Source of the DNA: Allobosea sp. CS1GBMeth4
Lineage (GTDB): Bacteria; Pseudomonadota; Alphaproteobacteria; Rhizobiales; Beijerinckiaceae
DNA: 64,000 nucleotides
Assembly (NCBI RefSeq): GCF_900185715.1
Contig: NZ_FYAS01000004.1
Span: 1 to 64,000 of the forward strand
Reading direction: 5' to 3'
The notes under the pieces were generated by a model. It worked only from the letters and a program-made list of their open reading frames with translations, was not told the DNA's origin and did no database searches. Below are positions 1 through 64,000 of this stretch, one piece after another. A program made the translations under genes and the position numbers. Within the stretch, counting starts at the first letter, position 1. Every line of letters starts with the position of its first letter.

Positions 1-149
1 ACATCCAGCGCCGGCTGCAGATCGGCTACAACCGCGCCGCCTCGATCATGGAGCGCATGGAGAACGAGGGCATCGTCGGACCGGCCAACCACGCCGGCAA
101 GCGCGACATCCTCGTCGAAACCGGACGCGCAAGAGAAGACGAGGAGTGA
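1..149 (+). CDS. ftsK: DNA translocase FtsK, C-terminal end (partial)
   Basis: Only the last 48 codons are inside the window; the frame enters at base 3 and stops with TGA at 147-149. The visible residues match the gamma (winged-helix) domain of FtsK/SpoIIIE: they include [13 protein letters not shown] and MENEGIVGP, which in FtsK contact the KOPS DNA sequences that orient translocation. FtsK is a membrane-anchored hexameric DNA pump that clears chromosome termini at the division septum and activates XerCD at dif. The acidic tail (REDEE) is ordinary. The gene must extend upstream, so its membrane and motor domains cannot be assessed. The next feature downstream is a palindromic repeat rather than another gene of the same operon. 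Confidence 0.93.
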
Positions 150-170
150 CACGCTTCTCGATGAAGCTCG

Positions 171-278
171 CCGTCATTCCTGACAAGCTGCAATGCAGCG
201 CAGCTCCGGACTCCCTCGAAGGGCGTCGAGCTCTACGATGGAGTCCGGCGCTGCGCTTCGCTACGGCCGGAATGACGG
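171..278. repeat. Palindromic intergenic repeat (copy A)
   Basis: Perfect 10-bp outer arms CCGTCATTCC (171-180) and GGAATGACGG (269-278) enclose partly complementary inner arms (GCGCAGCTCCGGACTCC against GGAGTCCGGCGCTGCGC). The element sits just after ftsK. Similar arms recur elsewhere in the window, notably at 44121-44269. It may fold in RNA and act as a terminator for ftsK; no T-run follows. Confidence 0.7.
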
Positions 279-314
279 AGCATGTTGGATCAGGCTTCAG
301 CCTGGGATGAAAGT

Positions 315-941
315 TCAATCCGGCCAGGACAGCATGATCTCGTAGGCGGTCGGCTTGACGAGACGCATGTCCGGATCGGCGGAGGAGAATTCCCTGTCGC
401 CGGAGAGCCGGTCGAGCGCCTTGGCGTCGGCGCCCTTGGGGTAACCGAAGCGGATCGTCAGCCTGCAGCCGCCGAAGGCCCCCGCGAGCTTGCCGCCGCG
501 CCAGTCCGCGGCGGTGCCGGAATAGTCCCAGTCGAAGCCGAGGATGCCGAAAGGCCTGCCATTGGCGGCTTCGACCGCGGCGAGGGCGGTGCCGATGGCG
601 AGGCGCTCTCCCGCCGGGCCCGCCACCGCCCAGGCCGAGCCTTCGCGGATATGGATCGTGCCGGGCTGCCGGCGCTTCTTGCCGTCGCGCCAGATCAGTT
701 CGAGCCGGCGCTTGCGATCCCTCGGAAACAGGATGGCGCCGGCCACCTTCTCGCCTTCGCCGATCTCGATCCGCGCGCGCTGGACGTTTGCGGCGCCGAA
801 GCTGCGGATCAGCGCCGCCTCGTCGGCGTCGGGGGCGAAGGGACCGCTGCAGGCGAGCAGATCCGCGGCTTCCGCCGCGGTCGTCCCGGCAAGGGCGAGA
901 AACGCCGCCGCCAGTCGCGGCGCAAGAGCTGTTCCGATCAT
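315..941 (-). CDS. Hypothetical exported protein
   Basis: A 208-residue reading from ATG at 941, preceded by AGGGGA. A longer frame starts at 1013, but the internal ATG begins a clear signal peptide: positive start, hydrophobic run LAAAFLALAG and a probable cleavage after AEA. The mature part has two or three cysteines (LLACSGPF near the start, GGCRL near the end), which suits a disulphide-bonded periplasmic protein. I see no catalytic motif and do not recognise the family; similar small exported proteins are common in Rhizobiales. It stands alone between ftsK and a small acidic protein gene. Confidence 0.72.
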   Translation of the reverse strand: MIGTALAPRLAAAFLALAGTTAAEAADLLACSGPFAPDADEAALIRSFGAANVQRARIEIGEGEKVAGAILFPRDRKRRLELIWRDGKKRRQPGTIHIREGSAWAVAGPAGERLAIGTALAAVEAANGRPFGILGFDWDYSGTAADWRGGKLAGAFGGCRLTIRFGYPKGADAKALDRLSGDREFSSADPDMRLVKPTAYEIMLSWPD

Positions 942-987
942 CCAGCGTCCCCTGCCGAAATGCGGCGGCCGGAGGGCGCCGCCCGCG

Positions 988-1299
988 TCAGAGCTTGGGA
1001 GGCTTTGAAGCACGATCGAAGACGGGTGTCGCCTCGGTCGGCCCGGCCGGGTCTGCGCCCGTCGGGATATCCTCGGCGGCCCGGCGCACGGCCTCCTCCT
1101 GCTCCGTCAGCCCGTCCATGGTGTCGTTGGCATCGCTGCCGGCGTCATGGACATTGGTCTCGTCGCTGGCCCGCCGGCGATCGCTGATCGGCGCCTCCGC
1201 CTCCGGACGAACGGAGGCGTCCTCGGGTCGGACAGGGTCGTTCTCGATGCGCTCGTCGAGCAGAGCGGGGTTCTCCCGCGGCTTTCCGTCCTCCGGCAT
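988..1299 (-). CDS. Small acidic hypothetical protein
   Basis: 103 codons from an ATG at 1299 with GGAG about six bases upstream; an in-frame extension to 1437 lacks a good ribosome site and is GC-shadow-like. The product is hydrophilic, rich in Asp, Glu, Arg and Pro, without membrane segments or cysteines, and probably disordered (MPEDGKPRENP start, DRRRASDETNVHDAG middle). Function unknown. It is transcribed in the same direction as the exported protein at 315-941, with 46 bases between them, so the two may share a transcript. Confidence 0.5.
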   Translation of the reverse strand: MPEDGKPRENPALLDERIENDPVRPEDASVRPEAEAPISDRRRASDETNVHDAGSDANDTMDGLTEQEEAVRRAAEDIPTGADPAGPTEATPVFDRASKPPKL

Positions 1300-1422
1300 G
1301 GCGCTGCTCCATTCCTGGTTTCCTGACCAACCAAGCGGCGAACTGCGGCATTGTTCCGCGTCGCCGCCGGCGAACCTTCGCAGGGCGCCGGCGTTGTCCG
1401 CAGAGGCATGAGGAGTGCGCCG

Positions 1423-1686
1423 ATGACCATGATCCATCAGGCCGGTGGCCCGCCGGGTGGCGTGCCGACCAGCCCGACCCCGCCGCCCGAACTGCCGCCG
1501 ATGACCCCTGGCGAGGTACCGCCGGCGCCGCCGGTCGAAACACCGCCCGACAGCGAGCCGATCGGCGTGCCGAACGACCCGCCGCCGGAGCTGCCGCCGA
1601 ACGCCCCGCCCGAGACACCGCCGGCGACACCGGTCGATCTGCCGCCCTTGCGCGATCCGCGCCAGCCGCAGGAGCCGCGCCGATAG
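1423..1686 (+). CDS. Proline-rich hypothetical protein
   Basis: 87 residues from ATG 1423, chosen because AGGAG lies at 1411-1415. Nearly half the residues are Pro, Glu or Thr, with irregular PPELPP, PPETPP and GVPTSP units that recall an extended polyproline linker. No signal peptide or membrane segment is visible. The complementary strand gives a Gly/Ser-rich frame, so coding on this strand is not certain. In favour are the ribosome site and the gene immediately downstream on the same strand (12 bases away, also with a strong ribosome site). Function unknown; it could be a surface or scaffold linker. Confidence 0.45.
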   Translation: MTMIHQAGGPPGGVPTSPTPPPELPPMTPGEVPPAPPVETPPDSEPIGVPNDPPPELPPNAPPETPPATPVDLPPLRDPRQPQEPRR

Positions 1687-1697
1687 GAGGTTCCCTC

Positions 1698-1988
1698 ATG
1701 GACGACGATCTCAGCGAGATGACGCCCGAGCAGTTGCGCGCCGAGGTCAGGCGGCTGCGCGCCGGCATCCGCGCCCATCGGGATTCGTCCGGGCACGATC
1801 TCTGCTGGCACCATCCGCAGCTCTGGGGGCTGCTGCCCGAGCAGGTCGACCCCGAGATCGCGGTGCCGCCCTGGCCGGCGTTCCTGCGCGGCTGCCTGCG
1901 CTATCGCGAGAGCCTGGAACGGCAGCGCCCGGACGCCGCCGTGTTCGATCGGGAGTACGGCGATCAGCCGCCGCAGCAGGCCGGGTGA
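1698..1988 (+). CDS. Small conserved-type hypothetical protein
   Basis: 96 residues, start ATG 1698 with AGGAGG seven to eight bases upstream. The first half is a charged helix (EMTPEQLRAEVRRLRAGIRAHRD), and the middle has a Trp/His-rich segment (CWHHPQLWGLLP) resembling small cytoplasmic proteins of unknown function in Bosea and Methylobacterium relatives. No export signal. It probably forms a two-gene unit with the proline-rich gene before it. The family name is not recognised. Confidence 0.6.
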   Translation: MDDDLSEMTPEQLRAEVRRLRAGIRAHRDSSGHDLCWHHPQLWGLLPEQVDPEIAVPPWPAFLRGCLRYRESLERQRPDAAVFDREYGDQPPQQAG

Positions 1989-2082
1989 GCCATTCGCGTC
2001 ATGGTCGGGCTCGTCCCGACCATCCACGTCTCGGTTGATCAAGGACGGTGTTCAAGACGTGGATGCTCGGGCAGGCGCGCCC

Positions 2083-3474
2083 TCAGAGCGCCGGCCGGTC
2101 GCTCTCGCCGAGATCCCAGTAGAGCCCGGCCATCAGGCCGAGCGCCTCGCGCGGGATCGCGACCGGGACATGCTCGTTCGGCGCATGCTGCGAGCAGCCG
2201 GGATAGGAATGCGGCACCCAGATCGTGCGCATGCCGACGATGTCGGCGAAGATGTCGTTCGGCAGGCCGCCGCCGAGATTGGGCAGCAGCGCCGGCTTCT
2301 TGCCGGTGCTCTTCGCGAGCGAGGCCAGGGCCCAGTCGACCCAGGGATCCTCGGGGTCGAGGCGGGTCGCATTGAAGACCGCATCGCGCGCCTTGGTGAC
2401 CTCGACCATGTCGAAGCCATGGCGCTTGAGGTGGCGCTGCAGCGCCGGGATGACGTCGTCGGGATCGATGCCGACGACGAAGCGCAGGGCGCAGCGGGCC
2501 CAGGCGCTCGGCGGCACGGCGTTGACCGGCGTTTCCGGCACGCCCGACTTCATCGCCAGCACGTCGAAGGAGCACCAGCCGAAGACCTGCTCGGCCGGCG
2601 ACAGGCCGGGCTCGCCCCAGTTCGGATCAATCGTCGGCCCGTCGGGGCCGCCGTCGATCTCGCAATCGGCGAGGGCCTTGCGCACGGCCGCCGGCAGCTC
2701 CTTCGGCACCCATTCATGGATGCGGATCTGCCCGGTGGGCGAGGTGATCGAGGCGATGGCATGGGCGAGCTGGATCGCCGGATCGGAGAGGATGCCGCCC
2801 CAGTTGCCGGAATGGTGGCCGCCCTCGCGGGCGTTGATGGTGAGGTCGAAGGTGACGCCGCCGCGGGCGCCCAGGAAGATGGTCGGGCGCTCGGCGTTGA
2901 GGCGCGGCCCGTCGGAGGCGATCAGCACATCCGATCTGAACAGCTCCTTCTGCTCGGTGCAGAGCTCGCGCAGGCCGGGCGAGCCGCATTCCTCGCCCAT
3001 CTCGATCAGGTACTTGACGTTGAAGCCGAGCGTGCCGCCGCGCGTCTCGAGCACGGATCTCAGCGCGCTGATGTTGATCAGGTGCTGGCCCTTGTTGTCG
3101 ACGACGCCGCGGCCGTACCAGCGGTCGCCGCGCTCGGTGAGTTTCCAGGGCGAGAGGCCTTCCGCCCATTGCGCGTCGAGGCCGCGGATGACGTCGCCAT
3201 GGCCGTAGCCGAAGATGGTCGGCAGGCCTTCGGCCTCGATCCGTTCCGCGAAGAGGAAGGGGCCCCTGGCCTTGGGATGGGTCAGCGTCCGGCAGGTGAA
3301 GCCGAGGCTCTCCAGCAGCGGGCGCATCTCCCTGTCGAGGTATTCGGCGAGGACCGGAGCCCTGTCGGGATTCTGGCTCTCGGTCGGCATCGCGACGAGC
3401 CGGGCGAGGTCGCTCTTGAAGCTGCCGGAGTCGAAATAGTCGAGCGCATGGGCGATGGCCTTGGCGCGGGTCAT
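2083..3474 (-). CDS. M20 family metallopeptidase
   Basis: 463 residues; ATG 3474 is preferred over GTG 3483 because GGAG precedes it at the right distance. Family M20 is a group of di-zinc aminoacylase or dipeptidase-type hydrolases. The expected metal ligands are visible: GHGDV (about residue 92), GRGVVDNKGQ (Asp about 126), the catalytic/ligand pair in EMGEECGS (about 161-162), and a C-terminal NEHVP histidine. A dimerisation (lid) domain fits between residues about 190 and 310. There is no signal peptide, so it acts in the cytosol on material imported by the neighbouring permeases, whose genes lie upstream in the same orientation (21-base gap). The substrate could be a dipeptide, N-acyl amino acid or carbamoyl compound; the sequence does not decide. 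Confidence 0.9.
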   Translation of the reverse strand: MTRAKAIAHALDYFDSGSFKSDLARLVAMPTESQNPDRAPVLAEYLDREMRPLLESLGFTCRTLTHPKARGPFLFAERIEAEGLPTIFGYGHGDVIRGLDAQWAEGLSPWKLTERGDRWYGRGVVDNKGQHLINISALRSVLETRGGTLGFNVKYLIEMGEECGSPGLRELCTEQKELFRSDVLIASDGPRLNAERPTIFLGARGGVTFDLTINAREGGHHSGNWGGILSDPAIQLAHAIASITSPTGQIRIHEWVPKELPAAVRKALADCEIDGGPDGPTIDPNWGEPGLSPAEQVFGWCSFDVLAMKSGVPETPVNAVPPSAWARCALRFVVGIDPDDVIPALQRHLKRHGFDMVEVTKARDAVFNATRLDPEDPWVDWALASLAKSTGKKPALLPNLGGGLPNDIFADIVGMRTIWVPHSYPGCSQHAPNEHVPVAIPREALGLMAGLYWDLGESDRPAL

Positions 3475-3495
3475 GATAGTCACTCCGTTGCAGGA

Positions 3496-4392
3496 TCAGT
3501 TGCGCTTCTCGGGCGAGATCACGTCGCGCAGGCCGTCGCCCGCGAGGTTGATCGCGAAGATCAGCAGGGCGAGCGCCGAGCCGGGCAGGGCGATCAGCCA
3601 GAAGGAGAAGAACATGTAGGCCTTGGCCTCGGAGACCATCAGGCCCCAGGAGGGCAGCGGCGGCTGCACGCCGAGGCCGAGGAAGGAGAGCGCCGCCTCG
3701 AGCAGGATGGCGCTGGCGGCCTCCAGCGTCGCCACCACGATCAGGTGCGGGGCGATGTTGGGCAGGACCTCGCGCAGGATGATGCGGGCCGTGCTCGCGC
3801 CGGAGGCCTGCGCCGCCGTGATGTAGTCGAGCGAGCGGACCTGCTGCGTCGCGCTGCGCATGACCACGGCGAACCGATCCCATTTCAGCAGGCCGAGCAC
3901 CAGGATGACGATCCAGAGCGAGGAGCCGATGATGGCGACGACGGCGAGCGCCACCAGGATCACCGGCATGGCGAGACGGGTCGTCACCATGAAGGTCACG
4001 GCCATGTCGATGCGGCCGCCGAAATAGCCGGCGAGCAGGCCCATGGTGGTGCCGATGAGCCCGGCGATCATCACGACGCTGATGCCGATCAGCAGCGAGA
4101 TGCGGGCGCCGTAGAGCAGGCGGGAGAGATAGTCGCGCCCGAGCGGGTCGGTGCCGAGCGGGTGGAGCCAGTTGCCCTTCTCGTACCAGAAGGGCGGGAT
4201 GTTCCGCGCCGTCAGGTTCTGCAGATAGGGATCGTGCGGCGCCAGCACCGGGGCCAGCAGCGCGATCACCACGAACAGCACGAGCAGGCCGAAGCCGAAC
4301 AGGAAGGATTTCTGGGCCAGCGCCCGGCGCAGCAGCCGGCGGCCGCCGGTGACGTCGCTTGCGGCGAGGGGGAGGGAGGTCGCGTCGGTCAT
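3496..4392 (-). CDS. ABC transporter permease, DppC type
   Basis: 298 residues with the layout of oligopeptide/dipeptide permease subunit C. There is a first membrane helix (LLVLFVVIALLAPVLAPHDP), a periplasmic segment containing LGTDPLGRDYLSRLLYGAR, then five helices carrying the EAA loop (ALSFLGLGVQPPLPSWG) that docks to the ATPase. The start ATG 4392 is three bases after the stop of the DppB-type gene, so the pair is translationally linked. Role: one of two inner-membrane channel subunits importing a peptide-like or related solute delivered by the binding protein at 5460-6986. No ATPase gene (DppD/DppF) is present beside it. Confidence 0.93.
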   Translation of the reverse strand: MTDATSLPLAASDVTGGRRLLRRALAQKSFLFGFGLLVLFVVIALLAPVLAPHDPYLQNLTARNIPPFWYEKGNWLHPLGTDPLGRDYLSRLLYGARISLLIGISVVMIAGLIGTTMGLLAGYFGGRIDMAVTFMVTTRLAMPVILVALAVVAIIGSSLWIVILVLGLLKWDRFAVVMRSATQQVRSLDYITAAQASGASTARIILREVLPNIAPHLIVVATLEAASAILLEAALSFLGLGVQPPLPSWGLMVSEAKAYMFFSFWLIALPGSALALLIFAINLAGDGLRDVISPEKRN

Positions 4393-4395
4393 TCG

Positions 4396-5313
4396 TCAGC
4401 TCACCCTGATGCGCGGATCGAGCCAGGCATTGGCGATGTCGGCCAGCAGCGTCAGCAGGACGTAGACGACCGAGAGCAGCAGGACGATCACCTGCATCAC
4501 CGGGAAATCCTTGTAGGTGATGCTCTGATAGGCGAGGTAGCCGAGGCCATCGAGCGCGAAGATCGTCTCGATCACCACCGAGCCCCCGAGCAGGAAGCCG
4601 AGCTGCACCGCCGTCAGCGCGACGACCGGAACGGCGGCGTTGCGCAAGGCGTGGGTGACGACAACGGCATAGGACGACAGGCCCTTGGCGCGGGCGGTGC
4701 GGATATAGTCGGCCGAGAGCACCTCGATCATGCCGGCGCGGATCAGGCGCATGAAGGCCGGCGCGATGTAGTAGCCGAGCGCGATCGTCGGCATGACATA
4801 GTGCAGCCAGCTGCCGGAGCCGGAGACCGGCAGCCAGCGCAGCGTGATCGAGAACAGCATCACCAGGATCAGCGCGAAGAAGAAGTTCGGCAATGCCTGG
4901 CCGACGACGGCGATGGCGAGCGCCAGCCGGTCGATCCAGCTATTGGCGTAGATCGCGGCGAGCACGCCGAGCGGGACCGAGATCAGGAGCGCGAAGGCCA
5001 GCGAGGACAGGCCGAGGATCAGCGTCACCGGCAGCTTGGCGAAGACGAGCGCGGCGACGTCGGCCTTGAAATAGATCGAGGTGCCGAAATCGCCGGAGAG
5101 CGTCTTCAGCAGCCAGTCGAGATACTGGACGACGAGCGGCCGGTCGAGGCCGTAGGTCTTGCGGATGACGTCGAGATCGGCCTGCTGGGCGCCCTCGCCG
5201 GCGATCGCGACCGCGATGTCGCCGGAGAGGCGCAGCAGGAAGAAGGCGATGGCCGAGACGGCGAGCGCGACGAGCAGCGCCAGGCCGAGCCGTTTGACGA
5301 TGAAGCCGAGCAC
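4396..5313 (-). CDS. ABC transporter permease, DppB type
   Basis: 305 residues, GTG start at 5313 preceded by AAGGA. Typical subunit B architecture: an N-terminal helix (LGLALLVALAVSAIAFFLL), a periplasmic region with DIRKTYGLDRPLVVQYLDWL-like sequence, then the permease core ending in DPRIRVS. That end is the usual C-terminus of this subunit (DPR.R). It forms the heterodimeric channel with the DppC-type subunit. The binding-protein gene lies upstream in the same direction, separated by 146 bases that contain a palindromic repeat. The repeat may lower permease expression relative to the binding protein, as such repeats often do. Confidence 0.93.
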   Translation of the reverse strand: MLGFIVKRLGLALLVALAVSAIAFFLLRLSGDIAVAIAGEGAQQADLDVIRKTYGLDRPLVVQYLDWLLKTLSGDFGTSIYFKADVAALVFAKLPVTLILGLSSLAFALLISVPLGVLAAIYANSWIDRLALAIAVVGQALPNFFFALILVMLFSITLRWLPVSGSGSWLHYVMPTIALGYYIAPAFMRLIRAGMIEVLSADYIRTARAKGLSSYAVVVTHALRNAAVPVVALTAVQLGFLLGGSVVIETIFALDGLGYLAYQSITYKDFPVMQVIVLLLSVVYVLLTLLADIANAWLDPRIRVS

Positions 5314-5345
5314 CGGGGCTTCCTTCAGTTTCTGAGGTCTAAGCA

Positions 5346-5433
5346 GTCATCCCGGCCGGAGCGAAGCGGAGAGCCGGGATCCATGCCTGAACCGTTCAGG
5401 ATCGGCGCCGCTGCGCGGCTTGTCCGGGATGAC
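5346..5433. repeat. Palindromic intergenic repeat (copy B)
   Basis: Perfect 10-bp arms GTCATCCCGG (5346-5355) and CCGGGATGAC (5424-5433) with partly complementary inner sequence. It lies inside the probable transport operon, between the binding-protein gene and the permease genes. In that position an RNA hairpin would protect the upstream message or reduce downstream expression. Confidence 0.68.
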
Positions 5434-5459
5434 CCGTTCGTTGGAAGGCCAGGGAACCC

Positions 5460-6986
5460 TTACTTCCAGCCCATCTCCCAGAAGCGGACGAGCTCGTCCG
5501 GATAGGCCTTGAAGGCGAGGTCCTTGCTGGCGACGTAATAGACCGGCAGCGAATAGAGCGGCACGGCATAGGCCTTGTCGGCGATCAGCTTGAGGCCGGC
5601 CTTGTAGGCTTCCTTGCGCACGGCCGGATCGACCGAGTTGTTGCCCTTCTCGAGGAAATCGCGGACCTGCGGGTCGCGGGTGATGTCCTCGCTGCGGAAG
5701 GCGAAGTAGTTCGGCGTCGCCGCCGAGACGTCGTTGACCGAGAAGGAGCCCCAGGTCTGATGCGTCAGCATCGCCTTGCCGGTGGCGATCTGCTCGCGCA
5801 TCGCGGCGTATTGCAGGAAGCGCAGATTGGTCTTGATGCCGACGGCCTGGAGGTAGCCGATCAGCGCCTCGGTCTGGTTGCGCTCGCGATAGGCGACGAT
5901 GTCCATGGTCAGGCTGGGATGGCCGGCCTCCGCCAGCAGCGCCTTGGCCTTGGCCGGGTCGTAAGGGTAGCGCGCCGCGCCCTCGTCGGTGCAGCCGAAC
6001 TGCGAGGGGAAGCAGATGGTGTGGATGACGCGCGAGCCGGAGCCGACGATGTTCTTGACCATCGCCTCGCGGTCGATGGCGTGGATGATCGCCTTGCGCA
6101 CGCGCTCGTCCTTGAGGGCGGGGGCGGGCGTGCCGTCGAGGATGTTCATCTGCATGAGGACGATGCGCATCGTCTCGCCGGAGACGACCTGCAGCGTCGG
6201 CACGGTCTGGAGCTGGTCGGCCTGATCCTTCGGCACGTGCATGATCAGATCGGCGCCGCCCGACAATATCTCGGCCATCTGGGTCTGCCGGTCGGGAATG
6301 AAGCGGATATCGACCTTGGCGACCTTCGGCTGCGGCTTGGGCGAGTCCTTGAAGTAGTCCTTGTTGAGCTCGAGCGTGATCGACTTGCCCGGCACGTAGT
6401 TCGTGACCTTGTAGGGCCCGGAGCCGACCGGCTTCTCGTTCTGCCCCTTCGGCCCGACCTTCTCGTAATACTCGTTCGGGTGGATCACCACCGGGCCGGC
6501 GAGATACTCGATCGCGGCCGGGAAGACCCCCTTGGTGGTCAGCCGGACCTTGTACTTGTCCAGTTTCTCCGCCTTGGCGATCCAGTTGACGTTGCCCTGG
6601 GTGACGACCTTGTTCTCGGGCTTGGAGATGAAGTTCAGCGTGTAGACCACGTCGTCGGCGTCGAATTCCTCGCCGTTGTGGAACTTCACGCCCTCGCGCA
6701 GCTCGAAGTCGATGGTCTTGTCGTCGACCTGCTTCCAGCTCTTGGCGAGCTGGCCCTTGTACTCGTTGGTGTTCGGATCGCGGTAGATCAGCGTGTCCCA
6801 GACATTGGCGCCGATGATCACGCCGATGCGGACATTGTTGAAGAACGGATCGACACTCTCCGGCGCCTGATCATAGGCGAAGCGGACGGTGTTGGCGGCC
6901 TTCTGGGCCAAGGCGGGCGTCGCAAGGGCGGTCGCCGCCAAAATGGTCGCGGCCAGGGCCGTGGAGGCCTTGTCGAAAAAGCGCAT
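5460..6986 (-). CDS. ABC transporter substrate-binding protein, family 5 (DppA/OppA type)
   Basis: 508 residues from ATG 6986 (AGGGGA upstream). A Sec signal peptide is clear: MRFFDKAS, hydrophobic run, cleavage after ALA. The mature protein follows SBP family 5: an early APESVDPFF segment, a RDPNTNEYKGQLAKSWK strand, LREGVKFHNGEEFDADDVVYT (the family signature region) and a C-terminal PLYSLPVYYVASKDL. It captures a peptide, opine or related solute in the periplasm and hands it to the DppB/DppC-type channel. Divergent from the LysR gene with 147 bases between, so regulation by that LysR protein is likely. Substrate not deducible from sequence. Confidence 0.93.
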   Translation of the reverse strand: MRFFDKASTALAATILAATALATPALAQKAANTVRFAYDQAPESVDPFFNNVRIGVIIGANVWDTLIYRDPNTNEYKGQLAKSWKQVDDKTIDFELREGVKFHNGEEFDADDVVYTLNFISKPENKVVTQGNVNWIAKAEKLDKYKVRLTTKGVFPAAIEYLAGPVVIHPNEYYEKVGPKGQNEKPVGSGPYKVTNYVPGKSITLELNKDYFKDSPKPQPKVAKVDIRFIPDRQTQMAEILSGGADLIMHVPKDQADQLQTVPTLQVVSGETMRIVLMQMNILDGTPAPALKDERVRKAIIHAIDREAMVKNIVGSGSRVIHTICFPSQFGCTDEGAARYPYDPAKAKALLAEAGHPSLTMDIVAYRERNQTEALIGYLQAVGIKTNLRFLQYAAMREQIATGKAMLTHQTWGSFSVNDVSAATPNYFAFRSEDITRDPQVRDFLEKGNNSVDPAVRKEAYKAGLKLIADKAYAVPLYSLPVYYVASKDLAFKAYPDELVRFWEMGWK

Positions 6987-7098
6987 GTCTTCCCCTCGAT
7001 GCGTCGTTCGGCAGGGCGGCCGGAGCCGCCGTCACGCCGGCGCCACAAACTCTGCACAGCTTCGTGCTTGCCGCCATAAGAATGAATCGAAAGGATCG

Positions 7099-7113
7099 TT
7101 GCCGAAGCGGCAA
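7099..7113. promoter_or_regulatory. Candidate LysR-type operator in the divergent promoter region
   Basis: A perfect inverted repeat TTGCCG-AAG-CGGCAA satisfies the T-N11-A rule for LysR-type regulators (T7100, A7112). It lies 20 bases upstream of the LysR start and 113 bases upstream of the binding-protein start, the usual position for a shared autoregulatory and activating site. Confidence 0.5.
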
Positions 7114-7133
7114 GGGGCGGGTACTGCAATCCG

Positions 7134-8084
7134 ATGCAGACACCGGCCTTGCGCTATTTCCTGGCGGTGGTGCGGACCGGCTCGGTCAGCGCCGCGGCGC
7201 AGCGCCTGCGCGTCGCCGCCTCGGCGGTGAGCCGACAGATCACCAATCTCGAGAAGGAACTGGACGCCGCCCTGTTCGAGCGGCGCTCGCACGGCATGAT
7301 CCTGACCCAGGCCGGCCAGACGCTCGCGGCCTATGCCCAGCGGCTCGAGCTGGAGAGCGAGCAGATCGTCAGCGAGATCCGCGAATTGCGCAGCGCCAGC
7401 AAGGGCCTGATCCGGATGGGGATCACCGAGGGCTTCGCGGTCAGCTTCATCCCGGAGACGATCTTCCTGTTCCGCCGGAAGCACCCGGACGTGGCCTTCG
7501 ATGTCAAGGTGATGCCGTCGCCGGTGGTCACCGAGCATGTCCGCACCGGCCAGATCGATCTCGGGCTGACCTTCGTGCTGCAGCCCGAGCGCGGCGTCGC
7601 CATCGACTGGCAGTGCGCGACGCGGACCTATGCCTTCGTCGCGCCGCATCACCCGCTGGCCAAGCTCGATTCGGTCAGGATCGAGGACATCTTCGCCCAT
7701 CCCGTCGCGGTGCTCGACAGCGAGGCGACGGTGCGCAAGATCGTCGACATCTATTTCTCGGCACGGGGGCTGACCGTCGATCCCGTGCTGACCTCGACCA
7801 ATGTCGCGAGCCTGCGCCATTTCTGCAAACTGGGCGGCGCCGTGATGTTCGCAAGCTCGATCTCCTTCGCCGCCTCGATCCGCGACGGCTCGATCGTGGC
7901 GCTGCCGCTGAAGGATGGCGACCTGCCGCCGCGCAGCCTGCAGATCCACACCATGTCCGGCCGGAAGCTGCCGAGGATCGTGAGCAATTTCATCGCATTG
8001 CTGATCGAGGAGCTGCAGCGCGCCGACGTGCTGGCGGCGAGCGCGGCCCTGCCTGCCGCGGCGCCCGGGATCCGCCGCGCATGA
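7134..8084 (+). CDS. LysR family transcriptional regulator
   Basis: 316 residues. The N-terminal winged helix-turn-helix is plain ([21 protein letters not shown], then [13 protein letters not shown]), followed by a linker helix and a periplasmic-binding-protein-like effector domain from about residue 95. Its divergence from the DppA-type gene argues that it controls that transport/peptidase cluster in response to an imported or derived metabolite. Its stop codon overlaps the ATG of the downstream SNF2-type helicase gene (ATGA, 8081-8084). This is an unusual pairing because the two products have no obvious common role. Confidence 0.93.
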
Positions 8085-9526
8085 CGGTTCCGGCGAAGAA
8101 CGATGCGCCCGAGATCATGGTGCCGCACCCGCACCAGCTGGTGGCGCGCGATGCGATCCTGGCGGCACGGGCGGCGGGCAGGCCGGGCTTCCTGCTCGGC
8201 GACCTGACCGGGCTCGGCAAGACGCTCTCGGCCTGGCTCGCGCTCGCGGCGATGCCGGAGCAGGAGGTGCTGGTGATCTGCCCGAAGGGCGCGATCCCGC
8301 AATGGCGGCGTACCATCGCCCATGCCGGGCTGCCGCCGAAGAAGCTGACCCTGATGAATTTCGAGCGGACCAAGTCACTGCTCGCCCCACCGCCGGCCAG
8401 CAACAAGCGTTCGACGCGGGCGAAGAACAACGAGCTCGCCAAGCATGGCACGCCGAAGCGGGTCTGGCCGCTGGTGGTGATCGACGAGGCCCATCGCATC
8501 CGCAATCCGAACTCTCAGCAGGGGCTGGTCTGCCGGCAGATGGCCGCGGCCGCCGAGTTCACGATCTATATGAGCGCGACGGCCGGGCAGGCGCCGCACG
8601 AACTCTCCTATCTCGCCAGGCTGCTCGCCGAGGCGACGGGTGCGCCCGGCGGCGAGCTCGACGGCTTCCGGGCGCTGATGAAGCGGCTCAGGATCGGCAA
8701 GGCCAAGGGGCGCTGGAAGAACTGGAGCTGGGAACCGAACGAGAGCGACCGCAGGGTGATGGCCGATCTGCTCTATCGCGGCGCCAACGCCATCGGCCTG
8801 CGTCGCCGGCCGGAGGAAATCGCCGGCTGGCCCGAGGTGCAGCGCGAGCTCGCTCCCGTCGCGCTCGATGCCGGCGAGCGCAAGCTCTACGATGCGACTT
8901 GGCGCGAGTTCCGGCGCGAGCTGGGCCTCGCCGGCGGTTCGACCCGCAAGCCCGCCGGCTGGGCCGCCGACCTGCGCTTCCGCCAGAAGGCGAGTCTCTT
9001 GCGCACCGCCGGCACGGCCGAGTTCTGCCAGGACCTGCTGGAGAATGACGAGCAGGTCGCGATCTCGGTCGCCTTCCTGGAGACCGGGGCGATGCTGGCC
9101 GAGAAGCTCACGGGCAAGGGCTGGCGCGTCGGCTCGATCACCGGCGAGCATTCGGGCGAGGCCAATGAGGCGACCCGGATCGCCTTTCAGACCGGCAAGC
9201 TCGACGCCGTGGTCTTCACCGTGAGCGAGTCGATCTCGCTGCACAGGGGCGAGATGCCGGGCGGCGAGCGCGAGCGGGCGCTCGTCGTCCATGACCTGCG
9301 CCACAGCGCGATCCAGCTGCAGCAGATCGAGGGCCGCTGCCATCGCGACGGCCAGCATGCGACGATCTTCTACGCCTATGCCGAGGACACGGTGGAGGAG
9401 AAGGTCGCGGCGACCGTGCTGGCGCGCATGGCGGCGATGGAAGGCCTTGCCGGCGACGAGACGGCGCTGCTCGACGCGATCGCCGGCGAGATCGAGCGGG
9501 CGGCGCAGGCACGCGAGGCGGCGTGA
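8081..9526 (+). CDS. Small SNF2-family DEAH helicase/translocase
   Basis: 481 residues starting at ATG 8081 inside the LysR stop. It carries a full set of superfamily 2 motifs: Q-like HPHQLVARD, Walker A TGLGKT (43-48), DEAH (135-138), SATAG (165-169) and motif [14 protein letters not shown] (414-425). The motif VI form and the small size resemble phage-type SNF2 proteins and the SMARCAL1/HepA core more than chromatin remodellers. No nuclease, HNH or methyltransferase domain is fused. Such proteins are ATP-driven double-strand DNA translocases acting in fork repair or phage biology. It is translationally coupled to the LysR gene and followed after 66 bases by an SDR gene. Base composition is like its neighbours, so any transfer is old. 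Confidence 0.85.
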
Positions 9527-9592
9527 AGCCGCCGGGTTGACCGCTCCCCTGCGGCGGTGTCCCCTGCGGCGGGCAGGGAGGCGGCGGATCCG

Positions 9593-10354
9593 ATGTTCGA
9601 CGATCTCAACGGCAAGCGGATTCTGGTGACGGGCGCCTCGTCGGGGCTGGGCGCGCATTTTGCCCGGCTGCTGGCCGGCAAGGGCGCGCTGGTCGCCGCC
9701 GCGGCGCGCCGGACCGATCGCCTCGCCGAGCTGGCGCGCGCTTGCGAAGGGCTGCCTGGGCGGGTGGTGCCGCTCGCGCTCGATGTCGGTTCGGTCGCCG
9801 CGATCGAGCTCGGCGTCCCCGAGGCGGCCAGGCTGCTCGGCGGGCTCGACGTGCTCGTCAACAATGCCGGCGTCGGTGAGACCGAACAGGCGCTCGCGGT
9901 GAGCGAAGCGCAATGGGACGCGCAGCTCGACGTCAACCTGAAGGGCTGCTTCTTCGCGGCGCAGGCGGCGGCGAGGATCATGTCCGGGCGGGAGGGCGGC
10001 GGCGCGATCGTCAACATCGCCTCGATCCTCGGCGAGCGCGTCGCCGGCCGGGTCGCGCCCTATGCGATCTCCAAGGCCGGGCTGATCCAGATGACCAAGG
10101 CGCTGGCGCTGGAATGGGCGCGGCACGCAATCCGGGTCAATGCGCTGGCGCCGGGCTATATCGCCACCGACATCAACCGCGAGCTCTTCGCGAGCGAGGC
10201 GGGCGAGGCCCTGAAGAAGCGCATCCCGATGCGGCGCGCCGGCGAGCCCGCCGATCTCGACGGGCCGCTGCTGCTGCTCTGCTCCGATGCCGGCCGCTAC
10301 ATGACCGGTGCGGTGGTCGCGGTCGATGGCGGGCATCTGGTCAGCGGGTTGTAG
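9593..10354 (+). CDS. SDR family oxidoreductase (FabG-like)
   Basis: 253 residues from ATG 9593 (GGGAGG upstream; a 12-codon extension is possible). Classical short-chain dehydrogenase: Rossmann motif TGASSGLG (13-20), LVNNAGVG, catalytic Ser in NIASILG and Tyr/Lys in YAISKAG, then the PGYI.T segment. NAD(P)-dependent reduction or oxidation of a hydroxyl/carbonyl compound in the cytosol. The substrate is unknown; the sequence is close to 3-oxoacyl-ACP reductase-type and 2-deoxy-gluconate-type SDRs. It follows the SNF2 gene in the same direction, but the 66-base gap and lack of related function give no firm operon. Confidence 0.9.
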   Translation: MFDDLNGKRILVTGASSGLGAHFARLLAGKGALVAAAARRTDRLAELARACEGLPGRVVPLALDVGSVAAIELGVPEAARLLGGLDVLVNNAGVGETEQALAVSEAQWDAQLDVNLKGCFFAAQAAARIMSGREGGGAIVNIASILGERVAGRVAPYAISKAGLIQMTKALALEWARHAIRVNALAPGYIATDINRELFASEAGEALKKRIPMRRAGEPADLDGPLLLLCSDAGRYMTGAVVAVDGGHLVSGL

Positions 10355-10373
10355 GGCCGCTGCACGACCGTGT

Positions 10374-10457
10374 TCATTCCGGAGCGCTGCGGAGCAATCC
10401 AGGGGCGGCAGCGCTCCACGCCTTCCTGGATTGCTTCGTCGCTTCGCTCCTCGCAAT
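10374..10457. repeat. Palindromic intergenic repeat (copy C)
   Basis: Arms GCAATCCAGG (10394-10403) and CCTGGATTGC (10425-10434) are perfect, with outer sequence CATTCCGGAGCG and CGCTCCTCGCAATG also roughly complementary. It lies between the convergent SDR and puuE genes, where it may serve as a two-way terminator. Confidence 0.65.
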
Positions 10458-10474
10458 GACGAGAATGTCCTCTT

Positions 10475-11917
10475 TCAAGCGCCCGGCAGCAGCTCCCGCA
10501 GCCTCATCAGCGTGATCTTCTCGACCTGGGCCAGCGCCGTGGCGAACTCCTGCTCCGGCGTGCCCTTCAGCCGCTCCTCGAAGGAGGCGAGGATGTCCGC
10601 CTTCGTCAGCCCCTTCACGGCGAGGATGAAGGGGATGCCGAAGCGCGCCTTGTAGGCCTCGTTCAGGGCGGTGAAGCGGGCGCGTTCGTCGCTGCTCAGG
10701 CGGTCGAGCCCGGCCGCGCCCTGCTCGCTCGCCGATTCCGGCGTCAGCTCGCCGGCGGCGGCGATCTTGCCGGCGAGGTCGGGATGGGCGTCGAGCAGCA
10801 GCTTCTGCCGGTCGCGCGGGGCCTGGCGCACCACCGCGACCATAGCCGCGTGCAGGCCCTCCGCGCTGTCCTCTGCGGAGGAGAGGCCGGCGGCATGGGT
10901 CTCCTGCGCGACCCAGGGCGAGTGCTCCCAGACCCGGCCGTAGACCTCGGTGAACAGCGCCCGCGGCAGGCGCGAGGGCACATAGCCACCCTCCGGCGGA
11001 TGCGTCCTCACCCAATGGCGGGCGATGTCGAGCCGGGTCGCGACCCAGACCTTGTCGTGGCTCCGGACGTAGTCGAGGAAGCGGGCGAGCGCCGCGGCGC
11101 GGCCGGGCCGGCCGACGAGGCGGCAATGCAGGCCGACCGACATCATCTTCGGCGCGCTTTCGCCTTCGGCATAGAGCGTGTCGAAGGAATCCTTGAGGTA
11201 GGCGAAGAACTGGTCGCCGCTGTTGAAGCCCTGCGGTGTCGCAAAGCGCATGTCGTTGGCGTCGAGCGTATAGGGCACGGCGAGCTGCGGGCCGTGCGGG
11301 CCTGCGAGCCAATAGGGCAGTTCGTCGGCATAGACGTCGGCGGTGTAGAGGAAGCCGCCTTCCGCCATGGTGAGCGGAATGGTGTTGACAGAGGTGCGGC
11401 CCTGATAGCAGCCGAGCGGGCGCTCCCCGGCGAGCTCGGTCTGGATCCGGATCGCCTCGAGGATATGGGCGCGCTCGGTCTCGGCGGGCACGTCGCGGTA
11501 GTCGATCCATTTGAGGCCGTGGGTGGCGATCTCCCAGCCGGCCTCCCGCATCGACGCGACGATCTCGGGATAGCGCTGCAGGGCCGAGGCGACGGCGAAG
11601 ACGGTCACCGGCAGCCTGCGCTCCGTGAACATCCGCCAGAGCCGCCAATAGCCGGCGCGCGCGCCGTATTCGTAGATCGACTCCATGTTCATGTGGCGCT
11701 GGCCGGGCCAGGGCGCCGCGCCGACGATCTCGGAGAGGAAGGCCTCCGAGGCGGCGTCGCCATGCAGGATGTTGTTCTCGCCGCCTTCCTCGTAATTGAC
11801 CACGAACTGCACGGCGATGCGGGCCTCGCCCGGCCAGTGCGGATGCGGCGGGGTGCGGCCATAGCCGACGAGATCGCGCGGATAGGAGGAGGCGTTCATC
11901 GATCGATTCAAGTCCAT
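10475..11917 (-). CDS. puuE: Bifunctional allantoinase PuuE / OHCU decarboxylase
   Basis: 480 residues (ATG 11917; ATG 11899 is equally possible). Residues 1 to about 310 are the polysaccharide-deacetylase-like allantoinase PuuE: YPRDLVGYGRTPPHPHWP, NYEEGGENNILHGD, SIYEYGARAG, ATHGLKWIDYR. From about 318 to the end it is 2-oxo-4-hydroxy-4-carboxy-5-ureidoimidazoline decarboxylase, marked by LLLDAHPDLAGKI and FTALNEAYKARFGIPFI. The fusion would decarboxylate OHCU to S-allantoin and open the allantoin ring to allantoate, two consecutive cytosolic steps of urate breakdown. The UraH gene directly upstream makes its substrate, and puuD diverges beyond it. The linker between domains is short. PuuE-OHCU fusions are known in alphaproteobacteria. 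Confidence 0.93.
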   Translation of the reverse strand: MDLNRSMNASSYPRDLVGYGRTPPHPHWPGEARIAVQFVVNYEEGGENNILHGDAASEAFLSEIVGAAPWPGQRHMNMESIYEYGARAGYWRLWRMFTERRLPVTVFAVASALQRYPEIVASMREAGWEIATHGLKWIDYRDVPAETERAHILEAIRIQTELAGERPLGCYQGRTSVNTIPLTMAEGGFLYTADVYADELPYWLAGPHGPQLAVPYTLDANDMRFATPQGFNSGDQFFAYLKDSFDTLYAEGESAPKMMSVGLHCRLVGRPGRAAALARFLDYVRSHDKVWVATRLDIARHWVRTHPPEGGYVPSRLPRALFTEVYGRVWEHSPWVAQETHAAGLSSAEDSAEGLHAAMVAVVRQAPRDRQKLLLDAHPDLAGKIAAAGELTPESASEQGAAGLDRLSSDERARFTALNEAYKARFGIPFILAVKGLTKADILASFEERLKGTPEQEFATALAQVEKITLMRLRELLPGA

Positions 11918-11970
11918 GCGGCGGAGATTCAGGCGCGGCGTGCAAGCCGTTGAAAACAGGGGCGATCGTC

Positions 11971-12324
11971 TCAGCTGCCCCGATAGGTCGAATAGCTCCA
12001 GGGCGAGGCGAGGAGCGGCACGTGGTAATGCCCTTGCGGCTCGGCCACGGCGAAGCGGATCGGCACGAGATCGAGGAAGGCGGGGTCCGCCAGCGGCGTT
12101 CCGAGATGGCGGAAATAGTCGCCGATGGCGAAGGTCAGCTCGTAGCTGCCGACGGGTAGCCTGCCGCTGAGCAGAGGCTGATCGGTGCGGCCGTCGGCGT
12201 TGGTCACCGCGTCGGCGATGCGTTTGCGGCCGCCATCCGGCAGCAGCGCGTCGAGCGCGATCGCGACGCCCGCCGCCGGCTTGCCGTTGACCGTATCGAG
12301 CACATGCGTCGACAGACGCCCCAT
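11971..12324 (-). CDS. uraH: 5-hydroxyisourate hydrolase (transthyretin-like)
   Basis: 117 residues from ATG 12324, preceded by AAAGGA; a 39-codon longer frame lacks family similarity. The family signatures are complete: LSTHVLDTVNGKPA at the N-terminus, the internal GRTDQPLL region, and the C-terminal tetrapeptide YRGS that forms the active site with the N-terminal His and an Arg. It hydrolyses 5-hydroxyisourate to OHCU as a homotetramer. No signal peptide, so cytosolic. It lies 53 bases upstream of the puuE fusion in the same direction and supplies the OHCU domain. Confidence 0.95.
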   Translation of the reverse strand: MGRLSTHVLDTVNGKPAAGVAIALDALLPDGGRKRIADAVTNADGRTDQPLLSGRLPVGSYELTFAIGDYFRHLGTPLADPAFLDLVPIRFAVAEPQGHYHVPLLASPWSYSTYRGS

Positions 12325-12465
12325 GCCGGATCCTTTCCCGTTCGCTGTGTTCGCCGAGCGGAATGCCGCTTGCCTTCCGGAAAAGGCCGAACCTAGTCTG
12401 GAAGCCGCATGCAAGTTCCATCCCGGATTCCGCCCTGTCAAATGGCGAAGCGGTTGTCGTCTGTG

Positions 12466-12600
12466 CCTCTCCCTCCCCCCGCTTGCGGTGGGGAGGGCTG
12501 GGGTGGGGGGCAGTGCCGCTCGGCGCTACGGTTCAGGACGGAGCTCGGGCTTTCCGGCCCCCCATCCCTAACCCTTTCCCACCGCAAGCGGAGGGAAGGG
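12466..12600. repeat. Large inverted repeat (copy D, GC-tract type)
   Basis: Arms at about 12478-12511 and 12557-12591 are complementary with a few mismatches, centred on CCGCTTGCGGTGGG and CCCACCGCAAGCGG. The type differs from copies A-C and resembles the CTCCC/GGGAG palindromes common in Rhizobiales. It sits between the divergent uraH and puuD genes and leaves little room for promoters (298-base gap). Confidence 0.7.
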
Positions 12601-12622
12601 GATAGGTCTTGCGTCCGCGTTC

Positions 12623-13888
12623 ATGCGGAGCCCGCCGGTGCTTGAGGCCTATCTGATGGAATGGGGCAGCCAGCTGCTGCGCTGGCTGCACGTGATCGCG
12701 GCGATCGCCTGGATCGGCTCGTCCTTCTTCTTCATTCATCTCGACGCCTCGCTCAGGGCCGCGCCGGACGCGCCGGTGAACGCGGTCGGCCAGCCGACGC
12801 AGTTCCTCGCCTGGCAGGTCCATGGCGGCGGCTTCTATGCGATGCGGAAATATCTGGTCGCGCCCGAGGTGCTGCCGAAGGAGCTGACCTGGCACAAATG
12901 GCAGGCCTACTGGACCTGGATCTCCGGCTTCTTCCTGCTGGTCTGGGTCTACTACGTCCAGTCCGAGCTCTATCTGATCGACCCGGCGGTGATGGCGCTC
13001 TCGCCGGCCGCGGCGGGGGCGATCGGCATCGCAGCCCTGGCGGGCGGGTGGCTGTTCTACGACCTCTTGTGCAAATCGCCGATCGGCAGGAACGACGCCG
13101 TGCTCGGCCTGCTCGGCTTCGGCTATGTCGTCGCGGCGAGCTGGGCCTTCGCCTCCGTCTTCTCGGGGCGCGGCGCGCTGATCCATACCGGCGCGCTGAT
13201 GGCGACGATCATGTCGGCCAACGTCTTCTTCGTGATCATGCCGAACCAGCGCAAGACCATCGCCGCGATGGTCGCGGGTGAGGTGCCCGATCCGAAATAC
13301 GGCAAGCAGGCGAAGCAGCGCTCGCTGCACAACAACTACATCACCCTGCCGGTGCTGTTCCTGATGCTGGCCAACCACTACCCGGTGACCTACGCCAATT
13401 CGGCGGCGATCCCGGCGCTGGTGGCGCTGATCATCGTCGCGGGGGCGCTGATCCGGCATTTCTACAATGTCCGCCATGCCGACCATGCGAGGTCGCCCTG
13501 GTGGACCTGGGCGGTGGCGGCGCTGGCGCTCTGGCTCGCCTTCTGGGTGGCGATGGCGTCCTCGCCCGGCGGGCGCGAGCGGCTCGGGCTGAAGCCGCTC
13601 GACCCGGGCAAGCCGGCGATGCTCGCGGGCCTGGTGCCGCCTTCGCCGGAGGTCGCCGACATCGTCACCGGCCGCTGCGCCATGTGCCATGCGCCCGAGC
13701 CGGCCTGGCCCGGCCTGCAGATCGCGCCGAAAGGCGTCCTGCTACACGAGCCCGAGCTGATCGCGCGCCAGCGCCGCGCCATCGGCGTGCAGGCCGTCCT
13801 GACCCACGCCATGCCGCCGAACAACCTCTCCGGCATGACCGCGGACGAGCGCCGCGTGCTCGCCGCCTGGGTGGCGCGGGCGCGCTGA
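12623..13888 (+). CDS. puuD: Urate hydroxylase PuuD (membrane uricase with cytochrome c domain)
   Basis: 421 residues from ATG 12623; GTG 12638 or ATG 12656 (GAGG upstream) could also be the start. Residues about 15-330 form an eight- or nine-helix membrane domain beginning WGSQLLRWLHVIAAIAWIGSSFFF, with conserved MRKYLVAPE and LHNNYITLPVLFLM segments. The C-terminus is a class I cytochrome c with CAMCH (about 352-356) and a later Met in HAMPPNN as a likely axial ligand. PuuD oxidises urate to 5-hydroxyisourate and passes electrons through its heme to the respiratory chain, rather than making peroxide like soluble uricase. It is divergent from uraH/puuE, which carry the next three steps. Confidence 0.95.
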   Translation: MRSPPVLEAYLMEWGSQLLRWLHVIAAIAWIGSSFFFIHLDASLRAAPDAPVNAVGQPTQFLAWQVHGGGFYAMRKYLVAPEVLPKELTWHKWQAYWTWISGFFLLVWVYYVQSELYLIDPAVMALSPAAAGAIGIAALAGGWLFYDLLCKSPIGRNDAVLGLLGFGYVVAASWAFASVFSGRGALIHTGALMATIMSANVFFVIMPNQRKTIAAMVAGEVPDPKYGKQAKQRSLHNNYITLPVLFLMLANHYPVTYANSAAIPALVALIIVAGALIRHFYNVRHADHARSPWWTWAVAALALWLAFWVAMASSPGGRERLGLKPLDPGKPAMLAGLVPPSPEVADIVTGRCAMCHAPEPAWPGLQIAPKGVLLHEPELIARQRRAIGVQAVLTHAMPPNNLSGMTADERRVLAAWVARAR

Positions 13889-14029
13889 GCTTTCGTCGGG
13901 CTGACCAGCCGCCGTCTCCAGGGAGCCGCGTGAGCGGCCGTCTTCAAGGCTGAGGGCTGAGGGACCGGACTTCGCCGGCAGCGTCATGTTGACGCCTCCG
14001 GGCGGGCGCCGAACGGCCGATCCGCACCG

Positions 14030-14048
14030 TTCAGTTTCATTCAGTTTC
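14030..14048. promoter_or_regulatory. Tandem direct repeat upstream of the YfhO-like gene
   Basis: TTCAGTTTC occurs at 14030-14038 and again at 14040-14048, a 10-base period (one helical turn), followed by GGTTCACC. Such face-repeated half sites suit an OmpR-family response regulator. It lies about 100 bases before the start at 14146. The rest of the 257-base gap (13889-14145) shows no other clear signal. Confidence 0.3.
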
Positions 14049-14145
14049 GGTTCACCTGCGAAACGCCATCGTCGCCGCGATCACATCGGCGTGATCGGCG
14101 CGCATTCGGCGTGGCCGGTCATGCCTCAGGGACCGGGGGGTCCAG

Positions 14146-16617
14146 TTGAAGGCCGTGTGGAGATCGGGCTCCAGCTACTGGCTGGCAGCCGCGCTGTTCT
14201 GTTGCGCCTGGATGGTGCTGTGCTGGCCCTGGCTGTCGGGGGCGGTGACGATTCCGTTCGACGCCAAGGCGCATTTCCAGGCGCAGATCCAGTTCCTGGC
14301 GCAAGCGCTGCACTCGGGCCAGTCGCCGTTCTGGACGCACAACGTCTTCGCCGGCTCGCCCCAGGTCGCAGACCCGCAATCGCTGATCTTCTCGCCGGCC
14401 ATCCTGCTCGCGCTGTTCGACCCGTCGCCGAGCTTCCGCGCGGTCGACGCCTATGTGCTGGCGCATCTCCTCGTCGGCGGGCTCGCCATGCTGATGTTCT
14501 TCCGCGATCGCGGCTGGCATCCGGCCGGTGCGCTGCTGGCGGCGCTGGTCTTCGCCTTCGGCGCCTCGGCCGCCTGGCGCGTCCAGCATGTCGGGCAGAT
14601 CGCGAGCTTCGCCTTCTTCGGGCTTTCCTTCTGGCTGACGGCGCGCATGCTGCAGCGCGCCTCGCTGCGCTACGGGCTGCTCGCCGGCTTCGCCGCCGGC
14701 ATGATGGTGCTGGAGCCCGACCAGGTGGCGCTGCTGGGCGCCTACATCCTGATCGGCATGGTGGTCGCCTACTGGCTTTCGGAGGGCTGGGCCGGGCTTC
14801 GCTCCAGCCTGGCGCCGATCGCGGTCGCCTGCCTCGCCGGCCTCGTCACCATCGCGGTTCCGCTGCTCTGGACCTGGCTCTTCGCCGAGGCGACGACGCG
14901 GCCGGCGATCGACCTCGTCGAGGCGGGCCGGGGCTCGCTGCACCCGGCCTCGCTGCTGACCGCCTTCGTCGGCGACCTGTTCGGCGTGCGCGATCCGGCG
15001 ACCGAGTTCTGGGGGCCCTACGCGCCCGACTGGAACGCCAAAGAGCTCTTCCTGTCGAAGAACATGGGGCAGGTCTATCTCGGGGCGCTGCCCTTCCTGC
15101 TGCTGATCGTCCCCGGCTTGACGCGCGGCTGGCTCTGGGACAGGGCGATCCGGCCCTACACCATCCTGTTCGTGCTAATGGTGCTGTTCGCGCTCGGCCG
15201 CTACACGCCGGTCTTCCACCTGGCCTATGACTATCTGCCGGGCGTCAAGGTCTTCCGGCGGCCGGCGGATGCGACCTTCCTGATCGGCGGCCTCGGGGCG
15301 GTGCTGGCGGGCTATCTGCTGCACCGCATCCTCAAGGAGGAGAAGCCGGCGGCGGTCTGGCGCGAACTCGGCATCGGCGCCGGTGCGATCGCGTTGCTCA
15401 TCGGCCTCGCCCTGCTGGTGGCGCGCCAGGCCGGGCATCTCGGCGACGCCCTTCTGCCGAGCGTGACAGCCGCGGCCTGGTTCGCGACGGCGTTGCTGCT
15501 GCTCGGCGTCCTGACGCGCTGGCGCAATGCCGCGGCTCCGCTCGCCGCCAGCCTGATCGTGACCGGCGTCGTCGCGGCCGACCTCGCCGCGAACAACGGC
15601 CCGAACGAGGCGACCGCGCTGGCGCCGGAGGTCTACGACGTGCTGCGGCCGGAGACCAAGAACGAGACGGTCGCCGTGCTGAAGAAGCTGACCGTGCAGC
15701 CGTCCGATTCGGCCCGGCGCGACCGGGTCGAGCTGCTCGGCATGGGCTTCGAATGGCCGAATGCCGGCATGATCCACGGTTTCGACCACACGCTGGGCTA
15801 CAATCCGCTGCGGCTCGCCGAATTCTCATCGGCGGTCGGCACGCGCGATTCGATCGCAGCGCCGGGCGAGCGCGTGTTCACGCCGCTGTTCCCGTCCTAT
15901 CGCTGCCGCCTCGCCGACGTCCTCGGCCTGCGCTACATCGCGACCCGGGTGCCGATCGGCCAGGTCGACCGTTCGCTGCACGACGGCGACCTCAAGCTCG
16001 TCGCCTATACCAAGGACGGCTACATCTACGAGAATCCGCGGGCGCTGCCGCGCGCCATGTTCGTCGGCGGCTGGCAGCTCGCCGATTTCGAAGGGATGAA
16101 GGCGACCGGGAAATGGCCGGAGGCCGATCCGCAGCGCGTCGTCCTGCTCGAGCAGGAGCCGGAGCCCGGCGTTCCGGAAGGGCCGACCACGGCGAATGCC
16201 GAGGTCAGGCTGAAGCGTTACCGCAATACCGAGGTCGAGATCGAGGTGACGAGCGCGCAGCCCGGCTTCGTCGTGCTGAACGACATCTGGCATCCCTGGT
16301 GGAAGGCCGAGCTCGACGGGCAGGAGGCGATGATCCTCAAGGCCAATGTGCTGTTCCGCGCGGTGCAGATTCCGGCCGGGACGCACAAGATTCGCTTCAG
16401 CTTCCATCCGCTCGACGGCGCTATCGCCGAACTCCGCGACCGCGTCGACCCGCCGGAGGAGGAGGGCGTGGTGGCCGAGGCGCCCTCGCATAGCGGCCCG
16501 TCCGGCTCGCTGGCGACGCGGATCGGCCCGGTGCCGGCCGAGCCGGTGGCGCGCCCCGCTCAGGACATGGCCGCGCATGACAGGGCGGCGGAGACCGCGA
16601 TGTCGGTGCTGCGGTAG
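14146..16617 (+). CDS. Large YfhO-like polytopic membrane protein
   Basis: 823 residues; the frame opens with TTG 14146 after a GGGGGG tract, with GTG 14155 as an alternative. About eleven to thirteen hydrophobic segments lie between residues 10 and 490. A soluble periplasmic part of about 300 residues ends in a beta-rich segment (FVVLNDIWHPWWKAELDG) typical of the YfhO/GT-C-like family. An early FDAKAHFQAQIQFL segment sits after the first helix, where GT-C glycosyltransferases place acidic catalytic residues, so a lipid-linked sugar transferase role is possible but unproven. The last 60 residues are low-complexity and hydrophilic. Single gene, flanked by repeats; no partner in polysaccharide synthesis is adjacent. 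Confidence 0.8.
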   Translation: MKAVWRSGSSYWLAAALFCCAWMVLCWPWLSGAVTIPFDAKAHFQAQIQFLAQALHSGQSPFWTHNVFAGSPQVADPQSLIFSPAILLALFDPSPSFRAVDAYVLAHLLVGGLAMLMFFRDRGWHPAGALLAALVFAFGASAAWRVQHVGQIASFAFFGLSFWLTARMLQRASLRYGLLAGFAAGMMVLEPDQVALLGAYILIGMVVAYWLSEGWAGLRSSLAPIAVACLAGLVTIAVPLLWTWLFAEATTRPAIDLVEAGRGSLHPASLLTAFVGDLFGVRDPATEFWGPYAPDWNAKELFLSKNMGQVYLGALPFLLLIVPGLTRGWLWDRAIRPYTILFVLMVLFALGRYTPVFHLAYDYLPGVKVFRRPADATFLIGGLGAVLAGYLLHRILKEEKPAAVWRELGIGAGAIALLIGLALLVARQAGHLGDALLPSVTAAAWFATALLLLGVLTRWRNAAAPLAASLIVTGVVAADLAANNGPNEATALAPEVYDVLRPETKNETVAVLKKLTVQPSDSARRDRVELLGMGFEWPNAGMIHGFDHTLGYNPLRLAEFSSAVGTRDSIAAPGERVFTPLFPSYRCRLADVLGLRYIATRVPIGQVDRSLHDGDLKLVAYTKDGYIYENPRALPRAMFVGGWQLADFEGMKATGKWPEADPQRVVLLEQEPEPGVPEGPTTANAEVRLKRYRNTEVEIEVTSAQPGFVVLNDIWHPWWKAELDGQEAMILKANVLFRAVQIPAGTHKIRFSFHPLDGAIAELRDRVDPPEEEGVVAEAPSHSGPSGSLATRIGPVPAEPVARPAQDMAAHDRAAETAMSVLR

Positions 16618-16634
16618 GGGCTGCGCGATCCCTT

Positions 16635-16884
16635 CTCCCCTTGCGGGAGAAGGCGGCGCGAAGCGCCGGATGAGGGGTCGCACAGGTCTTGAAAAATGTC
16701 GGAGAAGGTTGCGCTGAACGAGAGCATGCTGCGAAAACGCGGCAGCGGCCTTTCGCATCGAGTATGCTCTATACTCCTGGAATCGATCACGTTATCTGCA
16801 TTTGGACGATTCCGTCCATATGCAGCGTGATCTGGCGATGTCCGTCGCGCAACCCCTCACCCTAGCCCTCTCCCGCAAGGGGAG
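16635..16884. repeat. Inverted repeat pair (copy E, GC-tract type)
   Basis: Perfect 16-bp arms CTCCCCTTGCGGGAGA (16635-16650) and TCTCCCGCAAGGGGAG (16869-16884) flank about 218 bases. Both arms sit in a 288-base space between convergent genes. Another hairpin lies between the arms at 16785-16832, suggesting a composite element. Confidence 0.7.
16785..16832. repeat. Interrupted hairpin inside the 16618-16905 spacer
   Basis: GATCACG (16785-16791), CTGCAT and TGGACG on the left pair with CGTCCA, ATGCAG and CGTGATC (16826-16832) on the right, with small internal loops. Its base composition is lower in GC than its surroundings. No gene of its own. It could be a small-RNA or mobile-repeat remnant. 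Confidence 0.5.
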
Positions 16885-16905
16885 AGGGGACAGCACGCGC
16901 CCTGC

Positions 16906-17979
<1,074 letters not shown>

Positions 17980-18105
17980 TCACGGTCCCTCGAGGCGGCT
18001 TGCGGCGCCGCCGGTCACGCACCCGTTGCCGGAAATCCGCGGGCCTGGCAATGCGACATGGCGCAAGGCCGGTCGAACCGGGCGGGGTCGACGCTGCAGC
18101 CGGGC

Positions 18106-18540
18106 TCAGCCACCGGTGTCGGCGACGAGGCCGGCCGCGGCGATACCGGCGAGCGCCGCCGCCTCGTCATTGTCCGAGGTGTCGCCGGAGATGCCGACGA
18201 CGCCGATCAGGTTGCCGTCGACGTCGCGAAGGAGGGCGCCACCCGGCACCGGCACCACGGGTCCGCCGACGGACAGCGCGACGCCCTGGATGAAATGCGG
18301 GCGCTCCTGGGCCATCTTGTTGAGGGTGCGCGGTCCGACGCCGAGCGCGATCGCGCCATTGGCCTTGCCGAGCGCGATCTCGCCGCGCTTCAGGCTGGTG
18401 CCGTCCTGGGCCAGGAAGAATTTCTGCGCGCCGCGACTGTCGAGGACTGCGATGGCGAGCGGCTTCAGCCCGTTGTCGCGCGCATATTTCAGCGCGCCGT
18501 CGACGATCATGCTGGCCTGTTCGAGGGTGAGAGCGGTCAT
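18106..18540 (-). CDS. GlcG/HbpS family heme-binding-type protein
   Basis: 144 residues from ATG 18540, with AAAGG upstream. The family (DUF336) signatures are visible: LTLEQASMIVDGALKYAR, PLAIAVLDSRG, the GVALSVGGPVVPVPGG core and VGVSGDTSDNDE-like end. Characterised relatives bind heme or act as accessory proteins in glycolate/diol catabolism; a precise job cannot be given here. No signal peptide is visible. It lies upstream of the ferredoxin-NADP reductase gene in the same direction, which may hint at a redox setting. Confidence 0.88.
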   Translation of the reverse strand: MTALTLEQASMIVDGALKYARDNGLKPLAIAVLDSRGAQKFFLAQDGTSLKRGEIALGKANGAIALGVGPRTLNKMAQERPHFIQGVALSVGGPVVPVPGGALLRDVDGNLIGVVGISGDTSDNDEAAALAGIAAAGLVADTGG

Positions 18541-18788
18541 GGCTGGCCTTTCAGGCGGCGGCATCCCCGGCTTCGTGCGGCCGGAGCGGGCGACGTGGAG
18601 CAAGGGGAGGCACCGGGTCCGGTCTTGCAGTCGTCCTCACGAAGAGTCTTGATGAGCGGCCGCTTCGATGCGTGTTCCGCCGAGTGGATGCCACTTTGGT
18701 GCCCCGAACCTGCTGCAAAGCTGGCATGTTAAGCGAAGCCCGATCGTTCGGCCAATCCTGGCGGAGCGACGCGCCTGGAGAGCATGCT

Positions 18789-19232
18789 ATGGGTCTGTTC
18801 AGTTTCATCAAGGAAGCCGGGGCCAAAATCTTCGGGTCGAACTCGGCCAGCGCGGCGACCGCGGATCAGCTCCAGAAGGAACTCGCGGGCCATGGCCTGC
18901 CTTCGGACGTCAAGATCGATGTGTCGGGCGACAAGGTGAAGGTCTCCGGCAAGGCGATGACCACCGAGGAGGCCGAGAAGATCATCCTAGCGATCGGCAA
19001 CACCGCCGGCGTCGGCCAGGTCGAATCGGAGCTGATCGTCACCAAGGAGGCGCCGGCCGCGGTCTTCTACACGGTGAAGAAGGGCGACACGCTCTGGAAG
19101 ATCGCCGAGGAGCATTACGGCAAGGGCAAGGGCGCCAAATATACCGAGATCGTCAAGGCCAACACGCCGCCGGTGAAGAATCCCGACCTGATCCAGCCGG
19201 GCTGGGTCCTGCGCATTCCGCCGCTGGCCTGA
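18789..19232 (+). CDS. kbp: BON and LysM domain protein (Kbp/YgaU type)
   Basis: 147 residues from ATG 18789 (GGAG upstream). The start MGLFSFIKEAGAKIFG, a BON domain at about 22-90 and a LysM domain at about 96-145 (YTVKKGDTLWKIAEEHYG, ending QPGWVLRIPPLA) match the Escherichia coli potassium-binding protein Kbp in order and length (149 residues there). Kbp is a cytoplasmic K+ sensor; despite the LysM domain there is no signal peptide here either. Single gene; the promoter of the TRAP operon begins right after it. Confidence 0.93.
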   Translation: MGLFSFIKEAGAKIFGSNSASAATADQLQKELAGHGLPSDVKIDVSGDKVKVSGKAMTTEEAEKIILAIGNTAGVGQVESELIVTKEAPAAVFYTVKKGDTLWKIAEEHYGKGKGAKYTEIVKANTPPVKNPDLIQPGWVLRIPPLA

Positions 19233-19264
19233 CGACGAAGAACGGCGAGCGGCGCCGCTGCCGC

Positions 19265-19294
19265 TTGCCAGATAGTTGCAGTGGCAACTATTAT
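19265..19294 (+). promoter_or_regulatory. Promoter with embedded MarR-like operator for the TRAP operon
   Basis: TTGCCA (19265-19270) and TATTAT (19289-19294) are spaced by 18 bases, a good sigma-70-type pair. Inside the spacer and the start of the -10 box lies a perfect 8-4-8 palindrome, ATAGTTGC-AGTG-GCAACTAT (19272-19291), of the shape bound by MarR-family repressors. A bound dimer would block RNA polymerase. No MarR gene is within this window, so the repressor would act from elsewhere. Confidence 0.6.
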
Positions 19295-19295
19295 C

Positions 19296-19326
19296 GCCGG
19301 GAGGCTGTCGGCGACAGCCTCCCGGC
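19296..19326 (+). promoter_or_regulatory. Strong hairpin in the TRAP operon leader
   Basis: A perfect 14-bp stem, GCCGGGAGGCTGTC (19296-19309) and GACAGCCTCCCGGC (19313-19326), with a 3-base loop. It lies at the expected transcription start, 120 bases before the dctP start. It has no T-run, so it is more likely an mRNA-end stabiliser or leader control element than a terminator; it could instead be the end of the kbp transcript. Confidence 0.5.
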
Positions 19327-19446
19327 TTGCGTTGCGGCCGGTTTCCACCTCAATAGTGCAAGACGCGAGACGGGCCGGGCGGCGAGCCGCCGAAGGCCCG
19401 CGGCGGGGGCGACCCGAACAACCGAGGCATCCCAGGGGAGGGATAG

Positions 19447-20499
19447 ATGACTTTTGACCGCCGCAGATTCCTGGCGCTCGCCGGCTCGGCCGTTGCCGCG
19501 CCCGCCGTGCTGCGCGCCACGCGCGCCGACGCCCAGGAGGTGACGCTGCGCATGCACCACTTCCTGCCGCCGGTGGCGAACGGGCATGCGAAGTTCCTGA
19601 AGCCCTGGGCCGACAAGGTCGGCGCCGAATCGAACGGCCGGATCAAGATCGACATCTTCCCGTCGATGCAGCTCGGCGGCACTCCGCCGCAGCTCTACGA
19701 CCAGGCGCGCGACGGCGTCGTCGACATCGTCTGGACCCTGCCGGGCAACACGCCCGGCCGCTTCACCGGCATCGAGGCGTTCGAGCTGCCCTTCGTGCCG
19801 AACAAGCGGGCGCTGGTGAACTCGCTGGCGCTGACCGACTATGCCGCCGAGCACCTCAGGGACGAATTCAAGGACATCCATCCGCTTTGCTTCTGGGCGC
19901 ATGATCACGGGCTGATCCATGCCAACAAGCCGGTGAGGACGATGGAGGACCTGAAGGGGCTGAAGCTGCGCTTCCCGACCCGCCTCGCCGGCGAGGCGCT
20001 GCGCGCGCTCGGTGCCAACGCCATCGGCATGCCGATCCCGCAAGTGCCGGAATCGCTGGCGCAGCGCGTGATCGACGGCTGCGTCGTGCCCTGGGAGGTG
20101 GTGCCCTCGATCAAGGTGCAGGAGCTGGTGAAGAACCACACCGAGATTCCGGGCTCGCCGACCTTCTACGTCGCGACCTTCGTCCTCGCCATGAACAAGG
20201 CGAAATACGAGGGGCTCGCGCCCGACCTCAAGGCGGTGATCGACAGGAACTCCGGCGCCGCCGCGGCCGCCATGGCGGGCAAGGTCTGGGACGAGCAGGC
20301 GGTGGTCGTCTCGGAGATGGTCAAGAAGCGCGGCAACACCATCATCACCATCGAGGAGGCCGAGGCGGCGCGCTGGCGCAAGACCACGGAGCCGGTGATC
20401 GAGGGCTGGCTCAAGACCGCCAAGGACAAGGGACTCGACGGCGAGAAGCTGCTCGCCGCCGCCCGCGCCGCGCTGACCAAGCATCAGAACGCGGCCTGA
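19447..20499 (+). CDS. dctP: TRAP transporter substrate-binding protein (DctP family)
   Basis: 350 residues. The N-terminus has a twin-arginine-type signal (RRRFLALAGSAVAAPAVL, cleavage near ADA). The mature part follows the DctP fold: VTLRMHHFLPP, PWADKVGAESNGRIKIDIFPSMQLGG, the LRFPTRLAGEAL segment with the Arg that binds the substrate carboxylate, and VPWEVVPS. It binds an organic acid in the periplasm for the DctQ/DctM importer encoded next. The DctQ gene starts four bases after its stop. The MarR-like operator upstream favours an aromatic or hydroxy acid, but that is inference. Confidence 0.93.
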   Translation: MTFDRRRFLALAGSAVAAPAVLRATRADAQEVTLRMHHFLPPVANGHAKFLKPWADKVGAESNGRIKIDIFPSMQLGGTPPQLYDQARDGVVDIVWTLPGNTPGRFTGIEAFELPFVPNKRALVNSLALTDYAAEHLRDEFKDIHPLCFWAHDHGLIHANKPVRTMEDLKGLKLRFPTRLAGEALRALGANAIGMPIPQVPESLAQRVIDGCVVPWEVVPSIKVQELVKNHTEIPGSPTFYVATFVLAMNKAKYEGLAPDLKAVIDRNSGAAAAAMAGKVWDEQAVVVSEMVKKRGNTIITIEEAEAARWRKTTEPVIEGWLKTAKDKGLDGEKLLAAARAALTKHQNAA

Positions 20500-20503
20500 G
20501 CGC

Positions 20504-21007
20504 ATGACCGACAGGGTGGGGGAAGCGCCGCCATCGCGCATCGACGCGGTGGCGGAGGCGGTCGCGCTCATCGGCGGGGTGCTGCTGGTCGCGCTCGCGA
20601 CCATGGTCGTGGTCAGCGTGACCTTGCGCAGCGACCTGGTCGGAGCCGCCGGCGTGCCCGGCGATTTCGAGCTTGTGCAGATGACCACCGCCGTCGCCGC
20701 CTTCTGCTTCCTGCCGCTGTGCCAGCTCAGGCGCGGCAACATCTTCGTCGACACCTTCACCCTGAAGCTGCCGCGCCGCTGGCGCGACGGCCTCGACGCG
20801 CTCTGGGACGTGATCTACGGGCTCGCAATGGCGCTGATCGCCTGGCGCCTCGGCGTCGGCGCGCGCTCGGCCTACGCCAGCGGCGAGAACACCATGGTGC
20901 TGCAGCTGCCGAGCTATCTGCCGATCGCGATCTGCGCGGTGCTCGCCGGTTTCGTCGCGCTCGCCGCCTTCGTCAGCGCCAGCCGTCTGGCGAGGCAGGC
21001 CCGATGA
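20504..21007 (+). CDS. dctQ: TRAP transporter small permease (DctQ)
   Basis: 167 residues with four membrane helices (ALIGGVLLVALATMVVVSVTL, TAVAAFCFLPLCQL, YGLAMALIAWRLG, ICAVLAGFVALAAFV) and the conserved RRGNIFVDTF after helix two. It forms the inner-membrane complex with DctM. The stop codon overlaps the start of dctM (ATGA at 21004-21007), typical for this operon. Confidence 0.93.
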   Translation: MTDRVGEAPPSRIDAVAEAVALIGGVLLVALATMVVVSVTLRSDLVGAAGVPGDFELVQMTTAVAAFCFLPLCQLRRGNIFVDTFTLKLPRRWRDGLDALWDVIYGLAMALIAWRLGVGARSAYASGENTMVLQLPSYLPIAICAVLAGFVALAAFVSASRLARQAR

Positions 21008-22323
21008 GCGGCTTTTCCCTGGCGATCACCGGTTTCGCCGCGATGCTGGCGCTGATGGCGCTGCGCCTGCCGATCGGGCTCGCCATGCTGGTCGTCGGCA
21101 GCGCCGGCTATATCCAGCTCAACGGGCTCGAGCCGTTCCTGAACTATATCCGCACGACCCCCTATCAAATCTTCGCCAACTACACGCTGTCGGTGATTCC
21201 GCTGTTCGTGCTGATGGGGGCCTTCGCCGAACGCTCGGGACTGGCGGGCGACCTGTTCAAGGCGGCCTCCGCCTTCGTCGGCCATCGCCGCGGCGGCCTC
21301 GGCATGGCGATGATCGGCGCCTGCACGGGCTTTGGCGCGATCTGCGGCTCGTCGGTGGCGACGACGGCGACCTTCGCCCGTGCGCCCCTGCCGCAATTGC
21401 GCTCCTATCGCTACGATCCCGGCTTCGCCTGCGGCGTCACCGCCGTCGGCGGCACGCTCGGCATCCTGATCCCGCCATCGGTGATCCTCGTGGTCTATGC
21501 GATCTCGACCGAGCAGAACATCGCCAGGCTGTTCCAGGCGGCGCTGGTTCCCGGGTTGATGGCGACGGCGTTCTACTGCCTCACCATCTGGATCATGACG
21601 CGCCTCGACGGCAGGCTCGGCCCGGCCCATGAGCGCACGCCCTGGCGCGAGCGCGGGCCGCTTCTGGTCGGCGTCGTTCCGGCGCTGACGGTGGCGGTGA
21701 TCGTCGTCGGCGGCATCTATGGCGGCGTCTTCACGCCGACCGAGGGCGCCTCGGTCGGCGCCTTCATCATGCTGGCGATCGGCCTGATCCGGCGCAGCCT
21801 CGGCCTCGACGGCATCAGGCAGGCGATCCTGCAGACCGCCGAGACCTCGGCGATGATTTTCGCCATCCTGCTCGGCGCCGAGGTGTTCAACGCCTTCCTG
21901 GCGCTGACGCAGGTCCCGACCGCGGCGGCGGAGATGATCGCCGCCTCCGGCTGGCAGCCCTATACGGTGCTCGTCGGCCTGCTCGTCTTCTACATCGTGC
22001 TCGGCGGCGTCATGGACGAGCTCGCCATGATCCTGCTCACCCTGCCGGTGTTCTTCCCGATCGTGACGGCGCTCGATTTCGGCATGCCGAGCGACGACAT
22101 CGCGATCTGGTTCGGCATCCTCGTGCTGATCGTGGTCGGCATCGGCATGACCTGCCCGCCGATCGGACTCAACGTCTTCGTCGTCGCCTCGCTGGCGCGC
22201 GACGTGCCGGTGACGCGGATCTATCGCGGCGTCCTGCCCTTCGTCGCCGCCGACATCATCCGGCTCGCCATCTGCGTGGCATTCCCGGCGCTCAGCCTCT
22301 ATCTGGTGAGGCTCCTGAACTGA
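21004..22323 (+). CDS. dctM: TRAP transporter large permease (DctM)
   Basis: 439 residues starting at ATG 21004 in the overlap with dctQ. About twelve helices with the family hallmarks: LPIGLAMLVVGSAGY at the N-terminus, IPLFVLMGAFAERSGLA, a GFGAICGSSVATTATFA loop, and IGMTCPPIGLNVFV near the end. It is the Na+-coupled elevator channel subunit. The rhodanese gene starts 20 bases downstream and is probably in the same transcript. Confidence 0.95.
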   Translation: MSGFSLAITGFAAMLALMALRLPIGLAMLVVGSAGYIQLNGLEPFLNYIRTTPYQIFANYTLSVIPLFVLMGAFAERSGLAGDLFKAASAFVGHRRGGLGMAMIGACTGFGAICGSSVATTATFARAPLPQLRSYRYDPGFACGVTAVGGTLGILIPPSVILVVYAISTEQNIARLFQAALVPGLMATAFYCLTIWIMTRLDGRLGPAHERTPWRERGPLLVGVVPALTVAVIVVGGIYGGVFTPTEGASVGAFIMLAIGLIRRSLGLDGIRQAILQTAETSAMIFAILLGAEVFNAFLALTQVPTAAAEMIAASGWQPYTVLVGLLVFYIVLGGVMDELAMILLTLPVFFPIVTALDFGMPSDDIAIWFGILVLIVVGIGMTCPPIGLNVFVVASLARDVPVTRIYRGVLPFVAADIIRLAICVAFPALSLYLVRLLN

Positions 22324-22343
22324 GCGAGCCCGAGAGCAGCAGC

Positions 22344-22658
22344 ATGATCGTTCACGACCTCGACATCGACGCCGTCAAGACAGGGCTGGCCGACGGCTCG
22401 ATCCTGATCGTCGACGTGCGCGAGCCGCACGAATACGCGGCCGGGCGCATTCCGGGCTCGGTGTCGCTGCCGCTCTCGCGGTTCGATCCCGCCGACCTGC
22501 CGAACGAGCCGGGCAAGCGCGTGGTGCTGTCCTGCGCCGCCGGCGTGCGCTCGCTGCGGGCGCTGGAGTTCGCGCAGGCCGCCGGGCTCGACATCGACAG
22601 CCACTATATCGGCGGCTTCAAGGACTGGGCCACGCGCGGCGAGCCGGTCGAGCGCTGA
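22344..22658 (+). CDS. Single-domain rhodanese-like protein
   Basis: 104 residues: rhodanese homology throughout, with the entry motif ILIVDVREPHEYAAGRIPGS and the active-site loop CAAGVRS containing the catalytic Cys and an Arg. Single-domain rhodaneses move sulfane sulfur (for example from thiosulfate or persulfides). No signal peptide, so cytosolic. It follows the TRAP genes by 20 bases, which suggests co-transcription; a sulfur-containing TRAP substrate is conceivable but unsupported beyond position. Confidence 0.88.
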   Translation: MIVHDLDIDAVKTGLADGSILIVDVREPHEYAAGRIPGSVSLPLSRFDPADLPNEPGKRVVLSCAAGVRSLRALEFAQAAGLDIDSHYIGGFKDWATRGEPVER

Positions 22659-22835
22659 GTATCGCTGCGAATCCCCTGGCTGTCATCCTTCGGGACTCAG
22701 CCTGCTGCTGCTCCTCGGAACGAGGGCTGTATTTGTCAGGCTGGCCCCACGGCCTTCCGGTTGCGGTTCAAGACGCCAGCACCGATAAGATGGCGCGGCC
22801 CGTAGATCGGCCGCGGTCTACCAAAAGGTGCCCTG

Positions 22836-23789
22836 ATGAAGGCTTCCTCCCTGCTGAGTCTCGCCCTCGCAGCCCTGCTCTGCACCGCATCGGCGGCGCC
22901 GTCGGCCTTCGCGCAGGCTGCCCCGCAGGCCGCGCCGAAGCGGCCGGCGCAGGATCCGGAGCTGCAGGCGGCGATCGCGAAGTCGAACGCCTATACCGCG
23001 CTAGCCAACCGGACGCTGAGGGCGATCGAATCCTGGGACCGCTACAAGAGCTGGGTCGACATGAAGAAGGGCCCGACCGGCAAGGAGCGCTACATCTCCT
23101 ACGGGCTCTACAGCCTGTATGACGTGACGAGCGAGATCGCCAAGGCCGAGGCGGCGACCGGCCAGGCGCCGGGGCAGCCGGAGCTCGACGGCGCGGTGAA
23201 GCGCTACATCGCCGCCTATCAGGAGCTCGCGCCGCTGATCACGCGGGCCGAGCGCTATTACGAGCGCAAGGATTATCGCGCCGACAACGCCGCCGAGGGC
23301 CGTGAGCTGCACGCCCGGATGGTGCCGACGGCCGAGGCCTTCCTGCGCGAGCGGGCAGCGTTCGACGGGCAGCTCGGCGCCTACAAGAGAGGCATCGACG
23401 CGCGCGAGCTCGCGGCGATCGAGGCGAGCGAGGGCCGCCAGGCGCGCTGGCAGCTGCGCAACATCATGATCAATGCGCGCGCCGTGATGGACCGGATGCC
23501 GAGCAACGAGAAGCCGATCGTCGATCTCGCCGCCTTCGATGCGGCGCTCGCCGGCTACGCTGCGGCGATCAGGGAGATGGACGCCTTCAAGGATAAGAAC
23601 CAGTCCGGCGTGCCGATCATCGATTCGCAGGCCAGCTCCTGGCTCGGCGCGCTGCGCGATTTCCGCGAGAAGCTCGGCAAGTCGAAGGGCGATGTCCGCA
23701 AGGGCGCGGCGAACGATGCCAACCGGATCGTCTCCAGCTATAATATGATGGTGTCGCTGTCCGACAGCGCCGCCCGCATGATCCGCTGA
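22836..23789 (+). CDS. Exported DUF3829 (YiiG-like) protein
   Basis: 317 residues with a Sec signal peptide (MKASSLLSLALAALLCTASA, cleavage after AFA). The mature part is mostly alpha-helical and charged and matches the YiiG-type DUF3829 pattern (KSNAYTALANRTLRAIESWDRYKSW early, SSYNMMVSLSDSAARMI at the end). No lipobox cysteine next to the cleavage point, so periplasmic rather than a lipoprotein. Function of the family is unknown. Single gene; the 177 bases upstream hold no strong signal. Confidence 0.82.
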   Translation: MKASSLLSLALAALLCTASAAPSAFAQAAPQAAPKRPAQDPELQAAIAKSNAYTALANRTLRAIESWDRYKSWVDMKKGPTGKERYISYGLYSLYDVTSEIAKAEAATGQAPGQPELDGAVKRYIAAYQELAPLITRAERYYERKDYRADNAAEGRELHARMVPTAEAFLRERAAFDGQLGAYKRGIDARELAAIEASEGRQARWQLRNIMINARAVMDRMPSNEKPIVDLAAFDAALAGYAAAIREMDAFKDKNQSGVPIIDSQASSWLGALRDFREKLGKSKGDVRKGAANDANRIVSSYNMMVSLSDSAARMIR

Positions 23790-23800
23790 AGATGAGGCGG

Positions 23801-23942
23801 CATTCCGGGACGCCGCAGAGCGGCGGGCCCGGAACCCATATCCGCTCCGCTACGGACGATACCGGAGGCTTTCGCCCACGGGATCGTCCTCGTGTCCATG
23901 GTTGCGGGGCTCCTCGCTGCGCGGGGCCCGGACTGGCGGTGT
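23801..23942. repeat. Degenerate palindromic repeat (copy F) in a 334-base gap
   Basis: The gap 23790-24123 contains a degraded repeat: CATTCCGGGA at 23801, a small perfect hairpin CGCCGC-AGA-GCGGCG (23811-23825), and GGGCCCGGAACCCAT near 23826 with a related GGGGCCCGGACT near 23923. The remaining 180 bases up to the molybdenum-enzyme gene show no gene and no convincing promoter. Confidence 0.45.
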
Positions 23943-24123
23943 GTGTGAAATTGGCCGGCATGTATCGACAAGGCCCCGGCCTGCCCTAGAATACCCTCCA
24001 TAGCGCCCGCTGGCCGGAAGCCTGCGCTCCATGCATTCCGGCCCCAGCATGCGGACCGGGGTGACGGCGCGGCGATCCTGCGCCAGTCTTTCTCATTCGA
24101 GTGATCCGAAGGAATTCTTGCCG

Positions 24124-26433
24124 ATGCGTCCGATGAAGTTCGGGATGGGCCAGCCGATGCGGCGGGTCGAGGATCAGCGCCTGACCACCGGCACTGGCCG
24201 CTACACCGACGACACCGCGGTCGAGGGCGCGCTGCACGCCTATGTCCTGCGCTCGCCGCATGCGCATGCCAGGTTCAAGATCATCGACAAGGAGACGGCG
24301 CGCAAGCGCAAGGGCGTCAAGCTGATCCTGACAGGCGAGGATGTCGCCGATCTCGGCGACATTCCCTGCAAGGGGCTGATCAAGGAGGTCTCCGGCGAGC
24401 CCGTGAAGCCGACGCATGTGCCGGTTCTGCCGGTCGACACCGTGCGCCATGTCGGCGAGGCGATCGCCTTCATCGTCGCCGAGACGCTCGACCAGGCGCG
24501 CGATGCCGCCGAGGCGATCGAGATCGAGTTCGAGACGCTGCCCTCGGTCACGGGCATCGCCGAGGCGCTCGACGCCAAGGCGCCGCAGGTCTGGCCCGAC
24601 CGGGCCGGCAACGTCGCCTTCGAGGCGGAGCAGGGCAATCGCGACAGGACGGAGAAGGCCTTCGCCAAGGCCGACCGCACGGTCTCGATCACCATCGTCA
24701 ACAATCGCCTCGCCTCCAACTACATGGAGACGCGTGCCTGCATCGCCGAATACGACAAGGCGGGCAAACGCTGGACGCTGACGCTCGGCAGCCAGGGCAG
24801 CCACGGCATGCGCGACATCCTCGCCAAGAACGTCCTCAAGGTCGATCCGGCCCGGATCCGGGTGATCACCCCCGATGTCGGCGGCGGCTTCGGGACCAAG
24901 ATCTTCATGTACCGCGAATACCCGCTGACCATGGTCGCGGCGGAGAGGCTGAAGCGGCCGGTACGCTGGGTCGCCGACCGGACCGAGCATTTCCTCGCCG
25001 ACACCCATGGCCGCGCCAACCTCACCACCGCGACGATGGCCCTCGACAAGCGTGGCAGGTTCATCGGCCTGAAAGTCGACCTCGCCGCCGATATGGGCGC
25101 CTATCTCTCGCAGTATGGGCCCTTCATTCCCTGGGTCGGCACGACGATGACGCCGGGCTGCTACAACATCCCGGCCGTGCATGTCCGCTTCCGCGGCGTC
25201 TTCACCAATACGACGCCGGTCGACGCCTATCGCGGCGCCGGGCGGCCCGAGGCGGCCTATCTGATCGAGCGCCTGGTCGACGCGATCGCGCGCGAGACCG
25301 GCAGGACGCCGGACGCGGTGCGCGCGCAGAATTTCGTCAAGCCGAGCGAGATGCCGCACAAGACGCAGACCGGCCCGGTCTACGATTCCGGCGAGTTCGA
25401 GGGCCATATGCGCCGCGCCATGGAGGTCGCGGACTGGAAGGGCTTCAAGAGCCGTCTCAGGGCCTCGCAGAAGGCCGGCAAGATCCGCGGCATCGGCCTC
25501 GCCTGCTATATCGAGGCCTGCGGCGGCGGCGGGCCGGAGAGCTCGACCGTGATCCTCGAGAAGGACGGCACCGTCACCGTGCTGATCGGCACCCAGTCGA
25601 ACGGGCAGGGGCACGAGACCGCCTATTCGCAGCTGGTCGCGCAGCATCTCGACATCCCGCTCGACCGCATCAGGGTGATCCAGGGCGATACCGACCGGAT
25701 CGCCACCGGCTCCGGCACCGGCGGTTCGCGCTCGATCCCCGTCGGCGGCGCGGCGCTCAACGCGGCGACCGGCATCCTCGCCGACAATCTGAAGAGCCTC
25801 GCCTCGGACGCGCTCGAAGCCAGCCCCGGCGACCTCGAGATCGTCGACGGGGCCGTGCGCATCGTCGGCACCGACAAGAAGCTCGATCTCAAGGCGATCG
25901 CCAACCTGCCCGGCGCGAAGGCGGAGCAGCTCAGCGTCCATCAGAGCTGGACGCCGCCGGAGGCGACCTATCCGAACGGCACCCATGTGGTCGAGCTGGA
26001 GATCGATCCGGCGACGGGCGGCACCGAGATCCAGAACTATGTGGTGGTCGACGATTTCGGCGTGACGCTGAACCCGATCATGCTGCAGGGCCAGGTCCAT
26101 GGCGGCGCGGCGCAGGGCATCGGCCAGGCGCTGATGGAGGAGATCCGCTTCGACTCGTCCGGCCAGATGCTGACCGCGACCTTCATGGACTATGCCCTGC
26201 CGCGCGCGATCGACATCCCGAGCTTCCATTTCGAGACGCGCAACGTGCCCTGCGTCACCAACGCCATCGGCGTGAAGGGCGCGGGCGAGGCCGGCGCGAT
26301 CGGCGCCTGCCCGGCCGTCATGAACGCTATGGTTGACGCGCTCGACCGCGCCGCCGGCATCAAGGCGATCGACATGCCCGCGACGCCGGCCAAGGTGTTC
26401 GCGACCTTGCGGGAAGCGGGATATCGGCCCTGA
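24124..26433 (+). CDS. CoxL-like molybdopterin-binding subunit (xanthine dehydrogenase family)
   Basis: 769 residues from ATG 24124 (AAGGA upstream). It has the aldehyde oxidase/xanthine dehydrogenase large-subunit order: an N-terminal a/b-hammerhead domain with the MGQPMRRVEDQRLTTGTGRYTDD start, then DVGGGFGTK, AYRGAGRPEAAY, GQGHETAYSQ and VKGAGEAGAIG with the catalytic Glu. The AYRGAGR motif is that of the form II (CoxL-like, not true CO dehydrogenase) group; true CoxL has AYxCSFR. The usual FAD (CoxM) and 2Fe-2S (CoxS) subunits are not encoded next to it. Two cytochromes c follow instead. It probably oxidises an aldehyde or N-heterocycle; substrate unknown. Confidence 0.92.
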   Translation: MRPMKFGMGQPMRRVEDQRLTTGTGRYTDDTAVEGALHAYVLRSPHAHARFKIIDKETARKRKGVKLILTGEDVADLGDIPCKGLIKEVSGEPVKPTHVPVLPVDTVRHVGEAIAFIVAETLDQARDAAEAIEIEFETLPSVTGIAEALDAKAPQVWPDRAGNVAFEAEQGNRDRTEKAFAKADRTVSITIVNNRLASNYMETRACIAEYDKAGKRWTLTLGSQGSHGMRDILAKNVLKVDPARIRVITPDVGGGFGTKIFMYREYPLTMVAAERLKRPVRWVADRTEHFLADTHGRANLTTATMALDKRGRFIGLKVDLAADMGAYLSQYGPFIPWVGTTMTPGCYNIPAVHVRFRGVFTNTTPVDAYRGAGRPEAAYLIERLVDAIARETGRTPDAVRAQNFVKPSEMPHKTQTGPVYDSGEFEGHMRRAMEVADWKGFKSRLRASQKAGKIRGIGLACYIEACGGGGPESSTVILEKDGTVTVLIGTQSNGQGHETAYSQLVAQHLDIPLDRIRVIQGDTDRIATGSGTGGSRSIPVGGAALNAATGILADNLKSLASDALEASPGDLEIVDGAVRIVGTDKKLDLKAIANLPGAKAEQLSVHQSWTPPEATYPNGTHVVELEIDPATGGTEIQNYVVVDDFGVTLNPIMLQGQVHGGAAQGIGQALMEEIRFDSSGQMLTATFMDYALPRAIDIPSFHFETRNVPCVTNAIGVKGAGEAGAIGACPAVMNAMVDALDRAAGIKAIDMPATPAKVFATLREAGYRP

Positions 26434-26566
26434 TGCAAGGAGGCATTTGCCTGTTTGCAAGGCCTTTCACGAGAATGCGACTTGGCGCTGTCCCGGTCGC
26501 CGGTTGATCTGGAAGAGTTCCAAACGGCGTCGGTCCCGGCGCCAGCCTTCCGGAGGATAACCACGC

Positions 26567-26998
26567 ATGCTTCGCTCTGCTTTCGTCGCCCTCGGCCTCG
26601 CCGTCGGCGTCTCCGCCGTTCTGGCCCAGGCCAATCCGATCGCCGAGCGGCGCGACACGATGAAGGCCGTCGGCGCGGCGACACGCGAAGGCGCGGCGAT
26701 GGCCAAGGGCGAAGCGCCGTTCGACGCCGCCAAGGCGCAGGCGGTGTTCAAGGCCTATGGCGACGCCGCCAAGAAGATGCCGGCGCTCTATCCGGACAGC
26801 GCCAAGACCGGCGGCGAGACCACGGCGGCGCCGAAGATCTGGGAGGACCAGGCCGGCTTCAAGGCCGCCTTCGCCAAGTTCGAGGCGGATGCCGCCAAGG
26901 GCGCGGCCGTGACCGATCTCGCCGGCTTCCGCACCGCCTTCGGCGACGCGACCAAGAATTGCGGCGGCTGCCACGAGGTCTATCGCATCAAGAAGTGA
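26567..26998 (+). CDS. Cytochrome c-prime / c556 family protein
   Basis: 143 residues: signal peptide (MLRSAFVALGLAVGVSAVLA), then a four-helix-bundle cytochrome with the single heme site CGGCH at the C-terminus, as in class II cytochromes c. The early Met in RRDTMKAVG would be the sixth ligand, making it c556-like rather than a five-coordinate c-prime. It works in the periplasm as an electron carrier or NO-binding protein. It lies 133 bases after the CoxL-like gene and before a diheme cytochrome. Confidence 0.92.
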   Translation: MLRSAFVALGLAVGVSAVLAQANPIAERRDTMKAVGAATREGAAMAKGEAPFDAAKAQAVFKAYGDAAKKMPALYPDSAKTGGETTAAPKIWEDQAGFKAAFAKFEADAAKGAAVTDLAGFRTAFGDATKNCGGCHEVYRIKK

Positions 26999-27034
26999 CG
27001 GCGGATAAACGCCATCGGATTTGACCTGATCGAC

Positions 27035-27064
27035 GGAGCGGGCTTCCTTTCGAAGGCCCGCTCC
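27035..27064 (+). terminator. Terminator-like hairpin after the c556-type gene
   Basis: Perfect 9-bp arms GGAGCGGGC (27035-27043) and GCCCGCTCC (27056-27064), loop of 12 bases that adds TTC/GAA pairing, followed only by TTCG. It may partly end the transcript before the diheme cytochrome gene. Confidence 0.5.
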
Positions 27065-27134
27065 TTCGTATCGAGGTCGGTCGAGTCGCGCCGTGGCAGG
27101 CGCGCTGCTGCCGTGACAACAGGATGAGGAACCG

Positions 27135-28070
27135 ATGCGCCGCCTGCTGATCACGCTTCTGGTCTTCATCGCGCTCGGCGCCGCCGGCTTTTTCGTCCTC
27201 ACCGATCCCCGGCTGGTCTCGCCCGGCCCGGAGATCGGCACGCTGCCGGCGCCGGACATCGAGAACGGCAAGCTGCTGTTCGCGGCGGGCGGCTGCGCCT
27301 CCTGCCATGCGACGCCGGGGCAGGACGACAAGACGCGGCTGGGCGGCGGGCTGGTGCTGGATTCGCCCTTCGGCAAGTTCCATGCGCCGAACATCTCGCC
27401 GCATACGCGCGACGGCATCGGCAACTGGGGCACGGCCGATTTCATCCAGGCGATGACCGCCGGCGTCTCGCCCTCGGGCCAGCACTACTATCCGGCGTTT
27501 CCCTACACCTCCTACCGGCTGATGCCGGCGAAGGCCGTCGCGGATCTCCTGGCCTATATCCGCACGCTGCCATCGGTGGAGGGCAAGGCGCCGGCCCATG
27601 AACTCGCCTTCCCGTTCAACGTCCGGCGCCTCGTCGGCGGCTGGAAGCTGCTGTTCTTCGAGGGCGCGCCGTTCAAGCCCGATGCCGGCAGGAGCGAGGA
27701 ATGGAATCGCGGTGCCTATCTGGTCAACGGACCGGGCCATTGCGCCGAGTGCCATTCCAGCCGCAACCGGTTCGGCGCGATCGTCCAGGCGACGCGCTTC
27801 GCCGGCGGGCCGGATCCCGAGGGCAAGGGCTGGGTGCCGAACATCACCCAGGCCGAGGACGGGCTCGGCAAATGGTCGAAGGCCGAGATCGCCGAACTGC
27901 TGAAGACCGGCTTCACGCCGAGCTTCGACAGCGTCGGCGGCTCGATGGCGGCCGTGGTGCGCAACATCGCGCAATTGCCGGAGGCAGACCGCCTGGCAAT
28001 GGCCGAGTACCTGAAATCGCTGCCCGCCGTGCAGGGGCCGCCGCGGCCACAGAAGGCGGCGGGCGGGTAG
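27135..28070 (+). CDS. Diheme cytochrome c, membrane-anchored
   Basis: 311 residues. An uncleaved N-terminal helix (LLITLLVFIALGAAGFFVL) anchors two class I cytochrome c domains with heme sites CASCH and CAECH about 145 residues apart. The pattern (KFHAPNISPHTRDGIGNWG, FTPSFDSVGGSM) is that of cytochrome subunits of periplasmic alcohol/aldehyde dehydrogenases, which usually have two or three hemes. It may take electrons from a dehydrogenase such as the CoxL-like enzyme encoded upstream, and pass them to the oxidase. That link rests on position only. Confidence 0.92.
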   Translation: MRRLLITLLVFIALGAAGFFVLTDPRLVSPGPEIGTLPAPDIENGKLLFAAGGCASCHATPGQDDKTRLGGGLVLDSPFGKFHAPNISPHTRDGIGNWGTADFIQAMTAGVSPSGQHYYPAFPYTSYRLMPAKAVADLLAYIRTLPSVEGKAPAHELAFPFNVRRLVGGWKLLFFEGAPFKPDAGRSEEWNRGAYLVNGPGHCAECHSSRNRFGAIVQATRFAGGPDPEGKGWVPNITQAEDGLGKWSKAEIAELLKTGFTPSFDSVGGSMAAVVRNIAQLPEADRLAMAEYLKSLPAVQGPPRPQKAAGG

Positions 28071-28074
28071 AGAG

Positions 28075-28731
28075 CTAGGCTGCGTTGGCTTCCAGTGTTT
28101 CCGAGATCGCGGACAGGACCAGTTGGACATCAGCCGGCGCAGGCTCGACATCAACATCCCCGTGCACGATCCTGTTGCGCAGATCGATTAGCGACCGCAC
28201 ACGCCGTTCGAGTTGCGGTTCGATGTAGCCGTTCATTGCAAGCGTTTGCAGGACTGTGCCCGGTGTAAGTGGCTTGTTGGCTGTTTCTGGTGCCTTGGAA
28301 TGCAGAGCAGCCTCCAAAAGTGACCATGCCATCACGAACGCCGCCCGGTGCTGTCCCTGGCTCGTCATTTTGTTCACTTCATCAATCCGCGCGCGGAGCT
28401 TTGATGGCGATCCCGGTCGGATCGCTATGCGTTGCACTTGGCTCGCGCCCATGAAAACAACGTCGAAACGCCAATCAGGGTGGCCGTCGAAAAGTTTGCG
28501 AATCCGCTGAAGAGACTCTTGTATCGTGGTCGAGTTTTGGCTCTTCACCTCGATAGCGACGTTCACCCCTGGCTTTTGAGCAATTGCATCTGGCCTATAT
28601 GAACCCAAGAAGGCCGGAAGATCATTCGATGCTGGATGGATTTTGAAACTGAAACCCTGCTGCTCGTACCGCGAGCGCAAGCTTTCGAGAAACTCCGATT
28701 CTTGTAACGAAGCTTGAGCATGCGCCGCCAT
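28075..28731 (-). CDS. PD-(D/E)xK nuclease-like (AHJR-type) plus HEPN-like domain protein
   Basis: 218 residues. Residues about 10-100 show a restriction-endonuclease-fold core: YRPDAIAQ (Asp48) and VAIEVKSQ (Glu61, Lys63), arranged as in archaeal-Holliday-junction-resolvase-like nucleases (REase_AHJR type), with an N-terminal helix holding ESEFLESL. Residues about 120-218 are helical and end with RNRIVHGD (Arg185, Asn186, His190), the RxxxxH motif of HEPN ribonuclease or toxin domains. Its start overlaps the stop of the RusA-like gene by one base, so the two proteins are made together. DNA here is visibly lower in GC than the flanks, suggesting acquisition. Domain names rest on motifs I can see; a defence role is inference. 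Confidence 0.7.
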   Translation of the reverse strand: MAAHAQASLQESEFLESLRSRYEQQGFSFKIHPASNDLPAFLGSYRPDAIAQKPGVNVAIEVKSQNSTTIQESLQRIRKLFDGHPDWRFDVVFMGASQVQRIAIRPGSPSKLRARIDEVNKMTSQGQHRAAFVMAWSLLEAALHSKAPETANKPLTPGTVLQTLAMNGYIEPQLERRVRSLIDLRNRIVHGDVDVEPAPADVQLVLSAISETLEANAA

Positions 28732-29159
28732 CAGAGCTTCCTCCAGGTCAAATCGTCGTCCACCCGAATGTAGACAACGGGGGCTGCCTTATCCAAGGCC
28801 GCTGCCAGTTGATCGGTTGGACTTGCAAAGGCTCGATCGATTTCCGGCTCGAATTTTTGAGAGACGACACGTTCGACCACGCTGTCGTCGAGATAGGCGA
28901 CGCCTATGAGTGCATCCATTATCGGCTTTATGATGTTATCGATGTCGCCTTCCATCGGGGCATTCGCAAAGTAGTAAATCGTAAGCGCGAGTGCTCGCTC
29001 ATCCAGAAATCCGACCTCATCGGTTTCTTGCCGTCGTCGACGGGCCGCTTCGGAAACTATAGTTCTCCAACGAGCTTTCGATCCGGCGCTGGCTCCAAGC
29101 GAGATCGGGGTGCCTTCGACGAAGAACTCGAGTGGGAAGAGCACAACTTGCTCCGGCAT
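28731..29159 (-). CDS. RusA-family Holliday-junction resolvase-like protein
   Basis: 142 residues. The RusA signature is clear: GDIDNIIKPIMDAL (Asp72, Asp74, Lys78) and YLDDSVV (Asp91, Asp92), giving the acidic cluster and Lys that cut four-way junctions in E. coli RusA. Length is close to RusA (120). RusA genes usually travel with lambdoid phages, but no phage gene is nearby. The TGA stop shares a base with the ATG of the nuclease-HEPN gene. It probably heads a two-gene transcript; the 34 bases between it and the XRE-cupin gene end (29194) leave little room for a promoter, so read-through from that regulator gene is likely. Confidence 0.82.
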   Translation of the reverse strand: MPEQVVLFPLEFFVEGTPISLGASAGSKARWRTIVSEAARRRRQETDEVGFLDERALALTIYYFANAPMEGDIDNIIKPIMDALIGVAYLDDSVVERVVSQKFEPEIDRAFASPTDQLAAALDKAAPVVYIRVDDDLTWRKL

Positions 29160-29193
29160 TCGCGTTATTCCGAGAGGCGCTCGAAGGCTCCCT

Positions 29194-29841
29194 TTAATCC
29201 ATCACCGCCGCCTTGAGGATGCAGACCATCAGCGCCGTTCCCGGCTGGTCGCCGACGCAGCGGACGACGTGCTGCCGGTCGCAGCGATAGCGCAGGGTCT
29301 CGCCGGCCCTGGCGCGCTGGGTGATGCCGCCGACCTCGACCTCGAACTCGCCCGAACTGACCGAGAGCGATTCGATCGAGCCGCGCTGGTGGCCCTCCGA
29401 ATCGAGCTCGCCGCCGGGCTCGGCGCTGACCTCGTACCATTGCAGCCATTCGACGGTCTTGATCCAGCCGATGATGGCGAGCCGCAGCTTGCCGTCCTCG
29501 GAGACCAGGATCGGCGTGTCGGACCGGGCGATCTTCTCGATGAAGGCCTCTTCCTCATTGGTCGAGAGCACGCGCTCGATCGAGACGTCGAGCGCCTGGG
29601 ACAGCCGCCAGATCGTCGCCAGTGTCGGGTTGGTCTCGTTGCGCTCGATCTGGCTGATGATCGACTTGGCGACGCCGGACTGCTCCGCGAGCTCGGAAAG
29701 CGACAGGTTGTAGGCCTTGCGCAGCCGCTGGATCGTCTTGCCGAGCTGGCCCGAAATCACCTGCGCGCCGGATTCCAGCTCGCGGCCGCCACGTTCCCTG
29801 GTTTCGATGCCCATTGCGCTCTGCCTGTCGTCGCCCGCCAT
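29194..29841 (-). CDS. XRE-family regulator with cupin sensor domain
   Basis: 215 residues (ATG 29841; ATG 29814 possible). The HTH_XRE domain at about 33-90 is plain (TIQRLRKAYNLSLSELAEQSGV, SIISQIERNETNPTLATIWRLSQAL). The C-terminal half is a small cupin barrel (RGSIESLSVSSGEFEVEVGG) that should sense a metabolite. Proteins of this plan regulate polyamine, amino-acid or aromatic uptake genes. A palindrome 25 bases upstream is a likely self-operator. The EamA exporter gene lies upstream in the same direction with 76 bases between, and the low-GC nuclease cassette follows downstream. Confidence 0.92.
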   Translation of the reverse strand: MAGDDRQSAMGIETRERGGRELESGAQVISGQLGKTIQRLRKAYNLSLSELAEQSGVAKSIISQIERNETNPTLATIWRLSQALDVSIERVLSTNEEEAFIEKIARSDTPILVSEDGKLRLAIIGWIKTVEWLQWYEVSAEPGGELDSEGHQRGSIESLSVSSGEFEVEVGGITQRARAGETLRYRCDRQHVVRCVGDQPGTALMVCILKAAVMD

Positions 29842-29865
29842 CCGTTTGGGAAAGAGAACGATTGT

Positions 29866-29881
29866 TTGTCCTAGCGGACAA
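29866..29881. promoter_or_regulatory. Candidate operator of the XRE-cupin regulator
   Basis: Perfect inverted repeat TTGTCC-TAGC-GGACAA between the EamA stop and the regulator start. It is the right size for an XRE dimer and is placed for autoregulation. On the minus strand TTGAAA lies at about 29894-29889, upstream of it, as a possible -35. Confidence 0.5.
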
Positions 29882-29917
29882 TGCCTCGGATCGTTTCAAG
29901 CGGCAAGTCGAGGGGCC

Positions 29918-30865
29918 TCAGACCGAGCGGGACGGGCCGGCTTCGCGCGTCTCCTTCTTGAGCAGGCCGAGCTGCTGCTCGCGCAGGATCACATAGATGC
30001 CGGAGGCGATCACGATCAGCGAGCCGAGGATCACGGCCAGGACCGGCCATTCGCCGAAGACGAACCAGCCGAGCGCCGTCGCCCAGATCATCGTCGAGTA
30101 TTCGAAAGGGGCGATCAGCGAGGCGTCGCCATAGCGATAGGCCTGGACCAGCAGGATCTGGCCGAGGCCGCCGAGGATGCCGATCACGACGAGCAGCGCG
30201 AAATCCGTCCAGTCCGGGGTGGTCCAGCCGAGCGCGAGCGTGAGCAGGCCGAGCAGCGAGGTCAGCGACATGAAGTAGAAGACGATGGCGCCGGTCTTCT
30301 CGGTCTGCGTCAGCAGCCGGACCTCGATCGAGGCGAAGGCGGAGCAGAAGGCGCCGCCGAGCGCCAGCAGCGCCCCGATGGCCGGGCCGCCCGAGAGCCC
30401 GTGCCCGAAGCTCTGAGCGCCCATATGCGGGGAGAGCATCAGCAGCACGCCGAGGAAGCCGACGGCGACGGCGGTCCAGCGATAGATGCGCACGCGTTCC
30501 TTCAGGATGAGCGCCGCCAGCACCACGACGATCAGCGGCGCGGCGTAGCCGATCGCCACCGCGTCGGAGAGCGGCAGCAGATGCAGCGCGGCGAAGCCGA
30601 GGAACATGCCGGTCGAGCCGATGACGCCGCGCTTGAGATGGCCACGCAGATTGCTGGTCTTGAGCGCGGCCGGGAACTCGCGGCGCCAGGCCAGCCAGGC
30701 GATCAGCGGGATCAGCGCGAAGAAGGAGCGGAAGAAGACGAGCTCGCCGGTCGGGTAGCGCGAGGCCAGCGTCTTGATGCCGGCCGACATCAGCGTGAAC
30801 GACAGGGCCGAAAGCAGCTTGAGGCTGATGCCGAGGAGCGGTGACAAGGGGAAAAGGTCGGGCAC
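29918..30865 (-). CDS. EamA/DMT family transporter
   Basis: 315 residues if GTG 30865 is the start; the frame extends to a TTG at 30985 that would overlap the GNAT stop, but family similarity begins with SPLLGISLKLLSALSF. Ten membrane helices in two EamA repeats, with RYPTGELVFFRSFFALIPL in the first and PFEYSTMIWATALGWFVFGEWP in the second. Relatives export amino acids, nucleosides or drugs, or import S-adenosylmethionine; substrate unknown. It is upstream of the XRE-cupin regulator in the same direction, a common arrangement for a regulator of an exporter. Confidence 0.9.
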   Translation of the reverse strand: MPDLFPLSPLLGISLKLLSALSFTLMSAGIKTLASRYPTGELVFFRSFFALIPLIAWLAWRREFPAALKTSNLRGHLKRGVIGSTGMFLGFAALHLLPLSDAVAIGYAAPLIVVVLAALILKERVRIYRWTAVAVGFLGVLLMLSPHMGAQSFGHGLSGGPAIGALLALGGAFCSAFASIEVRLLTQTEKTGAIVFYFMSLTSLLGLLTLALGWTTPDWTDFALLVVIGILGGLGQILLVQAYRYGDASLIAPFEYSTMIWATALGWFVFGEWPVLAVILGSLIVIASGIYVILREQQLGLLKKETREAGPSRSV

Positions 30866-30981
30866 GAGGAGTGGAAGTCTTGTGCAAGACTTGTGTCCCT
30901 TAGACCACGGGCATGGAGCCGTTCCAAGCGTCGATCTTGCAGGACGGACAGGCAGCCGGCGGGACGCGATGGCGGTGCCGA

Positions 30982-31461
30982 TCAAGCGAGGTGGAATTCG
31001 AGGATCTCGTCGCCATGATCGTCGAAGCTGCCGGTCGGGCGCCAGCCCAGGTGCCGGTAGAAGCCGTGGGACCGCATGGTGGGGTCTGGCGAGCAGCCGA
31101 GGAACAATCTGGCGAAGCCGAGCTCCCTGAACTCGTCAGCGACCAGGCCGAGCAACGTCTTGCCGACGCCCTGGTCCTCATGGTCCGGCAGGAGCGCGAG
31201 CACGGCGATCTCGCCGGTACGCCGCTCGCCGAAGCAATAGCCGACGATCTCGCCACCGACGGTGGCGACATGACCCGGCAGGCTGCCATCGGCGATGGCC
31301 GAGCGCCAGCTTTCCAGCGTGATGCCGCGCGCAGCCAGTCGCTCGACCGAGACGGCGTTCTCTCGTGTCCTGCCGCGCAGCAGGAGGCAGGCCGGCGTGT
31401 CGTCGGGAACGGCGCGCCGGTAGGCGATGCTCATGGTCGGCGGCGTCTTCTCGGCGCTCAT
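30982..31461 (-). CDS. GNAT family N-acetyltransferase
   Basis: 159 residues from ATG 31461 (AGGA upstream; ATG 31434 possible). The GNAT fold is shown by IAYRRAVPDDTPACLLLR at the N-terminus, the acetyl-CoA loop DQGVGKTLLGLV (R/Q-x-x-G-x-G/A type) and the GFYRHLGWRPTGSF segment. Acceptor unknown. It precedes the EamA gene in the same direction with a gap of about 116 bases. Confidence 0.9.
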   Translation of the reverse strand: MSAEKTPPTMSIAYRRAVPDDTPACLLLRGRTRENAVSVERLAARGITLESWRSAIADGSLPGHVATVGGEIVGYCFGERRTGEIAVLALLPDHEDQGVGKTLLGLVADEFRELGFARLFLGCSPDPTMRSHGFYRHLGWRPTGSFDDHGDEILEFHLA

Positions 31462-31489
31462 GTCGAGGGCGCTTTCCTGCAAGCAAGGC

Positions 31490-31541
31490 CCGGGACCCAT
31501 TCCGGAACCTTTCCGATAGAGGTTTCAGGAATGGATCCCGG
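31490..31541. repeat. Palindromic intergenic repeat (copy G)
   Basis: Arms CCGGGACCCATTCC (31490-31503) and GGAATGGATCCCGG (31528-31541) pair with one mismatch, with an inner hairpin AACCT..AGGTT. Flanking CTCCGCTTCGCTTCG resembles copies B and C. It lies between genes of the same direction. Confidence 0.65.
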
Positions 31542-31616
31542 ATCTCCGCTTCGCTTCGTCCGCGATGACAGACAGGCGCGACCTTCCAGCGGGGGAGGAG
31601 CTGATCCTCCGCTGTC

Positions 31617-32396
31617 TCAGAAATTCGCCCGGAACGAGCCGCCGTCGATCAGGAAGTTCTGGCCGGTGATGTAGCCGGCATGGGCGCTGGCGATGAAGGC
31701 GCAGAGCTTGCCGAACTCGTCGGGCGTGCCGAGACGGCCGGCCGGGACGGCAGCGAGCCGCCGCTTCGTCGCTTCCTCGATGCTGATGCCCTGCATCTCG
31801 GCGACCTTGTTGGTCGCAGTCTTGATCCTGTCCGTGTCGAACACGCCCGGCAGGATGTTGTTGATGGTGACGTTGGCATGGGCGATCTCGCGCGCCACGC
31901 CGGCGAGGAAGGCGGTGAGGCCGGCGCGGGCGGCCGAGGAGACGTCGAGCCCGGTCAGCGGCGTGAGCACGCTCGCCGAGGTGATGTTGACGATGCGGCC
32001 GAAGCGCCGCTCGATCATGCCGTCGACGACGCGCTGCACCAGCTCGAGCGGGGTCGCCATGTTCTGCGCGACGCCTTCGAGCAGGGCCTCGCGCGTCACC
32101 TCGCGGAAGGGCTTGGGCGGGGGGCCGCCATTGTTGTTGACGAGGATGTCCGGATTCGGCGCGGCCGCGAGCAGCGCGTCCTGGCCGGCCCTGGTCGAGA
32201 CGTCGGCGACGACCGCGACGACGTTCGCGCCGGTGCTGGCGCGGATCGCGCTCGCGGTCTCCTCGAGCGTCTTGGCGTCGCGGCCGTTGACGACGACCGC
32301 GCAGCCGGCCTCGGCCAGCGCCTGCGCGCAGCCGCGGCCCAGCCCCTTGCTCGAGGCGCAAACGATGGCCGTGCGGCCGGCGATACCCAGATCCAT
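31617..32396 (-). CDS. Atypical SDR family protein without the canonical Tyr/Lys
   Basis: 259 residues, SDR fold throughout: CASSKGLGRG in place of TGxxxGxG, LVNNNGGPPPKPF, NITSASVLTPL and NNILPGVFDTDR. The catalytic YxxxK is replaced by SxxxR (SSAARAG where YxASKAG is expected). This is the beta-ketoacyl-reductase-like SDR subgroup known to lack a perfect active site. It may bind NAD(P) without normal catalysis, or use another chemistry. Unlike the SDRs at 9593 and 57481 it should not be given a dehydrogenase function with confidence. Monocistronic as far as can be seen. Confidence 0.88.
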   Translation of the reverse strand: MDLGIAGRTAIVCASSKGLGRGCAQALAEAGCAVVVNGRDAKTLEETASAIRASTGANVVAVVADVSTRAGQDALLAAAPNPDILVNNNGGPPPKPFREVTREALLEGVAQNMATPLELVQRVVDGMIERRFGRIVNITSASVLTPLTGLDVSSAARAGLTAFLAGVAREIAHANVTINNILPGVFDTDRIKTATNKVAEMQGISIEEATKRRLAAVPAGRLGTPDEFGKLCAFIASAHAGYITGQNFLIDGGSFRANF

Positions 32397-32502
32397 TGTC
32401 GTCTCCCGGAAAGGTCAGTTCCTGTGCGCGCAGGCAAAGCACGGTTTTCCCGCCGCGTCATCAAAGCGTAGTGCAAATCAGACACACGCCGGTGAGCCCG
32501 CT

Positions 32503-32588
32503 CCGGTCAGCTTGTCCGCAAGCAGACCGGAAAAGCGGTCTCAAACATGGGATGAGAGACGGATTCACCGCCGGATTGGTCCAATCCG
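32503..32588. promoter_or_regulatory. Hairpin and palindrome upstream of the LpxH-like gene
   Basis: A hairpin with arms CCGGTC (32503-32508) and GACCGG (32525-32530) that also pairs CTTG/CAAG is followed by a perfect 8-1-8 palindrome CGGATTGG-T-CCAATCCG (32572-32588). The palindrome ends 42 bases before the ATG and could be an operator. No other signal is obvious in the 234-base gap. Confidence 0.4.
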
Positions 32589-32630
32589 AGCGGATCCGGC
32601 TCTCGCATCACACTGGATGGACCAGCGAGC

Positions 32631-33578
32631 ATGAGCGACGACAGCGACGCCAGGCAGGTTCGCAGCATCTTCATCTCCGACCTGCATCTCGGCACGCGCG
32701 GGGCGCAGGCGGACCTCGTGCTGGAGTTCCTGCGCGCCTATGACGCTCCGACCATCTACCTGGTCGGCGACATCATCGACGGCTGGCGGCTGAAGAGCGG
32801 CTGGTACTTCCCGCAGACGCATAACGACGTGGTGCAGAAGCTGCTGCGCAAGGTCCGCAAGGGCTCGAAGCTGATCTACGTCACCGGCAACCACGACGAT
32901 TTCCTGCGCGACTATACCGGCCTGCAGTTCGGCGGCATCACCGTGGTCGACGACGTCATCCACGAGACGGCCGACGGCAAGCGCATGCTGGTGATCCATG
33001 GCGACCTGTTCGACCTCGTGGTGCGCAACGCCAAATGGCTCGCCCTGCTCGGCGACTGGGCCTACACGATCGCGCTCGTGCTTAACCACGGCATCAACCG
33101 GGTCCGCCGCATCCTGCGCCTGCCACACTGGTCGCTCTCGGCCTGGGCCAAGCACAAGGTCAAGAACGCGGTGAACTATATCGGCGAGTTCGAGCAGTGC
33201 CTCGTCGACGAGGCGCGCCGGCACAGGGCCGACGGCGTGATCTGCGGGCATATCCACCATGCGGCGCAGCGCGAGATCGCCGGGCTGGGCTACATCAACA
33301 CCGGCGACTGGGTCGAAAGCTGCACCGCGGTGGTCGAGCATGATGACGGCCGCTTCGAGATCGTGCGCTGGCCGCAGCACCGGCTGAAGGGCGGCAGGCC
33401 GGCCCTGCCGGCGCCAGCCGCGACACGTCCGGCGCCTGCACCGGGCCTGGTCGAGGCCGCCCGGGTCATGCTCTCCAAAAGTGGAAGCCATTCCTGGGGT
33501 GAGAGCGTGCCCCGGCATCTCGATCCGGCGCGAATTCTCGGCGTTCAGCCGGAGCCGGCCGAACGGAAGGCGCGCTGA
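32631..33578 (+). CDS. LpxH-like metallophosphoesterase (UDP-2,3-diacylglucosamine diphosphatase type)
   Basis: 315 residues. Calcineurin-like phosphoesterase motifs are complete: FISDLHLGT (DxH), LVGDIIDGW (GDxxD), VTGNHDD (GNHD), VIHGD and ICGHIHHA (GHxH). It resembles the LpxH-like Rhizobiales proteins rather than lambda LpxI, and has an extra proline/alanine-rich tail of about 60 residues. If LpxH-like, it would remove UMP from UDP-diacylglucosamine in lipid A synthesis. But its coupling to a glycosyltransferase (stop TGA overlaps the next ATG at 33578) suggests a dedicated glycolipid or phospholipid-modifying pair. Palindrome upstream at 32572. Confidence 0.88.
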   Translation: MSDDSDARQVRSIFISDLHLGTRGAQADLVLEFLRAYDAPTIYLVGDIIDGWRLKSGWYFPQTHNDVVQKLLRKVRKGSKLIYVTGNHDDFLRDYTGLQFGGITVVDDVIHETADGKRMLVIHGDLFDLVVRNAKWLALLGDWAYTIALVLNHGINRVRRILRLPHWSLSAWAKHKVKNAVNYIGEFEQCLVDEARRHRADGVICGHIHHAAQREIAGLGYINTGDWVESCTAVVEHDDGRFEIVRWPQHRLKGGRPALPAPAATRPAPAPGLVEAARVMLSKSGSHSWGESVPRHLDPARILGVQPEPAERKAR

Positions 33579-34666
33579 TGCGCGTCCTGATCGCCACGGA
33601 TGCCTGGCGGCCGCAGATCAACGGCGTCGTGCGGTCGCTGGAGCGGATGGTCGAGGCGGCGCCGGAATTCGGCGTCACGCCGCACATGCTGACGCCCGAG
33701 GGATTCCGGCAGATCGGCCTGCCGTCCTATCCCGATATCCGCATCGCGCTGGCGAGCCGCCGGCACATCGCCGGGCGCATCGCCGAATTCGGCCCCGACC
33801 ATGTCCATATCGCCACCGAGGGGCCGATCGGCTGGCTGACGCGGGCGGTCTGCCTTGCCCAGAAGCGCACCTTCACCACGAGCTATCACACCCGCTTCCC
33901 GCAATATGTCGCCGCGCGCTGGCCGATCCCCGAGAGCTGGAGCTATCGCTTCCTGCGCCGTTTCCACGATCCCGCGGCGGGCGTGATGGTCTCGACCGCC
34001 ACGGTCGAGGCGGAGCTGCGCGCCCATGGCTTCGAGCGCATCCTGCGCTGGGGGCGCGGCGTCGACCTCTCCCTGTTCCATCCGCGCCCCGGCAGCGTGC
34101 TCGACCTGCCGCGGCCGATCTTCCTCAGTGTCGGGCGCGTCGCTGTCGAGAAGAATCTGGCGGCCTTCCTGTCGCTGCGCCTGCCCGGCAGCAAGGTCGT
34201 CGTCGGTGACGGCCCGGCCCGTGCCGACCTGCAGCGCGCCTTCCCGGAGGTGCATTTCCTCGGTGCGCGCGAGGGCGAGGAGCTGGCGGCGATCTACGCC
34301 TCCTCCGACGTCTTCGTGTTCCCGAGCCTGACCGACACCTTCGGCATCGTCCTGCTGGAGGCGGCCGCGAGCGGTCTTCCGGTCGCGGCGTTCCCGGTGC
34401 AGGGACCGAGCGACGTCTTCGCCGGCAGCCAGGCGGCGGTTCTGCACGAGGACCTGCGCCAGGCCGCGCTCTCGGCGCTGCGCCTGCCGCGCGAGGCAGG
34501 GCTCGCGCTCGCCGCCGGCCATAGCTGGCGCAGCAGCGCCGAGCAGTTCTACGGCCATATGCGGCGCGCGATGCACGCGGCGGCCGGGAAGCCGGCCCGC
34601 ATCGAGCCGGCGCCGGCGGGGCTGTCCGTACGGCTGGAGGCGGCGGAGCGGAAGGAATTCGCCTGA
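33578..34666 (+). CDS. GT4-family glycosyltransferase
   Basis: 362 residues. GT-B fold: N-terminal acceptor domain beginning MRVLIATDAWRPQINGVVRSL and C-terminal donor domain with FLSVGRVAVEKNL and the EX7E-like PSLTDTFGIVLLEAAASGLPV. The NGVVRSL start is that of the GtfA/MgtA-type mannosyl- or glucosyl-transferases acting on membrane lipids (phosphatidylinositol or diacylglycerol). It is a peripheral membrane enzyme on the cytosolic side. Translationally coupled to the phosphoesterase before it; the pairing is conserved in Rhizobiales to my knowledge. A short hairpin (GCCTGA/TCAGGC, 34661-34679) ends the gene. Confidence 0.93.
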   Translation: MRVLIATDAWRPQINGVVRSLERMVEAAPEFGVTPHMLTPEGFRQIGLPSYPDIRIALASRRHIAGRIAEFGPDHVHIATEGPIGWLTRAVCLAQKRTFTTSYHTRFPQYVAARWPIPESWSYRFLRRFHDPAAGVMVSTATVEAELRAHGFERILRWGRGVDLSLFHPRPGSVLDLPRPIFLSVGRVAVEKNLAAFLSLRLPGSKVVVGDGPARADLQRAFPEVHFLGAREGEELAAIYASSDVFVFPSLTDTFGIVLLEAAASGLPVAAFPVQGPSDVFAGSQAAVLHEDLRQAALSALRLPREAGLALAAGHSWRSSAEQFYGHMRRAMHAAAGKPARIEPAPAGLSVRLEAAERKEFA

Positions 34667-34687
34667 GCCTTCGTCAGGCGCGCAGGG

Positions 34688-36475
34688 TCACAGCCTGCGC
34701 GAGCGGACATGGCGCGGCAGCACGCGGTCGGGCCCGCTCGCCGGCTTGAGCTCGCTGCGGAAATCGTCGCGGCGCTGGTGCACCGAGGCGATGACGAGGC
34801 CCATCGGGACGCCGAGCCCGACCAGCGCGGCTTCCGACAATTGCAGGCTGGCCTCGATCGTTTCCGGCACGGCGTCGTTGACGCCGATCTCGTAGAGGTG
34901 CCTCGCATGCTTCGCGTCGCGGGCGCGCGCGACGATGACGAGATCCGGCCGCATGCCGCGGGCCGCCGCAACGATGTCGTCGACGGCGCGGGGATTGTCG
35001 ATGGTCACGATCAGGGCGGTGGCCTCCGCGACCCCGCAGAGGCGCAGGAAATCCGGCTTGGTGGCGTTGCCGTAGAAGGCGGGGCGGCCGGCGCGGCGCT
35101 GCGTCGCGATCAGGGCCGGGTCGGCGTCGACGGTGATGTAGGGGACCTTGTGCTGCTCGAGCATCTCGCCGACGAGGCGGCCGACGCGGCCGAGCCCGAC
35201 GACGATGGCCCGCGGCGCATGATCGTGCGGCGGCAGGATGGCGGCCTCCGCCGGAAGGTTCACCGCCGGAGCGAGGCGGGCAGAGAGCGCCCGCGCCAGG
35301 CGCGCGGCGAGCGGCAGGCCGATCATGGTCAGCGAGACGCCGGCGAGCACCAGCGCGGCGGCGTTCTGGTCGACCAGCCTGGCGGCGACGGAAGCGGTCA
35401 GCAGCACGAAGGCGAACTCGCCGCCGGGGCCGATCATGATCGCGGTTTCGAGCGCAGTCGGCAGCGACAGCCTGAAATAGCGCGCGAGCAGGAAGGTGAT
35501 CGCGACCTTGGTCAGGAAGAGCCCGGCGGCGATGCCGAGAATCGCGACCGGCTGGGCCGCGAGCGCCGCCGGATTCACGCTCATGCCGACCGTCAGGAAG
35601 AAGACGCCGATCAGCAGCGACTTGAACGGTTCGATCGTCACCTCGATGGCGCGGCGATATTCGGTCTCGGCCAGCAGCAGCCCGGCGATGAAGGCGCCGA
35701 GCCCCATGGAAAGTCCGGCCGCGGCGGCGATCAGCCCGGTGCCGAGCGCGACCAGCAGGGTCGCCGCCATGAAGCTCTCCGAGGAATCGGTCGAGGCGAC
35801 GAGGCGGAAGAGCGGGCGCATGGCGAGGCGCCCGATGACCACGATGGCCGCGATCGCCGCGGCCGCCTGCAGCGCCGCCTGGGTCAGGCCGACCAGCAGC
35901 GAGGCGCCGCCCTGCGTGCCGAGCACGCTGACGAGGAAGAGCAGCGGGATCACCGCCAGATCCTGGCAGAGCAGAATGGCGAAGCTGGAGCGCCCGGCCG
36001 AGGAGGTGATGCGGCGATGGGCCGAGAGCAGCTCGACGACCATCGCGGTCGAGGACAGTGCGAGCGCCGTGCCGATCAGCAGCGCCGCGGGCGCTGGCTG
36101 GCCGAAACCATAGGCGACGGCCCCGATCGCCGCGGCCGAGAGCGCGACCTGGCCGAGGCCGAGCCCGAAGACGAGCCGGCGCATGGTCGTCAGGCGCTCG
36201 AAGGACAGCTCCAGCCCGATGACGAGCAGCAGGAAGGCGACGCCGAGTTCGGCGGGGCCGGCCAGCGCTTCGGCGTTGGAGACGGTGATGGCGCTGAGGA
36301 GCGGCACCTTGGCGACGAGGCCGCCGAGGCCGTAGGGGCCGAGCACGGCGCCGCAGGCCATGAAGGCGACGACCGAATTGACGCGGAAGCGCTTGGCGAA
36401 AGGCACGATCACGCCGGCCGTGGCGAGCACGACCACGGCGTCGCGATAGGCGGAAGGATCGATCGTCCCGGCCAC
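34688..36475 (-). CDS. CPA2 cation:proton antiporter, KefB/KefC type
   Basis: 595 residues. About twelve helices (residues 10-390) with the CPA2 patterns PYGLGGL, LLLVIGLELSFERL, GTALALSSTAMVVELL and MGLGAFIAGLLLAETEY, then an RCK/TrkA-N domain from about 415 (AIVVGLGRVGRLVGEMLEQHK, with a GxGxxG NAD motif). It exchanges K+ or Na+ for H+ across the inner membrane, gated by a nucleotide or glutathione-type ligand on the RCK domain. The ancillary KefF/KefG quinone reductase is not adjacent. Convergent with the glycosyltransferase, divergent from the MoxR gene. Confidence 0.93.
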   Translation of the reverse strand: MAGTIDPSAYRDAVVVLATAGVIVPFAKRFRVNSVVAFMACGAVLGPYGLGGLVAKVPLLSAITVSNAEALAGPAELGVAFLLLVIGLELSFERLTTMRRLVFGLGLGQVALSAAAIGAVAYGFGQPAPAALLIGTALALSSTAMVVELLSAHRRITSSAGRSSFAILLCQDLAVIPLLFLVSVLGTQGGASLLVGLTQAALQAAAAIAAIVVIGRLAMRPLFRLVASTDSSESFMAATLLVALGTGLIAAAAGLSMGLGAFIAGLLLAETEYRRAIEVTIEPFKSLLIGVFFLTVGMSVNPAALAAQPVAILGIAAGLFLTKVAITFLLARYFRLSLPTALETAIMIGPGGEFAFVLLTASVAARLVDQNAAALVLAGVSLTMIGLPLAARLARALSARLAPAVNLPAEAAILPPHDHAPRAIVVGLGRVGRLVGEMLEQHKVPYITVDADPALIATQRRAGRPAFYGNATKPDFLRLCGVAEATALIVTIDNPRAVDDIVAAARGMRPDLVIVARARDAKHARHLYEIGVNDAVPETIEASLQLSEAALVGLGVPMGLVIASVHQRRDDFRSELKPASGPDRVLPRHVRSRRL

Positions 36476-36664
36476 GTCACCCTCTGGGAATCAGGCAAAG
36501 CTGCCGATGGGCAAGCTTTGCTTCGCAGTGCCTTGCAACACAAACCAAATCGCGCGACGGGCTGGCGAAAACTTGCCCCGTCGCCGGCCGGCCTCTAAGC
36601 ACTGTGCCGTTCGCAGCGGCAGGACCTGGCTCTGTCCGCGGGTCAGCCACGCAGAGGACCTCGC

Positions 36665-37484
<820 letters not shown>

Positions 37485-37510
<26 letters not shown>

Positions 37511-38117
37511 GGCGGACGCCCGTCGCGGTCTCGCAGGGCGGGATCGCGGTGGCGAGATCGACCTTGGGATCGATGGCGCGGACGGCTTCGACGAGGTCGA
37601 AATCGCGCATCAGCAGGACATAATCCTGTGTCTCCGACGTCCTGAGATAGCCGGTCATCGTGATCGGCTTGCCGGAGAGCTCGCCGAGCCGGCAAGCCTT
37701 GTCGGCACCGAGAGCGAAAGAGCCGCGATTGCCGCTGTTCTGCGGCCCGGCGAACATCTCCTCGCGGAAGGCGCCGAGGCGCGCGGCGTCGGCGGCACCG
37801 AGCCTGAACAGGGTGAAGCGACGCCCCGGCGAGACCAGTGCCGGCAGTTTCGCCAGCTCGACCGCGTCCCGCACCTCCTCCAGCACGACCTTGCGCTCAT
37901 GCCGCCCGCCGTCCCGGGGCATGGCGACGATCGTCATGGTGACGCCGCCCGGCAGCGGGCGGATATCGGCGGGCAGGCTGATGCCGGCGCGCAGCTGCGT
38001 CAGGTCGGTCGTCCTGACGTCGATCTTCGACAGTTTCGGCAGCGAGCTCAGCGGGACATGGCCGCAGCCGGCGAGCAGGCAGCACAGCAGGAAATGGGCG
38101 GGCAGGGCAGGGCGCAT
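37485..38117 (-). CDS. Putative lipoprotein of unknown function
   Basis: 210 residues (ATG 38117, or GTG one codon earlier). Signal peptide with lipobox LLAGC (Cys about residue 18), so a lipid-anchored envelope protein. The mature part is beta-rich (RAGISLPADIRPLPGGVTMTIVAMPRDGG, FTLFRLGAADAARLGAF) with two further cysteines (KACRLG and PPCET). Family not recognised. Divergent from the DUF2975 gene over a 78-base AT-rich region; its last codons overlap the 3' end of moxR on the other strand. Confidence 0.75.
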
Positions 38118-38138
38118 CACAATTCTCTTGAAAGGGCT

Positions 38139-38178
38139 TTGACATTGATAAATTCGTCTATTACTTTAATTTTGTCAA
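38139..38178. promoter_or_regulatory. AT-rich divergent promoter region with inverted repeat
   Basis: The 78 bases between the lipoprotein and DUF2975 genes are strikingly AT-rich in this GC-rich window. TTGACA (38139-38144) is a perfect -35; TACTTT (38162-38167) is a weak -10 at 17 bases. TTGACA also pairs with TGTCAA (38173-38178), forming spaced inverted half sites that could bind the HTH protein encoded downstream. Confidence 0.5.
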
Positions 38179-38195
38179 TCACGGAGTGTAAAAAT

Positions 38196-38762
38196 ATGGC
38201 ACCGCTCGAAACGCCGACCCATGCTGGACCCGCCATGGCGAGGCTGCGTCGCGTCAGCATGGTCGCGCGCTTCCTGTGCTTCGCGGCGGCGACGCTGATG
38301 GCCCTCGGCGCGGTCTGGCTCTGGCGCGATCCCGAACTGCTCGCCGCCTATGTCCGGGGCACGATCGGGCTCAGCGTGCCGGTCGGTCCGCCGTCCGAGC
38401 GCGGCTACTGGATCGCGCTCGCGATCGGCCTCGTGCCCGCCGGCCTGTTCGTCGCGGCGATGCTGCGCCTCGCCGGCCTGTTCGGCCGCTTCGGCCGCGG
38501 CCAGGTGCTGGAAGAGGAGAATGCGCAGCGGCTGACGCGGATCGGCTGGCTGCTCACGGCGATGGGCGTGGCGACGCCGCTCTCGCGCATGCTGCAGAGC
38601 GTGGCGCTCACCTTCGACAACCCGCCCGGCCAGAGGCATCTCGCCGTCACCCTCGATCCCGGCATGTTCGGCGCGCTCGCGGCCGGGGCTGCGCTGGTCG
38701 CCTTCGGCCTCGTGCTGAAGGAGGCCGTCAGGCTCGCGGACGAGAATCAGAGTTTCGTGTAG
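38196..38762 (+). CDS. DUF2975 membrane protein
   Basis: 188 residues from ATG 38196 (GGAG upstream). Four membrane helices (FLCFAAATLMALGAVWLW, GYWIALAIGLVPAGLFVAAM, IGWLLTAMGVATPLS, GALAAGAALVAFGLVL) and the conserved LFGRFGRGQVLEEENAQRL loop between helices two and three identify DUF2975. Function unknown. It is followed after nine bases by a small YozG-type HTH gene, the constant partner of this family, so the pair probably forms a membrane-linked regulatory unit. The promoter lies in the AT-rich stretch upstream. Confidence 0.88.
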   Translation: MAPLETPTHAGPAMARLRRVSMVARFLCFAAATLMALGAVWLWRDPELLAAYVRGTIGLSVPVGPPSERGYWIALAIGLVPAGLFVAAMLRLAGLFGRFGRGQVLEEENAQRLTRIGWLLTAMGVATPLSRMLQSVALTFDNPPGQRHLAVTLDPGMFGALAAGAALVAFGLVLKEAVRLADENQSFV

Positions 38763-38771
38763 GACGGGGCG

Positions 38772-39017
38772 ATGCCGATCATCGTCGAACTCGATGTCAT
38801 GCTGGCGCGCCGCAAGATGCGCTCCAAGGAACTGGCGCAGCGCATCGGGCTGACCGAGCAGCAGGTCTCCCAGCTCAAATCCGGCAAGGTGCGCGGCATG
38901 CGCTTCGACACGCTGACCCGGATCTGCGCCGTGCTCGACTGCCAGCCCGCAGACCTGCTGCGCTATGAGCCGGGCGCCGACGATCTCGCGCCGGGCTCGG
39001 GGCCGGACGAGGGGTAG
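38772..39017 (+). CDS. Small XRE/YozG-type helix-turn-helix regulator
   Basis: 81 residues, almost wholly an HTH domain (MLARRKMRSKELAQRIGLTEQQVSQLKSGK, then TRICAVLDCQPADLLRYEP), which is the YozG/Cro-like pattern. The MPIIVELDVMLARRKM start is typical. Translated with the DUF2975 membrane protein. It probably represses its own promoter; the TTGACA/TGTCAA half sites at 38139-38178 are candidates. Confidence 0.92.
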   Translation: MPIIVELDVMLARRKMRSKELAQRIGLTEQQVSQLKSGKVRGMRFDTLTRICAVLDCQPADLLRYEPGADDLAPGSGPDEG

Positions 39018-39023
39018 CGCTCC

Positions 39024-40286
39024 TCAGCCGAAGCCGAGCAGCGGGCGGCCCTGCAGCGCCGCGACGAGAGCCGTCGCGGTGACCGCGGCATAGGCGGCGG
39101 AAACCGTGGCCAGGGCGAGGAGCCCGAGCCGGCTCCGCCGCGTCGCCAGCCGGAGCGCGAGGCCGACGGCCGGGATGATCTGCAAGGCGTGCAGGCCGAG
39201 GAAGTGGGCGACGCGCAGGTCGCCGACCGTCAGCGACCAGCCGAGGAACGGGATCGTCGGGTGGGCCTGCGGCACCGCGCCGACATAGTGCCCGCTCGGG
39301 CTGGAGCTGAGGATCGCACCGCTGGCGAGCCCGAAGACGCAGGTCAGGGCGAGGCCGACGACCAGCGACCAGCGCACGATCTCCGGCATCGGCGCGGCGT
39401 CGCGGCGGGCGAGGCCGTAGGCCAGCAGCCCGGGCGCGACCGTGAAGATCACCGCGCCGATCCCCATCACGGCGTAGAGGGCGATGCCGAGCCAGTCGTC
39501 GCGGTTGTAGTGCGAGGCTTCCAGCCGCGATGCGCGCCAGGCGATGTAGAGCACCTCGAGGATGATCGGCACGATCACCGGCCAGACGATGTAGCGTCCG
39601 GCCCAGGAGGCGCGGAAACGCTCGCCGGCGAGCGGCAGGACGACGGCCAGCGTCAACAGATAGACGGCGACCGAGATCTCGAACTTCAGTGGCTTGATCC
39701 AGGTGTCGACCCCGTGGAACTGCCGGACGTCGATCAGCCAGGCGAGAGCGGTCGGCACGGCCAGGGCGGCCATCGCGCAGGCCGCGGCGGTGAGGCGCGG
39801 CTCGAATTCGAGATCGCGCAGCCAGCCGGGAAGGCGGGCCTGGAAACGGGCGATCCGGTCCTCCCGGGCGAGGCGAAAGCAGGCCTCGATCAGGAGATAG
39901 GCGAGATAGCCGAACGGGCCGAACAGGAAGGTCGCCAGCAGCACGGGCAGCATCAGCCAGTGCGGGATCGCCTCGGCCTGCGAGCGCCGCAGCATCCAGT
40001 TGCCGAGGAAGAGGTCGAAGGCGAGGTAATGGACCCAGCCGGCGAGCAGCAGCGGCTTCGAGGCAAAGAGCGCCGCGACCGAATCGAGGGAGGAGAAGCC
40101 GCCCTTCGCATCATGCCAGTGCACGGCGATCAGCACGGCGTAGCCGAGCGAAAGCAGGGCCGGGATGAGCCAGCCGGCCAGGGCCGCCGAAAGGCCGCGC
40201 CAGCGCGGCAGCAGGATCAGCGCGAGCCAGCCGAGCACGGCGAGCTGGTTCGCACGGGCGAAGGCATCGTCGAGGGAGAAGGGCAT
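39024..40286 (-). CDS. ABA4-like membrane protein with C-terminal multi-helix extension
   Basis: 420 residues. Residues about 1-140 match the ABA4-like family (DUF4281): HWHDAKGGFSSLD, ASKPLLLAGWVHYLAFDLFLGNW and FLFGPFGYLAYL are its strongest conserved blocks. Plant ABA4 takes part in neoxanthin synthesis, but bacterial homologues have no proven role. Residues about 160-420 add about seven further helices (including VDTWIKPLKFEISVAVYLLTL) that I do not recognise. ABA4-like proteins are usually about 150 residues, so this is a fusion. Divergent from a TetR gene with operator-like repeats between, so that regulator probably controls it. Confidence 0.82.
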   Translation of the reverse strand: MPFSLDDAFARANQLAVLGWLALILLPRWRGLSAALAGWLIPALLSLGYAVLIAVHWHDAKGGFSSLDSVAALFASKPLLLAGWVHYLAFDLFLGNWMLRRSQAEAIPHWLMLPVLLATFLFGPFGYLAYLLIEACFRLAREDRIARFQARLPGWLRDLEFEPRLTAAACAMAALAVPTALAWLIDVRQFHGVDTWIKPLKFEISVAVYLLTLAVVLPLAGERFRASWAGRYIVWPVIVPIILEVLYIAWRASRLEASHYNRDDWLGIALYAVMGIGAVIFTVAPGLLAYGLARRDAAPMPEIVRWSLVVGLALTCVFGLASGAILSSSPSGHYVGAVPQAHPTIPFLGWSLTVGDLRVAHFLGLHALQIIPAVGLALRLATRRSRLGLLALATVSAAYAAVTATALVAALQGRPLLGFG

Positions 40287-40296
40287 GCGCGCTCCG

Positions 40297-40363
40297 AACT
40301 TGACGGTGTTCAGTTGCGGCGTTGTCCTATTCCGCTATCTTAACGGCGTCAAGTTTGAACTTG
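40297..40363. promoter_or_regulatory. Operator region between the ABA4-like and TetR genes
   Basis: A palindrome CAAGTT-TG-AACTTG (40350-40363) sits 25 bases before the TetR start. Its half site recurs as AACTTGACG at 40297-40305, facing CGTCAAGTT at 40347-40355. Two to three copies of one half site in a 102-base divergent gap are what a self-repressing TetR protein needs. Confidence 0.6.
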
Positions 40364-40388
40364 GCGCTCTCCGGACGAAGGCGTGGCG

Positions 40389-41099
40389 ATGATGGCGGGC
40401 GGGGCGACGAAGCGAAGCGGCTATCATCATGGCGACCTGCGCCAGGCGATGATCGAGGCGGCCGAAGCGGTGCTGGCCGAGAAGGGCGTCGGCGGCTTCA
40501 CCCTGCGCGAATGCGCCCGGCGGGCCGGCGTCTCGCCCGCGGCGCCGGCACATCATTTCGGCAATCTCGCCGGCCTGCTGACCGCGATCGCGACGCTCGG
40601 CTTCGATGATCTGTCCGAGACCATGGAGGCGGCCGTCGCGCGGGCGGTGGCGTCCGGCGGCGACCGGCTGGCGGCGATCTGCGAGGCCTATCTCGCCGTC
40701 GCGCTGAACCGACCCGGGCGTTTCCGCGTCGTGTTCGGGCGGCTCGGCCTGAAGAGCGGGGACGAGGAGCTGCGCCGGGCCGCCGTCCGCGCCTTCGGCA
40801 TCCTGGTCCGGGAGACCAAGCTGGCGCTGGGGCGCGGCGTCGATGGCGGCGAACTGCTGACGCGCCTGCCGTCGAGCTATGGCGGCGATGCCGATCTCGC
40901 CGAGATCCTGTTCGTCTGGTCGGTCACCCACGGCTTCTCGACCATGCTGATCGACGGCCAGCTCGCGCCCTTCGACCAGCAGCCCGGCGGGCGCGAGCTC
41001 CTGCTCGGGCTCTATTCCGGCCGGCTCATGGAGATGCTGCGCGCCGCCATGCGAGGTTCCGCCGCCATGCCACTCGCAAATCCCGCCAGCCATGGTTAG
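40389..41099 (+). CDS. TetR/AcrR family transcriptional regulator
   Basis: 236 residues (ATG 40389; GTG 40383 or ATG 40392 possible). N-terminal HTH: GYHHGDLRQAMIEAAEAVLAEKG, then FTLRECARRAGVSPAAPAHHFGN. The ligand domain contains the WHG-type C-terminal pattern (RFRVVFGRLG..., FVWSVTHGFSTMLIDG). Binds a small ligand and represses; the divergent ABA4-like gene and itself are the likely targets. The histidine phosphatase gene begins one base after its stop, so they may be co-translated. Confidence 0.93.
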   Translation: MMAGGATKRSGYHHGDLRQAMIEAAEAVLAEKGVGGFTLRECARRAGVSPAAPAHHFGNLAGLLTAIATLGFDDLSETMEAAVARAVASGGDRLAAICEAYLAVALNRPGRFRVVFGRLGLKSGDEELRRAAVRAFGILVRETKLALGRGVDGGELLTRLPSSYGGDADLAEILFVWSVTHGFSTMLIDGQLAPFDQQPGGRELLLGLYSGRLMEMLRAAMRGSAAMPLANPASHG

Positions 41100-41636
41100 A
41101 TGGCGGCCATGCGCCGCCTGATGCTCCTGCGCCACGCCAAATCGGCCTGGCCCGCCAACACCGCCGATCGCGACCGGCCGCTCGCGACGCGCGGGCGCGA
41201 GGCTGCTCCGGTCATGGGCCGCTATCTCGCCGAAGAGCTGCTTTTGCCGGACCTGGTCCTGATCTCGCCGGCCAGGCGTACGGTCGAGACCTGGGAGCTG
41301 GTCAGGCCGATGCTGCCGGAGAGGCCGGCGACACATTTCGAGCCGCGCATCTACGAAGCCAAGGCCGAGCGCCTGCTCAAGGTCGCGCAGGAGACCGAGC
41401 CGGAGGTCCGCACGCTGCTGATGATCGGCCATAATCCCGGTTTCGAGGAGCTCGCGGCCAGACTCACCGGGCATGGCGACCGCTATGCGGCGGCGCGGAT
41501 GGCGCAGAAATATCCGACCTGCGGGCTCGCGGTGCTCGATTTCGCCATCGAGGACTGGCGCGATCTCGCCGCGCAAGGCGGCAGGCTCGACCGTTTCGTC
41601 ACGCCCGAATCGCTGGGCGAAGGGCCGGACGAGTGA
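41100..41636 (+). CDS. SixA-like histidine phosphatase family protein
   Basis: 178 residues (ATG 41100; ATG 41109 possible). The phosphohistidine motif LLRHAKSAWP (RHG type, here RHAK) and the second catalytic histidine in MIGHNPGFEEL are those of SixA-like phosphatases, which dephosphorylate phosphohistidine on signalling or phosphotransfer proteins. Compact length fits SixA. It follows the TetR gene directly and is 13 bases from ycjX, but shares no obvious function with either. Confidence 0.92.
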   Translation: MAAMRRLMLLRHAKSAWPANTADRDRPLATRGREAAPVMGRYLAEELLLPDLVLISPARRTVETWELVRPMLPERPATHFEPRIYEAKAERLLKVAQETEPEVRTLLMIGHNPGFEELAARLTGHGDRYAAARMAQKYPTCGLAVLDFAIEDWRDLAAQGGRLDRFVTPESLGEGPDE

Positions 41637-41649
41637 TGCGGACCGCCTG

Positions 41650-43098
41650 ATGGCGTCTGGCTCCTATCTCGACGAGGCGCGCAATGCCGCGCTCGCCTTC
41701 GGCGACAGCCTGCTCGGGCTGGCGCGGCCGCGCCTGCGCATCGGCGTCACCGGCCTGTCGCGCTCGGGGAAGACGGTCTTCACCACCGCGCTGATCCAGA
41801 ACCTGCTCGAAGGCGCGAAGCTGCCGGTGCTGAAGGCCTCGGCGGAGGGGCGGATCGCGCGGGTCAGGCTGGTGCCGCAGCCCGATCCCGAGATTCCGCG
41901 CTTTCCCTATGAGGCGCATCGCGCGGCGCTCTCGGGGCCGGACCGGCGCTGGCCGGAGTCGACGCGTCGCATCTCGGAGCTGCGGCTCGAGATCGACTAC
42001 GAGCGTGCCGAAGGCTGGTTCAGGGGGCCGGCGACGCTGACCCTCGACATCGTCGACTATCCCGGCGAATGGCTGCTCGATCTCGCCCTGATCGGGCAGG
42101 ACTATGCCGGCTGGTCGGCGCAGGCGGTCGCCGATGCGCGAAAGCCGCACAGGCTCGGCGTCTCGGGGGCGTGGCTCGCCGGTCTGGCGCTGCACGACCC
42201 GGCCGGCCCGGTGGACGAGCTGGCGGCCGAGGCTGCGAGCGATGTCTTCAAGGCCTATCTCGCCGCGCTGCGCGCCGATCCCGAGGCGGTGGCGGTGACG
42301 CCGCCCGGGCGTTTCCTGATGCCGGGCGATCTCGAGGGTTCGCCGGCCCTGACCTTCGCGCCGCTCGACCTGGCGCCGGGCGCCGAACCGCGGGCCGGCA
42401 CGCTCGCCGGGCTGATGGCGGAGCGGTTCGAGGCCTATAAGCGCGTCGTGGTCGGCCCGTTCTTCCGCGAGCATTTCGCCAGGCTCGACCGGCAGATCGT
42501 GCTGGTCGACGCGCTGGCGGCGCTCGATGCCGGCCCGGCCGCGCTGGCCGATCTCGAAACCGCGCTGGGCCAGGCGCTCTCGGCCTTCGCGGTCGGCCGC
42601 AACAGCCTGCTCTCGAGCCTGTTCGCGCCGCGGATCGAGAAGGTGCTGTTCGCCGCGACCAAGGCCGACCATCTCCATCATACGAGCCATGACCGGCTCG
42701 CCGGCGTGATGTCGCATCTGGTCGCGCGCGCCGCGGCGCGGGCGCAAGGGGCGGGGGCCAAGGTCGAGGCGATGGCCTTCGCCGCGATCCGCGCCACGCG
42801 CGAGGTCCGCATTCGCGAGGGCCGCGAGGAGCTGCCGGCGATCGCCGGCGTCCCCGAAGCGGGGGAGGTGGTCGACGGAGAGGTCTTCGACGGGCAGGCC
42901 GAGGCCGCGATCTTCCCCGGCGATCTGCCGGCCCGGCCCGAGACGATCTTCGATCCGGAGGCGCCGCGCTGGCATGTGCGGGCGCCGCGTTTCCGGCCGC
43001 CGCTGGTCAAGCCGGATGCCGGCGGGCGCCTGGCGCCGCCGCCGCAGATCCGCCTCGACCGCGCGCTCGAATTCCTGATCGGCGACAGGCTGGCGTGA
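41650..43098 (+). CDS. ycjX: YcjX family P-loop NTPase
   Basis: 482 residues from ATG 41650. Walker A in GVTGLSRSGKTVF (about 33-45), a switch-like DIVDYPGEWLLDL and the TKADHLHHTSHDRL segment identify YcjX (DUF463), a GTPase/ATPase-like protein induced by envelope and heat stress in other Proteobacteria. The exact role is unknown. It pairs with the YcjF membrane protein encoded 13 bases downstream, as in E. coli. Confidence 0.93.
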   Translation: MASGSYLDEARNAALAFGDSLLGLARPRLRIGVTGLSRSGKTVFTTALIQNLLEGAKLPVLKASAEGRIARVRLVPQPDPEIPRFPYEAHRAALSGPDRRWPESTRRISELRLEIDYERAEGWFRGPATLTLDIVDYPGEWLLDLALIGQDYAGWSAQAVADARKPHRLGVSGAWLAGLALHDPAGPVDELAAEAASDVFKAYLAALRADPEAVAVTPPGRFLMPGDLEGSPALTFAPLDLAPGAEPRAGTLAGLMAERFEAYKRVVVGPFFREHFARLDRQIVLVDALAALDAGPAALADLETALGQALSAFAVGRNSLLSSLFAPRIEKVLFAATKADHLHHTSHDRLAGVMSHLVARAAARAQGAGAKVEAMAFAAIRATREVRIREGREELPAIAGVPEAGEVVDGEVFDGQAEAAIFPGDLPARPETIFDPEAPRWHVRAPRFRPPLVKPDAGGRLAPPPQIRLDRALEFLIGDRLA

Positions 43099-43111
43099 GG
43101 GAGGGCTCGCT

Positions 43112-44113
43112 ATGAGCAAGGCGCCGCGCGCCGTCCGCCTCGATCCGCAGGACGGCTCCTCCGACGACACCGTCTTCGGCGGCCGCGGCGATGTCGCGAT
43201 CGTGCCGGAGATGGAGCCGATCGAGCCCGAAGCGCCGGTTCCCGAAGCCGCGCGACGCCGGCGCTTCAGCTGGGGCAGCCTGTTCGTCGCGGCGCTGTCG
43301 GCCCTGCTGGCGCTCTCGATCGCCGTCTGGGCCGAGCAGACGATCACCTGGCTGCTCGCGCTCAACCCCGCCGTCGGCATCGCGGCCCTCGTCTGCGCCA
43401 GCGTGGCGGCGCTGGCGCTGCTGGTCATGCTGTTGCGCGTCCTGCGCGACATCCTGCGCGAGCGGCGGGTCGAGGCGCTGCGCGAACGCGCCGCGGCCGC
43501 CCTCGCTGCCGGCGATCTCGCGGCTGCGCGTGGCGTCGCCACCGATCTCGACAGGCTCTATGCCGGCCGGCCGGAAACGGCGAAGGGCAGGGCGGAGCTG
43601 TCGGCCCATACGCCGCAACTGCTGGCGGCGCGCGACCTGCTCACCGTCGCCGAGCGCAGCCTGCTCGCGCCGCTCGACGCGCTCGCCCAGGCGCAGGTGG
43701 CGCAGGCGGCGCGGCGGGTCTCGCTGGTGACGGCGGTGAGTCCGCGCGCGCTCGTCGACGTCGTCTTCGTGCTCGTCGCCTGCGCGCGGTTGCTGCGGGC
43801 GATCGCGACGATCTATGCCGGCCGGCCGGGAGCGCTCGGCCTGATCAGGCTGGCGCGGCAGGTGCTCGGCCATCTCGTCGTCACCGGCGGCATGGCAGCG
43901 GGCGACGCCGTCATCCAGCAGGTGCTCGGCCAGGGGCTGGCGGCGCGGCTTTCGGCCAAGCTCGGCGAGGGCGTGCTCAACGGGCTGCTCACCGCGAGGA
44001 TCGGGCTCGCCGCCATCGCGGTCTGCCGGCCGCTGCCCTTCGTCGAGGAAAGGCCGCCGGGCCTGTCCGACGTAGCCGGAGACCTCTCCGGCTGGGGCGG
44101 CAAGGGCGAGTGA
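43112..44113 (+). CDS. ycjF: YcjF family (TIGR01620/DUF697) membrane protein
   Basis: 333 residues, GAGGGAGG ribosome site. Acidic N-terminus, two membrane helices at about 53-110 (LFVAALSALLALSIAVWAEQ, AALVCASVAALALLVMLL), then a cytoplasmic or membrane-adjacent domain with SPRALVDVVFVLVACARLLRAIA and the DUF697 block RIGLAAIAVCRPLPF. It is the constant partner of YcjX. The gene ends eight bases before a palindromic repeat. Confidence 0.9.
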   Translation: MSKAPRAVRLDPQDGSSDDTVFGGRGDVAIVPEMEPIEPEAPVPEAARRRRFSWGSLFVAALSALLALSIAVWAEQTITWLLALNPAVGIAALVCASVAALALLVMLLRVLRDILRERRVEALRERAAAALAAGDLAAARGVATDLDRLYAGRPETAKGRAELSAHTPQLLAARDLLTVAERSLLAPLDALAQAQVAQAARRVSLVTAVSPRALVDVVFVLVACARLLRAIATIYAGRPGALGLIRLARQVLGHLVVTGGMAAGDAVIQQVLGQGLAARLSAKLGEGVLNGLLTARIGLAAIAVCRPLPFVEERPPGLSDVAGDLSGWGGKGE

Positions 44114-44120
44114 ACCTCCG

Positions 44121-44269
44121 CCGTCATTCCGGGGCGACGCGCAGCGTCGAGCCCGGAATCCAGATCTGCCGGCGTTGCCGGAATGGACGCTGCCGTCCGA
44201 GCCTCTTTCGAAGAGCGCCGTGGTCATGGGCACCGGGCTCAGCCCTATCGGGCTGCCCCGGAATGATGG
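44121..44269. repeat. Palindromic intergenic repeat (copy H) in a 349-base gap
   Basis: Arms CCGTCATTCCGGGGC (44121-44135) and GCCCCGGAATGATGG (44255-44269) pair with one mismatch; inner AGCCCGG/CCGGGCT also pair. It shares its outer arm with copy A. It fills the first half of the gap 44114-44462; the second half carries the flgE promoter. Confidence 0.7.
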
Positions 44270-44375
44270 CGGCGCCCGGCAGAATTTGCCGGCAGGGGAC
44301 GAATCTGCCCGGTCGGAAGCGTCGGGAAACGCTTCGAAAACCATCCAAGTCATTGAAATGGTTCAGGCATGGCCA

Positions 44376-44391
44376 TGGCACAGGCCGTGCA
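44376..44391 (+). promoter_or_regulatory. Sigma-54 promoter candidate for flgE
   Basis: TGGCACAGGCCGTGCA matches the -24/-12 consensus (TGGCAC-N5-TTGCA) with one difference, and the invariant GG (44377-44378) and GC (44389-44390) have the required 10-base spacing. The -12 element is 72 bases before the flgE ATG. FliX, encoded in the same locus, works with FlbD at sigma-54 promoters in Caulobacter, which makes this use plausible. Confidence 0.6.
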
Positions 44392-44462
44392 AACTCACCC
44401 TCGGTTCGACATGCCGCCCATGGGGGGCGCAGGTCCAGGCCCGATGGCCAGGTGAGGTTGCG

Positions 44463-45863
44463 ATGGGTGTTTTCAGTGCGCTGACGACGGCGGTGACGGG
44501 CATGCAGGCCCAGTCCTATGCCCTCGAAAATATCTCCGGCAACATCGCGAATTCGCGCACCGCCGGCTTCAAGCGGGTCGATACCAGCTTCTCCGACCTC
44601 GTGCCGGATTCGGCGCTGAACCGGCAGGTCGCCGGCTCGGTCGCCTCCTACAGTCGCGCCACCAACACGATCCAGGGCGACCTGAACGCGACCCGCATCG
44701 ATACCAATGCGGCGATCAACGGCGACGGCTTCTTCGTGGTCGACCAGCGCCAGAGCGGCGTCGGCGCCTCGACCCTGTTCGCCAATTCGAATCTCTACAC
44801 CCGCCGCGGCGATTTCGACTTCGACGCCGACGGCTACCTCGTCAACGGCGCCGGCTACTATCTCAAGGGGCAGAAGATCGATCCCGTCACCGGCCAGGTG
44901 ATCGGCAGCCAGCCCGACGTGCTGCGCATCACCAAGGACCAGTTCCCGGCCAAGGCGACGACCGAGATCGAGTATCGCGCCAATATCCCGGCCTATCCCA
45001 AGACCAACGTCGCCAATACCAGCACGCCGGGCTCCGAGCTGCTGAACGCCGGCACCGGCTTCGGCACCAATCCGGGCACGACGGCCTCCGGCGGCACCGG
45101 CACCGTGGTCGGCAGCGACCTGACCACCTTCCTCAACCGCTCGATCCCCGGCGGCTCGGTCACCGTCTACGATTCGCTCGGCAAGGCGACGAGCGTCGAG
45201 CTGCGCTGGGCCAAGGTCTCCAACGCCGCCGCCGGCCCGCCGGCCGTCAGCGATACCTGGAACCTGTTCATCGCCGAGAACACCAGCGCCACCGGCGCGA
45301 CCGTCGCCTATCGCAACGTCGACGTCGACATCACCTTCGATTCGACCGGGCAGATGACGTCGCCGGCCGGCGGCAACATCGCGATCCCGACCATGACGAT
45401 CGGCGGCACGACGATCAGCGGCATCACCATCACCACCGGCGGCAACGGGCTGACCCAGAACGGCGACACCAGCGGGCAGATCGACGCCCGCAGCATCCGC
45501 CAGAACGGCTACACCGCCGGCACGCTCGACCGTGTCGCGATCTCGAACGAAGGCCAGGTGATCGGCACCTTCAGCAACGGCCAGGTCGTGGCGCTGGCGC
45601 AGATCGCGATCGCCCGCTTCAACGCCTCGAACGCGCTGAAGCGGCTCGACGGCGGTGCCTTCGAGGAGACGATCGAATCCGGCGCGCCGATCGTCGGGCT
45701 CGGCACCTCGCAGCTCATCGGCGGCAATGTCGAGCAGTCCAACACCGACATCGCCGACGAGTTCTCGAAGATGATCGTCACCCAGCAGGCCTATTCGGCC
45801 AACACCAAGGTGATCACCACGGCGCAGGAGATGCTGCGCGACGTCTTCAACATCATTCGCTGA
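44463..45863 (+). CDS. flgE: Flagellar hook protein FlgE
   Basis: 466 residues from ATG 44463. N-terminal rod/hook signature MGVFSALTTAVTGMQAQSYALENISGNIANSRTAGFKR-like (helix D0 with ANSRT), central variable region with FDSTGQM, and the C-terminal IVTQQAYSANTKVITTAQEMLRDVFNIIR D0 helix. It polymerises into the hook outside the cell after type III export, so it has no Sec signal. First of three axial genes (flgE, flgK, flgL) on this strand, 77 bases before flgK. Start chosen at the family N-terminus; an in-frame extension upstream is a shadow. Confidence 0.95.
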   Translation: MGVFSALTTAVTGMQAQSYALENISGNIANSRTAGFKRVDTSFSDLVPDSALNRQVAGSVASYSRATNTIQGDLNATRIDTNAAINGDGFFVVDQRQSGVGASTLFANSNLYTRRGDFDFDADGYLVNGAGYYLKGQKIDPVTGQVIGSQPDVLRITKDQFPAKATTEIEYRANIPAYPKTNVANTSTPGSELLNAGTGFGTNPGTTASGGTGTVVGSDLTTFLNRSIPGGSVTVYDSLGKATSVELRWAKVSNAAAGPPAVSDTWNLFIAENTSATGATVAYRNVDVDITFDSTGQMTSPAGGNIAIPTMTIGGTTISGITITTGGNGLTQNGDTSGQIDARSIRQNGYTAGTLDRVAISNEGQVIGTFSNGQVVALAQIAIARFNASNALKRLDGGAFEETIESGAPIVGLGTSQLIGGNVEQSNTDIADEFSKMIVTQQAYSANTKVITTAQEMLRDVFNIIR

Positions 45864-45940
45864 GCGGCTGAACGCAGCCTGGCCCGACGGCCCAGGAGGG
45901 CCGGGCCGACGGAACGAGCCAAAGACGACAGGAGTTGACG

Positions 45941-47806
45941 ATGGGTCTCAGCACCGCGCTCGGCACCGCCATTTCCGGGCTGAACAGCTCGCAGGTCGGT
46001 ATCGGCGTCGTTTCGCAGAACGTCGCCAATGCCGGCACCGCCGGCTATGTGCGCCGCACTGTCTCGAACGTCGATTCGATCAGCGGCCGCACCGTCGGGA
46101 TCAACAACCCGAACGTCCAGCGGCTGCTCGACCGCATCGTCCAGCACCAGCTCCTGCAGGAAAGCTCGGGCGCGGCCTATACCGCGACCCGCGCCCAGGT
46201 CTTCGCCAATCTCGACCAGCTCTACGGCGCGCCCGGCAGCGCGACCGCGCTGGACTCGATGTACAGCAAGTTCACCAGCTCGCTGCAGGCGCTGCAGAAC
46301 GACCCGTCCTCCTATACCAACCGCACCGCCGTCATCGACGCCGCGAGCCAGCTCGCCAATCGGCTGCGCGGCCTGTCCGACGGGGTGCAGCAGCAGCGCG
46401 CCCAGGCCGAGGCCGGAATCGGCGCGGCGGTGACGCGCACCAACGAACTGCTCGACCAGCTCACCGACGTCAATGCGCGCATCGTCAACGCGCCGCAGAC
46501 CTCGGCGACGGCGGATCTGCGCGACCAGCGCGACCGGATCATCTCCGAACTGTCGCAATATGTCGAAATCCGCACCGATGAGCGGCCGAACGGCTCGGTC
46601 AGCATCACCACGGCCTCCGGCACGCAGCTCTTCGATGGCCGCCCGACGATCCGGTTCGAATTCGATCAGCGCGGCAATATCGGCCCGCAGTCGCAATGGA
46701 GCAGCGACCCGGCCCAGCGCGGCGTCGGCACCATCGTCGCCCGCGACCTCTCCGGAAACAGCTTCGACGCGATCGCCAACAACACCTTCCGCTCCGGCGA
46801 GATCGGGGCCCTGATCGAGCTGCGCGACAAGACGCTGGTGCAGGCGCAAAGGCAGCTCGACGAAATCGCCGCCCAGCTCGCCAGCGCGCTCTCGGACCGC
46901 GAGATCGCCGGCACGGCCGTGACCGCTGGCGCCGCGACCGGATTCGACGTCGACCTCGCCGGGCTGCAATCCGGCAATTCGGTGACGCTCGACTACAAGG
47001 TCACCCCGGGCGGCCAGACCCAGCGCTTCACCTTCGTGCGCGTCGAGTCGGCGGCATCGCTGCCATTGCCGGCCTCGGCGCAGGGCGACGCCAACAACCG
47101 CGTCATCGGCATCGACTTCTCGGGCGGACCGGCCTCGGTCGCCGCGCAGATCCAGGCAGCGGTCGGCCCGGGCTTCGCCGTCTCCAACACCGGCTCGGTG
47201 CTGCGCATCGTCGACGACGGGGCGGCGGGAACGCGCGACGTCGTCGGTCTCACGGCCCGGCCGACGCAGACCTCGCTGACCGGCGGCACGGGCGAGCTGC
47301 CCTTCTTCGTCGATGGCCGCGACAACGGCGCCTATACCGGCTCCTATGAGGGCGGGGCGCAGTCCATCGGCTTCGCCTCGCGCATCGCCGTCAACCCGGA
47401 CCTGGTCGCCGACCGCTCGCGGCTGGTGGTCTACGACACCAGCCCGATGACGCCCCAGGGCGACGCGACCCGGCCGGCCTTCCTCTACGACCGGTTGACC
47501 TCGAGCCAGCGCAGCTTCACCAATGCCACCGGCTTCGACGGCTCGACCGCGACCTCGAGCGGCACGGTCTCGAGCTTCGTCCAGCGCGTCGTGGCGGGGC
47601 AGGGCCAGGCGAGCGAGCAGGCCAAGCGCCTCGACGAGGGCCAGCAGGTCGCCTTCGCTTCGGTGCAGAGCCGCTTCCTCGAAGACACCAAGGTCAATGT
47701 CGACGAGGAAATGTCGACATTGATCGAACTGCAGAGCGCCTACGCCGCCAATGCACGGGTCATCTCCACGGTGAAGGAGTTGCTCGACGTGCTGATGAGA
47801 TTGTGA
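45941..47806 (+). CDS. flgK: Hook-associated protein 1 FlgK
   Basis: 621 residues from ATG 45941 (AGGAG upstream). D0 helix GLSTALGTAISGLNSSQVGIGVVSQNVANAGTAGYVRR at the N-terminus and EEMSTLIELQSAYAANARVISTVKELLDVLMRL at the C-terminus are the FlgK pattern. A large inserted central region of about 400 residues includes a domain with FDVDLAGLQSGNSVTLDYKV. It forms the hook-filament junction. An imperfect hairpin (CGGCCC-AGGA-GGGCCG, 45888-45903) precedes it. Flanked by flgE and flgL, 11 bases before the latter. Confidence 0.94.
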   Translation: MGLSTALGTAISGLNSSQVGIGVVSQNVANAGTAGYVRRTVSNVDSISGRTVGINNPNVQRLLDRIVQHQLLQESSGAAYTATRAQVFANLDQLYGAPGSATALDSMYSKFTSSLQALQNDPSSYTNRTAVIDAASQLANRLRGLSDGVQQQRAQAEAGIGAAVTRTNELLDQLTDVNARIVNAPQTSATADLRDQRDRIISELSQYVEIRTDERPNGSVSITTASGTQLFDGRPTIRFEFDQRGNIGPQSQWSSDPAQRGVGTIVARDLSGNSFDAIANNTFRSGEIGALIELRDKTLVQAQRQLDEIAAQLASALSDREIAGTAVTAGAATGFDVDLAGLQSGNSVTLDYKVTPGGQTQRFTFVRVESAASLPLPASAQGDANNRVIGIDFSGGPASVAAQIQAAVGPGFAVSNTGSVLRIVDDGAAGTRDVVGLTARPTQTSLTGGTGELPFFVDGRDNGAYTGSYEGGAQSIGFASRIAVNPDLVADRSRLVVYDTSPMTPQGDATRPAFLYDRLTSSQRSFTNATGFDGSTATSSGTVSSFVQRVVAGQGQASEQAKRLDEGQQVAFASVQSRFLEDTKVNVDEEMSTLIELQSAYAANARVISTVKELLDVLMRL

Positions 47807-47817
47807 GGAGATAGCCG

Positions 47818-49332
47818 ATGACCATCACCGCCACCGGCGTCGGCGCCTATCGTCTCGCCAGGCCCAACCAGTTCGTCTCGATGCGCGGCCAGCTCGACGA
47901 CCTGCAGCGCCAGCTGGCGACGCAGAAGAAGTCGGAGACCTATGCCGGCCTCGGCATGGACCGCGGCGTCAGCCTCGATCTGAACAATCGCCTCTCGATG
48001 CTCGACGGTTATCTGACCGGGATCGAGCGCGCCGACGTCAATCTCAAGCTGATGACGAAGGCGGTCGAGAATTTCTCCAAGCTCGCGGCCGAAACGCGCT
48101 CCGACGCGCGCCCGGACAGCTATGTCGAGACCTCGACCGGGCGCACCTCGCCGCAGGTCCTCGCCGAGGAGAAGTTCAAGCAGACGCTCGACCTGCTGAA
48201 CAGCCAGGTCAACGGGCGCTATCTGTTCTCCGGCCGCACCTCCGATGTCGAGCCGGTGGTGAGCTATTCGCTGATCATGGACGGCGACGCCAGCCATGCC
48301 GGGCTGAAGCAGCTGATCTCCGAGCGCAAGCAGGCCGATCTCGGCGCTGCGGGCCTCGGCCGGCTGGTCACCGGCGGCGCCGGCACCAATGCGACGATCG
48401 CCGAGGAGGCGGCGGGGCTGCCCTACGGCTTCAAGCTGACCGGCGCCTCGAGCAGCAGCGCGGCGCTGACCACGGCCTACAATGCCGGGCCGCCGGCCGA
48501 CATCGCCGTCAACGTCGCCGCGCAGCCGCAGCCGGGCGACACGCTGAAGATCACCCTGGCGCTGCCGGACGGCACGACGGAGGAGATCATCCTGACGGCG
48601 CGGGCGGAGGGCACCACCGGGGCCGCCGCCGACGGCTTCGTCATCGGGCCGGACGTCAACACCACGGCCGCGAACCTGCGCGCCTCGATCGGCGCGGCCC
48701 TGTCGCGCGAGGCGAATACGTCGTTGTCGGCCGCTTCGTCCCAGGTCGCGGCCAAGGACTTCTTCGCCGGCAGCCCGAGCAATCCGCCGCTCCGGGTGCC
48801 TGGACCTCCTTTCGACACCGCGACGGCCGCACCCGCGCCCGGGACCGCCGCCAATACGGTGATCTGGTATCAGGGCGACGACGCCGCCGGCCCGGCCAGG
48901 GCCACGGCGAGCGTCCAGGTCGACCAGGGCCAGCAGGTGGCGGCCGGCGCCCGTGCCAACGAGGAAGCCTTCCGCACCGGGCTGGCGCAATTCGCGATCA
49001 TGGCGGCCGAGACCTTCCCGGCGAGCGATGCCAACTCGAAGCTGCGCTACGAGGCGATGACCGAGCGGGTGCGCAACACGATCGGCTTCCCGACGGGGAC
49101 GCAGAACCCCGCGGAGATCATCGTCGAGCTCGGCTCGGCCCAGACCGCGATGGCTCAGGCCAAGGAACGTCACACCGCGACCAAGGACTATCTGAGCACG
49201 ACGCTGTCGGGCGTCGAGGATATCAGCAAGGAAGAGGTCGCGATGCAGATCCTGGCGCTGCAGACGACCTTGCAGGCGAGCTATCAGACGACCTCGATGC
49301 TTTCCCAGCTGCGCCTGACGAACTATCTCTGA
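47818..49332 (+). CDS. flgL: Hook-associated protein 3 FlgL (flagellin-like)
   Basis: 504 residues from ATG 47818 (AGGAG upstream). The N-terminal helices (QFVSMRGQLDDLQRQLATQKK, GMDRGVSLDLNNRLS) and C-terminal helices (EDISKEEVAMQILALQTTLQASYQTTSMLSQLRL) are the flagellin-type D0/D1 pair; the DxNGRYLFSGRTS motif is typical of FlgL. A longer middle than E. coli FlgL (317 residues), as is common in Rhizobiales. Ends with a strong terminator at 49356. Confidence 0.93.
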   Translation: MTITATGVGAYRLARPNQFVSMRGQLDDLQRQLATQKKSETYAGLGMDRGVSLDLNNRLSMLDGYLTGIERADVNLKLMTKAVENFSKLAAETRSDARPDSYVETSTGRTSPQVLAEEKFKQTLDLLNSQVNGRYLFSGRTSDVEPVVSYSLIMDGDASHAGLKQLISERKQADLGAAGLGRLVTGGAGTNATIAEEAAGLPYGFKLTGASSSSAALTTAYNAGPPADIAVNVAAQPQPGDTLKITLALPDGTTEEIILTARAEGTTGAAADGFVIGPDVNTTAANLRASIGAALSREANTSLSAASSQVAAKDFFAGSPSNPPLRVPGPPFDTATAAPAPGTAANTVIWYQGDDAAGPARATASVQVDQGQQVAAGARANEEAFRTGLAQFAIMAAETFPASDANSKLRYEAMTERVRNTIGFPTGTQNPAEIIVELGSAQTAMAQAKERHTATKDYLSTTLSGVEDISKEEVAMQILALQTTLQASYQTTSMLSQLRLTNYL

Positions 49333-49355
49333 CGCTGCCGCCTCGGCGGCAAAGG

Positions 49356-49391
49356 AAAACGGCCCGGAGCGAATCCGGGCCGTTTTTCTTT
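49356..49391 (+). terminator. Rho-independent terminator of the flgE-flgK-flgL operon
   Basis: Perfect 13-bp stem AAAACGGCCCGGA (49356-49368) and TCCGGGCCGTTTT (49374-49386), 5-base loop GCGAA, then TCTTTT. It lies 23 bases after the flgL stop and works in both directions for the facing flaF gene. Confidence 0.9.
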
Positions 49392-49417
49392 TGTCCGAGA
49401 TGTCGTCGGCGCCGCGT

Positions 49418-49789
49418 TCAGCGGCCGCGCAGGCCGGCGGCGATCTCGCGGTTGATATTGACGAGGGCGGCGAGCGCCTGCGGCTCCGGCGCGGCGGCGA
49501 CCTGGAAGGTGCGGTTGAAGATGAAGTTCGCCAGCCCGAGGATGTTGCGCTTGATCTCGACCGGCAGCGGATTGTCCTCGGCGATGACCGCCGAGACGAG
49601 CAGGGTCCAGAGCTTGCGGTTGTAGGTCAGGGCCTCGTCGAGCTCGCCGGAGCGGGCGCCCCAGTCGTCGACGATCATCTGGAGGCGGGCTGCGGCCTTG
49701 AGCAGCAGGCCGGCTTCGAGTTCGCGGGGAGACTGGACATTCTGGGCCGCCTTCGAGGCCGCGGCGTAGGCGCTAAATCCGCTTTGCAT
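49418..49789 (-). CDS. flaF: Flagellar biosynthesis regulator FlaF
   Basis: 123 residues, all-helical: GFSAYAAASKAAQNVQSPRELEAGLLLKAA, LTYNRKLWTLLVSAVIAEDNPLP and NILGLANFIFNRT are the FlaF blocks. In Caulobacter and Rhizobiales FlaF promotes flagellin synthesis and secretion, opposing FlbT. Its ATG lies 17 bases inside the end of flbT, so the two are coupled, as expected. Confidence 0.95.
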   Translation of the reverse strand: MQSGFSAYAAASKAAQNVQSPRELEAGLLLKAAARLQMIVDDWGARSGELDEALTYNRKLWTLLVSAVIAEDNPLPVEIKRNILGLANFIFNRTFQVAAAPEPQALAALVNINREIAAGLRGR

Positions 49790-50165
49790 GCTCGAGCAGT
49801 TCCGCCTCGTAGGAGATCAGCTTCTTGGCAGCCTTGAGCGCCTTGTAGAGCTCGCCGCTTAAGATGCAGTTATTGATTTCGGAAACATGCGGCAGAGCGC
49901 TCGGCGCCGCCTGGAGGAAGTCGCGCACGAGCTGGAAGTAGATCTCGTGCTGCGTCGTCGGGTCGCCGGCCAGATACATGAGCTGGATGGCGAGATAGAT
50001 CTTCTTCGCCGGCGTGTCGGCGGTCGCGGCGGTGAGGATGTCCTTCTCGCGCAGGATCGGCGCCTCGCCCTCGATGAAGAAGCGCGTGCGCTGCTCGTCG
50101 TTGCGGATGACGACCGAGCCGATGATGATGCGCTCGTTCGGCTTGAGCTCGACCTTGAGGGCCAT
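49773..50165 (-). CDS. flbT: Flagellin mRNA regulator FlbT
   Basis: 130 residues: LKVELKPNERIIIGSVVIRNDEQRTRFFIEGEAPILREKDILT is the FlbT N-terminus, and IYLAIQLMYLAGD the second block. FlbT binds the 5' leader of flagellin mRNA and marks it for decay until the hook is complete, acting with FlaF. Encoded between flaF and the first flagellin gene on the same strand, 35 bases after the flagellin stop, with only a weak GGCTGA/TCAGCC hairpin between. Confidence 0.95.
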   Translation of the reverse strand: MALKVELKPNERIIIGSVVIRNDEQRTRFFIEGEAPILREKDILTAATADTPAKKIYLAIQLMYLAGDPTTQHEIYFQLVRDFLQAAPSALPHVSEINNCILSGELYKALKAAKKLISYEAELLEHAKRI

Positions 50166-50200
50166 GGCAGTCCCGCCTTCTGGCTGATGGGAAGGGAAGG

Positions 50201-51535
50201 TCAGCCGAACAGGCGCAGCACGCCCTGATCGGCCTGGTTGGCGAGCGAGAGGGCGGTCTGCGAGAGCTGCTGGCGCGTATTGAGCGCGAGCAGGCTGGCG
50301 CCTTCCTCGTTCGGATCGGCGAGGACGAGGTTGCCGGCGCCGGTGGTCAGCACGTTCGACAGTTCCTTGGTGAAGTCCTGGCGGGTCTGGGCGACCGAGA
50401 GGTTCGAGCCGAGGGTCGAGGCGAGCGACTTCAGCGAGGTCAGTGCGCCGGTCAGGGCAGCCGTCGCCTTCTCCAGGTCCATGTCGTTCTGGAAGTTGAT
50501 GAAGCCGGCGAGCTGCGTGTTGATCGCGCGCGGGATGCCGAGGTTGTCGGCCGTCAGGTTCGAGCCCTGGATGTCGAGCTTGGTCTGGTTCCGCCCGGTC
50601 TTTTCGTTGAAGACGATGGTCAGGCGGTCGCCCGAGAGCAGGTTGATGCCGTTATAGCTCGAATCCTTGGCGAGATCGTCGATCTTGTCGCGCAGATCGT
50701 TGAACTGGTCGATCAGGTTCGAGCGCACGGCCGAGGTGACGTTCGACGAGGTGATGCTCGACGTGGCGACGGCGGCGTCGGCCGCCAGGAAGCCGATGAC
50801 GGTGTTGCTGGAGCCACCCTGGGCGGCGGTGATGGCGGCCGGGCCGGCGTTGCCGACGCCGAAGCCGAAATCGACGGTTTCGGAACCCTTGCCCTTGACG
50901 TTGAGCTGGCCCTTCTCGTCGACGAAGGCGGTGACGAGCCCGGATTTGTTGATCTCGTTGACGATGTCGCGGACGGTCGTCGTCGACGTCAGCGCGAAGC
51001 TGACCTCATAGGTGTCGGAGCCGACGGTGATCGAGAAGGCGGCATTGGTGTTGGTCGTCGTGTCGATGCCGAGGTGACCGGGCGAGGAGGCGGTCGCAGC
51101 GACGGGTGCGGCGGCGGCAGGGGCGCCGATCAGCTTGTCGAGAGCGATGTCCTTCAGGCTCTTGCTGGTCACCGCGGTTTCCGCGGCCGTCGCCAGGGCC
51201 GTGCCGGCCTTGGTCGGCCTGTTCTGAGCCGCATCCGCCTGAGCCTGCTTGATGGTCGACTGCAGCGAGTTCACCAGCTTGGTGATGCCGTCAATGCCTT
51301 TGGAAGCGGCCTGAATGGTCTGGATGCCGTTCGAGATGCCGTCGAGCAGGCCGGTGAGCTGGCTCGAGCGATCGTTCAGCGAGGCGGCAGTGAAATAGTT
51401 GACCGGGTTGTCGATCGCCGAGTTGACCTTGCGACCGGTCGCAAGGCGGTTCTGGATCACGCCTTGCTGGGCCGTGGTCTGCTGGAGGGTCAGCAGGTTG
51501 TTGCGGACGCCGTTCGACAGGATCGTGTTGGCCAT
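50201..51535 (-). CDS. fliC: Flagellin 1
   Basis: 444 residues from ATG 51535 (GAGGGA upstream). N-terminal D0/D1 (NTILSNGVRNNLLTLQQTT, NRLATGRKVNSAIDNPVNYFTA) and C-terminal D0 (TRQQLSQTALSLANQADQGVLRLFG) are flagellin. The protein is nearly the same as flagellin 2 (51726-53048) over the first 110 and last 120 residues but differs in the middle (residues about 145-245), the surface-exposed D2/D3 part. Export is by type III. It sits between flagellin 2 and flbT/flaF. Confidence 0.95.
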   Translation of the reverse strand: MANTILSNGVRNNLLTLQQTTAQQGVIQNRLATGRKVNSAIDNPVNYFTAASLNDRSSQLTGLLDGISNGIQTIQAASKGIDGITKLVNSLQSTIKQAQADAAQNRPTKAGTALATAAETAVTSKSLKDIALDKLIGAPAAAAPVAATASSPGHLGIDTTTNTNAAFSITVGSDTYEVSFALTSTTTVRDIVNEINKSGLVTAFVDEKGQLNVKGKGSETVDFGFGVGNAGPAAITAAQGGSSNTVIGFLAADAAVATSSITSSNVTSAVRSNLIDQFNDLRDKIDDLAKDSSYNGINLLSGDRLTIVFNEKTGRNQTKLDIQGSNLTADNLGIPRAINTQLAGFINFQNDMDLEKATAALTGALTSLKSLASTLGSNLSVAQTRQDFTKELSNVLTTGAGNLVLADPNEEGASLLALNTRQQLSQTALSLANQADQGVLRLFG

Positions 51536-51642
51536 TTCAGGTCCCTCTGACAGCGCGCTTCGGCGCTCAACCAGCTTGCTCTGGGCCAACAATCCTTTGT
51601 TAAGGCTAAGAAACGGTTAATGGCGCGGCTCGGCTGACAACG

Positions 51643-51675
51643 AAAAAGCGGCGGAGCCGAGGCTCCGCCGCTCTT
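51643..51675 (-). terminator. Terminator of flagellin 2
   Basis: Perfect 12-bp stem AGCGGCGGAGCC (51647-51658) and GGCTCCGCCGCT (51661-51672), 2-base loop, followed on the minus strand by TTTTT (A-run at 51643-51647 on the given strand). It isolates flagellin 2 from flagellin 1, which then needs its own promoter in the 107 bases up to 51642. Confidence 0.88.
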
Positions 51676-51725
51676 TTGACTTCGGCCCGCTTCTGCGGGG
51701 TGATCCGCGTTCTGCGGAGCGAAGA

Positions 51726-53048
51726 TCAGAACAGGCGCAGGACGCCCTGATCGGCCTGGTTGGCGAGCGAGAGCGCCGTCTGGGCGAGCTGCTGACGGGT
51801 CTGCAGCGCGAGCAGGGAGGCGGCCTCGGCGTTGACGTCGGCGTTGGTCAGGTTGTCGGCGCCGGTGGTCAGGACGCTCGCCATGTCCTTGGTGAAGTCC
51901 TGGCGGGTCTGGGCGACCGAGAGGTTGGCGCCGAAGGTCGAGGCGAGCGACTTCAGCGAGGTCAGCGCGCCGGTCAGGGACTTGGTCGCGGCTTCCAGAT
52001 CGGAGTCGTTCTGGAAGTTGGTGGTGCCGGCGAGCTGGGTGTTGCCAGCCTTGACGATGCCGAGGTTGTCCGAGGTCAGCGAGGTGCCCTGGACGTCGAG
52101 CTTGGTCTGGTTCTTGCCGGTCTTCTCGTTGAAGACGATCGACAGGCGGTCGCCGCCGAGCAGGTTGATGCCGTTGAAGCCCGAATCCTTGGCGAGATCG
52201 TCGATCTTGCCGCGCAGATCGTTGTACTGGTCGATCAGGTTCGAGCGAACCGCGGAGGTGATGCCCGAGGACGCAATGCCGGCGCCGGTACGATCCGCGG
52301 CGACGAAGCCGACAGCCGTGTTGGCGCCGCCGGTCTGCGCATCGGTGATCGCAGCCGCGCCGCTCGCCGCCGCCGAGCCGATACCAACCTGGAGGGCGTC
52401 GGAGCCGGTGCCCTTGACGTTCAGCTGGCCCTTCTCGTCGACGAAGGCGGTGGCGATGCCCGACTTGTTGATCTCGTTGACGAGATCGCGGACCGTCGCA
52501 TTCGTGCCGTCGAACGAGGCTTCATAGGTCGTCGAACCGGCGACGATCGAGAGGCCGATGTTGACGTTGGCGGTCGCGAGACCGACGTTACCCGAGGTCG
52601 AGGCCGTCGCAGCGTTGTTGGCGGCGTTCGCATCGTCGTCGAGCAGCTTCTTGTCGAGGGCGATGTCCTTCAGGCTCTTGCTGGTGGCGACGACTTCCGC
52701 CTGGGTGGCGAGGGCCGTGCCGGCCTTGGTCGGCCTGTTCTGGGCCGCGTCGGCCTGGGCCTGCTTGAGTGTCGACTGCAGCGAGTTCACCAGCTTGGTG
52801 ATGCCGTCGATGCCCTTGGAGGCGGCCTGGATGGTCTGGATGCCGTTCGAGATGCCGTCGAGCAGGCCAGTGAGCTGGCTCGAACGATCGTTCAGCGAGG
52901 CGGCGGTGAAGAAGTTGACCGGGTTGTCGATCGCGGAGTTGACGCGCTTGCCGGTCGCGAGGCGGTTCTGGATCGCCTGGGCCTGCGTCTGGGTCGACTG
53001 CAGCGACGACAGGTTGTTGCGGACGCCGGCGGAGAGAGAAACGGCCAT
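51726..53048 (-). CDS. fliC: Flagellin 2
   Basis: 440 residues from ATG 53048. Flagellin ends as in flagellin 1 (NNLSSLQSTQTQAQAIQNRL at the start, TRQQLAQTALSLANQADQGVLRLF at the end). The central part has a distinct Asn/Ala/Thr-rich sequence (DDDANAANNAATASTSG). It has its own strong terminator, and the long 285-base leader/promoter space upstream suits post-transcriptional control by FlbT. No convincing sigma-54 or sigma-28 element could be fixed in that space by eye. Confidence 0.95.
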   Translation of the reverse strand: MAVSLSAGVRNNLSSLQSTQTQAQAIQNRLATGKRVNSAIDNPVNFFTAASLNDRSSQLTGLLDGISNGIQTIQAASKGIDGITKLVNSLQSTLKQAQADAAQNRPTKAGTALATQAEVVATSKSLKDIALDKKLLDDDANAANNAATASTSGNVGLATANVNIGLSIVAGSTTYEASFDGTNATVRDLVNEINKSGIATAFVDEKGQLNVKGTGSDALQVGIGSAAASGAAAITDAQTGGANTAVGFVAADRTGAGIASSGITSAVRSNLIDQYNDLRGKIDDLAKDSGFNGINLLGGDRLSIVFNEKTGKNQTKLDVQGTSLTSDNLGIVKAGNTQLAGTTNFQNDSDLEAATKSLTGALTSLKSLASTFGANLSVAQTRQDFTKDMASVLTTGADNLTNADVNAEAASLLALQTRQQLAQTALSLANQADQGVLRLF

Positions 53049-53333
53049 TGTGAGATACCTTCCTGGTATGTTGCCTTCTGGCGTCGGACCGTTCTGGCCG
53101 CGACCCGTGGACCATCGGGTCCGATCTCGTAACAGCTGGTAAATTCGATCCGCCCAATTGCCTGCGATCCGGGCAAAGCCGGGGCGTGGTTAACGAGAGG
53201 TGACGGACCTCGCCTGAGCGGCCAGGCCCGACCGCCGCGGAACGAGACCAGGACAAGGAAAAGCCGCCGGCGGCGGTTCGTCGGCGGCGGCCGCAACGGG
53301 CGAGAGATGAAGACCGGCGCCGCAGCGCCCGGA

Positions 53334-53804
53334 TCAGGCGATGCGCTCGATCTCGTGCGTCGGCGCCGCAGCGGCTTCGCGATCGCGTTCGATCAGCTCG
53401 CGCGAGAGGGCGCGCAGCTTGAGCAGGGTCTCGTCGGGATATTGCTCGACCACCTCGCCGCTCTCGCGGTTGGTCTTGCGCAGCACGATGCTGCGCGTCT
53501 TCGGGTCGACCTCGAGCCGGCGGTCGATCACCTCGCGCAGGTCCTGCTGGCGGCGCCGTTCCTCGAAACGGCGCTGCTGCATCATCTCGTCCTGGGCGCT
53601 CTGCTGACGCTGCGCGTCAAAGCGGCGCTCCTCGGCGCGGGCGCGGATGTCGAGCTGGACCGGCTCGCCGGCCGCGATCGAGCGCACCGTCTTCTCGGGG
53701 GCGAGCTCGACGGGTGCTGCGCCGTTCTGGACGGAGATATCGGTGCGGATCGTCGCCGGGACGGCACCGGTGGCGAACGTCTTGGGTGTCGCGCCGAAAT
53801 CCAT
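53334..53804 (-). CDS. FlaG-like flagellar protein
   Basis: 156 residues from ATG 53804 (GAGGAG six bases upstream; a longer start at 53822 is less likely). The C-terminal half (DRRLEVDPKTRSIVLRKTNR, SGEVVEQYPDETLLKLRAL) has the FlaG plan: a beta-hairpin with a TGEV.QxP-type motif, then a helix. The middle is a charged, Gln/Arg-rich helix (RRFDAQRQQSAQDEMMQQRRFEERRRQQ) unlike classic FlaG. Position beside the flagellins supports a role in filament length or assembly. Confidence in the exact family is moderate. Confidence 0.68.
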   Translation of the reverse strand: MDFGATPKTFATGAVPATIRTDISVQNGAAPVELAPEKTVRSIAAGEPVQLDIRARAEERRFDAQRQQSAQDEMMQQRRFEERRRQQDLREVIDRRLEVDPKTRSIVLRKTNRESGEVVEQYPDETLLKLRALSRELIERDREAAAAPTHEIERIA

Positions 53805-54044
53805 TCTGGACTCCTCTCGCAAGGCGGACTTCTTCCAAGAGCGAGACGATGCGGCAGAGAGTTGAATCTGCCGTTAGGGAAATTGGTAAATTTCTATGAA
53901 TTCAGCGCATATTCTCTGATGCGATAGAGTTAATGTGCGGTCGGCCGAGTCATGGTCCAGATTAACGCTGTCGTCGCTCGCTTCCGGCGTCTGTTCGACT
54001 GGCCCGTCGGCAATCTGAGGCCGCCGCTCCGGCCATCGTGACTC

Positions 54045-54533
54045 TTACAGGCTCTTCGAAATCACCAATGGCCCGGCGTTCGGCCGGGCGAAGACTCCGG
54101 CGCCGACCGAGGCCGTCGGTCCATAGCCCGGCGCCCTGTTCTGCCGGTTGGTGTCGGTGGCGAGGTCGCGCATGATCGATTCCGAGATCGCGCGCGCGGT
54201 CGCCAGCACGGTCTGGTTCAGGTCGATCAGATCCTGGAAGGCGAGATGGGCGCTCTTGAGGCGCTTGACCCTTTCTGGCGCAAAGCGGGCGAGCGCCACC
54301 GCGTTCAGCTTGATCTGCTCGACGCCCTTCATATAGCTGCCGGCGAGCTCGGCCTTGCGCGCCTCGCGCTCCATCGCGTCCTTGAGCCGCCCCGCCTTGA
54401 CCAGCCCGGTCTCCTCGCCGACGACATGGGAGAGGGCGCCGAGGGTCTCCAGCACCGCCTCGATCAACTGCTCGGCCTCGACCGCGCTGGAGACGCGCGG
54501 GCGCTCGTCGACGACGCGCAGGCGGTCAGACAT
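54045..54533 (-). CDS. FlgN-like flagellar chaperone
   Basis: 162 residues. Helical protein with LIEAVLETLGALSHVVGEETGLVKAG and HLAFQDLIDLNQTVLATARAI, the long amphipathic helices of FlgN-type chaperones for FlgK and FlgL; an unstructured C-terminal tail (NRQNRAPGYGPT) follows. Its ATG overlaps the end of flgJ by eight bases. The downstream gap 53805-54044 (240 bases) is not seen to hold a gene. The name rests on size, helices and context rather than a signature motif. Confidence 0.65.
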   Translation of the reverse strand: MSDRLRVVDERPRVSSAVEAEQLIEAVLETLGALSHVVGEETGLVKAGRLKDAMEREARKAELAGSYMKGVEQIKLNAVALARFAPERVKRLKSAHLAFQDLIDLNQTVLATARAISESIMRDLATDTNRQNRAPGYGPTASVGAGVFARPNAGPLVISKSL

Positions 54534-54882
54534 TGCCGGCTCCCGCCGACTTGCCGGCCGCGGCCTGGACCTGGATCAGGTCGCGCATGATCTGGTCGGA
54601 CAGGCCGACGCCGCCGGCCCGCTGCAGCTGCCTGGCGTACTCCTGGGACAGCATCGAGCGCCAGACGTCGCCGCCCGTGCCGTTCTCGCCGAGCGGCCCC
54701 TCGGTCCCGTTCGAGCTCATCATGGTCTGCGTGAAGTTCTCGAGGAAGACGGCCTCGAAATCGTCGGCGGTCTTCTTCGCCTTGCCGTTCTGCGCGCTGA
54801 GGGCGTCGGCGATGCCGCCGGCGAGATTGACGGCGGCGCCGATGGCGAGCTTGGCGGCGGGGGCGGCGAGGAGGGCACTCAT
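54526..54882 (-). CDS. flgJ: Rod-binding protein FlgJ (short form, no muramidase domain)
   Basis: 118 residues. The conserved rod-binding block is present (KTADDFEAVFLENFTQTMMSS, GGDVWRSMLSQEYARQLQRAGG, GLSDQIMRDLI). The peptidoglycan-hydrolase domain found in enteric FlgJ is absent, as is normal in alphaproteobacteria, where a separate enzyme does that job. It starts at ATG 54882, which shares one base with the flgI stop (TAATG), so it is coupled to flgI. Confidence 0.93.
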   Translation of the reverse strand: MSALLAAPAAKLAIGAAVNLAGGIADALSAQNGKAKKTADDFEAVFLENFTQTMMSSNGTEGPLGENGTGGDVWRSMLSQEYARQLQRAGGVGLSDQIMRDLIQVQAAAGKSAGAGNV

Positions 54883-56132
54883 TACATCACCTCGATGTCG
54901 GCTTGCAGCGCGCCGGCTGCCTTGATGGCCTGCAGAATGGAGAGCATGTCGCGCGGGCCGATGCCGAGGGCGTTCAACCCGTCGACCAGCTCGCGGAGGG
55001 TCACGCTCTCCCTGACCAGGGCGAGCTTGTTGGTGCCCTCGGTGTCGACCTTCACGTTGCTGCGGGGGACGACGACGGTCCGGCCGTTGCCGAACTCGTT
55101 GGGCTGGCTGACCTGCGGTTCCTCCGAGATCGTCACCGTCAGGTTGCCCTGGGCGACGGCGACGGTCGAGACGCGGACGTCCTTGCCCATGACGATGATG
55201 CCGGAGCGTTCGTCGATGATGACGCGGGCGCCCTGATCGGGCTCGACCCGAAGCTGCTCGATATCGGTCAGCAGGCGGATCATGTTGCCCTGGAAGCGCG
55301 GCGGGATCTGCAGCGCCACGGTCGAGGGGTCGGTCGGCTCGGCCGAGTCGCCGCCGATGAAGTCGTTGATCGCGGCGGCGATGCGGCGGGCCGTGGTGAG
55401 GTCGGGGTTGCGCAGCGACAGGCGCAGCGTCTTCAGCTTGTTGAGGGCGAAATCGATCTCGCGCTCGACCAGGCCGCCATTGGCGATGCGCCCGACGGTC
55501 GGGACGCCGCGGGTGATCTTGGCGGCCTCGGCCTCGGCCGAGAAGCCGGCGATCGCCACCGGGCCCTGCGACACCGCATAGACTTCGCCGTCGGCGCCGA
55601 GGAGAGGGGTCGCCAGCAGCGTGCCACCCTGCAGCGACTTGGCGTCGCCGAGGGCCGAGACGGTGACGTCGAGCCGGGTGCCCTGGGTGGCGAAGGGCGG
55701 CAGGTTCGCCGTCACCATCACCGCGGCGACGTTGGCGGTGCGCATGCTGGCGCCGCGGGTGTTGACGCCGAGGCGCTCCAGCATCGCCTGCAGCGACTGT
55801 TTGGTGAAGGGCGCGTTGTTCAGCGTGTCGCCGGTGCCGTTGAGGCCGACGACGATGCCGTAGCCGAGGATCTGGTTGGAGCGCACGCCCTCGACCGAGG
55901 CGAGATCCTTGATGCGCGAGAGCGCGGTGCCCATGCCGCCGCTGCCGGCGAAGGCGCTGCGCGAGACGCCGGCCTCGGCCGCGCCGCTGCGGGGCTGGCC
56001 GCTGCCGCCATTGCCGTTGCCGCCGCGGCCCTGCGGAGCCGCCGGGCCGAGATCGGCCGCCATGGCGGCGCCGGCCAGCAGCAGCGCTGCGAGCGGCGTC
56101 AGCAGATGGCGGAGGCGAAGGTGGCGAAGCAT
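54882..56132 (-). CDS. flgI: Flagellar P-ring protein FlgI
   Basis: 416 residues from ATG 56132 (a ten-codon earlier ATG is possible). Sec signal peptide (RHLLTPLAALLLAGAAMA). After it an unusual Gly/Asn/Ser-rich stretch of about 40 residues (GRGGNGNGGSGQPRSG) precedes the standard mature start SRIKDLASVEGVRSNQILGYG. Further blocks NGTGDTLNNAPFT, MLERLGVNTRG, LDVTVSALGDAKSLQGGTLL and VRESVTLRELVDGLNALGIGPRDM are typical. Builds the ring in the peptidoglycan layer around the rod. Divergent from fliX; a sigma-54-like GG-N10-GC with TTGC lies on the minus strand at 56276-56263. Confidence 0.95.
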   Translation of the reverse strand: MLRHLRLRHLLTPLAALLLAGAAMAADLGPAAPQGRGGNGNGGSGQPRSGAAEAGVSRSAFAGSGGMGTALSRIKDLASVEGVRSNQILGYGIVVGLNGTGDTLNNAPFTKQSLQAMLERLGVNTRGASMRTANVAAVMVTANLPPFATQGTRLDVTVSALGDAKSLQGGTLLATPLLGADGEVYAVSQGPVAIAGFSAEAEAAKITRGVPTVGRIANGGLVEREIDFALNKLKTLRLSLRNPDLTTARRIAAAINDFIGGDSAEPTDPSTVALQIPPRFQGNMIRLLTDIEQLRVEPDQGARVIIDERSGIIVMGKDVRVSTVAVAQGNLTVTISEEPQVSQPNEFGNGRTVVVPRSNVKVDTEGTNKLALVRESVTLRELVDGLNALGIGPRDMLSILQAIKAAGALQADIEVM

Positions 56133-56387
56133 GAAGCACCGGGACGGATGTGACGTCGTCAACCCGTTGCGAAGAGCATGCCAATTGGAGAGAAAGCGAA
56201 AGCGCTTTTTAATCAGTATTTTAGGGATGTGTGGCCTGATCGGGCAGGGTGAGGCGGCCGGCGCAAAGCTGCCGCCCCCGGCAAATCCTGCCGGGCGGTT
56301 TACCGGTCGTTAACCACGTTGCCGGCACAAGGAAGCGGGTCGGCCAGCGTCCGTTCAGCGCCTTCGGGCAGACCTTGCGAGAGCGTG

Positions 56388-56795
56388 ATGATCCGCATCG
56401 ACCAGCGCAGTCCCGTCAGTTCGACCAGCCCGGCCAGGCGGAGCGGGGCGACGAGCGGCGCGAGCTTCCGCCTTCCGACCCGCGAGACCGCCACGGCGGC
56501 GCAAAGCGGGGCGGTCAGCCATGCAGGCTCGCTCGACGGGCTGCTGGCCGTGCAGGCCGAGGAGGACGGGCAGGAGCGCAAGCGACGCCAGGCGCGGCGC
56601 GGCCACGACCTGCTCGACGGGCTCGACCGGCTCAAGGCCGCGCTGCTGGCCGGGCGCGTCCAGGTCTCCGAACTGGAGCGGCTGAAGGCGGCGCTGTCGG
56701 CACGCCGCGAGACGACGGACGATCCGCGCCTCGACGAGGTGCTCGCCCATATCGAGCTGCGCGCCGCGGTGGAGCTGGCGAAGCTCGGACGCTGA
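56388..56795 (+). CDS. fliX: Flagellar assembly regulator FliX
   Basis: 135 residues from ATG 56388. The FliX core is in the second half: AGSLDGLLAVQAEEDGQERKRRQARRGHDLLDGLDRLKAALLAGR and ETTDDPRLDEVLAHIELRAAVELAKLGR. In Caulobacter FliX binds the sigma-54 activator FlbD and couples class III gene transcription to assembly of the basal body. Single gene, divergent from flgI as in Caulobacter. A frame extending 23 codons upstream is possible but not supported. Confidence 0.93.
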   Translation: MIRIDQRSPVSSTSPARRSGATSGASFRLPTRETATAAQSGAVSHAGSLDGLLAVQAEEDGQERKRRQARRGHDLLDGLDRLKAALLAGRVQVSELERLKAALSARRETTDDPRLDEVLAHIELRAAVELAKLGR

Positions 56796-56836
56796 TCGAG
56801 CGGGCCCACGGAGCCGCGTTGTCTTGCCGGGGCAGG

Positions 56837-57382
56837 TCAGCGGATGAACTGATCCGCGAACTCGGGGCCGAGCCCGTTCTGCGCGTAATGCGCCCGGCAT
56901 TTGTCGAGCCGGGTGAAGACGTCGTCGTAGCCGAGACATTTGCCGTCCGGGTCGACATAGATCATCGCGCCGTTGACCTGGAACATGGTGATCATCTCCT
57001 CGACGTCGGGATCGACCACCAGAGTATGGGTCTCGCCGGGCGCCTCGTAGACATAGGCGCCTTCGGTCGCGACCCAGTCATGTTCGAGATAGCGCCACTT
57101 GCCCTTCAGTACATAGCCGTGCACGGGCTGCGGGTGGCGATGGCGCGAGAGCACGCCGGCGCGGCGCACGCGCAGCAGGTTCATCCAGTAGCCGCGCGTC
57201 ACCGAGAGGCACAGGGGCCGGAACCAGACATTGTCGTCGACCGGCACCCAGACGCGCTCGTCCTCGGGGATGACGTTCGGGACGATCAGCTCGGGCGGGG
57301 AATCCTTCGGCTGCGGATGCCGGTAGGGAGTCCAGCGTTCTTCGGCGCTGAGCTGGGCGGAAACCGGGCTGACCTTGTTCAT
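56837..57382 (-). CDS. Cupin dioxygenase of the 2,4'-dihydroxyacetophenone dioxygenase family
   Basis: 181 residues. Strong match to DAD-type cupins: LIVPNVIPEDERVWVPVDDNVWFRPLCL, NLLRVRRAGVLSRHRHPQPVHGYV (metal-binding HxHxxxxxH), the ETHTLVV motif and MFQVNGAMIYVD. DAD enzymes cleave the C-C bond between carbonyl carbons of hydroxyacetophenones using iron; many homologues act on unknown hydroxy-ketones. No signal peptide. An SDR gene lies upstream in the same direction (98-base gap), as expected if an alcohol is first oxidised to the ketone. Confidence 0.88.
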   Translation of the reverse strand: MNKVSPVSAQLSAEERWTPYRHPQPKDSPPELIVPNVIPEDERVWVPVDDNVWFRPLCLSVTRGYWMNLLRVRRAGVLSRHRHPQPVHGYVLKGKWRYLEHDWVATEGAYVYEAPGETHTLVVDPDVEEMITMFQVNGAMIYVDPDGKCLGYDDVFTRLDKCRAHYAQNGLGPEFADQFIR

Positions 57383-57480
57383 CGACGTTCCTCCGCTTGA
57401 TCTCTTGATTCAGCCGGCTTGGCGAGCGATTCAGGAAACGCCGCCATGCCGCTGATGTTTATGGTCTTTCCTGCCCGTCG

Positions 57481-58197
57481 TCACACGGCGAGATAGCCGC
57501 CGTCGACGGGCAGGACCGTGCCGGTGACGAAGCGGGCGGAATCCGAGAGCAGGAACAGGACGGCGCCGCCGACATCGGCCGGCTCGCCCCAGCGATTCAT
57601 CGGTGTGCGCGACAGGATCGGCGCCGAGCGTGCGGGATCCTCGACGAGCGGGCGCGTCAGCTCGGTCGCGATCCAGCCGGGGGCGACCGCGTTGACGCGG
57701 ATGCCGTCCTGCGCCCAGGCGGCGGCGAGCGACTTGGTCAACTGCCCGACGCCGCCCTTGGAGGCGGCGTAGCCCGGCGCGTAGGCCGAGCCGTGGAAGG
57801 TGAGCATCGAGGCGGTGTTGACGATCGCGCCCTTGGCGCGCGCCAGCTTCTCCTTCGCCGCCAGGCACATGCGCATCGTGCCGGTCAGGTTGACCTCGAG
57901 GGTGAGCCGGAAGGCCTCGATCTCGAACTCCTTGCCGCCGCGCTGGATCATGCCGGCGCAGTTGACCAGCGCGTCGATGCGCTCGCAGCCGGCCACGATC
58001 GCCGCCACCTGCGCGTCGCTGGTGACGTCGAGCCTGTCATGGCGGATCGCGGCATGGGCGGGCGTCGCCGCGACCTCGTCCCGCGTGAGGCCGGTGGCGA
58101 GGACCCGGTAGCCGGCTTGCGCGAGCGCGAGCGCCGCGCCGGCGCCGATGCCGCGGGTGCCGCCGGTGACGATGGCGAAGGGAGGCGAGGCTGTCAT
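57481..58197 (-). CDS. SDR family oxidoreductase
   Basis: 238 residues with classical SDR motifs: TGGTRGIGAG (about 11-20), LVNCAGMI in place of LVNNAG, NTASMLTFHGS and YAASKGGV (catalytic Tyr and Lys), PGWIATELT. NAD(P)-dependent. Probably works with the DAD-like cupin encoded downstream, oxidising or reducing a hydroxy-ketone. Start ATG 58197 with no long extension; the 215-base gap to icd contains no clear signal except T/A-poor DNA. Confidence 0.92.
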   Translation of the reverse strand: MTASPPFAIVTGGTRGIGAGAALALAQAGYRVLATGLTRDEVAATPAHAAIRHDRLDVTSDAQVAAIVAGCERIDALVNCAGMIQRGGKEFEIEAFRLTLEVNLTGTMRMCLAAKEKLARAKGAIVNTASMLTFHGSAYAPGYAASKGGVGQLTKSLAAAWAQDGIRVNAVAPGWIATELTRPLVEDPARSAPILSRTPMNRWGEPADVGGAVLFLLSDSARFVTGTVLPVDGGYLAV

Positions 58198-58412
58198 GGC
58201 GCCAATCTAAAACGGTTCGCAAGCTTGCCAACTGCGCCTGAAGCCGGGGCGCTCTGCGTCGGCGCGCCCGAGCCGCATCGTGCGGCCGCTGCTCCTTGCC
58301 CAAAAGGCCCGCTTCCCCCTTTGGACGGAACCCGCTAGGAAGCGCGCGGGCCGGCGGCGGTGCTCCCGCCGCACCGGATCGTTCAGTCTGACCAGAGCAG
58401 GGGTCGCATCAC

Positions 58413-59627
58413 ATGAGCAAGATCAAGGTCGCCAACCCGATCGTCGACATGGACGGCGACGAGATGACCCGCATCATCTGGCAGCATATCAAAGACAAGC
58501 TGATCTTCCCCTATCTCGACCTCGAGCTCGACTATTTCGACCTCTCGGTCGAGAACCGCGACAAGACCAACGACCAGGTCACGATCGACGCCGCCAACGC
58601 CACCAAGAAGCACGGCGTCGCGGTGAAGTGCGCCACCATCACGCCGGACGAGGCGCGCGTGAAGGAGTTCAACCTGAAGGAGATGTGGAAGAGCCCGAAC
58701 GGGACGATCCGCAACATCCTCGGCGGCGTGATCTTCCGCGAGCCGATCATCTGCCGCAATGTGCCGAGATTGGTCCCCGGCTGGACCCAGCCGATCGTCG
58801 TCGGCCGTCATGCCTTCGGCGACCAGTACCGCGCCACCGACTTCAAGTTCCCCGGCAAGGGCACGCTGACGATCAAGTTCGTCGGCGAGGACGGCCAGGT
58901 GATCGAGAAGGAGGTGTTCAAGGCGCCGGCCTCGGGCGTCGCCATGGCGATGTACAATCTCGACGAGTCGATCCGCGACTTCGCCCGCGCCTCGCTGAAT
59001 TACGGCCTGATCCGCAAATACCCGGTCTATCTCTCGACCAAGAACACCATCCTCAAGGCCTATGACGGCCGCTTCAAGGACATCTTCCAGGAGGTCTACG
59101 AGGCCGAGTTCAAGGCGGAGTTCGACAAGCTCGGCATCACCTACGAGCACCGCCTGATCGACGACATGGTCGCCTCGGCGCTGAAATGGTCGGGCGGCTA
59201 TGTCTGGGCCTGCAAGAACTATGACGGCGACGTGCAGTCCGACACGGTGGCGCAGGGCTTCGGCTCGCTCGGCCTGATGACCTCGGTGCTGATGACGCCC
59301 GACGGCAAGACCGTCGAGGCCGAGGCCGCTCACGGCACGGTGACCCGTCACTACCGCGAGCACCAGAAGGGCAAGGAGACCTCGACCAACTCGATCGCCT
59401 CGATCTTCGCCTGGACGCGCGGCCTGTCGCATCGCGCCAAGCTCGACGACAACCAGGCCCTGGCCAATTTCGCCAAGCTGCTCGAGAAGGTCACGGTCGA
59501 CACCGTCGAGGCCGGCGACATGACCAAGGACCTCGCCCTGCTGGTCGGCCCCGACCAGAAGTTCCTCTCGACCACCGGCTTCCTCGACAAGGTCAGCGAC
59601 AATCTGCGCAAGGCGATGGCCGCGTAA
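58413..59627 (+). CDS. icd: NADP-dependent isocitrate dehydrogenase
   Basis: 404 residues. Eukaryotic-like dimeric [36 protein letters not shown], isocitrate loop [47 protein letters not shown] (NADP-binding) and [13 protein letters not shown]. Converts isocitrate to 2-oxoglutarate with NADPH in the TCA cycle. This type and its place near alaS are normal for Rhizobiales. Ends with a strong terminator at 59654. Confidence 0.97.
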
Positions 59628-59653
59628 GCGGTCGAAGCCTCGTTCGGAACGGA

Positions 59654-59682
59654 GAGCCCGGCCTCGCGGTCGGGCTCTTTTT
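59654..59682 (+). terminator. Rho-independent terminator of icd
   Basis: Stem GAGCCCG (59654-59660) and CGGGCTC (59671-59677), loop of ten bases, then TTTTT (59678-59682). It lies 26 bases after the icd stop. Confidence 0.88.
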
Positions 59683-59787
59683 GCGTGGATGATGGCTGCC
59701 GGCCGCCGGGACGAGCGAGAGCCGCTGCACGCCTCTACTTCCGGTTGATCGCAGGTGCTAGTGTCCCCCCGGACTGGGAGAGAGCAA

Positions 59788-60036
59788 ATGACACGCCTTG
59801 GCATTTCTGGAATCGCGCTTTCGTTGCTCCTGATCGTCGAGCCGGCGGCCGCACAGCAGGTTTACAGCCGAGAACCTGCCAAAGGTCAGATCCGGAGCGG
59901 CCAGAAAGTGCTGGTCGACGATGGCCGCTGCCCGCGAGGGCAAATTCTCGAGGTGACCGGCGGCACCAATCCAGGACTCAGCGGACAGCATGGACGATCG
60001 ACAGAGCGCCAACGCCGTTGCATTCCTCGCATGTGA
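59788..60036 (+). CDS. Small exported DUF6719-type protein
   Basis: 82 residues from ATG 59788 (GGGAGAGAG upstream). Signal peptide (RLGISGIALSLLLIVEPAAA) and a short mature part with KGQIRSGQKVLVDDGRCPRGQILEVTGGTN and the terminal RRCIPR; the two cysteines probably form a disulphide. This is the pattern of small Rhizobiales exported proteins grouped as DUF6719, function unknown. The DNA from here to about 60800 is lower in GC than average for the window. Followed 25 bases later by the DUF695-RraB gene. Confidence 0.75.
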   Translation: MTRLGISGIALSLLLIVEPAAAQQVYSREPAKGQIRSGQKVLVDDGRCPRGQILEVTGGTNPGLSGQHGRSTERQRRCIPRM

Positions 60037-60061
60037 GGTTGAACAGCCGAGGAGCGCGTCG

Positions 60062-60793
60062 GTGAGCGACAACTGGGACTTCTATCCGCTCCTGGTCGAT
60101 AGCAGGCCGGCCTCGATCTATGTCGACTTGGGGCTGGCCGGGACTGCGCCAGTGAGAACCCAGCCGCATATGGGCTATGTCCGCGTGTCCATGCGGCAAC
60201 CAAGAGAGGATGGTCTGTCGAGCAGTGAGGAGTTCGAAGCCCTCATAAAACTGGAAGATGCCCTCATTGACCGCGTGGCCGCCACCGGCGTCACAACCTA
60301 TTGCGGACGAAACACGTCCAGTGGCTACCGGGATTTCTATTTCTACACGAGCGATCCCACGGCTTTCTCGGCGTCCGCTGAGGAGGCAATGGCGGATCAA
60401 CCGGAATATGAATTCCGAACCGGAGCGCGGCTCGACCCTGACTGGGATGCCTACTTCAAATTCCTCTACCCGACGACCGATGACATGCAGCGCATCATGA
60501 ACCGCAGGGTCACCGACAAACTCGCAAAACATGGCGATGTGTTGTCGAAGCCGCGCCCCATCGATCACCTTGCCCATCTGCCGAATGCAAGCGCGGCAGC
60601 AAGCCTGCTCGGCCTTCTCGGCGAGCAGGGCTTCACGGTCCATGAACCGGAGGCCGGTGACGGTTCCGTGATGTTGAGGTTCGAACGAGCCGATCGGCCC
60701 GACGCTCTCGATGAGGTGGTGATTCCCATTGCGCGCCGCATTAAGGAGCTGGGTGGAACTTATGACGGATGGGGCTGTGAAGTCGTCAGCTGA
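60062..60793 (+). CDS. DUF695 plus ribonuclease E inhibitor RraB domain protein
   Basis: 243 residues from GTG 60062, chosen because GAGGAG (60049-60054) is seven bases upstream. Residues 1 to about 135 are DUF695-like (NWDFYPLLVDSRPASIYVDLGL, then DRVAATGVTTYCGRNTSSG). Residues about 155-243 match RraB (PRPIDHLAHLPNASAAASLLGLL, RIKELGGTYDGWGCEVV). RraB proteins bind RNase E and slow mRNA decay; DUF695 has no known activity. Cytosolic. Lower-GC DNA and no related neighbour suggest recent arrival. Confidence 0.82.
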   Translation: MSDNWDFYPLLVDSRPASIYVDLGLAGTAPVRTQPHMGYVRVSMRQPREDGLSSSEEFEALIKLEDALIDRVAATGVTTYCGRNTSSGYRDFYFYTSDPTAFSASAEEAMADQPEYEFRTGARLDPDWDAYFKFLYPTTDDMQRIMNRRVTDKLAKHGDVLSKPRPIDHLAHLPNASAAASLLGLLGEQGFTVHEPEAGDGSVMLRFERADRPDALDEVVIPIARRIKELGGTYDGWGCEVVS

Positions 60794-60829
60794 TCAGTTC
60801 CGAACGTCCCGCCCGGGTCGGACGCCGAT

Positions 60830-61291
60830 ATGACCGAAACCTCCTCCGTCCTCACCGGCGGCTGCCAGTGCGGCGCGGTGCGTTATCGCCTGCTGAAGGC
60901 GCCGTACAAGGTCTCGGTCTGCTTCTGCCGGATGTGCCAGAAGGCGGTCGGCAGTTATTTCGGCGCCTTCGCGTCCTCGCGCATCGCCGATGTCGTCTGG
61001 ACGCGCGGGCGCCCGGCGATCTTCGCCTCATCGGAGGTGGCCGAGCGCGGCTTCTGCCGCGAGTGCGGCACGCCACTCAGCTTCAGCTATCCCGGAATGG
61101 GCACGCTCTCGCTCACTGTGGGCAGCCTCGACGACGCGGCGGCGTTCGCGCCGACCCACGCCTATGGCGTCGAGGGCAGGGCGCCCTGGTTCGACGATCT
61201 CTGCCGCCTCGAGGGCACGCGCACGGAAGACGACATCCCGGCGGAGGAACTGCCGGCCTATCGTTCGCGCCAGCATCCGGACCATGACTAG
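60830..61291 (+). CDS. GFA (glutathione-dependent formaldehyde-activating-like) family protein
   Basis: 153 residues. CENP-V/GFA zinc fold: GGCQCGAVRYR, CFCRMCQK and CRECGTPLSF provide the seven zinc-binding cysteines (CxC, CxxC, CxxC). Named for a glutathione-formaldehyde condensing enzyme, but most members are uncharacterised carbon-sulfur lyases or binding proteins. Single gene in the cytosol; it ends before a long perfect inverted repeat. Confidence 0.92.
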   Translation: MTETSSVLTGGCQCGAVRYRLLKAPYKVSVCFCRMCQKAVGSYFGAFASSRIADVVWTRGRPAIFASSEVAERGFCRECGTPLSFSYPGMGTLSLTVGSLDDAAAFAPTHAYGVEGRAPWFDDLCRLEGTRTEDDIPAEELPAYRSRQHPDHD

Positions 61292-61357
61292 ATTTGAGTG
61301 TTCCGGAGATAGCCAATCCGATCTTGAGCCGTCTTTCCGGGGCAGGCCGATAGGCCT

Positions 61358-61450
61358 GAGCCCGGAACCCAGAACCGATGCCATGCCTTAAGAAGCGCGT
61401 CGATCACCGTGCCACTATGACGACCGGCATCGGTTCTGGGTTCCGGGCTC
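61358..61450. repeat. Long perfect inverted repeat (copy I)
   Basis: Two perfect 25-bp arms at 61358-61382 and 61426-61450 (centres GGAACCCAGAACC and GGTTCTGGGTTCC) flank 43 bases. Outer sequence (TTTCCGGGGCAGGCC before, GGCGACCCGG after) links it to the family of copies A and H. It lies between convergent genes, so it may act as a two-way terminator. Confidence 0.8.
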
Positions 61451-61485
61451 GCCGCGGCGCGGCGACCCGGCAAGACGGTGGGGGA

Positions 61486-62121
61486 TCACTCCACCATGAC
61501 CTCGCGTCGCGCCAGCACGCGCGGGCCGGTGAGTGGGGCGTCCATCACATAGCGCAATTCATAGGTGCCGGGCTCGGCCGGCGCCTCCAGCGTGCTCTCG
61601 ACATTCTCGGCCGGGAAGAAGCTCGGGCCCTGCCCGTCGGCCGGCGCATCGGGCCGGACCAGCACGACGCGGTCGCGGTCACCATTGGGGCCGATGCCGC
61701 GCACGGGCAGGGGGTTGCCGCGGGCGACCCGGGCCGGGGCGGCGAGCGTCGCGGCCGGCGCCGTCGTCGCCAGCGGCTGACGCAGCAGGATGACGGGCTT
61801 GCCCTCGCTCTCGCCGAGCAGCCGCCATTCGTAGCTGCCGACCTCGCCCGGGGCCGGGAGCGACAGCACCGTGACCTGACCGAGCGGGGCGGCGACGATC
61901 GCGGCCTCGGGCGGGTCCGTCGGCCTGACGATCGCGAGGCGGGCATTGGCCGGGGCGCGGCTGACGAAGGCGGTCGCCATGGCGCCGGCCATCAGCGTGC
62001 GCGGCGCCGAGAGGCTCGGGCCCTGCGGCGGCCGCTGCGGGCGCGGCTGCTGGGCCGGGGCGCGCATCGGCGCGGCCGCGACAGCGAGGCCGATCAGCAG
62101 GGAGCGGCGCAGCATCGTCAT
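61486..62121 (-). CDS. Hypothetical exported beta-rich protein
   Basis: 211 residues from ATG 62121, which overlaps the channel gene's stop (ATGA). Signal peptide (RRSLLIGLAVAAAPMRAPA). A Pro/Gln-rich linker follows, then two repeated beta-sandwich-like modules: each holds a strand pair near APGEVGSYEWRLLGE and APAEPGTYELRYVMD, the style of Ig-like envelope modules. No catalytic motif. It is co-translated with the cyclic-nucleotide-gated channel, so it may be an accessory in the periplasm; no such pair is known to me. Confidence 0.65.
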   Translation of the reverse strand: MTMLRRSLLIGLAVAAAPMRAPAQQPRPQRPPQGPSLSAPRTLMAGAMATAFVSRAPANARLAIVRPTDPPEAAIVAAPLGQVTVLSLPAPGEVGSYEWRLLGESEGKPVILLRQPLATTAPAATLAAPARVARGNPLPVRGIGPNGDRDRVVLVRPDAPADGQGPSFFPAENVESTLEAPAEPGTYELRYVMDAPLTGPRVLARREVMVE

Positions 62122-63269
62122 CGTCCGCCGAGGCCGCGCAGATGCGCCGCCAGCTCGGGATGACGGGCGGTGAGCGCCCGGAAATCGATCGGATCGAGCA
62201 CGAGCAGCTTGCTCGGCACGGTGGCGCGGGCATCGAGCCGCGTTTGCGCCGCAGGCTGGTCGACCGGAAGCTCGCCGAAATGGGAGCCTTCGTCGAGCTT
62301 CTCGCAGGCGGTCTCCCGGCGCAGCTCGACCTCGCCGCTGGCGACGAAATAGAGCGCCTGAGCAGGCTCGTCGGGACGCAGGATCACGGCGCCACCGCGG
62401 ACGCTCTGGGCCCGCAGGACCCGCATCACCTCGGCGATCTCCGCCGCGGTCAGCCCGCTGAACAGCGGCACCCGCGCGATCATGCTCCAGGTGACGACGA
62501 ATTCGCGGCGGTGGATCTCCTGGGCGAAGGCCGTCGCGATGATGCCGACCGGCAGCGCCAGCATGACGAGCCCCATCACCGCCGTGAGCGAGGCGAGGAC
62601 CTTGCCGAGCGGGCTCACCGGGAAGGCGTCGCCATAGCCGACGGTGGTCAGCGTTACGATCGCCCACCACATCGCATCGGGGATGGTGCCGAACTTGTCC
62701 GGCTGGACTTCGGCTTCGGCGAAATGCATCAGCGTCGCCGAGACCAGCATGGCGCCGACCAGGATGACGAAGCAGGCGAAGAGCGCCTTGCGCTCGGCCG
62801 CGAGCGCCGCCGCCAGCGAGGCCATGCCCGGCGAATAGCGGCCGAGCTTGAAGAAGCGCGCCAGCCGGAAGAGCAGCAGGATCTTGAACTCGCCCATGCC
62901 GAACAGGGCGGTGTAGAGCGGGATCGTCGCCAGCAGATCGACCAGCGCTCCGGGCGAGACGAGATAGAGCCGCCGCGCCTGCCAGGCGCCGAGGCCGCGA
63001 TAGCGCAGATGCTCCGGAGCGGTCCACAGCCGGACGGCATATTCGATCGTGAAGACCACGACGGAGACCCACTCGATCGCGACGAAAACGGGCCCGTAGG
63101 CCGCCAGGCCGGGGACGGATTCCAGCACCAGCGCCGTGACGTTGACGATGATCAGCGCCACCAGCCCGGCATGGACGAGCCGCGCCGAGAGGTCGTCGCC
63201 GGCGCCGTGGTCGATGATCAGATGCGCCCGCCGCCGCCAGCTCGTCCCAAGCTGCAGGGCGGGCGCCAT
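62118..63269 (-). CDS. Cyclic-nucleotide-gated potassium-channel-like protein
   Basis: 383 residues. Six-helix voltage-gated-type channel: an S4-like segment with spaced arginines (LLLFRLARFFKLGRYS), pore helix and selectivity filter TTVGYGD, then S6 and a C-terminal cNMP-binding domain (about 260-375: VPLFSGLTAAEIAEVMRVL, ILRPDEPAQALYFVASGEVEL, SHFGELPVD). Resembles the MloK1 type from Mesorhizobium but with a longer N-terminus. Conducts K+ across the inner membrane, gated by cAMP or cGMP. alaS ends seven bases upstream, so transcription from alaS is likely. Confidence 0.92.
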   Translation of the reverse strand: MAPALQLGTSWRRRAHLIIDHGAGDDLSARLVHAGLVALIIVNVTALVLESVPGLAAYGPVFVAIEWVSVVVFTIEYAVRLWTAPEHLRYRGLGAWQARRLYLVSPGALVDLLATIPLYTALFGMGEFKILLLFRLARFFKLGRYSPGMASLAAALAAERKALFACFVILVGAMLVSATLMHFAEAEVQPDKFGTIPDAMWWAIVTLTTVGYGDAFPVSPLGKVLASLTAVMGLVMLALPVGIIATAFAQEIHRREFVVTWSMIARVPLFSGLTAAEIAEVMRVLRAQSVRGGAVILRPDEPAQALYFVASGEVELRRETACEKLDEGSHFGELPVDQPAAQTRLDARATVPSKLLVLDPIDFRALTARHPELAAHLRGLGGR

Positions 63270-63276
63270 GGCGGGA

Positions 63277-64000
63277 TCAGCCCATCGCGGCGGCGACGGC
63301 GTCGAGAGCCGCCTGCGCCTGGTTTCCGTCCGGGCCGCCCGCCTGAGCCATGTCGCGGCGGCCGCCGCCGCCCTTGCCGCCGAGGCGCTCCGAGGCGGCG
63401 CGCACCAGCGCGACCGCGTCGAAACGCTCGGTCAGGTCGGGCGTGACGCCGACGACGACTCCGGCCTTGCCGTCGGCGGCGACGCCGACAATGGCGACGA
63501 CGCCTGAGCCGACGCGGGACTTGGCCTCGTCGGCCAGGCTCTTCAGGTCCTTCATCTCGACGCCGGTGACGGCGCGGGCGAGCAGCTTCGCGCCGGCGAC
63601 CTCGCGGATCGGGTCGCTCGCCTCGCCGCCCCCGCCCATGGCGAGCTTCTTGCGGGCCTCGCCGAGCTCGCGCTCGAGCTTGCGACGTTCCTCGACCAGC
63701 GCCGCGACGCGCGCCGGCAGCTCGGCGACCGGCGCCTTGAGCAGCCCGGCCATTTCGTCGAGCGCGACGCTCTCCTGCCGCAGATGGCGGCGCGCCGCCT
63801 CGCCGGTGAGCGCCTCGAGCCGCCGCACGCCGGCGGCGACGCCGGCCTCGGACAGGACCGTGACGAGCCCGATATCGCCGGTGCGGCCGACATGGGTGCC
63901 GCCGCAGAGCTCGACCGAGAAGGCCCTCGGCGTGTCGCCGTCGCGATCGGTCCCCATCGAGACGACGCGGACCTCGTCGCCGTATTTCTCGCCGAACAGC
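63277..64000 (-). CDS. alaS: Alanyl-tRNA synthetase, C-terminal part (partial)
   Basis: About 241 codons of the 3' end are inside the window; the frame continues past base 64000. Visible is the editing-domain zinc motif [15 protein letters not shown] (Cys and His ligands). After it come the helical C-terminal oligomerisation region and a C-Ala-like domain ([41 protein letters not shown]), all typical. It charges tRNA-Ala and clears mischarged Ser or Gly. The missing part holds the aminoacylation site. Runs into the CNG channel gene downstream. Confidence 0.97.

Follow-up and report, generated by a model that had tools for sequence, protein, structure and literature searches.

A predicted MarR-family operator in the promoter of a dctPQM-rhodanese operon of Bosea relatives, with candidate regulators encoded elsewhere in the genome

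The window analysed here is the whole 64,000-nucleotide stretch at the start of contig NZ_FYAS01000004.1 of Allobosea sp. CS1GBMeth4. On its forward strand, a gene for a ygaU-like protein with LysM and BON domains (18789-19232; PRK11198, 167.5 bits, above cut-off) is followed by dctP, encoding a TRAP solute-binding protein that is TarP-like by its nearest solved chains (19447-20499; PF03480), dctQ for the small permease (20504-21007; PF04290), dctM for the large permease (21004-22323, with a start chosen in this analysis; PF06808, TIGR00786) and a gene for a rhodanese-domain protein (22344-22658; PF00581), the last of the predicted operon. PF03480, PF04290 and PF06808 all score above their cut-offs, so that the three components of a DctPQM TRAP transporter are found together, and a rhodanese relative also lies 3′ of dctP at many loci of relatives. 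Among the best 80 of 226 DctP relatives, the closest named ones (83-95% identity) carry mostly Bosea titles, and some close ones are titled only Rhizobiales, Beijerinckiaceae or, for one MAG, Methylobacterium. Downstream of the TRAP operon the window holds a DUF3829 gene (22836-23789) and a gene for a large molybdopterin-dependent oxidoreductase with MoCoBD domains (24031-26433), which reaches no NCBIfam cut-off.

The operon is preceded by a promoter, TTGCCA-N18-TATTAT (19265-19294), carrying a perfect palindrome in its spacer, just as an earlier note on this DNA had described. The promoter scan places the −35 element TTGCCA at 19265-19270 and the −10 element TATTAT at 19289-19294, both on the forward strand, and this pair is the sole match within 2 kb (10 of 12 letters; shuffles give 0.1). 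The palindrome ATAGTTGCAGTGGCAACTAT occupies positions 19272-19291 with an 8-4-8 arrangement and zero mismatches, and its 3′ end is overlapped by the −10; it can be written ATAGTTGC-AGTG-GCAACTAT and is a predicted MarR-family site according to palindrome scans, footprinting and motif scores. When up to three mismatches are allowed, 0.05 palindromes of this type are expected per 64 kb, and the window scan found one, free of mismatches. The 5.07 Mb genome contains five sites at this threshold, and the reversed control pattern yields one; apart from the site in the window, the remaining four have exactly three mismatches each, and no other copy has fewer. The full palindrome therefore does not have the spread over many unrelated places that the earlier note had named as fatal to its operator reading. 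This does not extend to the bare core GTTGC-N4-GCAAC, which is common: three copies in this genome against three for the reversed control, and 57 against 44 over 12 genomes, which is hardly an enrichment. These counts weigh against the reading we prefer, as do two further exact cores of the same genome on contig C22. Since the bare core is not rare genome-wide, the case for an operator rests on position and conservation. No copies of the intergenic region were found on plasmids.

Conservation was followed among 61 genomes of the genus, in which 29 dctP orthologues were found at a threshold of at least 79% identity. The core GTTRC-N4-GMAAC (at most one mismatch) is present in 23 of these 29 dctP promoters, at the same promoter place, and is missing from those of G017, G075, G061, G070, G078 and G082. 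A TTG[AC][CG] element, the counterpart of the −35, stands 10 or 12 nt 5′ of the core in 21 of the 23 loci. Spacer and half-site letters differ from one locus to another and the position stays constant, a behaviour as would be expected for a protein site. For a longer pattern, WTRGTTRC-N4-GCAACKAT, sought with up to one mismatch, the 61 genomes contain 51 matches on the forward strand versus 4 for the reversed control. Outside Bosea, 56 relatives remained from the best 80 of 226 after removal of 24 (Bosea titles and others with at least 79% identity). The exact core occurs in five of these 56 dctP upstream regions (L305, L313, L318, L321, L357), against 0 in 1026 control windows taken from these loci, the shuffle mean being 0.064. 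The letters of L305 and L313 are identical, and the two may be closely related, so the five cores amount to about four lineages. In Chelatococcus albus (L304), a one-mismatch core precedes dctP.

The inverted repeat lies inside a promoter and recurs in the orthologous promoters more often than chance would allow; very probably it is an operator bound by a protein. The repressible promoter with a MarR operator proposed in the earlier note is backed by the footprinting, by related sites at the starts of MarR genes and by the pobA promoters described below. It is highly improbable that the palindrome works instead at the RNA level, as a hairpin or terminator: it does fold as RNA, and its G011 version AAAAGTTGCGGAAGCAACTTTTTTT resembles a bidirectional terminator, but in eight of the nine sites of the window's clade the arms pair incompletely (GTTGC or GTTAC with GAAAC) while the place in the promoter is unchanged, and the related sites at pobA and MarR starts also speak for a protein.

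A second palindromic element, a perfect stem-loop identified by inverted-repeat search and folding, begins 2 nt past the −10 (19296-19326, forward strand). Its arms are GCCGGGAGGCTGTCG (19296-19310) and CGACAGCCTCCCGGC (19312-19326). The perfect 14-bp stem reported earlier is indeed perfect and has 14 bp with a 3-nt loop as RNA, whereas the DNA arms measure 15 nt with 1 nt between them. The window has 45 inverted repeats, and among the 25 longest no other pair is 100% complementary; the 60 nt 3′ of the operator fold with a z of −4.0. By rule of thumb, the usual +1 after this −10 would be 19300-19302, that is inside the 5′ arm, 4-6 nt after the start of the stem. The stem does not, then, begin at the expected transcript start, as had been supposed, and it is poorly placed for a stabilising hairpin at the 5′ end of the transcript; moreover, a structure with z of −3 or below within 60 nt 3′ of the operator occurs in just 7 of the 23 loci (that of the window, G000, and those of G036, G014, G013, G025, G011 and G004). 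As to an intrinsic terminator, the stem is there and the T-run behind it is not, the scan returning 0 terminators; the window has no Rfam match.

In our estimate there is an even chance that the stem-loop is a 3′-end hairpin of ygaU (terminator-like or stabilising), with the promoter lying between gene and hairpin, and no leader of the TRAP mRNA. A survey of 30 ygaU loci, less L076, L078 and L093 (misplaced loci of TRAP genomes near contig ends), included 14 genomes that lack the TRAP operon and are apparently unaffected by the misplacement; in 9 of them a hairpin stands 14-19 nt past the ygaU stop, in 7 with TTTT behind it. Outside the window's clade there are 14 operator loci, and by eye 10 of them show a hairpin and a run of T ahead of the TRAP promoter; G017 and G075, also by eye, retain the hairpin without any operator. 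The outer pairs of the stem lie 5′ of the expected +1, and one compensatory change from T-A to C-G distinguishes the window from L007/L008. On the other side, the stem of the window has no T-run, and a strong structure still follows the operator in G004, where the ygaU end is about 1.3 kb upstream, and in G025, which has its own terminator; these two cases argue against a pure ygaU terminator. Alternatively, the stem-loop could genuinely belong to the 5′ leader of the TRAP mRNA and act in stability or attenuation, in keeping with the fold z of the window and of the six other loci; this we find rather unlikely, because 16 of the 23 loci have no such structure, the stem starts 5′ of the expected +1 and Rfam is silent on the window. 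The hairpins of G017 and G075, together with the place of the +1, go against a pure leader. We lean slightly towards a 3′-end element of ygaU.

Which protein would bind the operator is not indicated by its immediate neighbours. A search of the 64 kb with a MarR profile built for this analysis was empty at E 1e-3, in agreement with the earlier note that no MarR gene is adjacent. A MarR gene beside the TRAP operon was likewise sought in the TRAP neighbourhoods L137, L138, L139 and L141, and one beside pobA in the seven neighbourhoods L193-L199, none being found at E 1e-3. At the TRAP loci L319 and L344 a MarR gene does lie about 1.9 kb past the dctP end, yet no exact core precedes dctP.

A first candidate came from the genome scan that had been suggested for the palindrome. 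It delivered one site at a MarR gene, and that site, like all the other matches, has three mismatches: TTAGTTACATGTGCAACTAA lies across the start of a MarR gene (G000:C19:31911; PF12802/PF01047) divergent from a neighbour that TIGR01015 identifies as hmgA. The genome has 51 PF12802 (MarR_2) matches; among the 22 distinct MarR genes examined (L384 and L387 without profile match), a 0-mismatch site close to the gene's start was seen for the hmgA-linked one alone. Across the genus, where 30 of 61 loci of hmgA-type MarR genes were read, a matching site precedes the gene in 18; in the other 12 there is none in the 110 nt 5′ of the gene, which counts against the preferred reading. A second hmgA-MarR pair surfaced in the genus-wide pattern searches, as did pobA. 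The pairing with the TRAP operon is seen again in Chelatococcus albus, where dctP is flanked by ygaU and rhodanese genes, the hmgA-MarR site reads TTAGTTACATATGAAACTAA and the TRAP site ATGGTTTCAAATGAAACTAT, and no MarR2-like match (see below) was found beyond the hmgA-type one. Identity with HpaR (TIGR02337) was rejected for the hmgA-linked MarR (39.5 bits) and for MarR2 (20.6 bits), the cut-off being 121.2. Another MarR paralogue of the genome, L130 (G000:C31:126441 region), has the same layout with a different half-site, its own palindrome AGTTCCATATGGAACT near its start, and was discarded as regulator of the TRAP operon.

The second candidate emerges from pobA (TIGR02360), whose upstream regions were read in 47 of the 59 genomes having the gene, 30 of them first and 17 later. 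The core lies in the pobA promoter of 22 of the 47 genomes (21 exact, one with one mismatch), all within the first 30; the 17 regions read later, including that of the window's genome, have none. A MarR paralogue that we call MarR2 is found in 21 of the 61 genomes when at least 70% identity is required; all 21 have the pobA operator, and from G017 and G075 MarR2 is missing along with the operators of both pobA and the TRAP operon. From this co-occurrence, MarR2 is a candidate regulator of pobA and of the TRAP operon in the relatives. Several observations weigh against it: G061, G070, G078 and G082 possess MarR2 and lack the TRAP operator, and in G083, a draft genome, both operators are present (the TRAP one with one mismatch) and MarR2 was not found. 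Placed on a tree of pobA from 32 genomes, the distribution of MarR2 and of the pobA operator comes down to only one or two changes, and a co-occurrence test by independent pairs gives no significance. There is no conserved site at the gene of MarR2 itself: one of the 21 loci has a one-mismatch core within the 250 nt 5′ of the gene, whose start is placed approximately at the two loci cut by contig ends (L233, L234).

In the window's clade, represented here by nine genomes that all have the TRAP operator, MarR2 was not found, and its best match in the window's own genome is the hmgA-type MarR (2.8e-16). The pobA gene of this genome has no site within 300 nt and is divergent from an AraC-family gene (PF12833, PF02311), no relative of which was found in the seven pobA neighbourhoods read in MarR2 genomes. 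With a siteless pobA next to an AraC-family gene, there seems to be no coupling of pobA to the TRAP operon in this genome, which also counts against the reading we prefer. Outside Bosea, the host genomes of L305 and L313 contain a 47% relative of MarR2 as well as GTTGC-GCAAC sites.

We propose that a dimeric MarR-family repressor, acting in trans from a gene elsewhere in the genome, would use the 20-bp palindrome as its operator and, bound between the −35 and the −10, would exclude RNA polymerase. An aromatic ligand or its catabolite would free the DNA of the repressor and allow transcription of dctPQM and the rhodanese gene. In relatives with a pobA operator, the unlinked MarR2 would serve pobA and the TRAP operon jointly. 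The MarR divergent from hmgA would be the best candidate for the window's clade, in which no MarR2 was found. Taken as a whole, this picture of an aromatic-acid TRAP operon repressed in trans by a MarR protein, with the hmgA-linked MarR as candidate in the window's clade, seems to us the probable one. Sites, their positions and conservation, gene families and gene clusters are observed; binding, repression, ligand, substrate and the choice of MarR are inferred.

The choice of MarR can be weighed by scoring the TRAP sites with motifs derived from the hmgA-MarR sites and from the pobA sites (the site of G013 having one mismatch). Outside the window's clade, each of the 14 TRAP sites scores better with the pobA motif. 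Inside the clade, five of the nine favour the hmgA-MarR motif by at least 5 bits and three are about neutral; the window's own site favours the pobA motif by 2.5 bits (22.0 versus 19.5), though MarR2 was not found in its genome. This last score feeds the main competing explanation, to which we give a substantial chance, somewhat short of even: the operator is the same, but another MarR or another dimeric family binds it in the window's clade, the hmgA-MarR site being a look-alike. The 22 genes examined among the 51 MarR_2 matches leave room for such a protein, and G028 has the TRAP operator and MarR2 without a close hmgA-type MarR (best match 6.6e-17), so that at least in G028 another MarR must act. 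The hmgA-linked MarR is favoured over an outsider by its 0-mismatch site, unique among the genes examined, by the clearly better scores of its motif at five clade sites and by the recurrence of the pairing in Chelatococcus.

Together, the motif scores within the clade, the failure to find MarR2 there and the Chelatococcus pairing suggest a hand-over from one repressor to a paralogous one, but do not prove it. The TRAP operon would have shared its MarR with pobA in part of the genus and would now stand under the hmgA-linked MarR in the window's clade and in Chelatococcus. The half-sites would have moved from GTTGC...GCAAC towards GTTAC...GAAAC, pobA having an AraC-type neighbour instead. We offer this scenario, shift of half-sites included, as a tentative one that may well prove wrong.

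As for the transported compound, a 4-hydroxybenzoate- or protocatechuate-type aromatic acid is most likely, with hydroxycinnamate as the alternative; induction of the operon by aromatic acids is plausible from the link with pobA and from the relatives of the binding protein. At L264 (G071:C87, 963-7850), an AraC-family gene, dctPQM, pobA, pcaH (TIGR02422) and pcaG (TIGR02423) are clustered, in what looks like a set for 4-hydroxybenzoate uptake and breakdown; the G071 dctP is 64% identical to that of the window. G079 has matches to dctQ and to part of dctM immediately before pobA. The DctP structure predicted for the window (mean pLDDT 85.4) has its best matches in 5IM2, 5I7I, 5IZZ and TarP_Sse/TarP_Csal. 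The TRAP binding proteins 5I7I/5IZZ/5I5P/5IGA (aromatic acids) and 5IM2, as well as TarP_Sse (7NR2/7NRA) and TarP_Csal (7NRR/7NSW/7NTD/7NTE), share 37-46% identity with it at VIA Z values of 41.6-45.1. Titles of 10 of the top 11 matches name aromatic acids or TarP; 5IM2, which comes first, shows no ligand there, and the nearest solved relatives are otherwise binders of aromatic acids. For the TarP structures, the titles give hydroxycinnamates, cinnamate and 4-hydroxyphenylacetate as ligands and not 4-hydroxybenzoate, which counts against the preferred reading; the proposal of 4-hydroxybenzoate consequently rests on gene neighbourhood and on the pobA operator. According to the account in PMC13253662, two TRAP loci near protocatechuate genes of Vibrio natriegens could be deleted with uptake unaffected, so neighbourhood can mislead about the substrate.

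These properties recall systems already described. In Rhodopseudomonas palustris, the MarR-type repressor CouR controls TarPQM (PMC3610893), so that there, as in our proposal, a MarR repressor governs an aromatic-acid DctPQM TRAP transporter along with catabolic genes. CouR, however, is described there as answering to p-coumaroyl-CoA and sitting near its targets, whereas the operon of the window has no adjacent regulator, a GTTRC-N4-GMAAC site, and pobA or hmgA as partner genes. The CouR box of Rhodococcus jostii is also an inverted repeat for a MarR repressor that overlaps a promoter element, but as given in PMC4737184 it reads ATTGA-N5-TCAAT and lies over the −35, so both sequence and place differ. 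HmgS, predicted as MarR-family regulator of hmgAB in Alteromonadales (PMC5343134), is likewise a MarR protein assigned to the homogentisate pathway; it is a gammaproteobacterial prediction, likened to the Bosea protein by description, and the text available names no TRAP target. In Roseovarius nubinhibens, a TRAP system beside the pca cluster is induced by 4-hydroxybenzoate (PMC12442348) and thus resembles our proposal in its inducer and in adjoining beta-ketoadipate genes; its operon layout differs, and the word MarR is absent from the main text of that report. Titles and abstract openings of the literature on MarR/pobA/TRAP, TarP, MarR and homogentisate, and Bosea and 4-hydroxybenzoate hold no account of a system like this one. 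Within these sources, the kind of system is already known from CouR-TarPQM, and the operon of the window would belong to it with an unlinked regulator and a possible exchange of regulators.

Operator-like sites were also met at other genes. In two relatives (L097, L105; about 1501-1520), a GTTTC or GTTAC-N4-GCAAC site stands just 5′ of an outer-membrane beta-barrel gene, assigned by PF13505 for L097 and by eye for L105. At L096 and L125 (about 1501-1520), in genomes without the TRAP operon, a TTGGTTGCAAGGGGAACGAT-type site is found at a 2-oxoisovalerate dehydrogenase E1 alpha gene; such letters recur in many other genomes. One more site lies near another DctQM-type gene, by eye, at L120 / L369 (G017:C12:121812), in a genome without dctP and pobA operators.

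Many TRAP transporters are without assigned substrate, and how lignin-derived aromatic acids are taken up matters in practice. What was an anonymous TRAP operon can now be tested as an uptake system for aromatic acids, with a predicted operator, candidate regulators and a partner gene to start from. If the hand-over is true, a target would have been traded between two MarR paralogues that share one operator grammar. The related species in which the operator has been kept, altered or lost offer material for studying target exchange among MarR paralogues.
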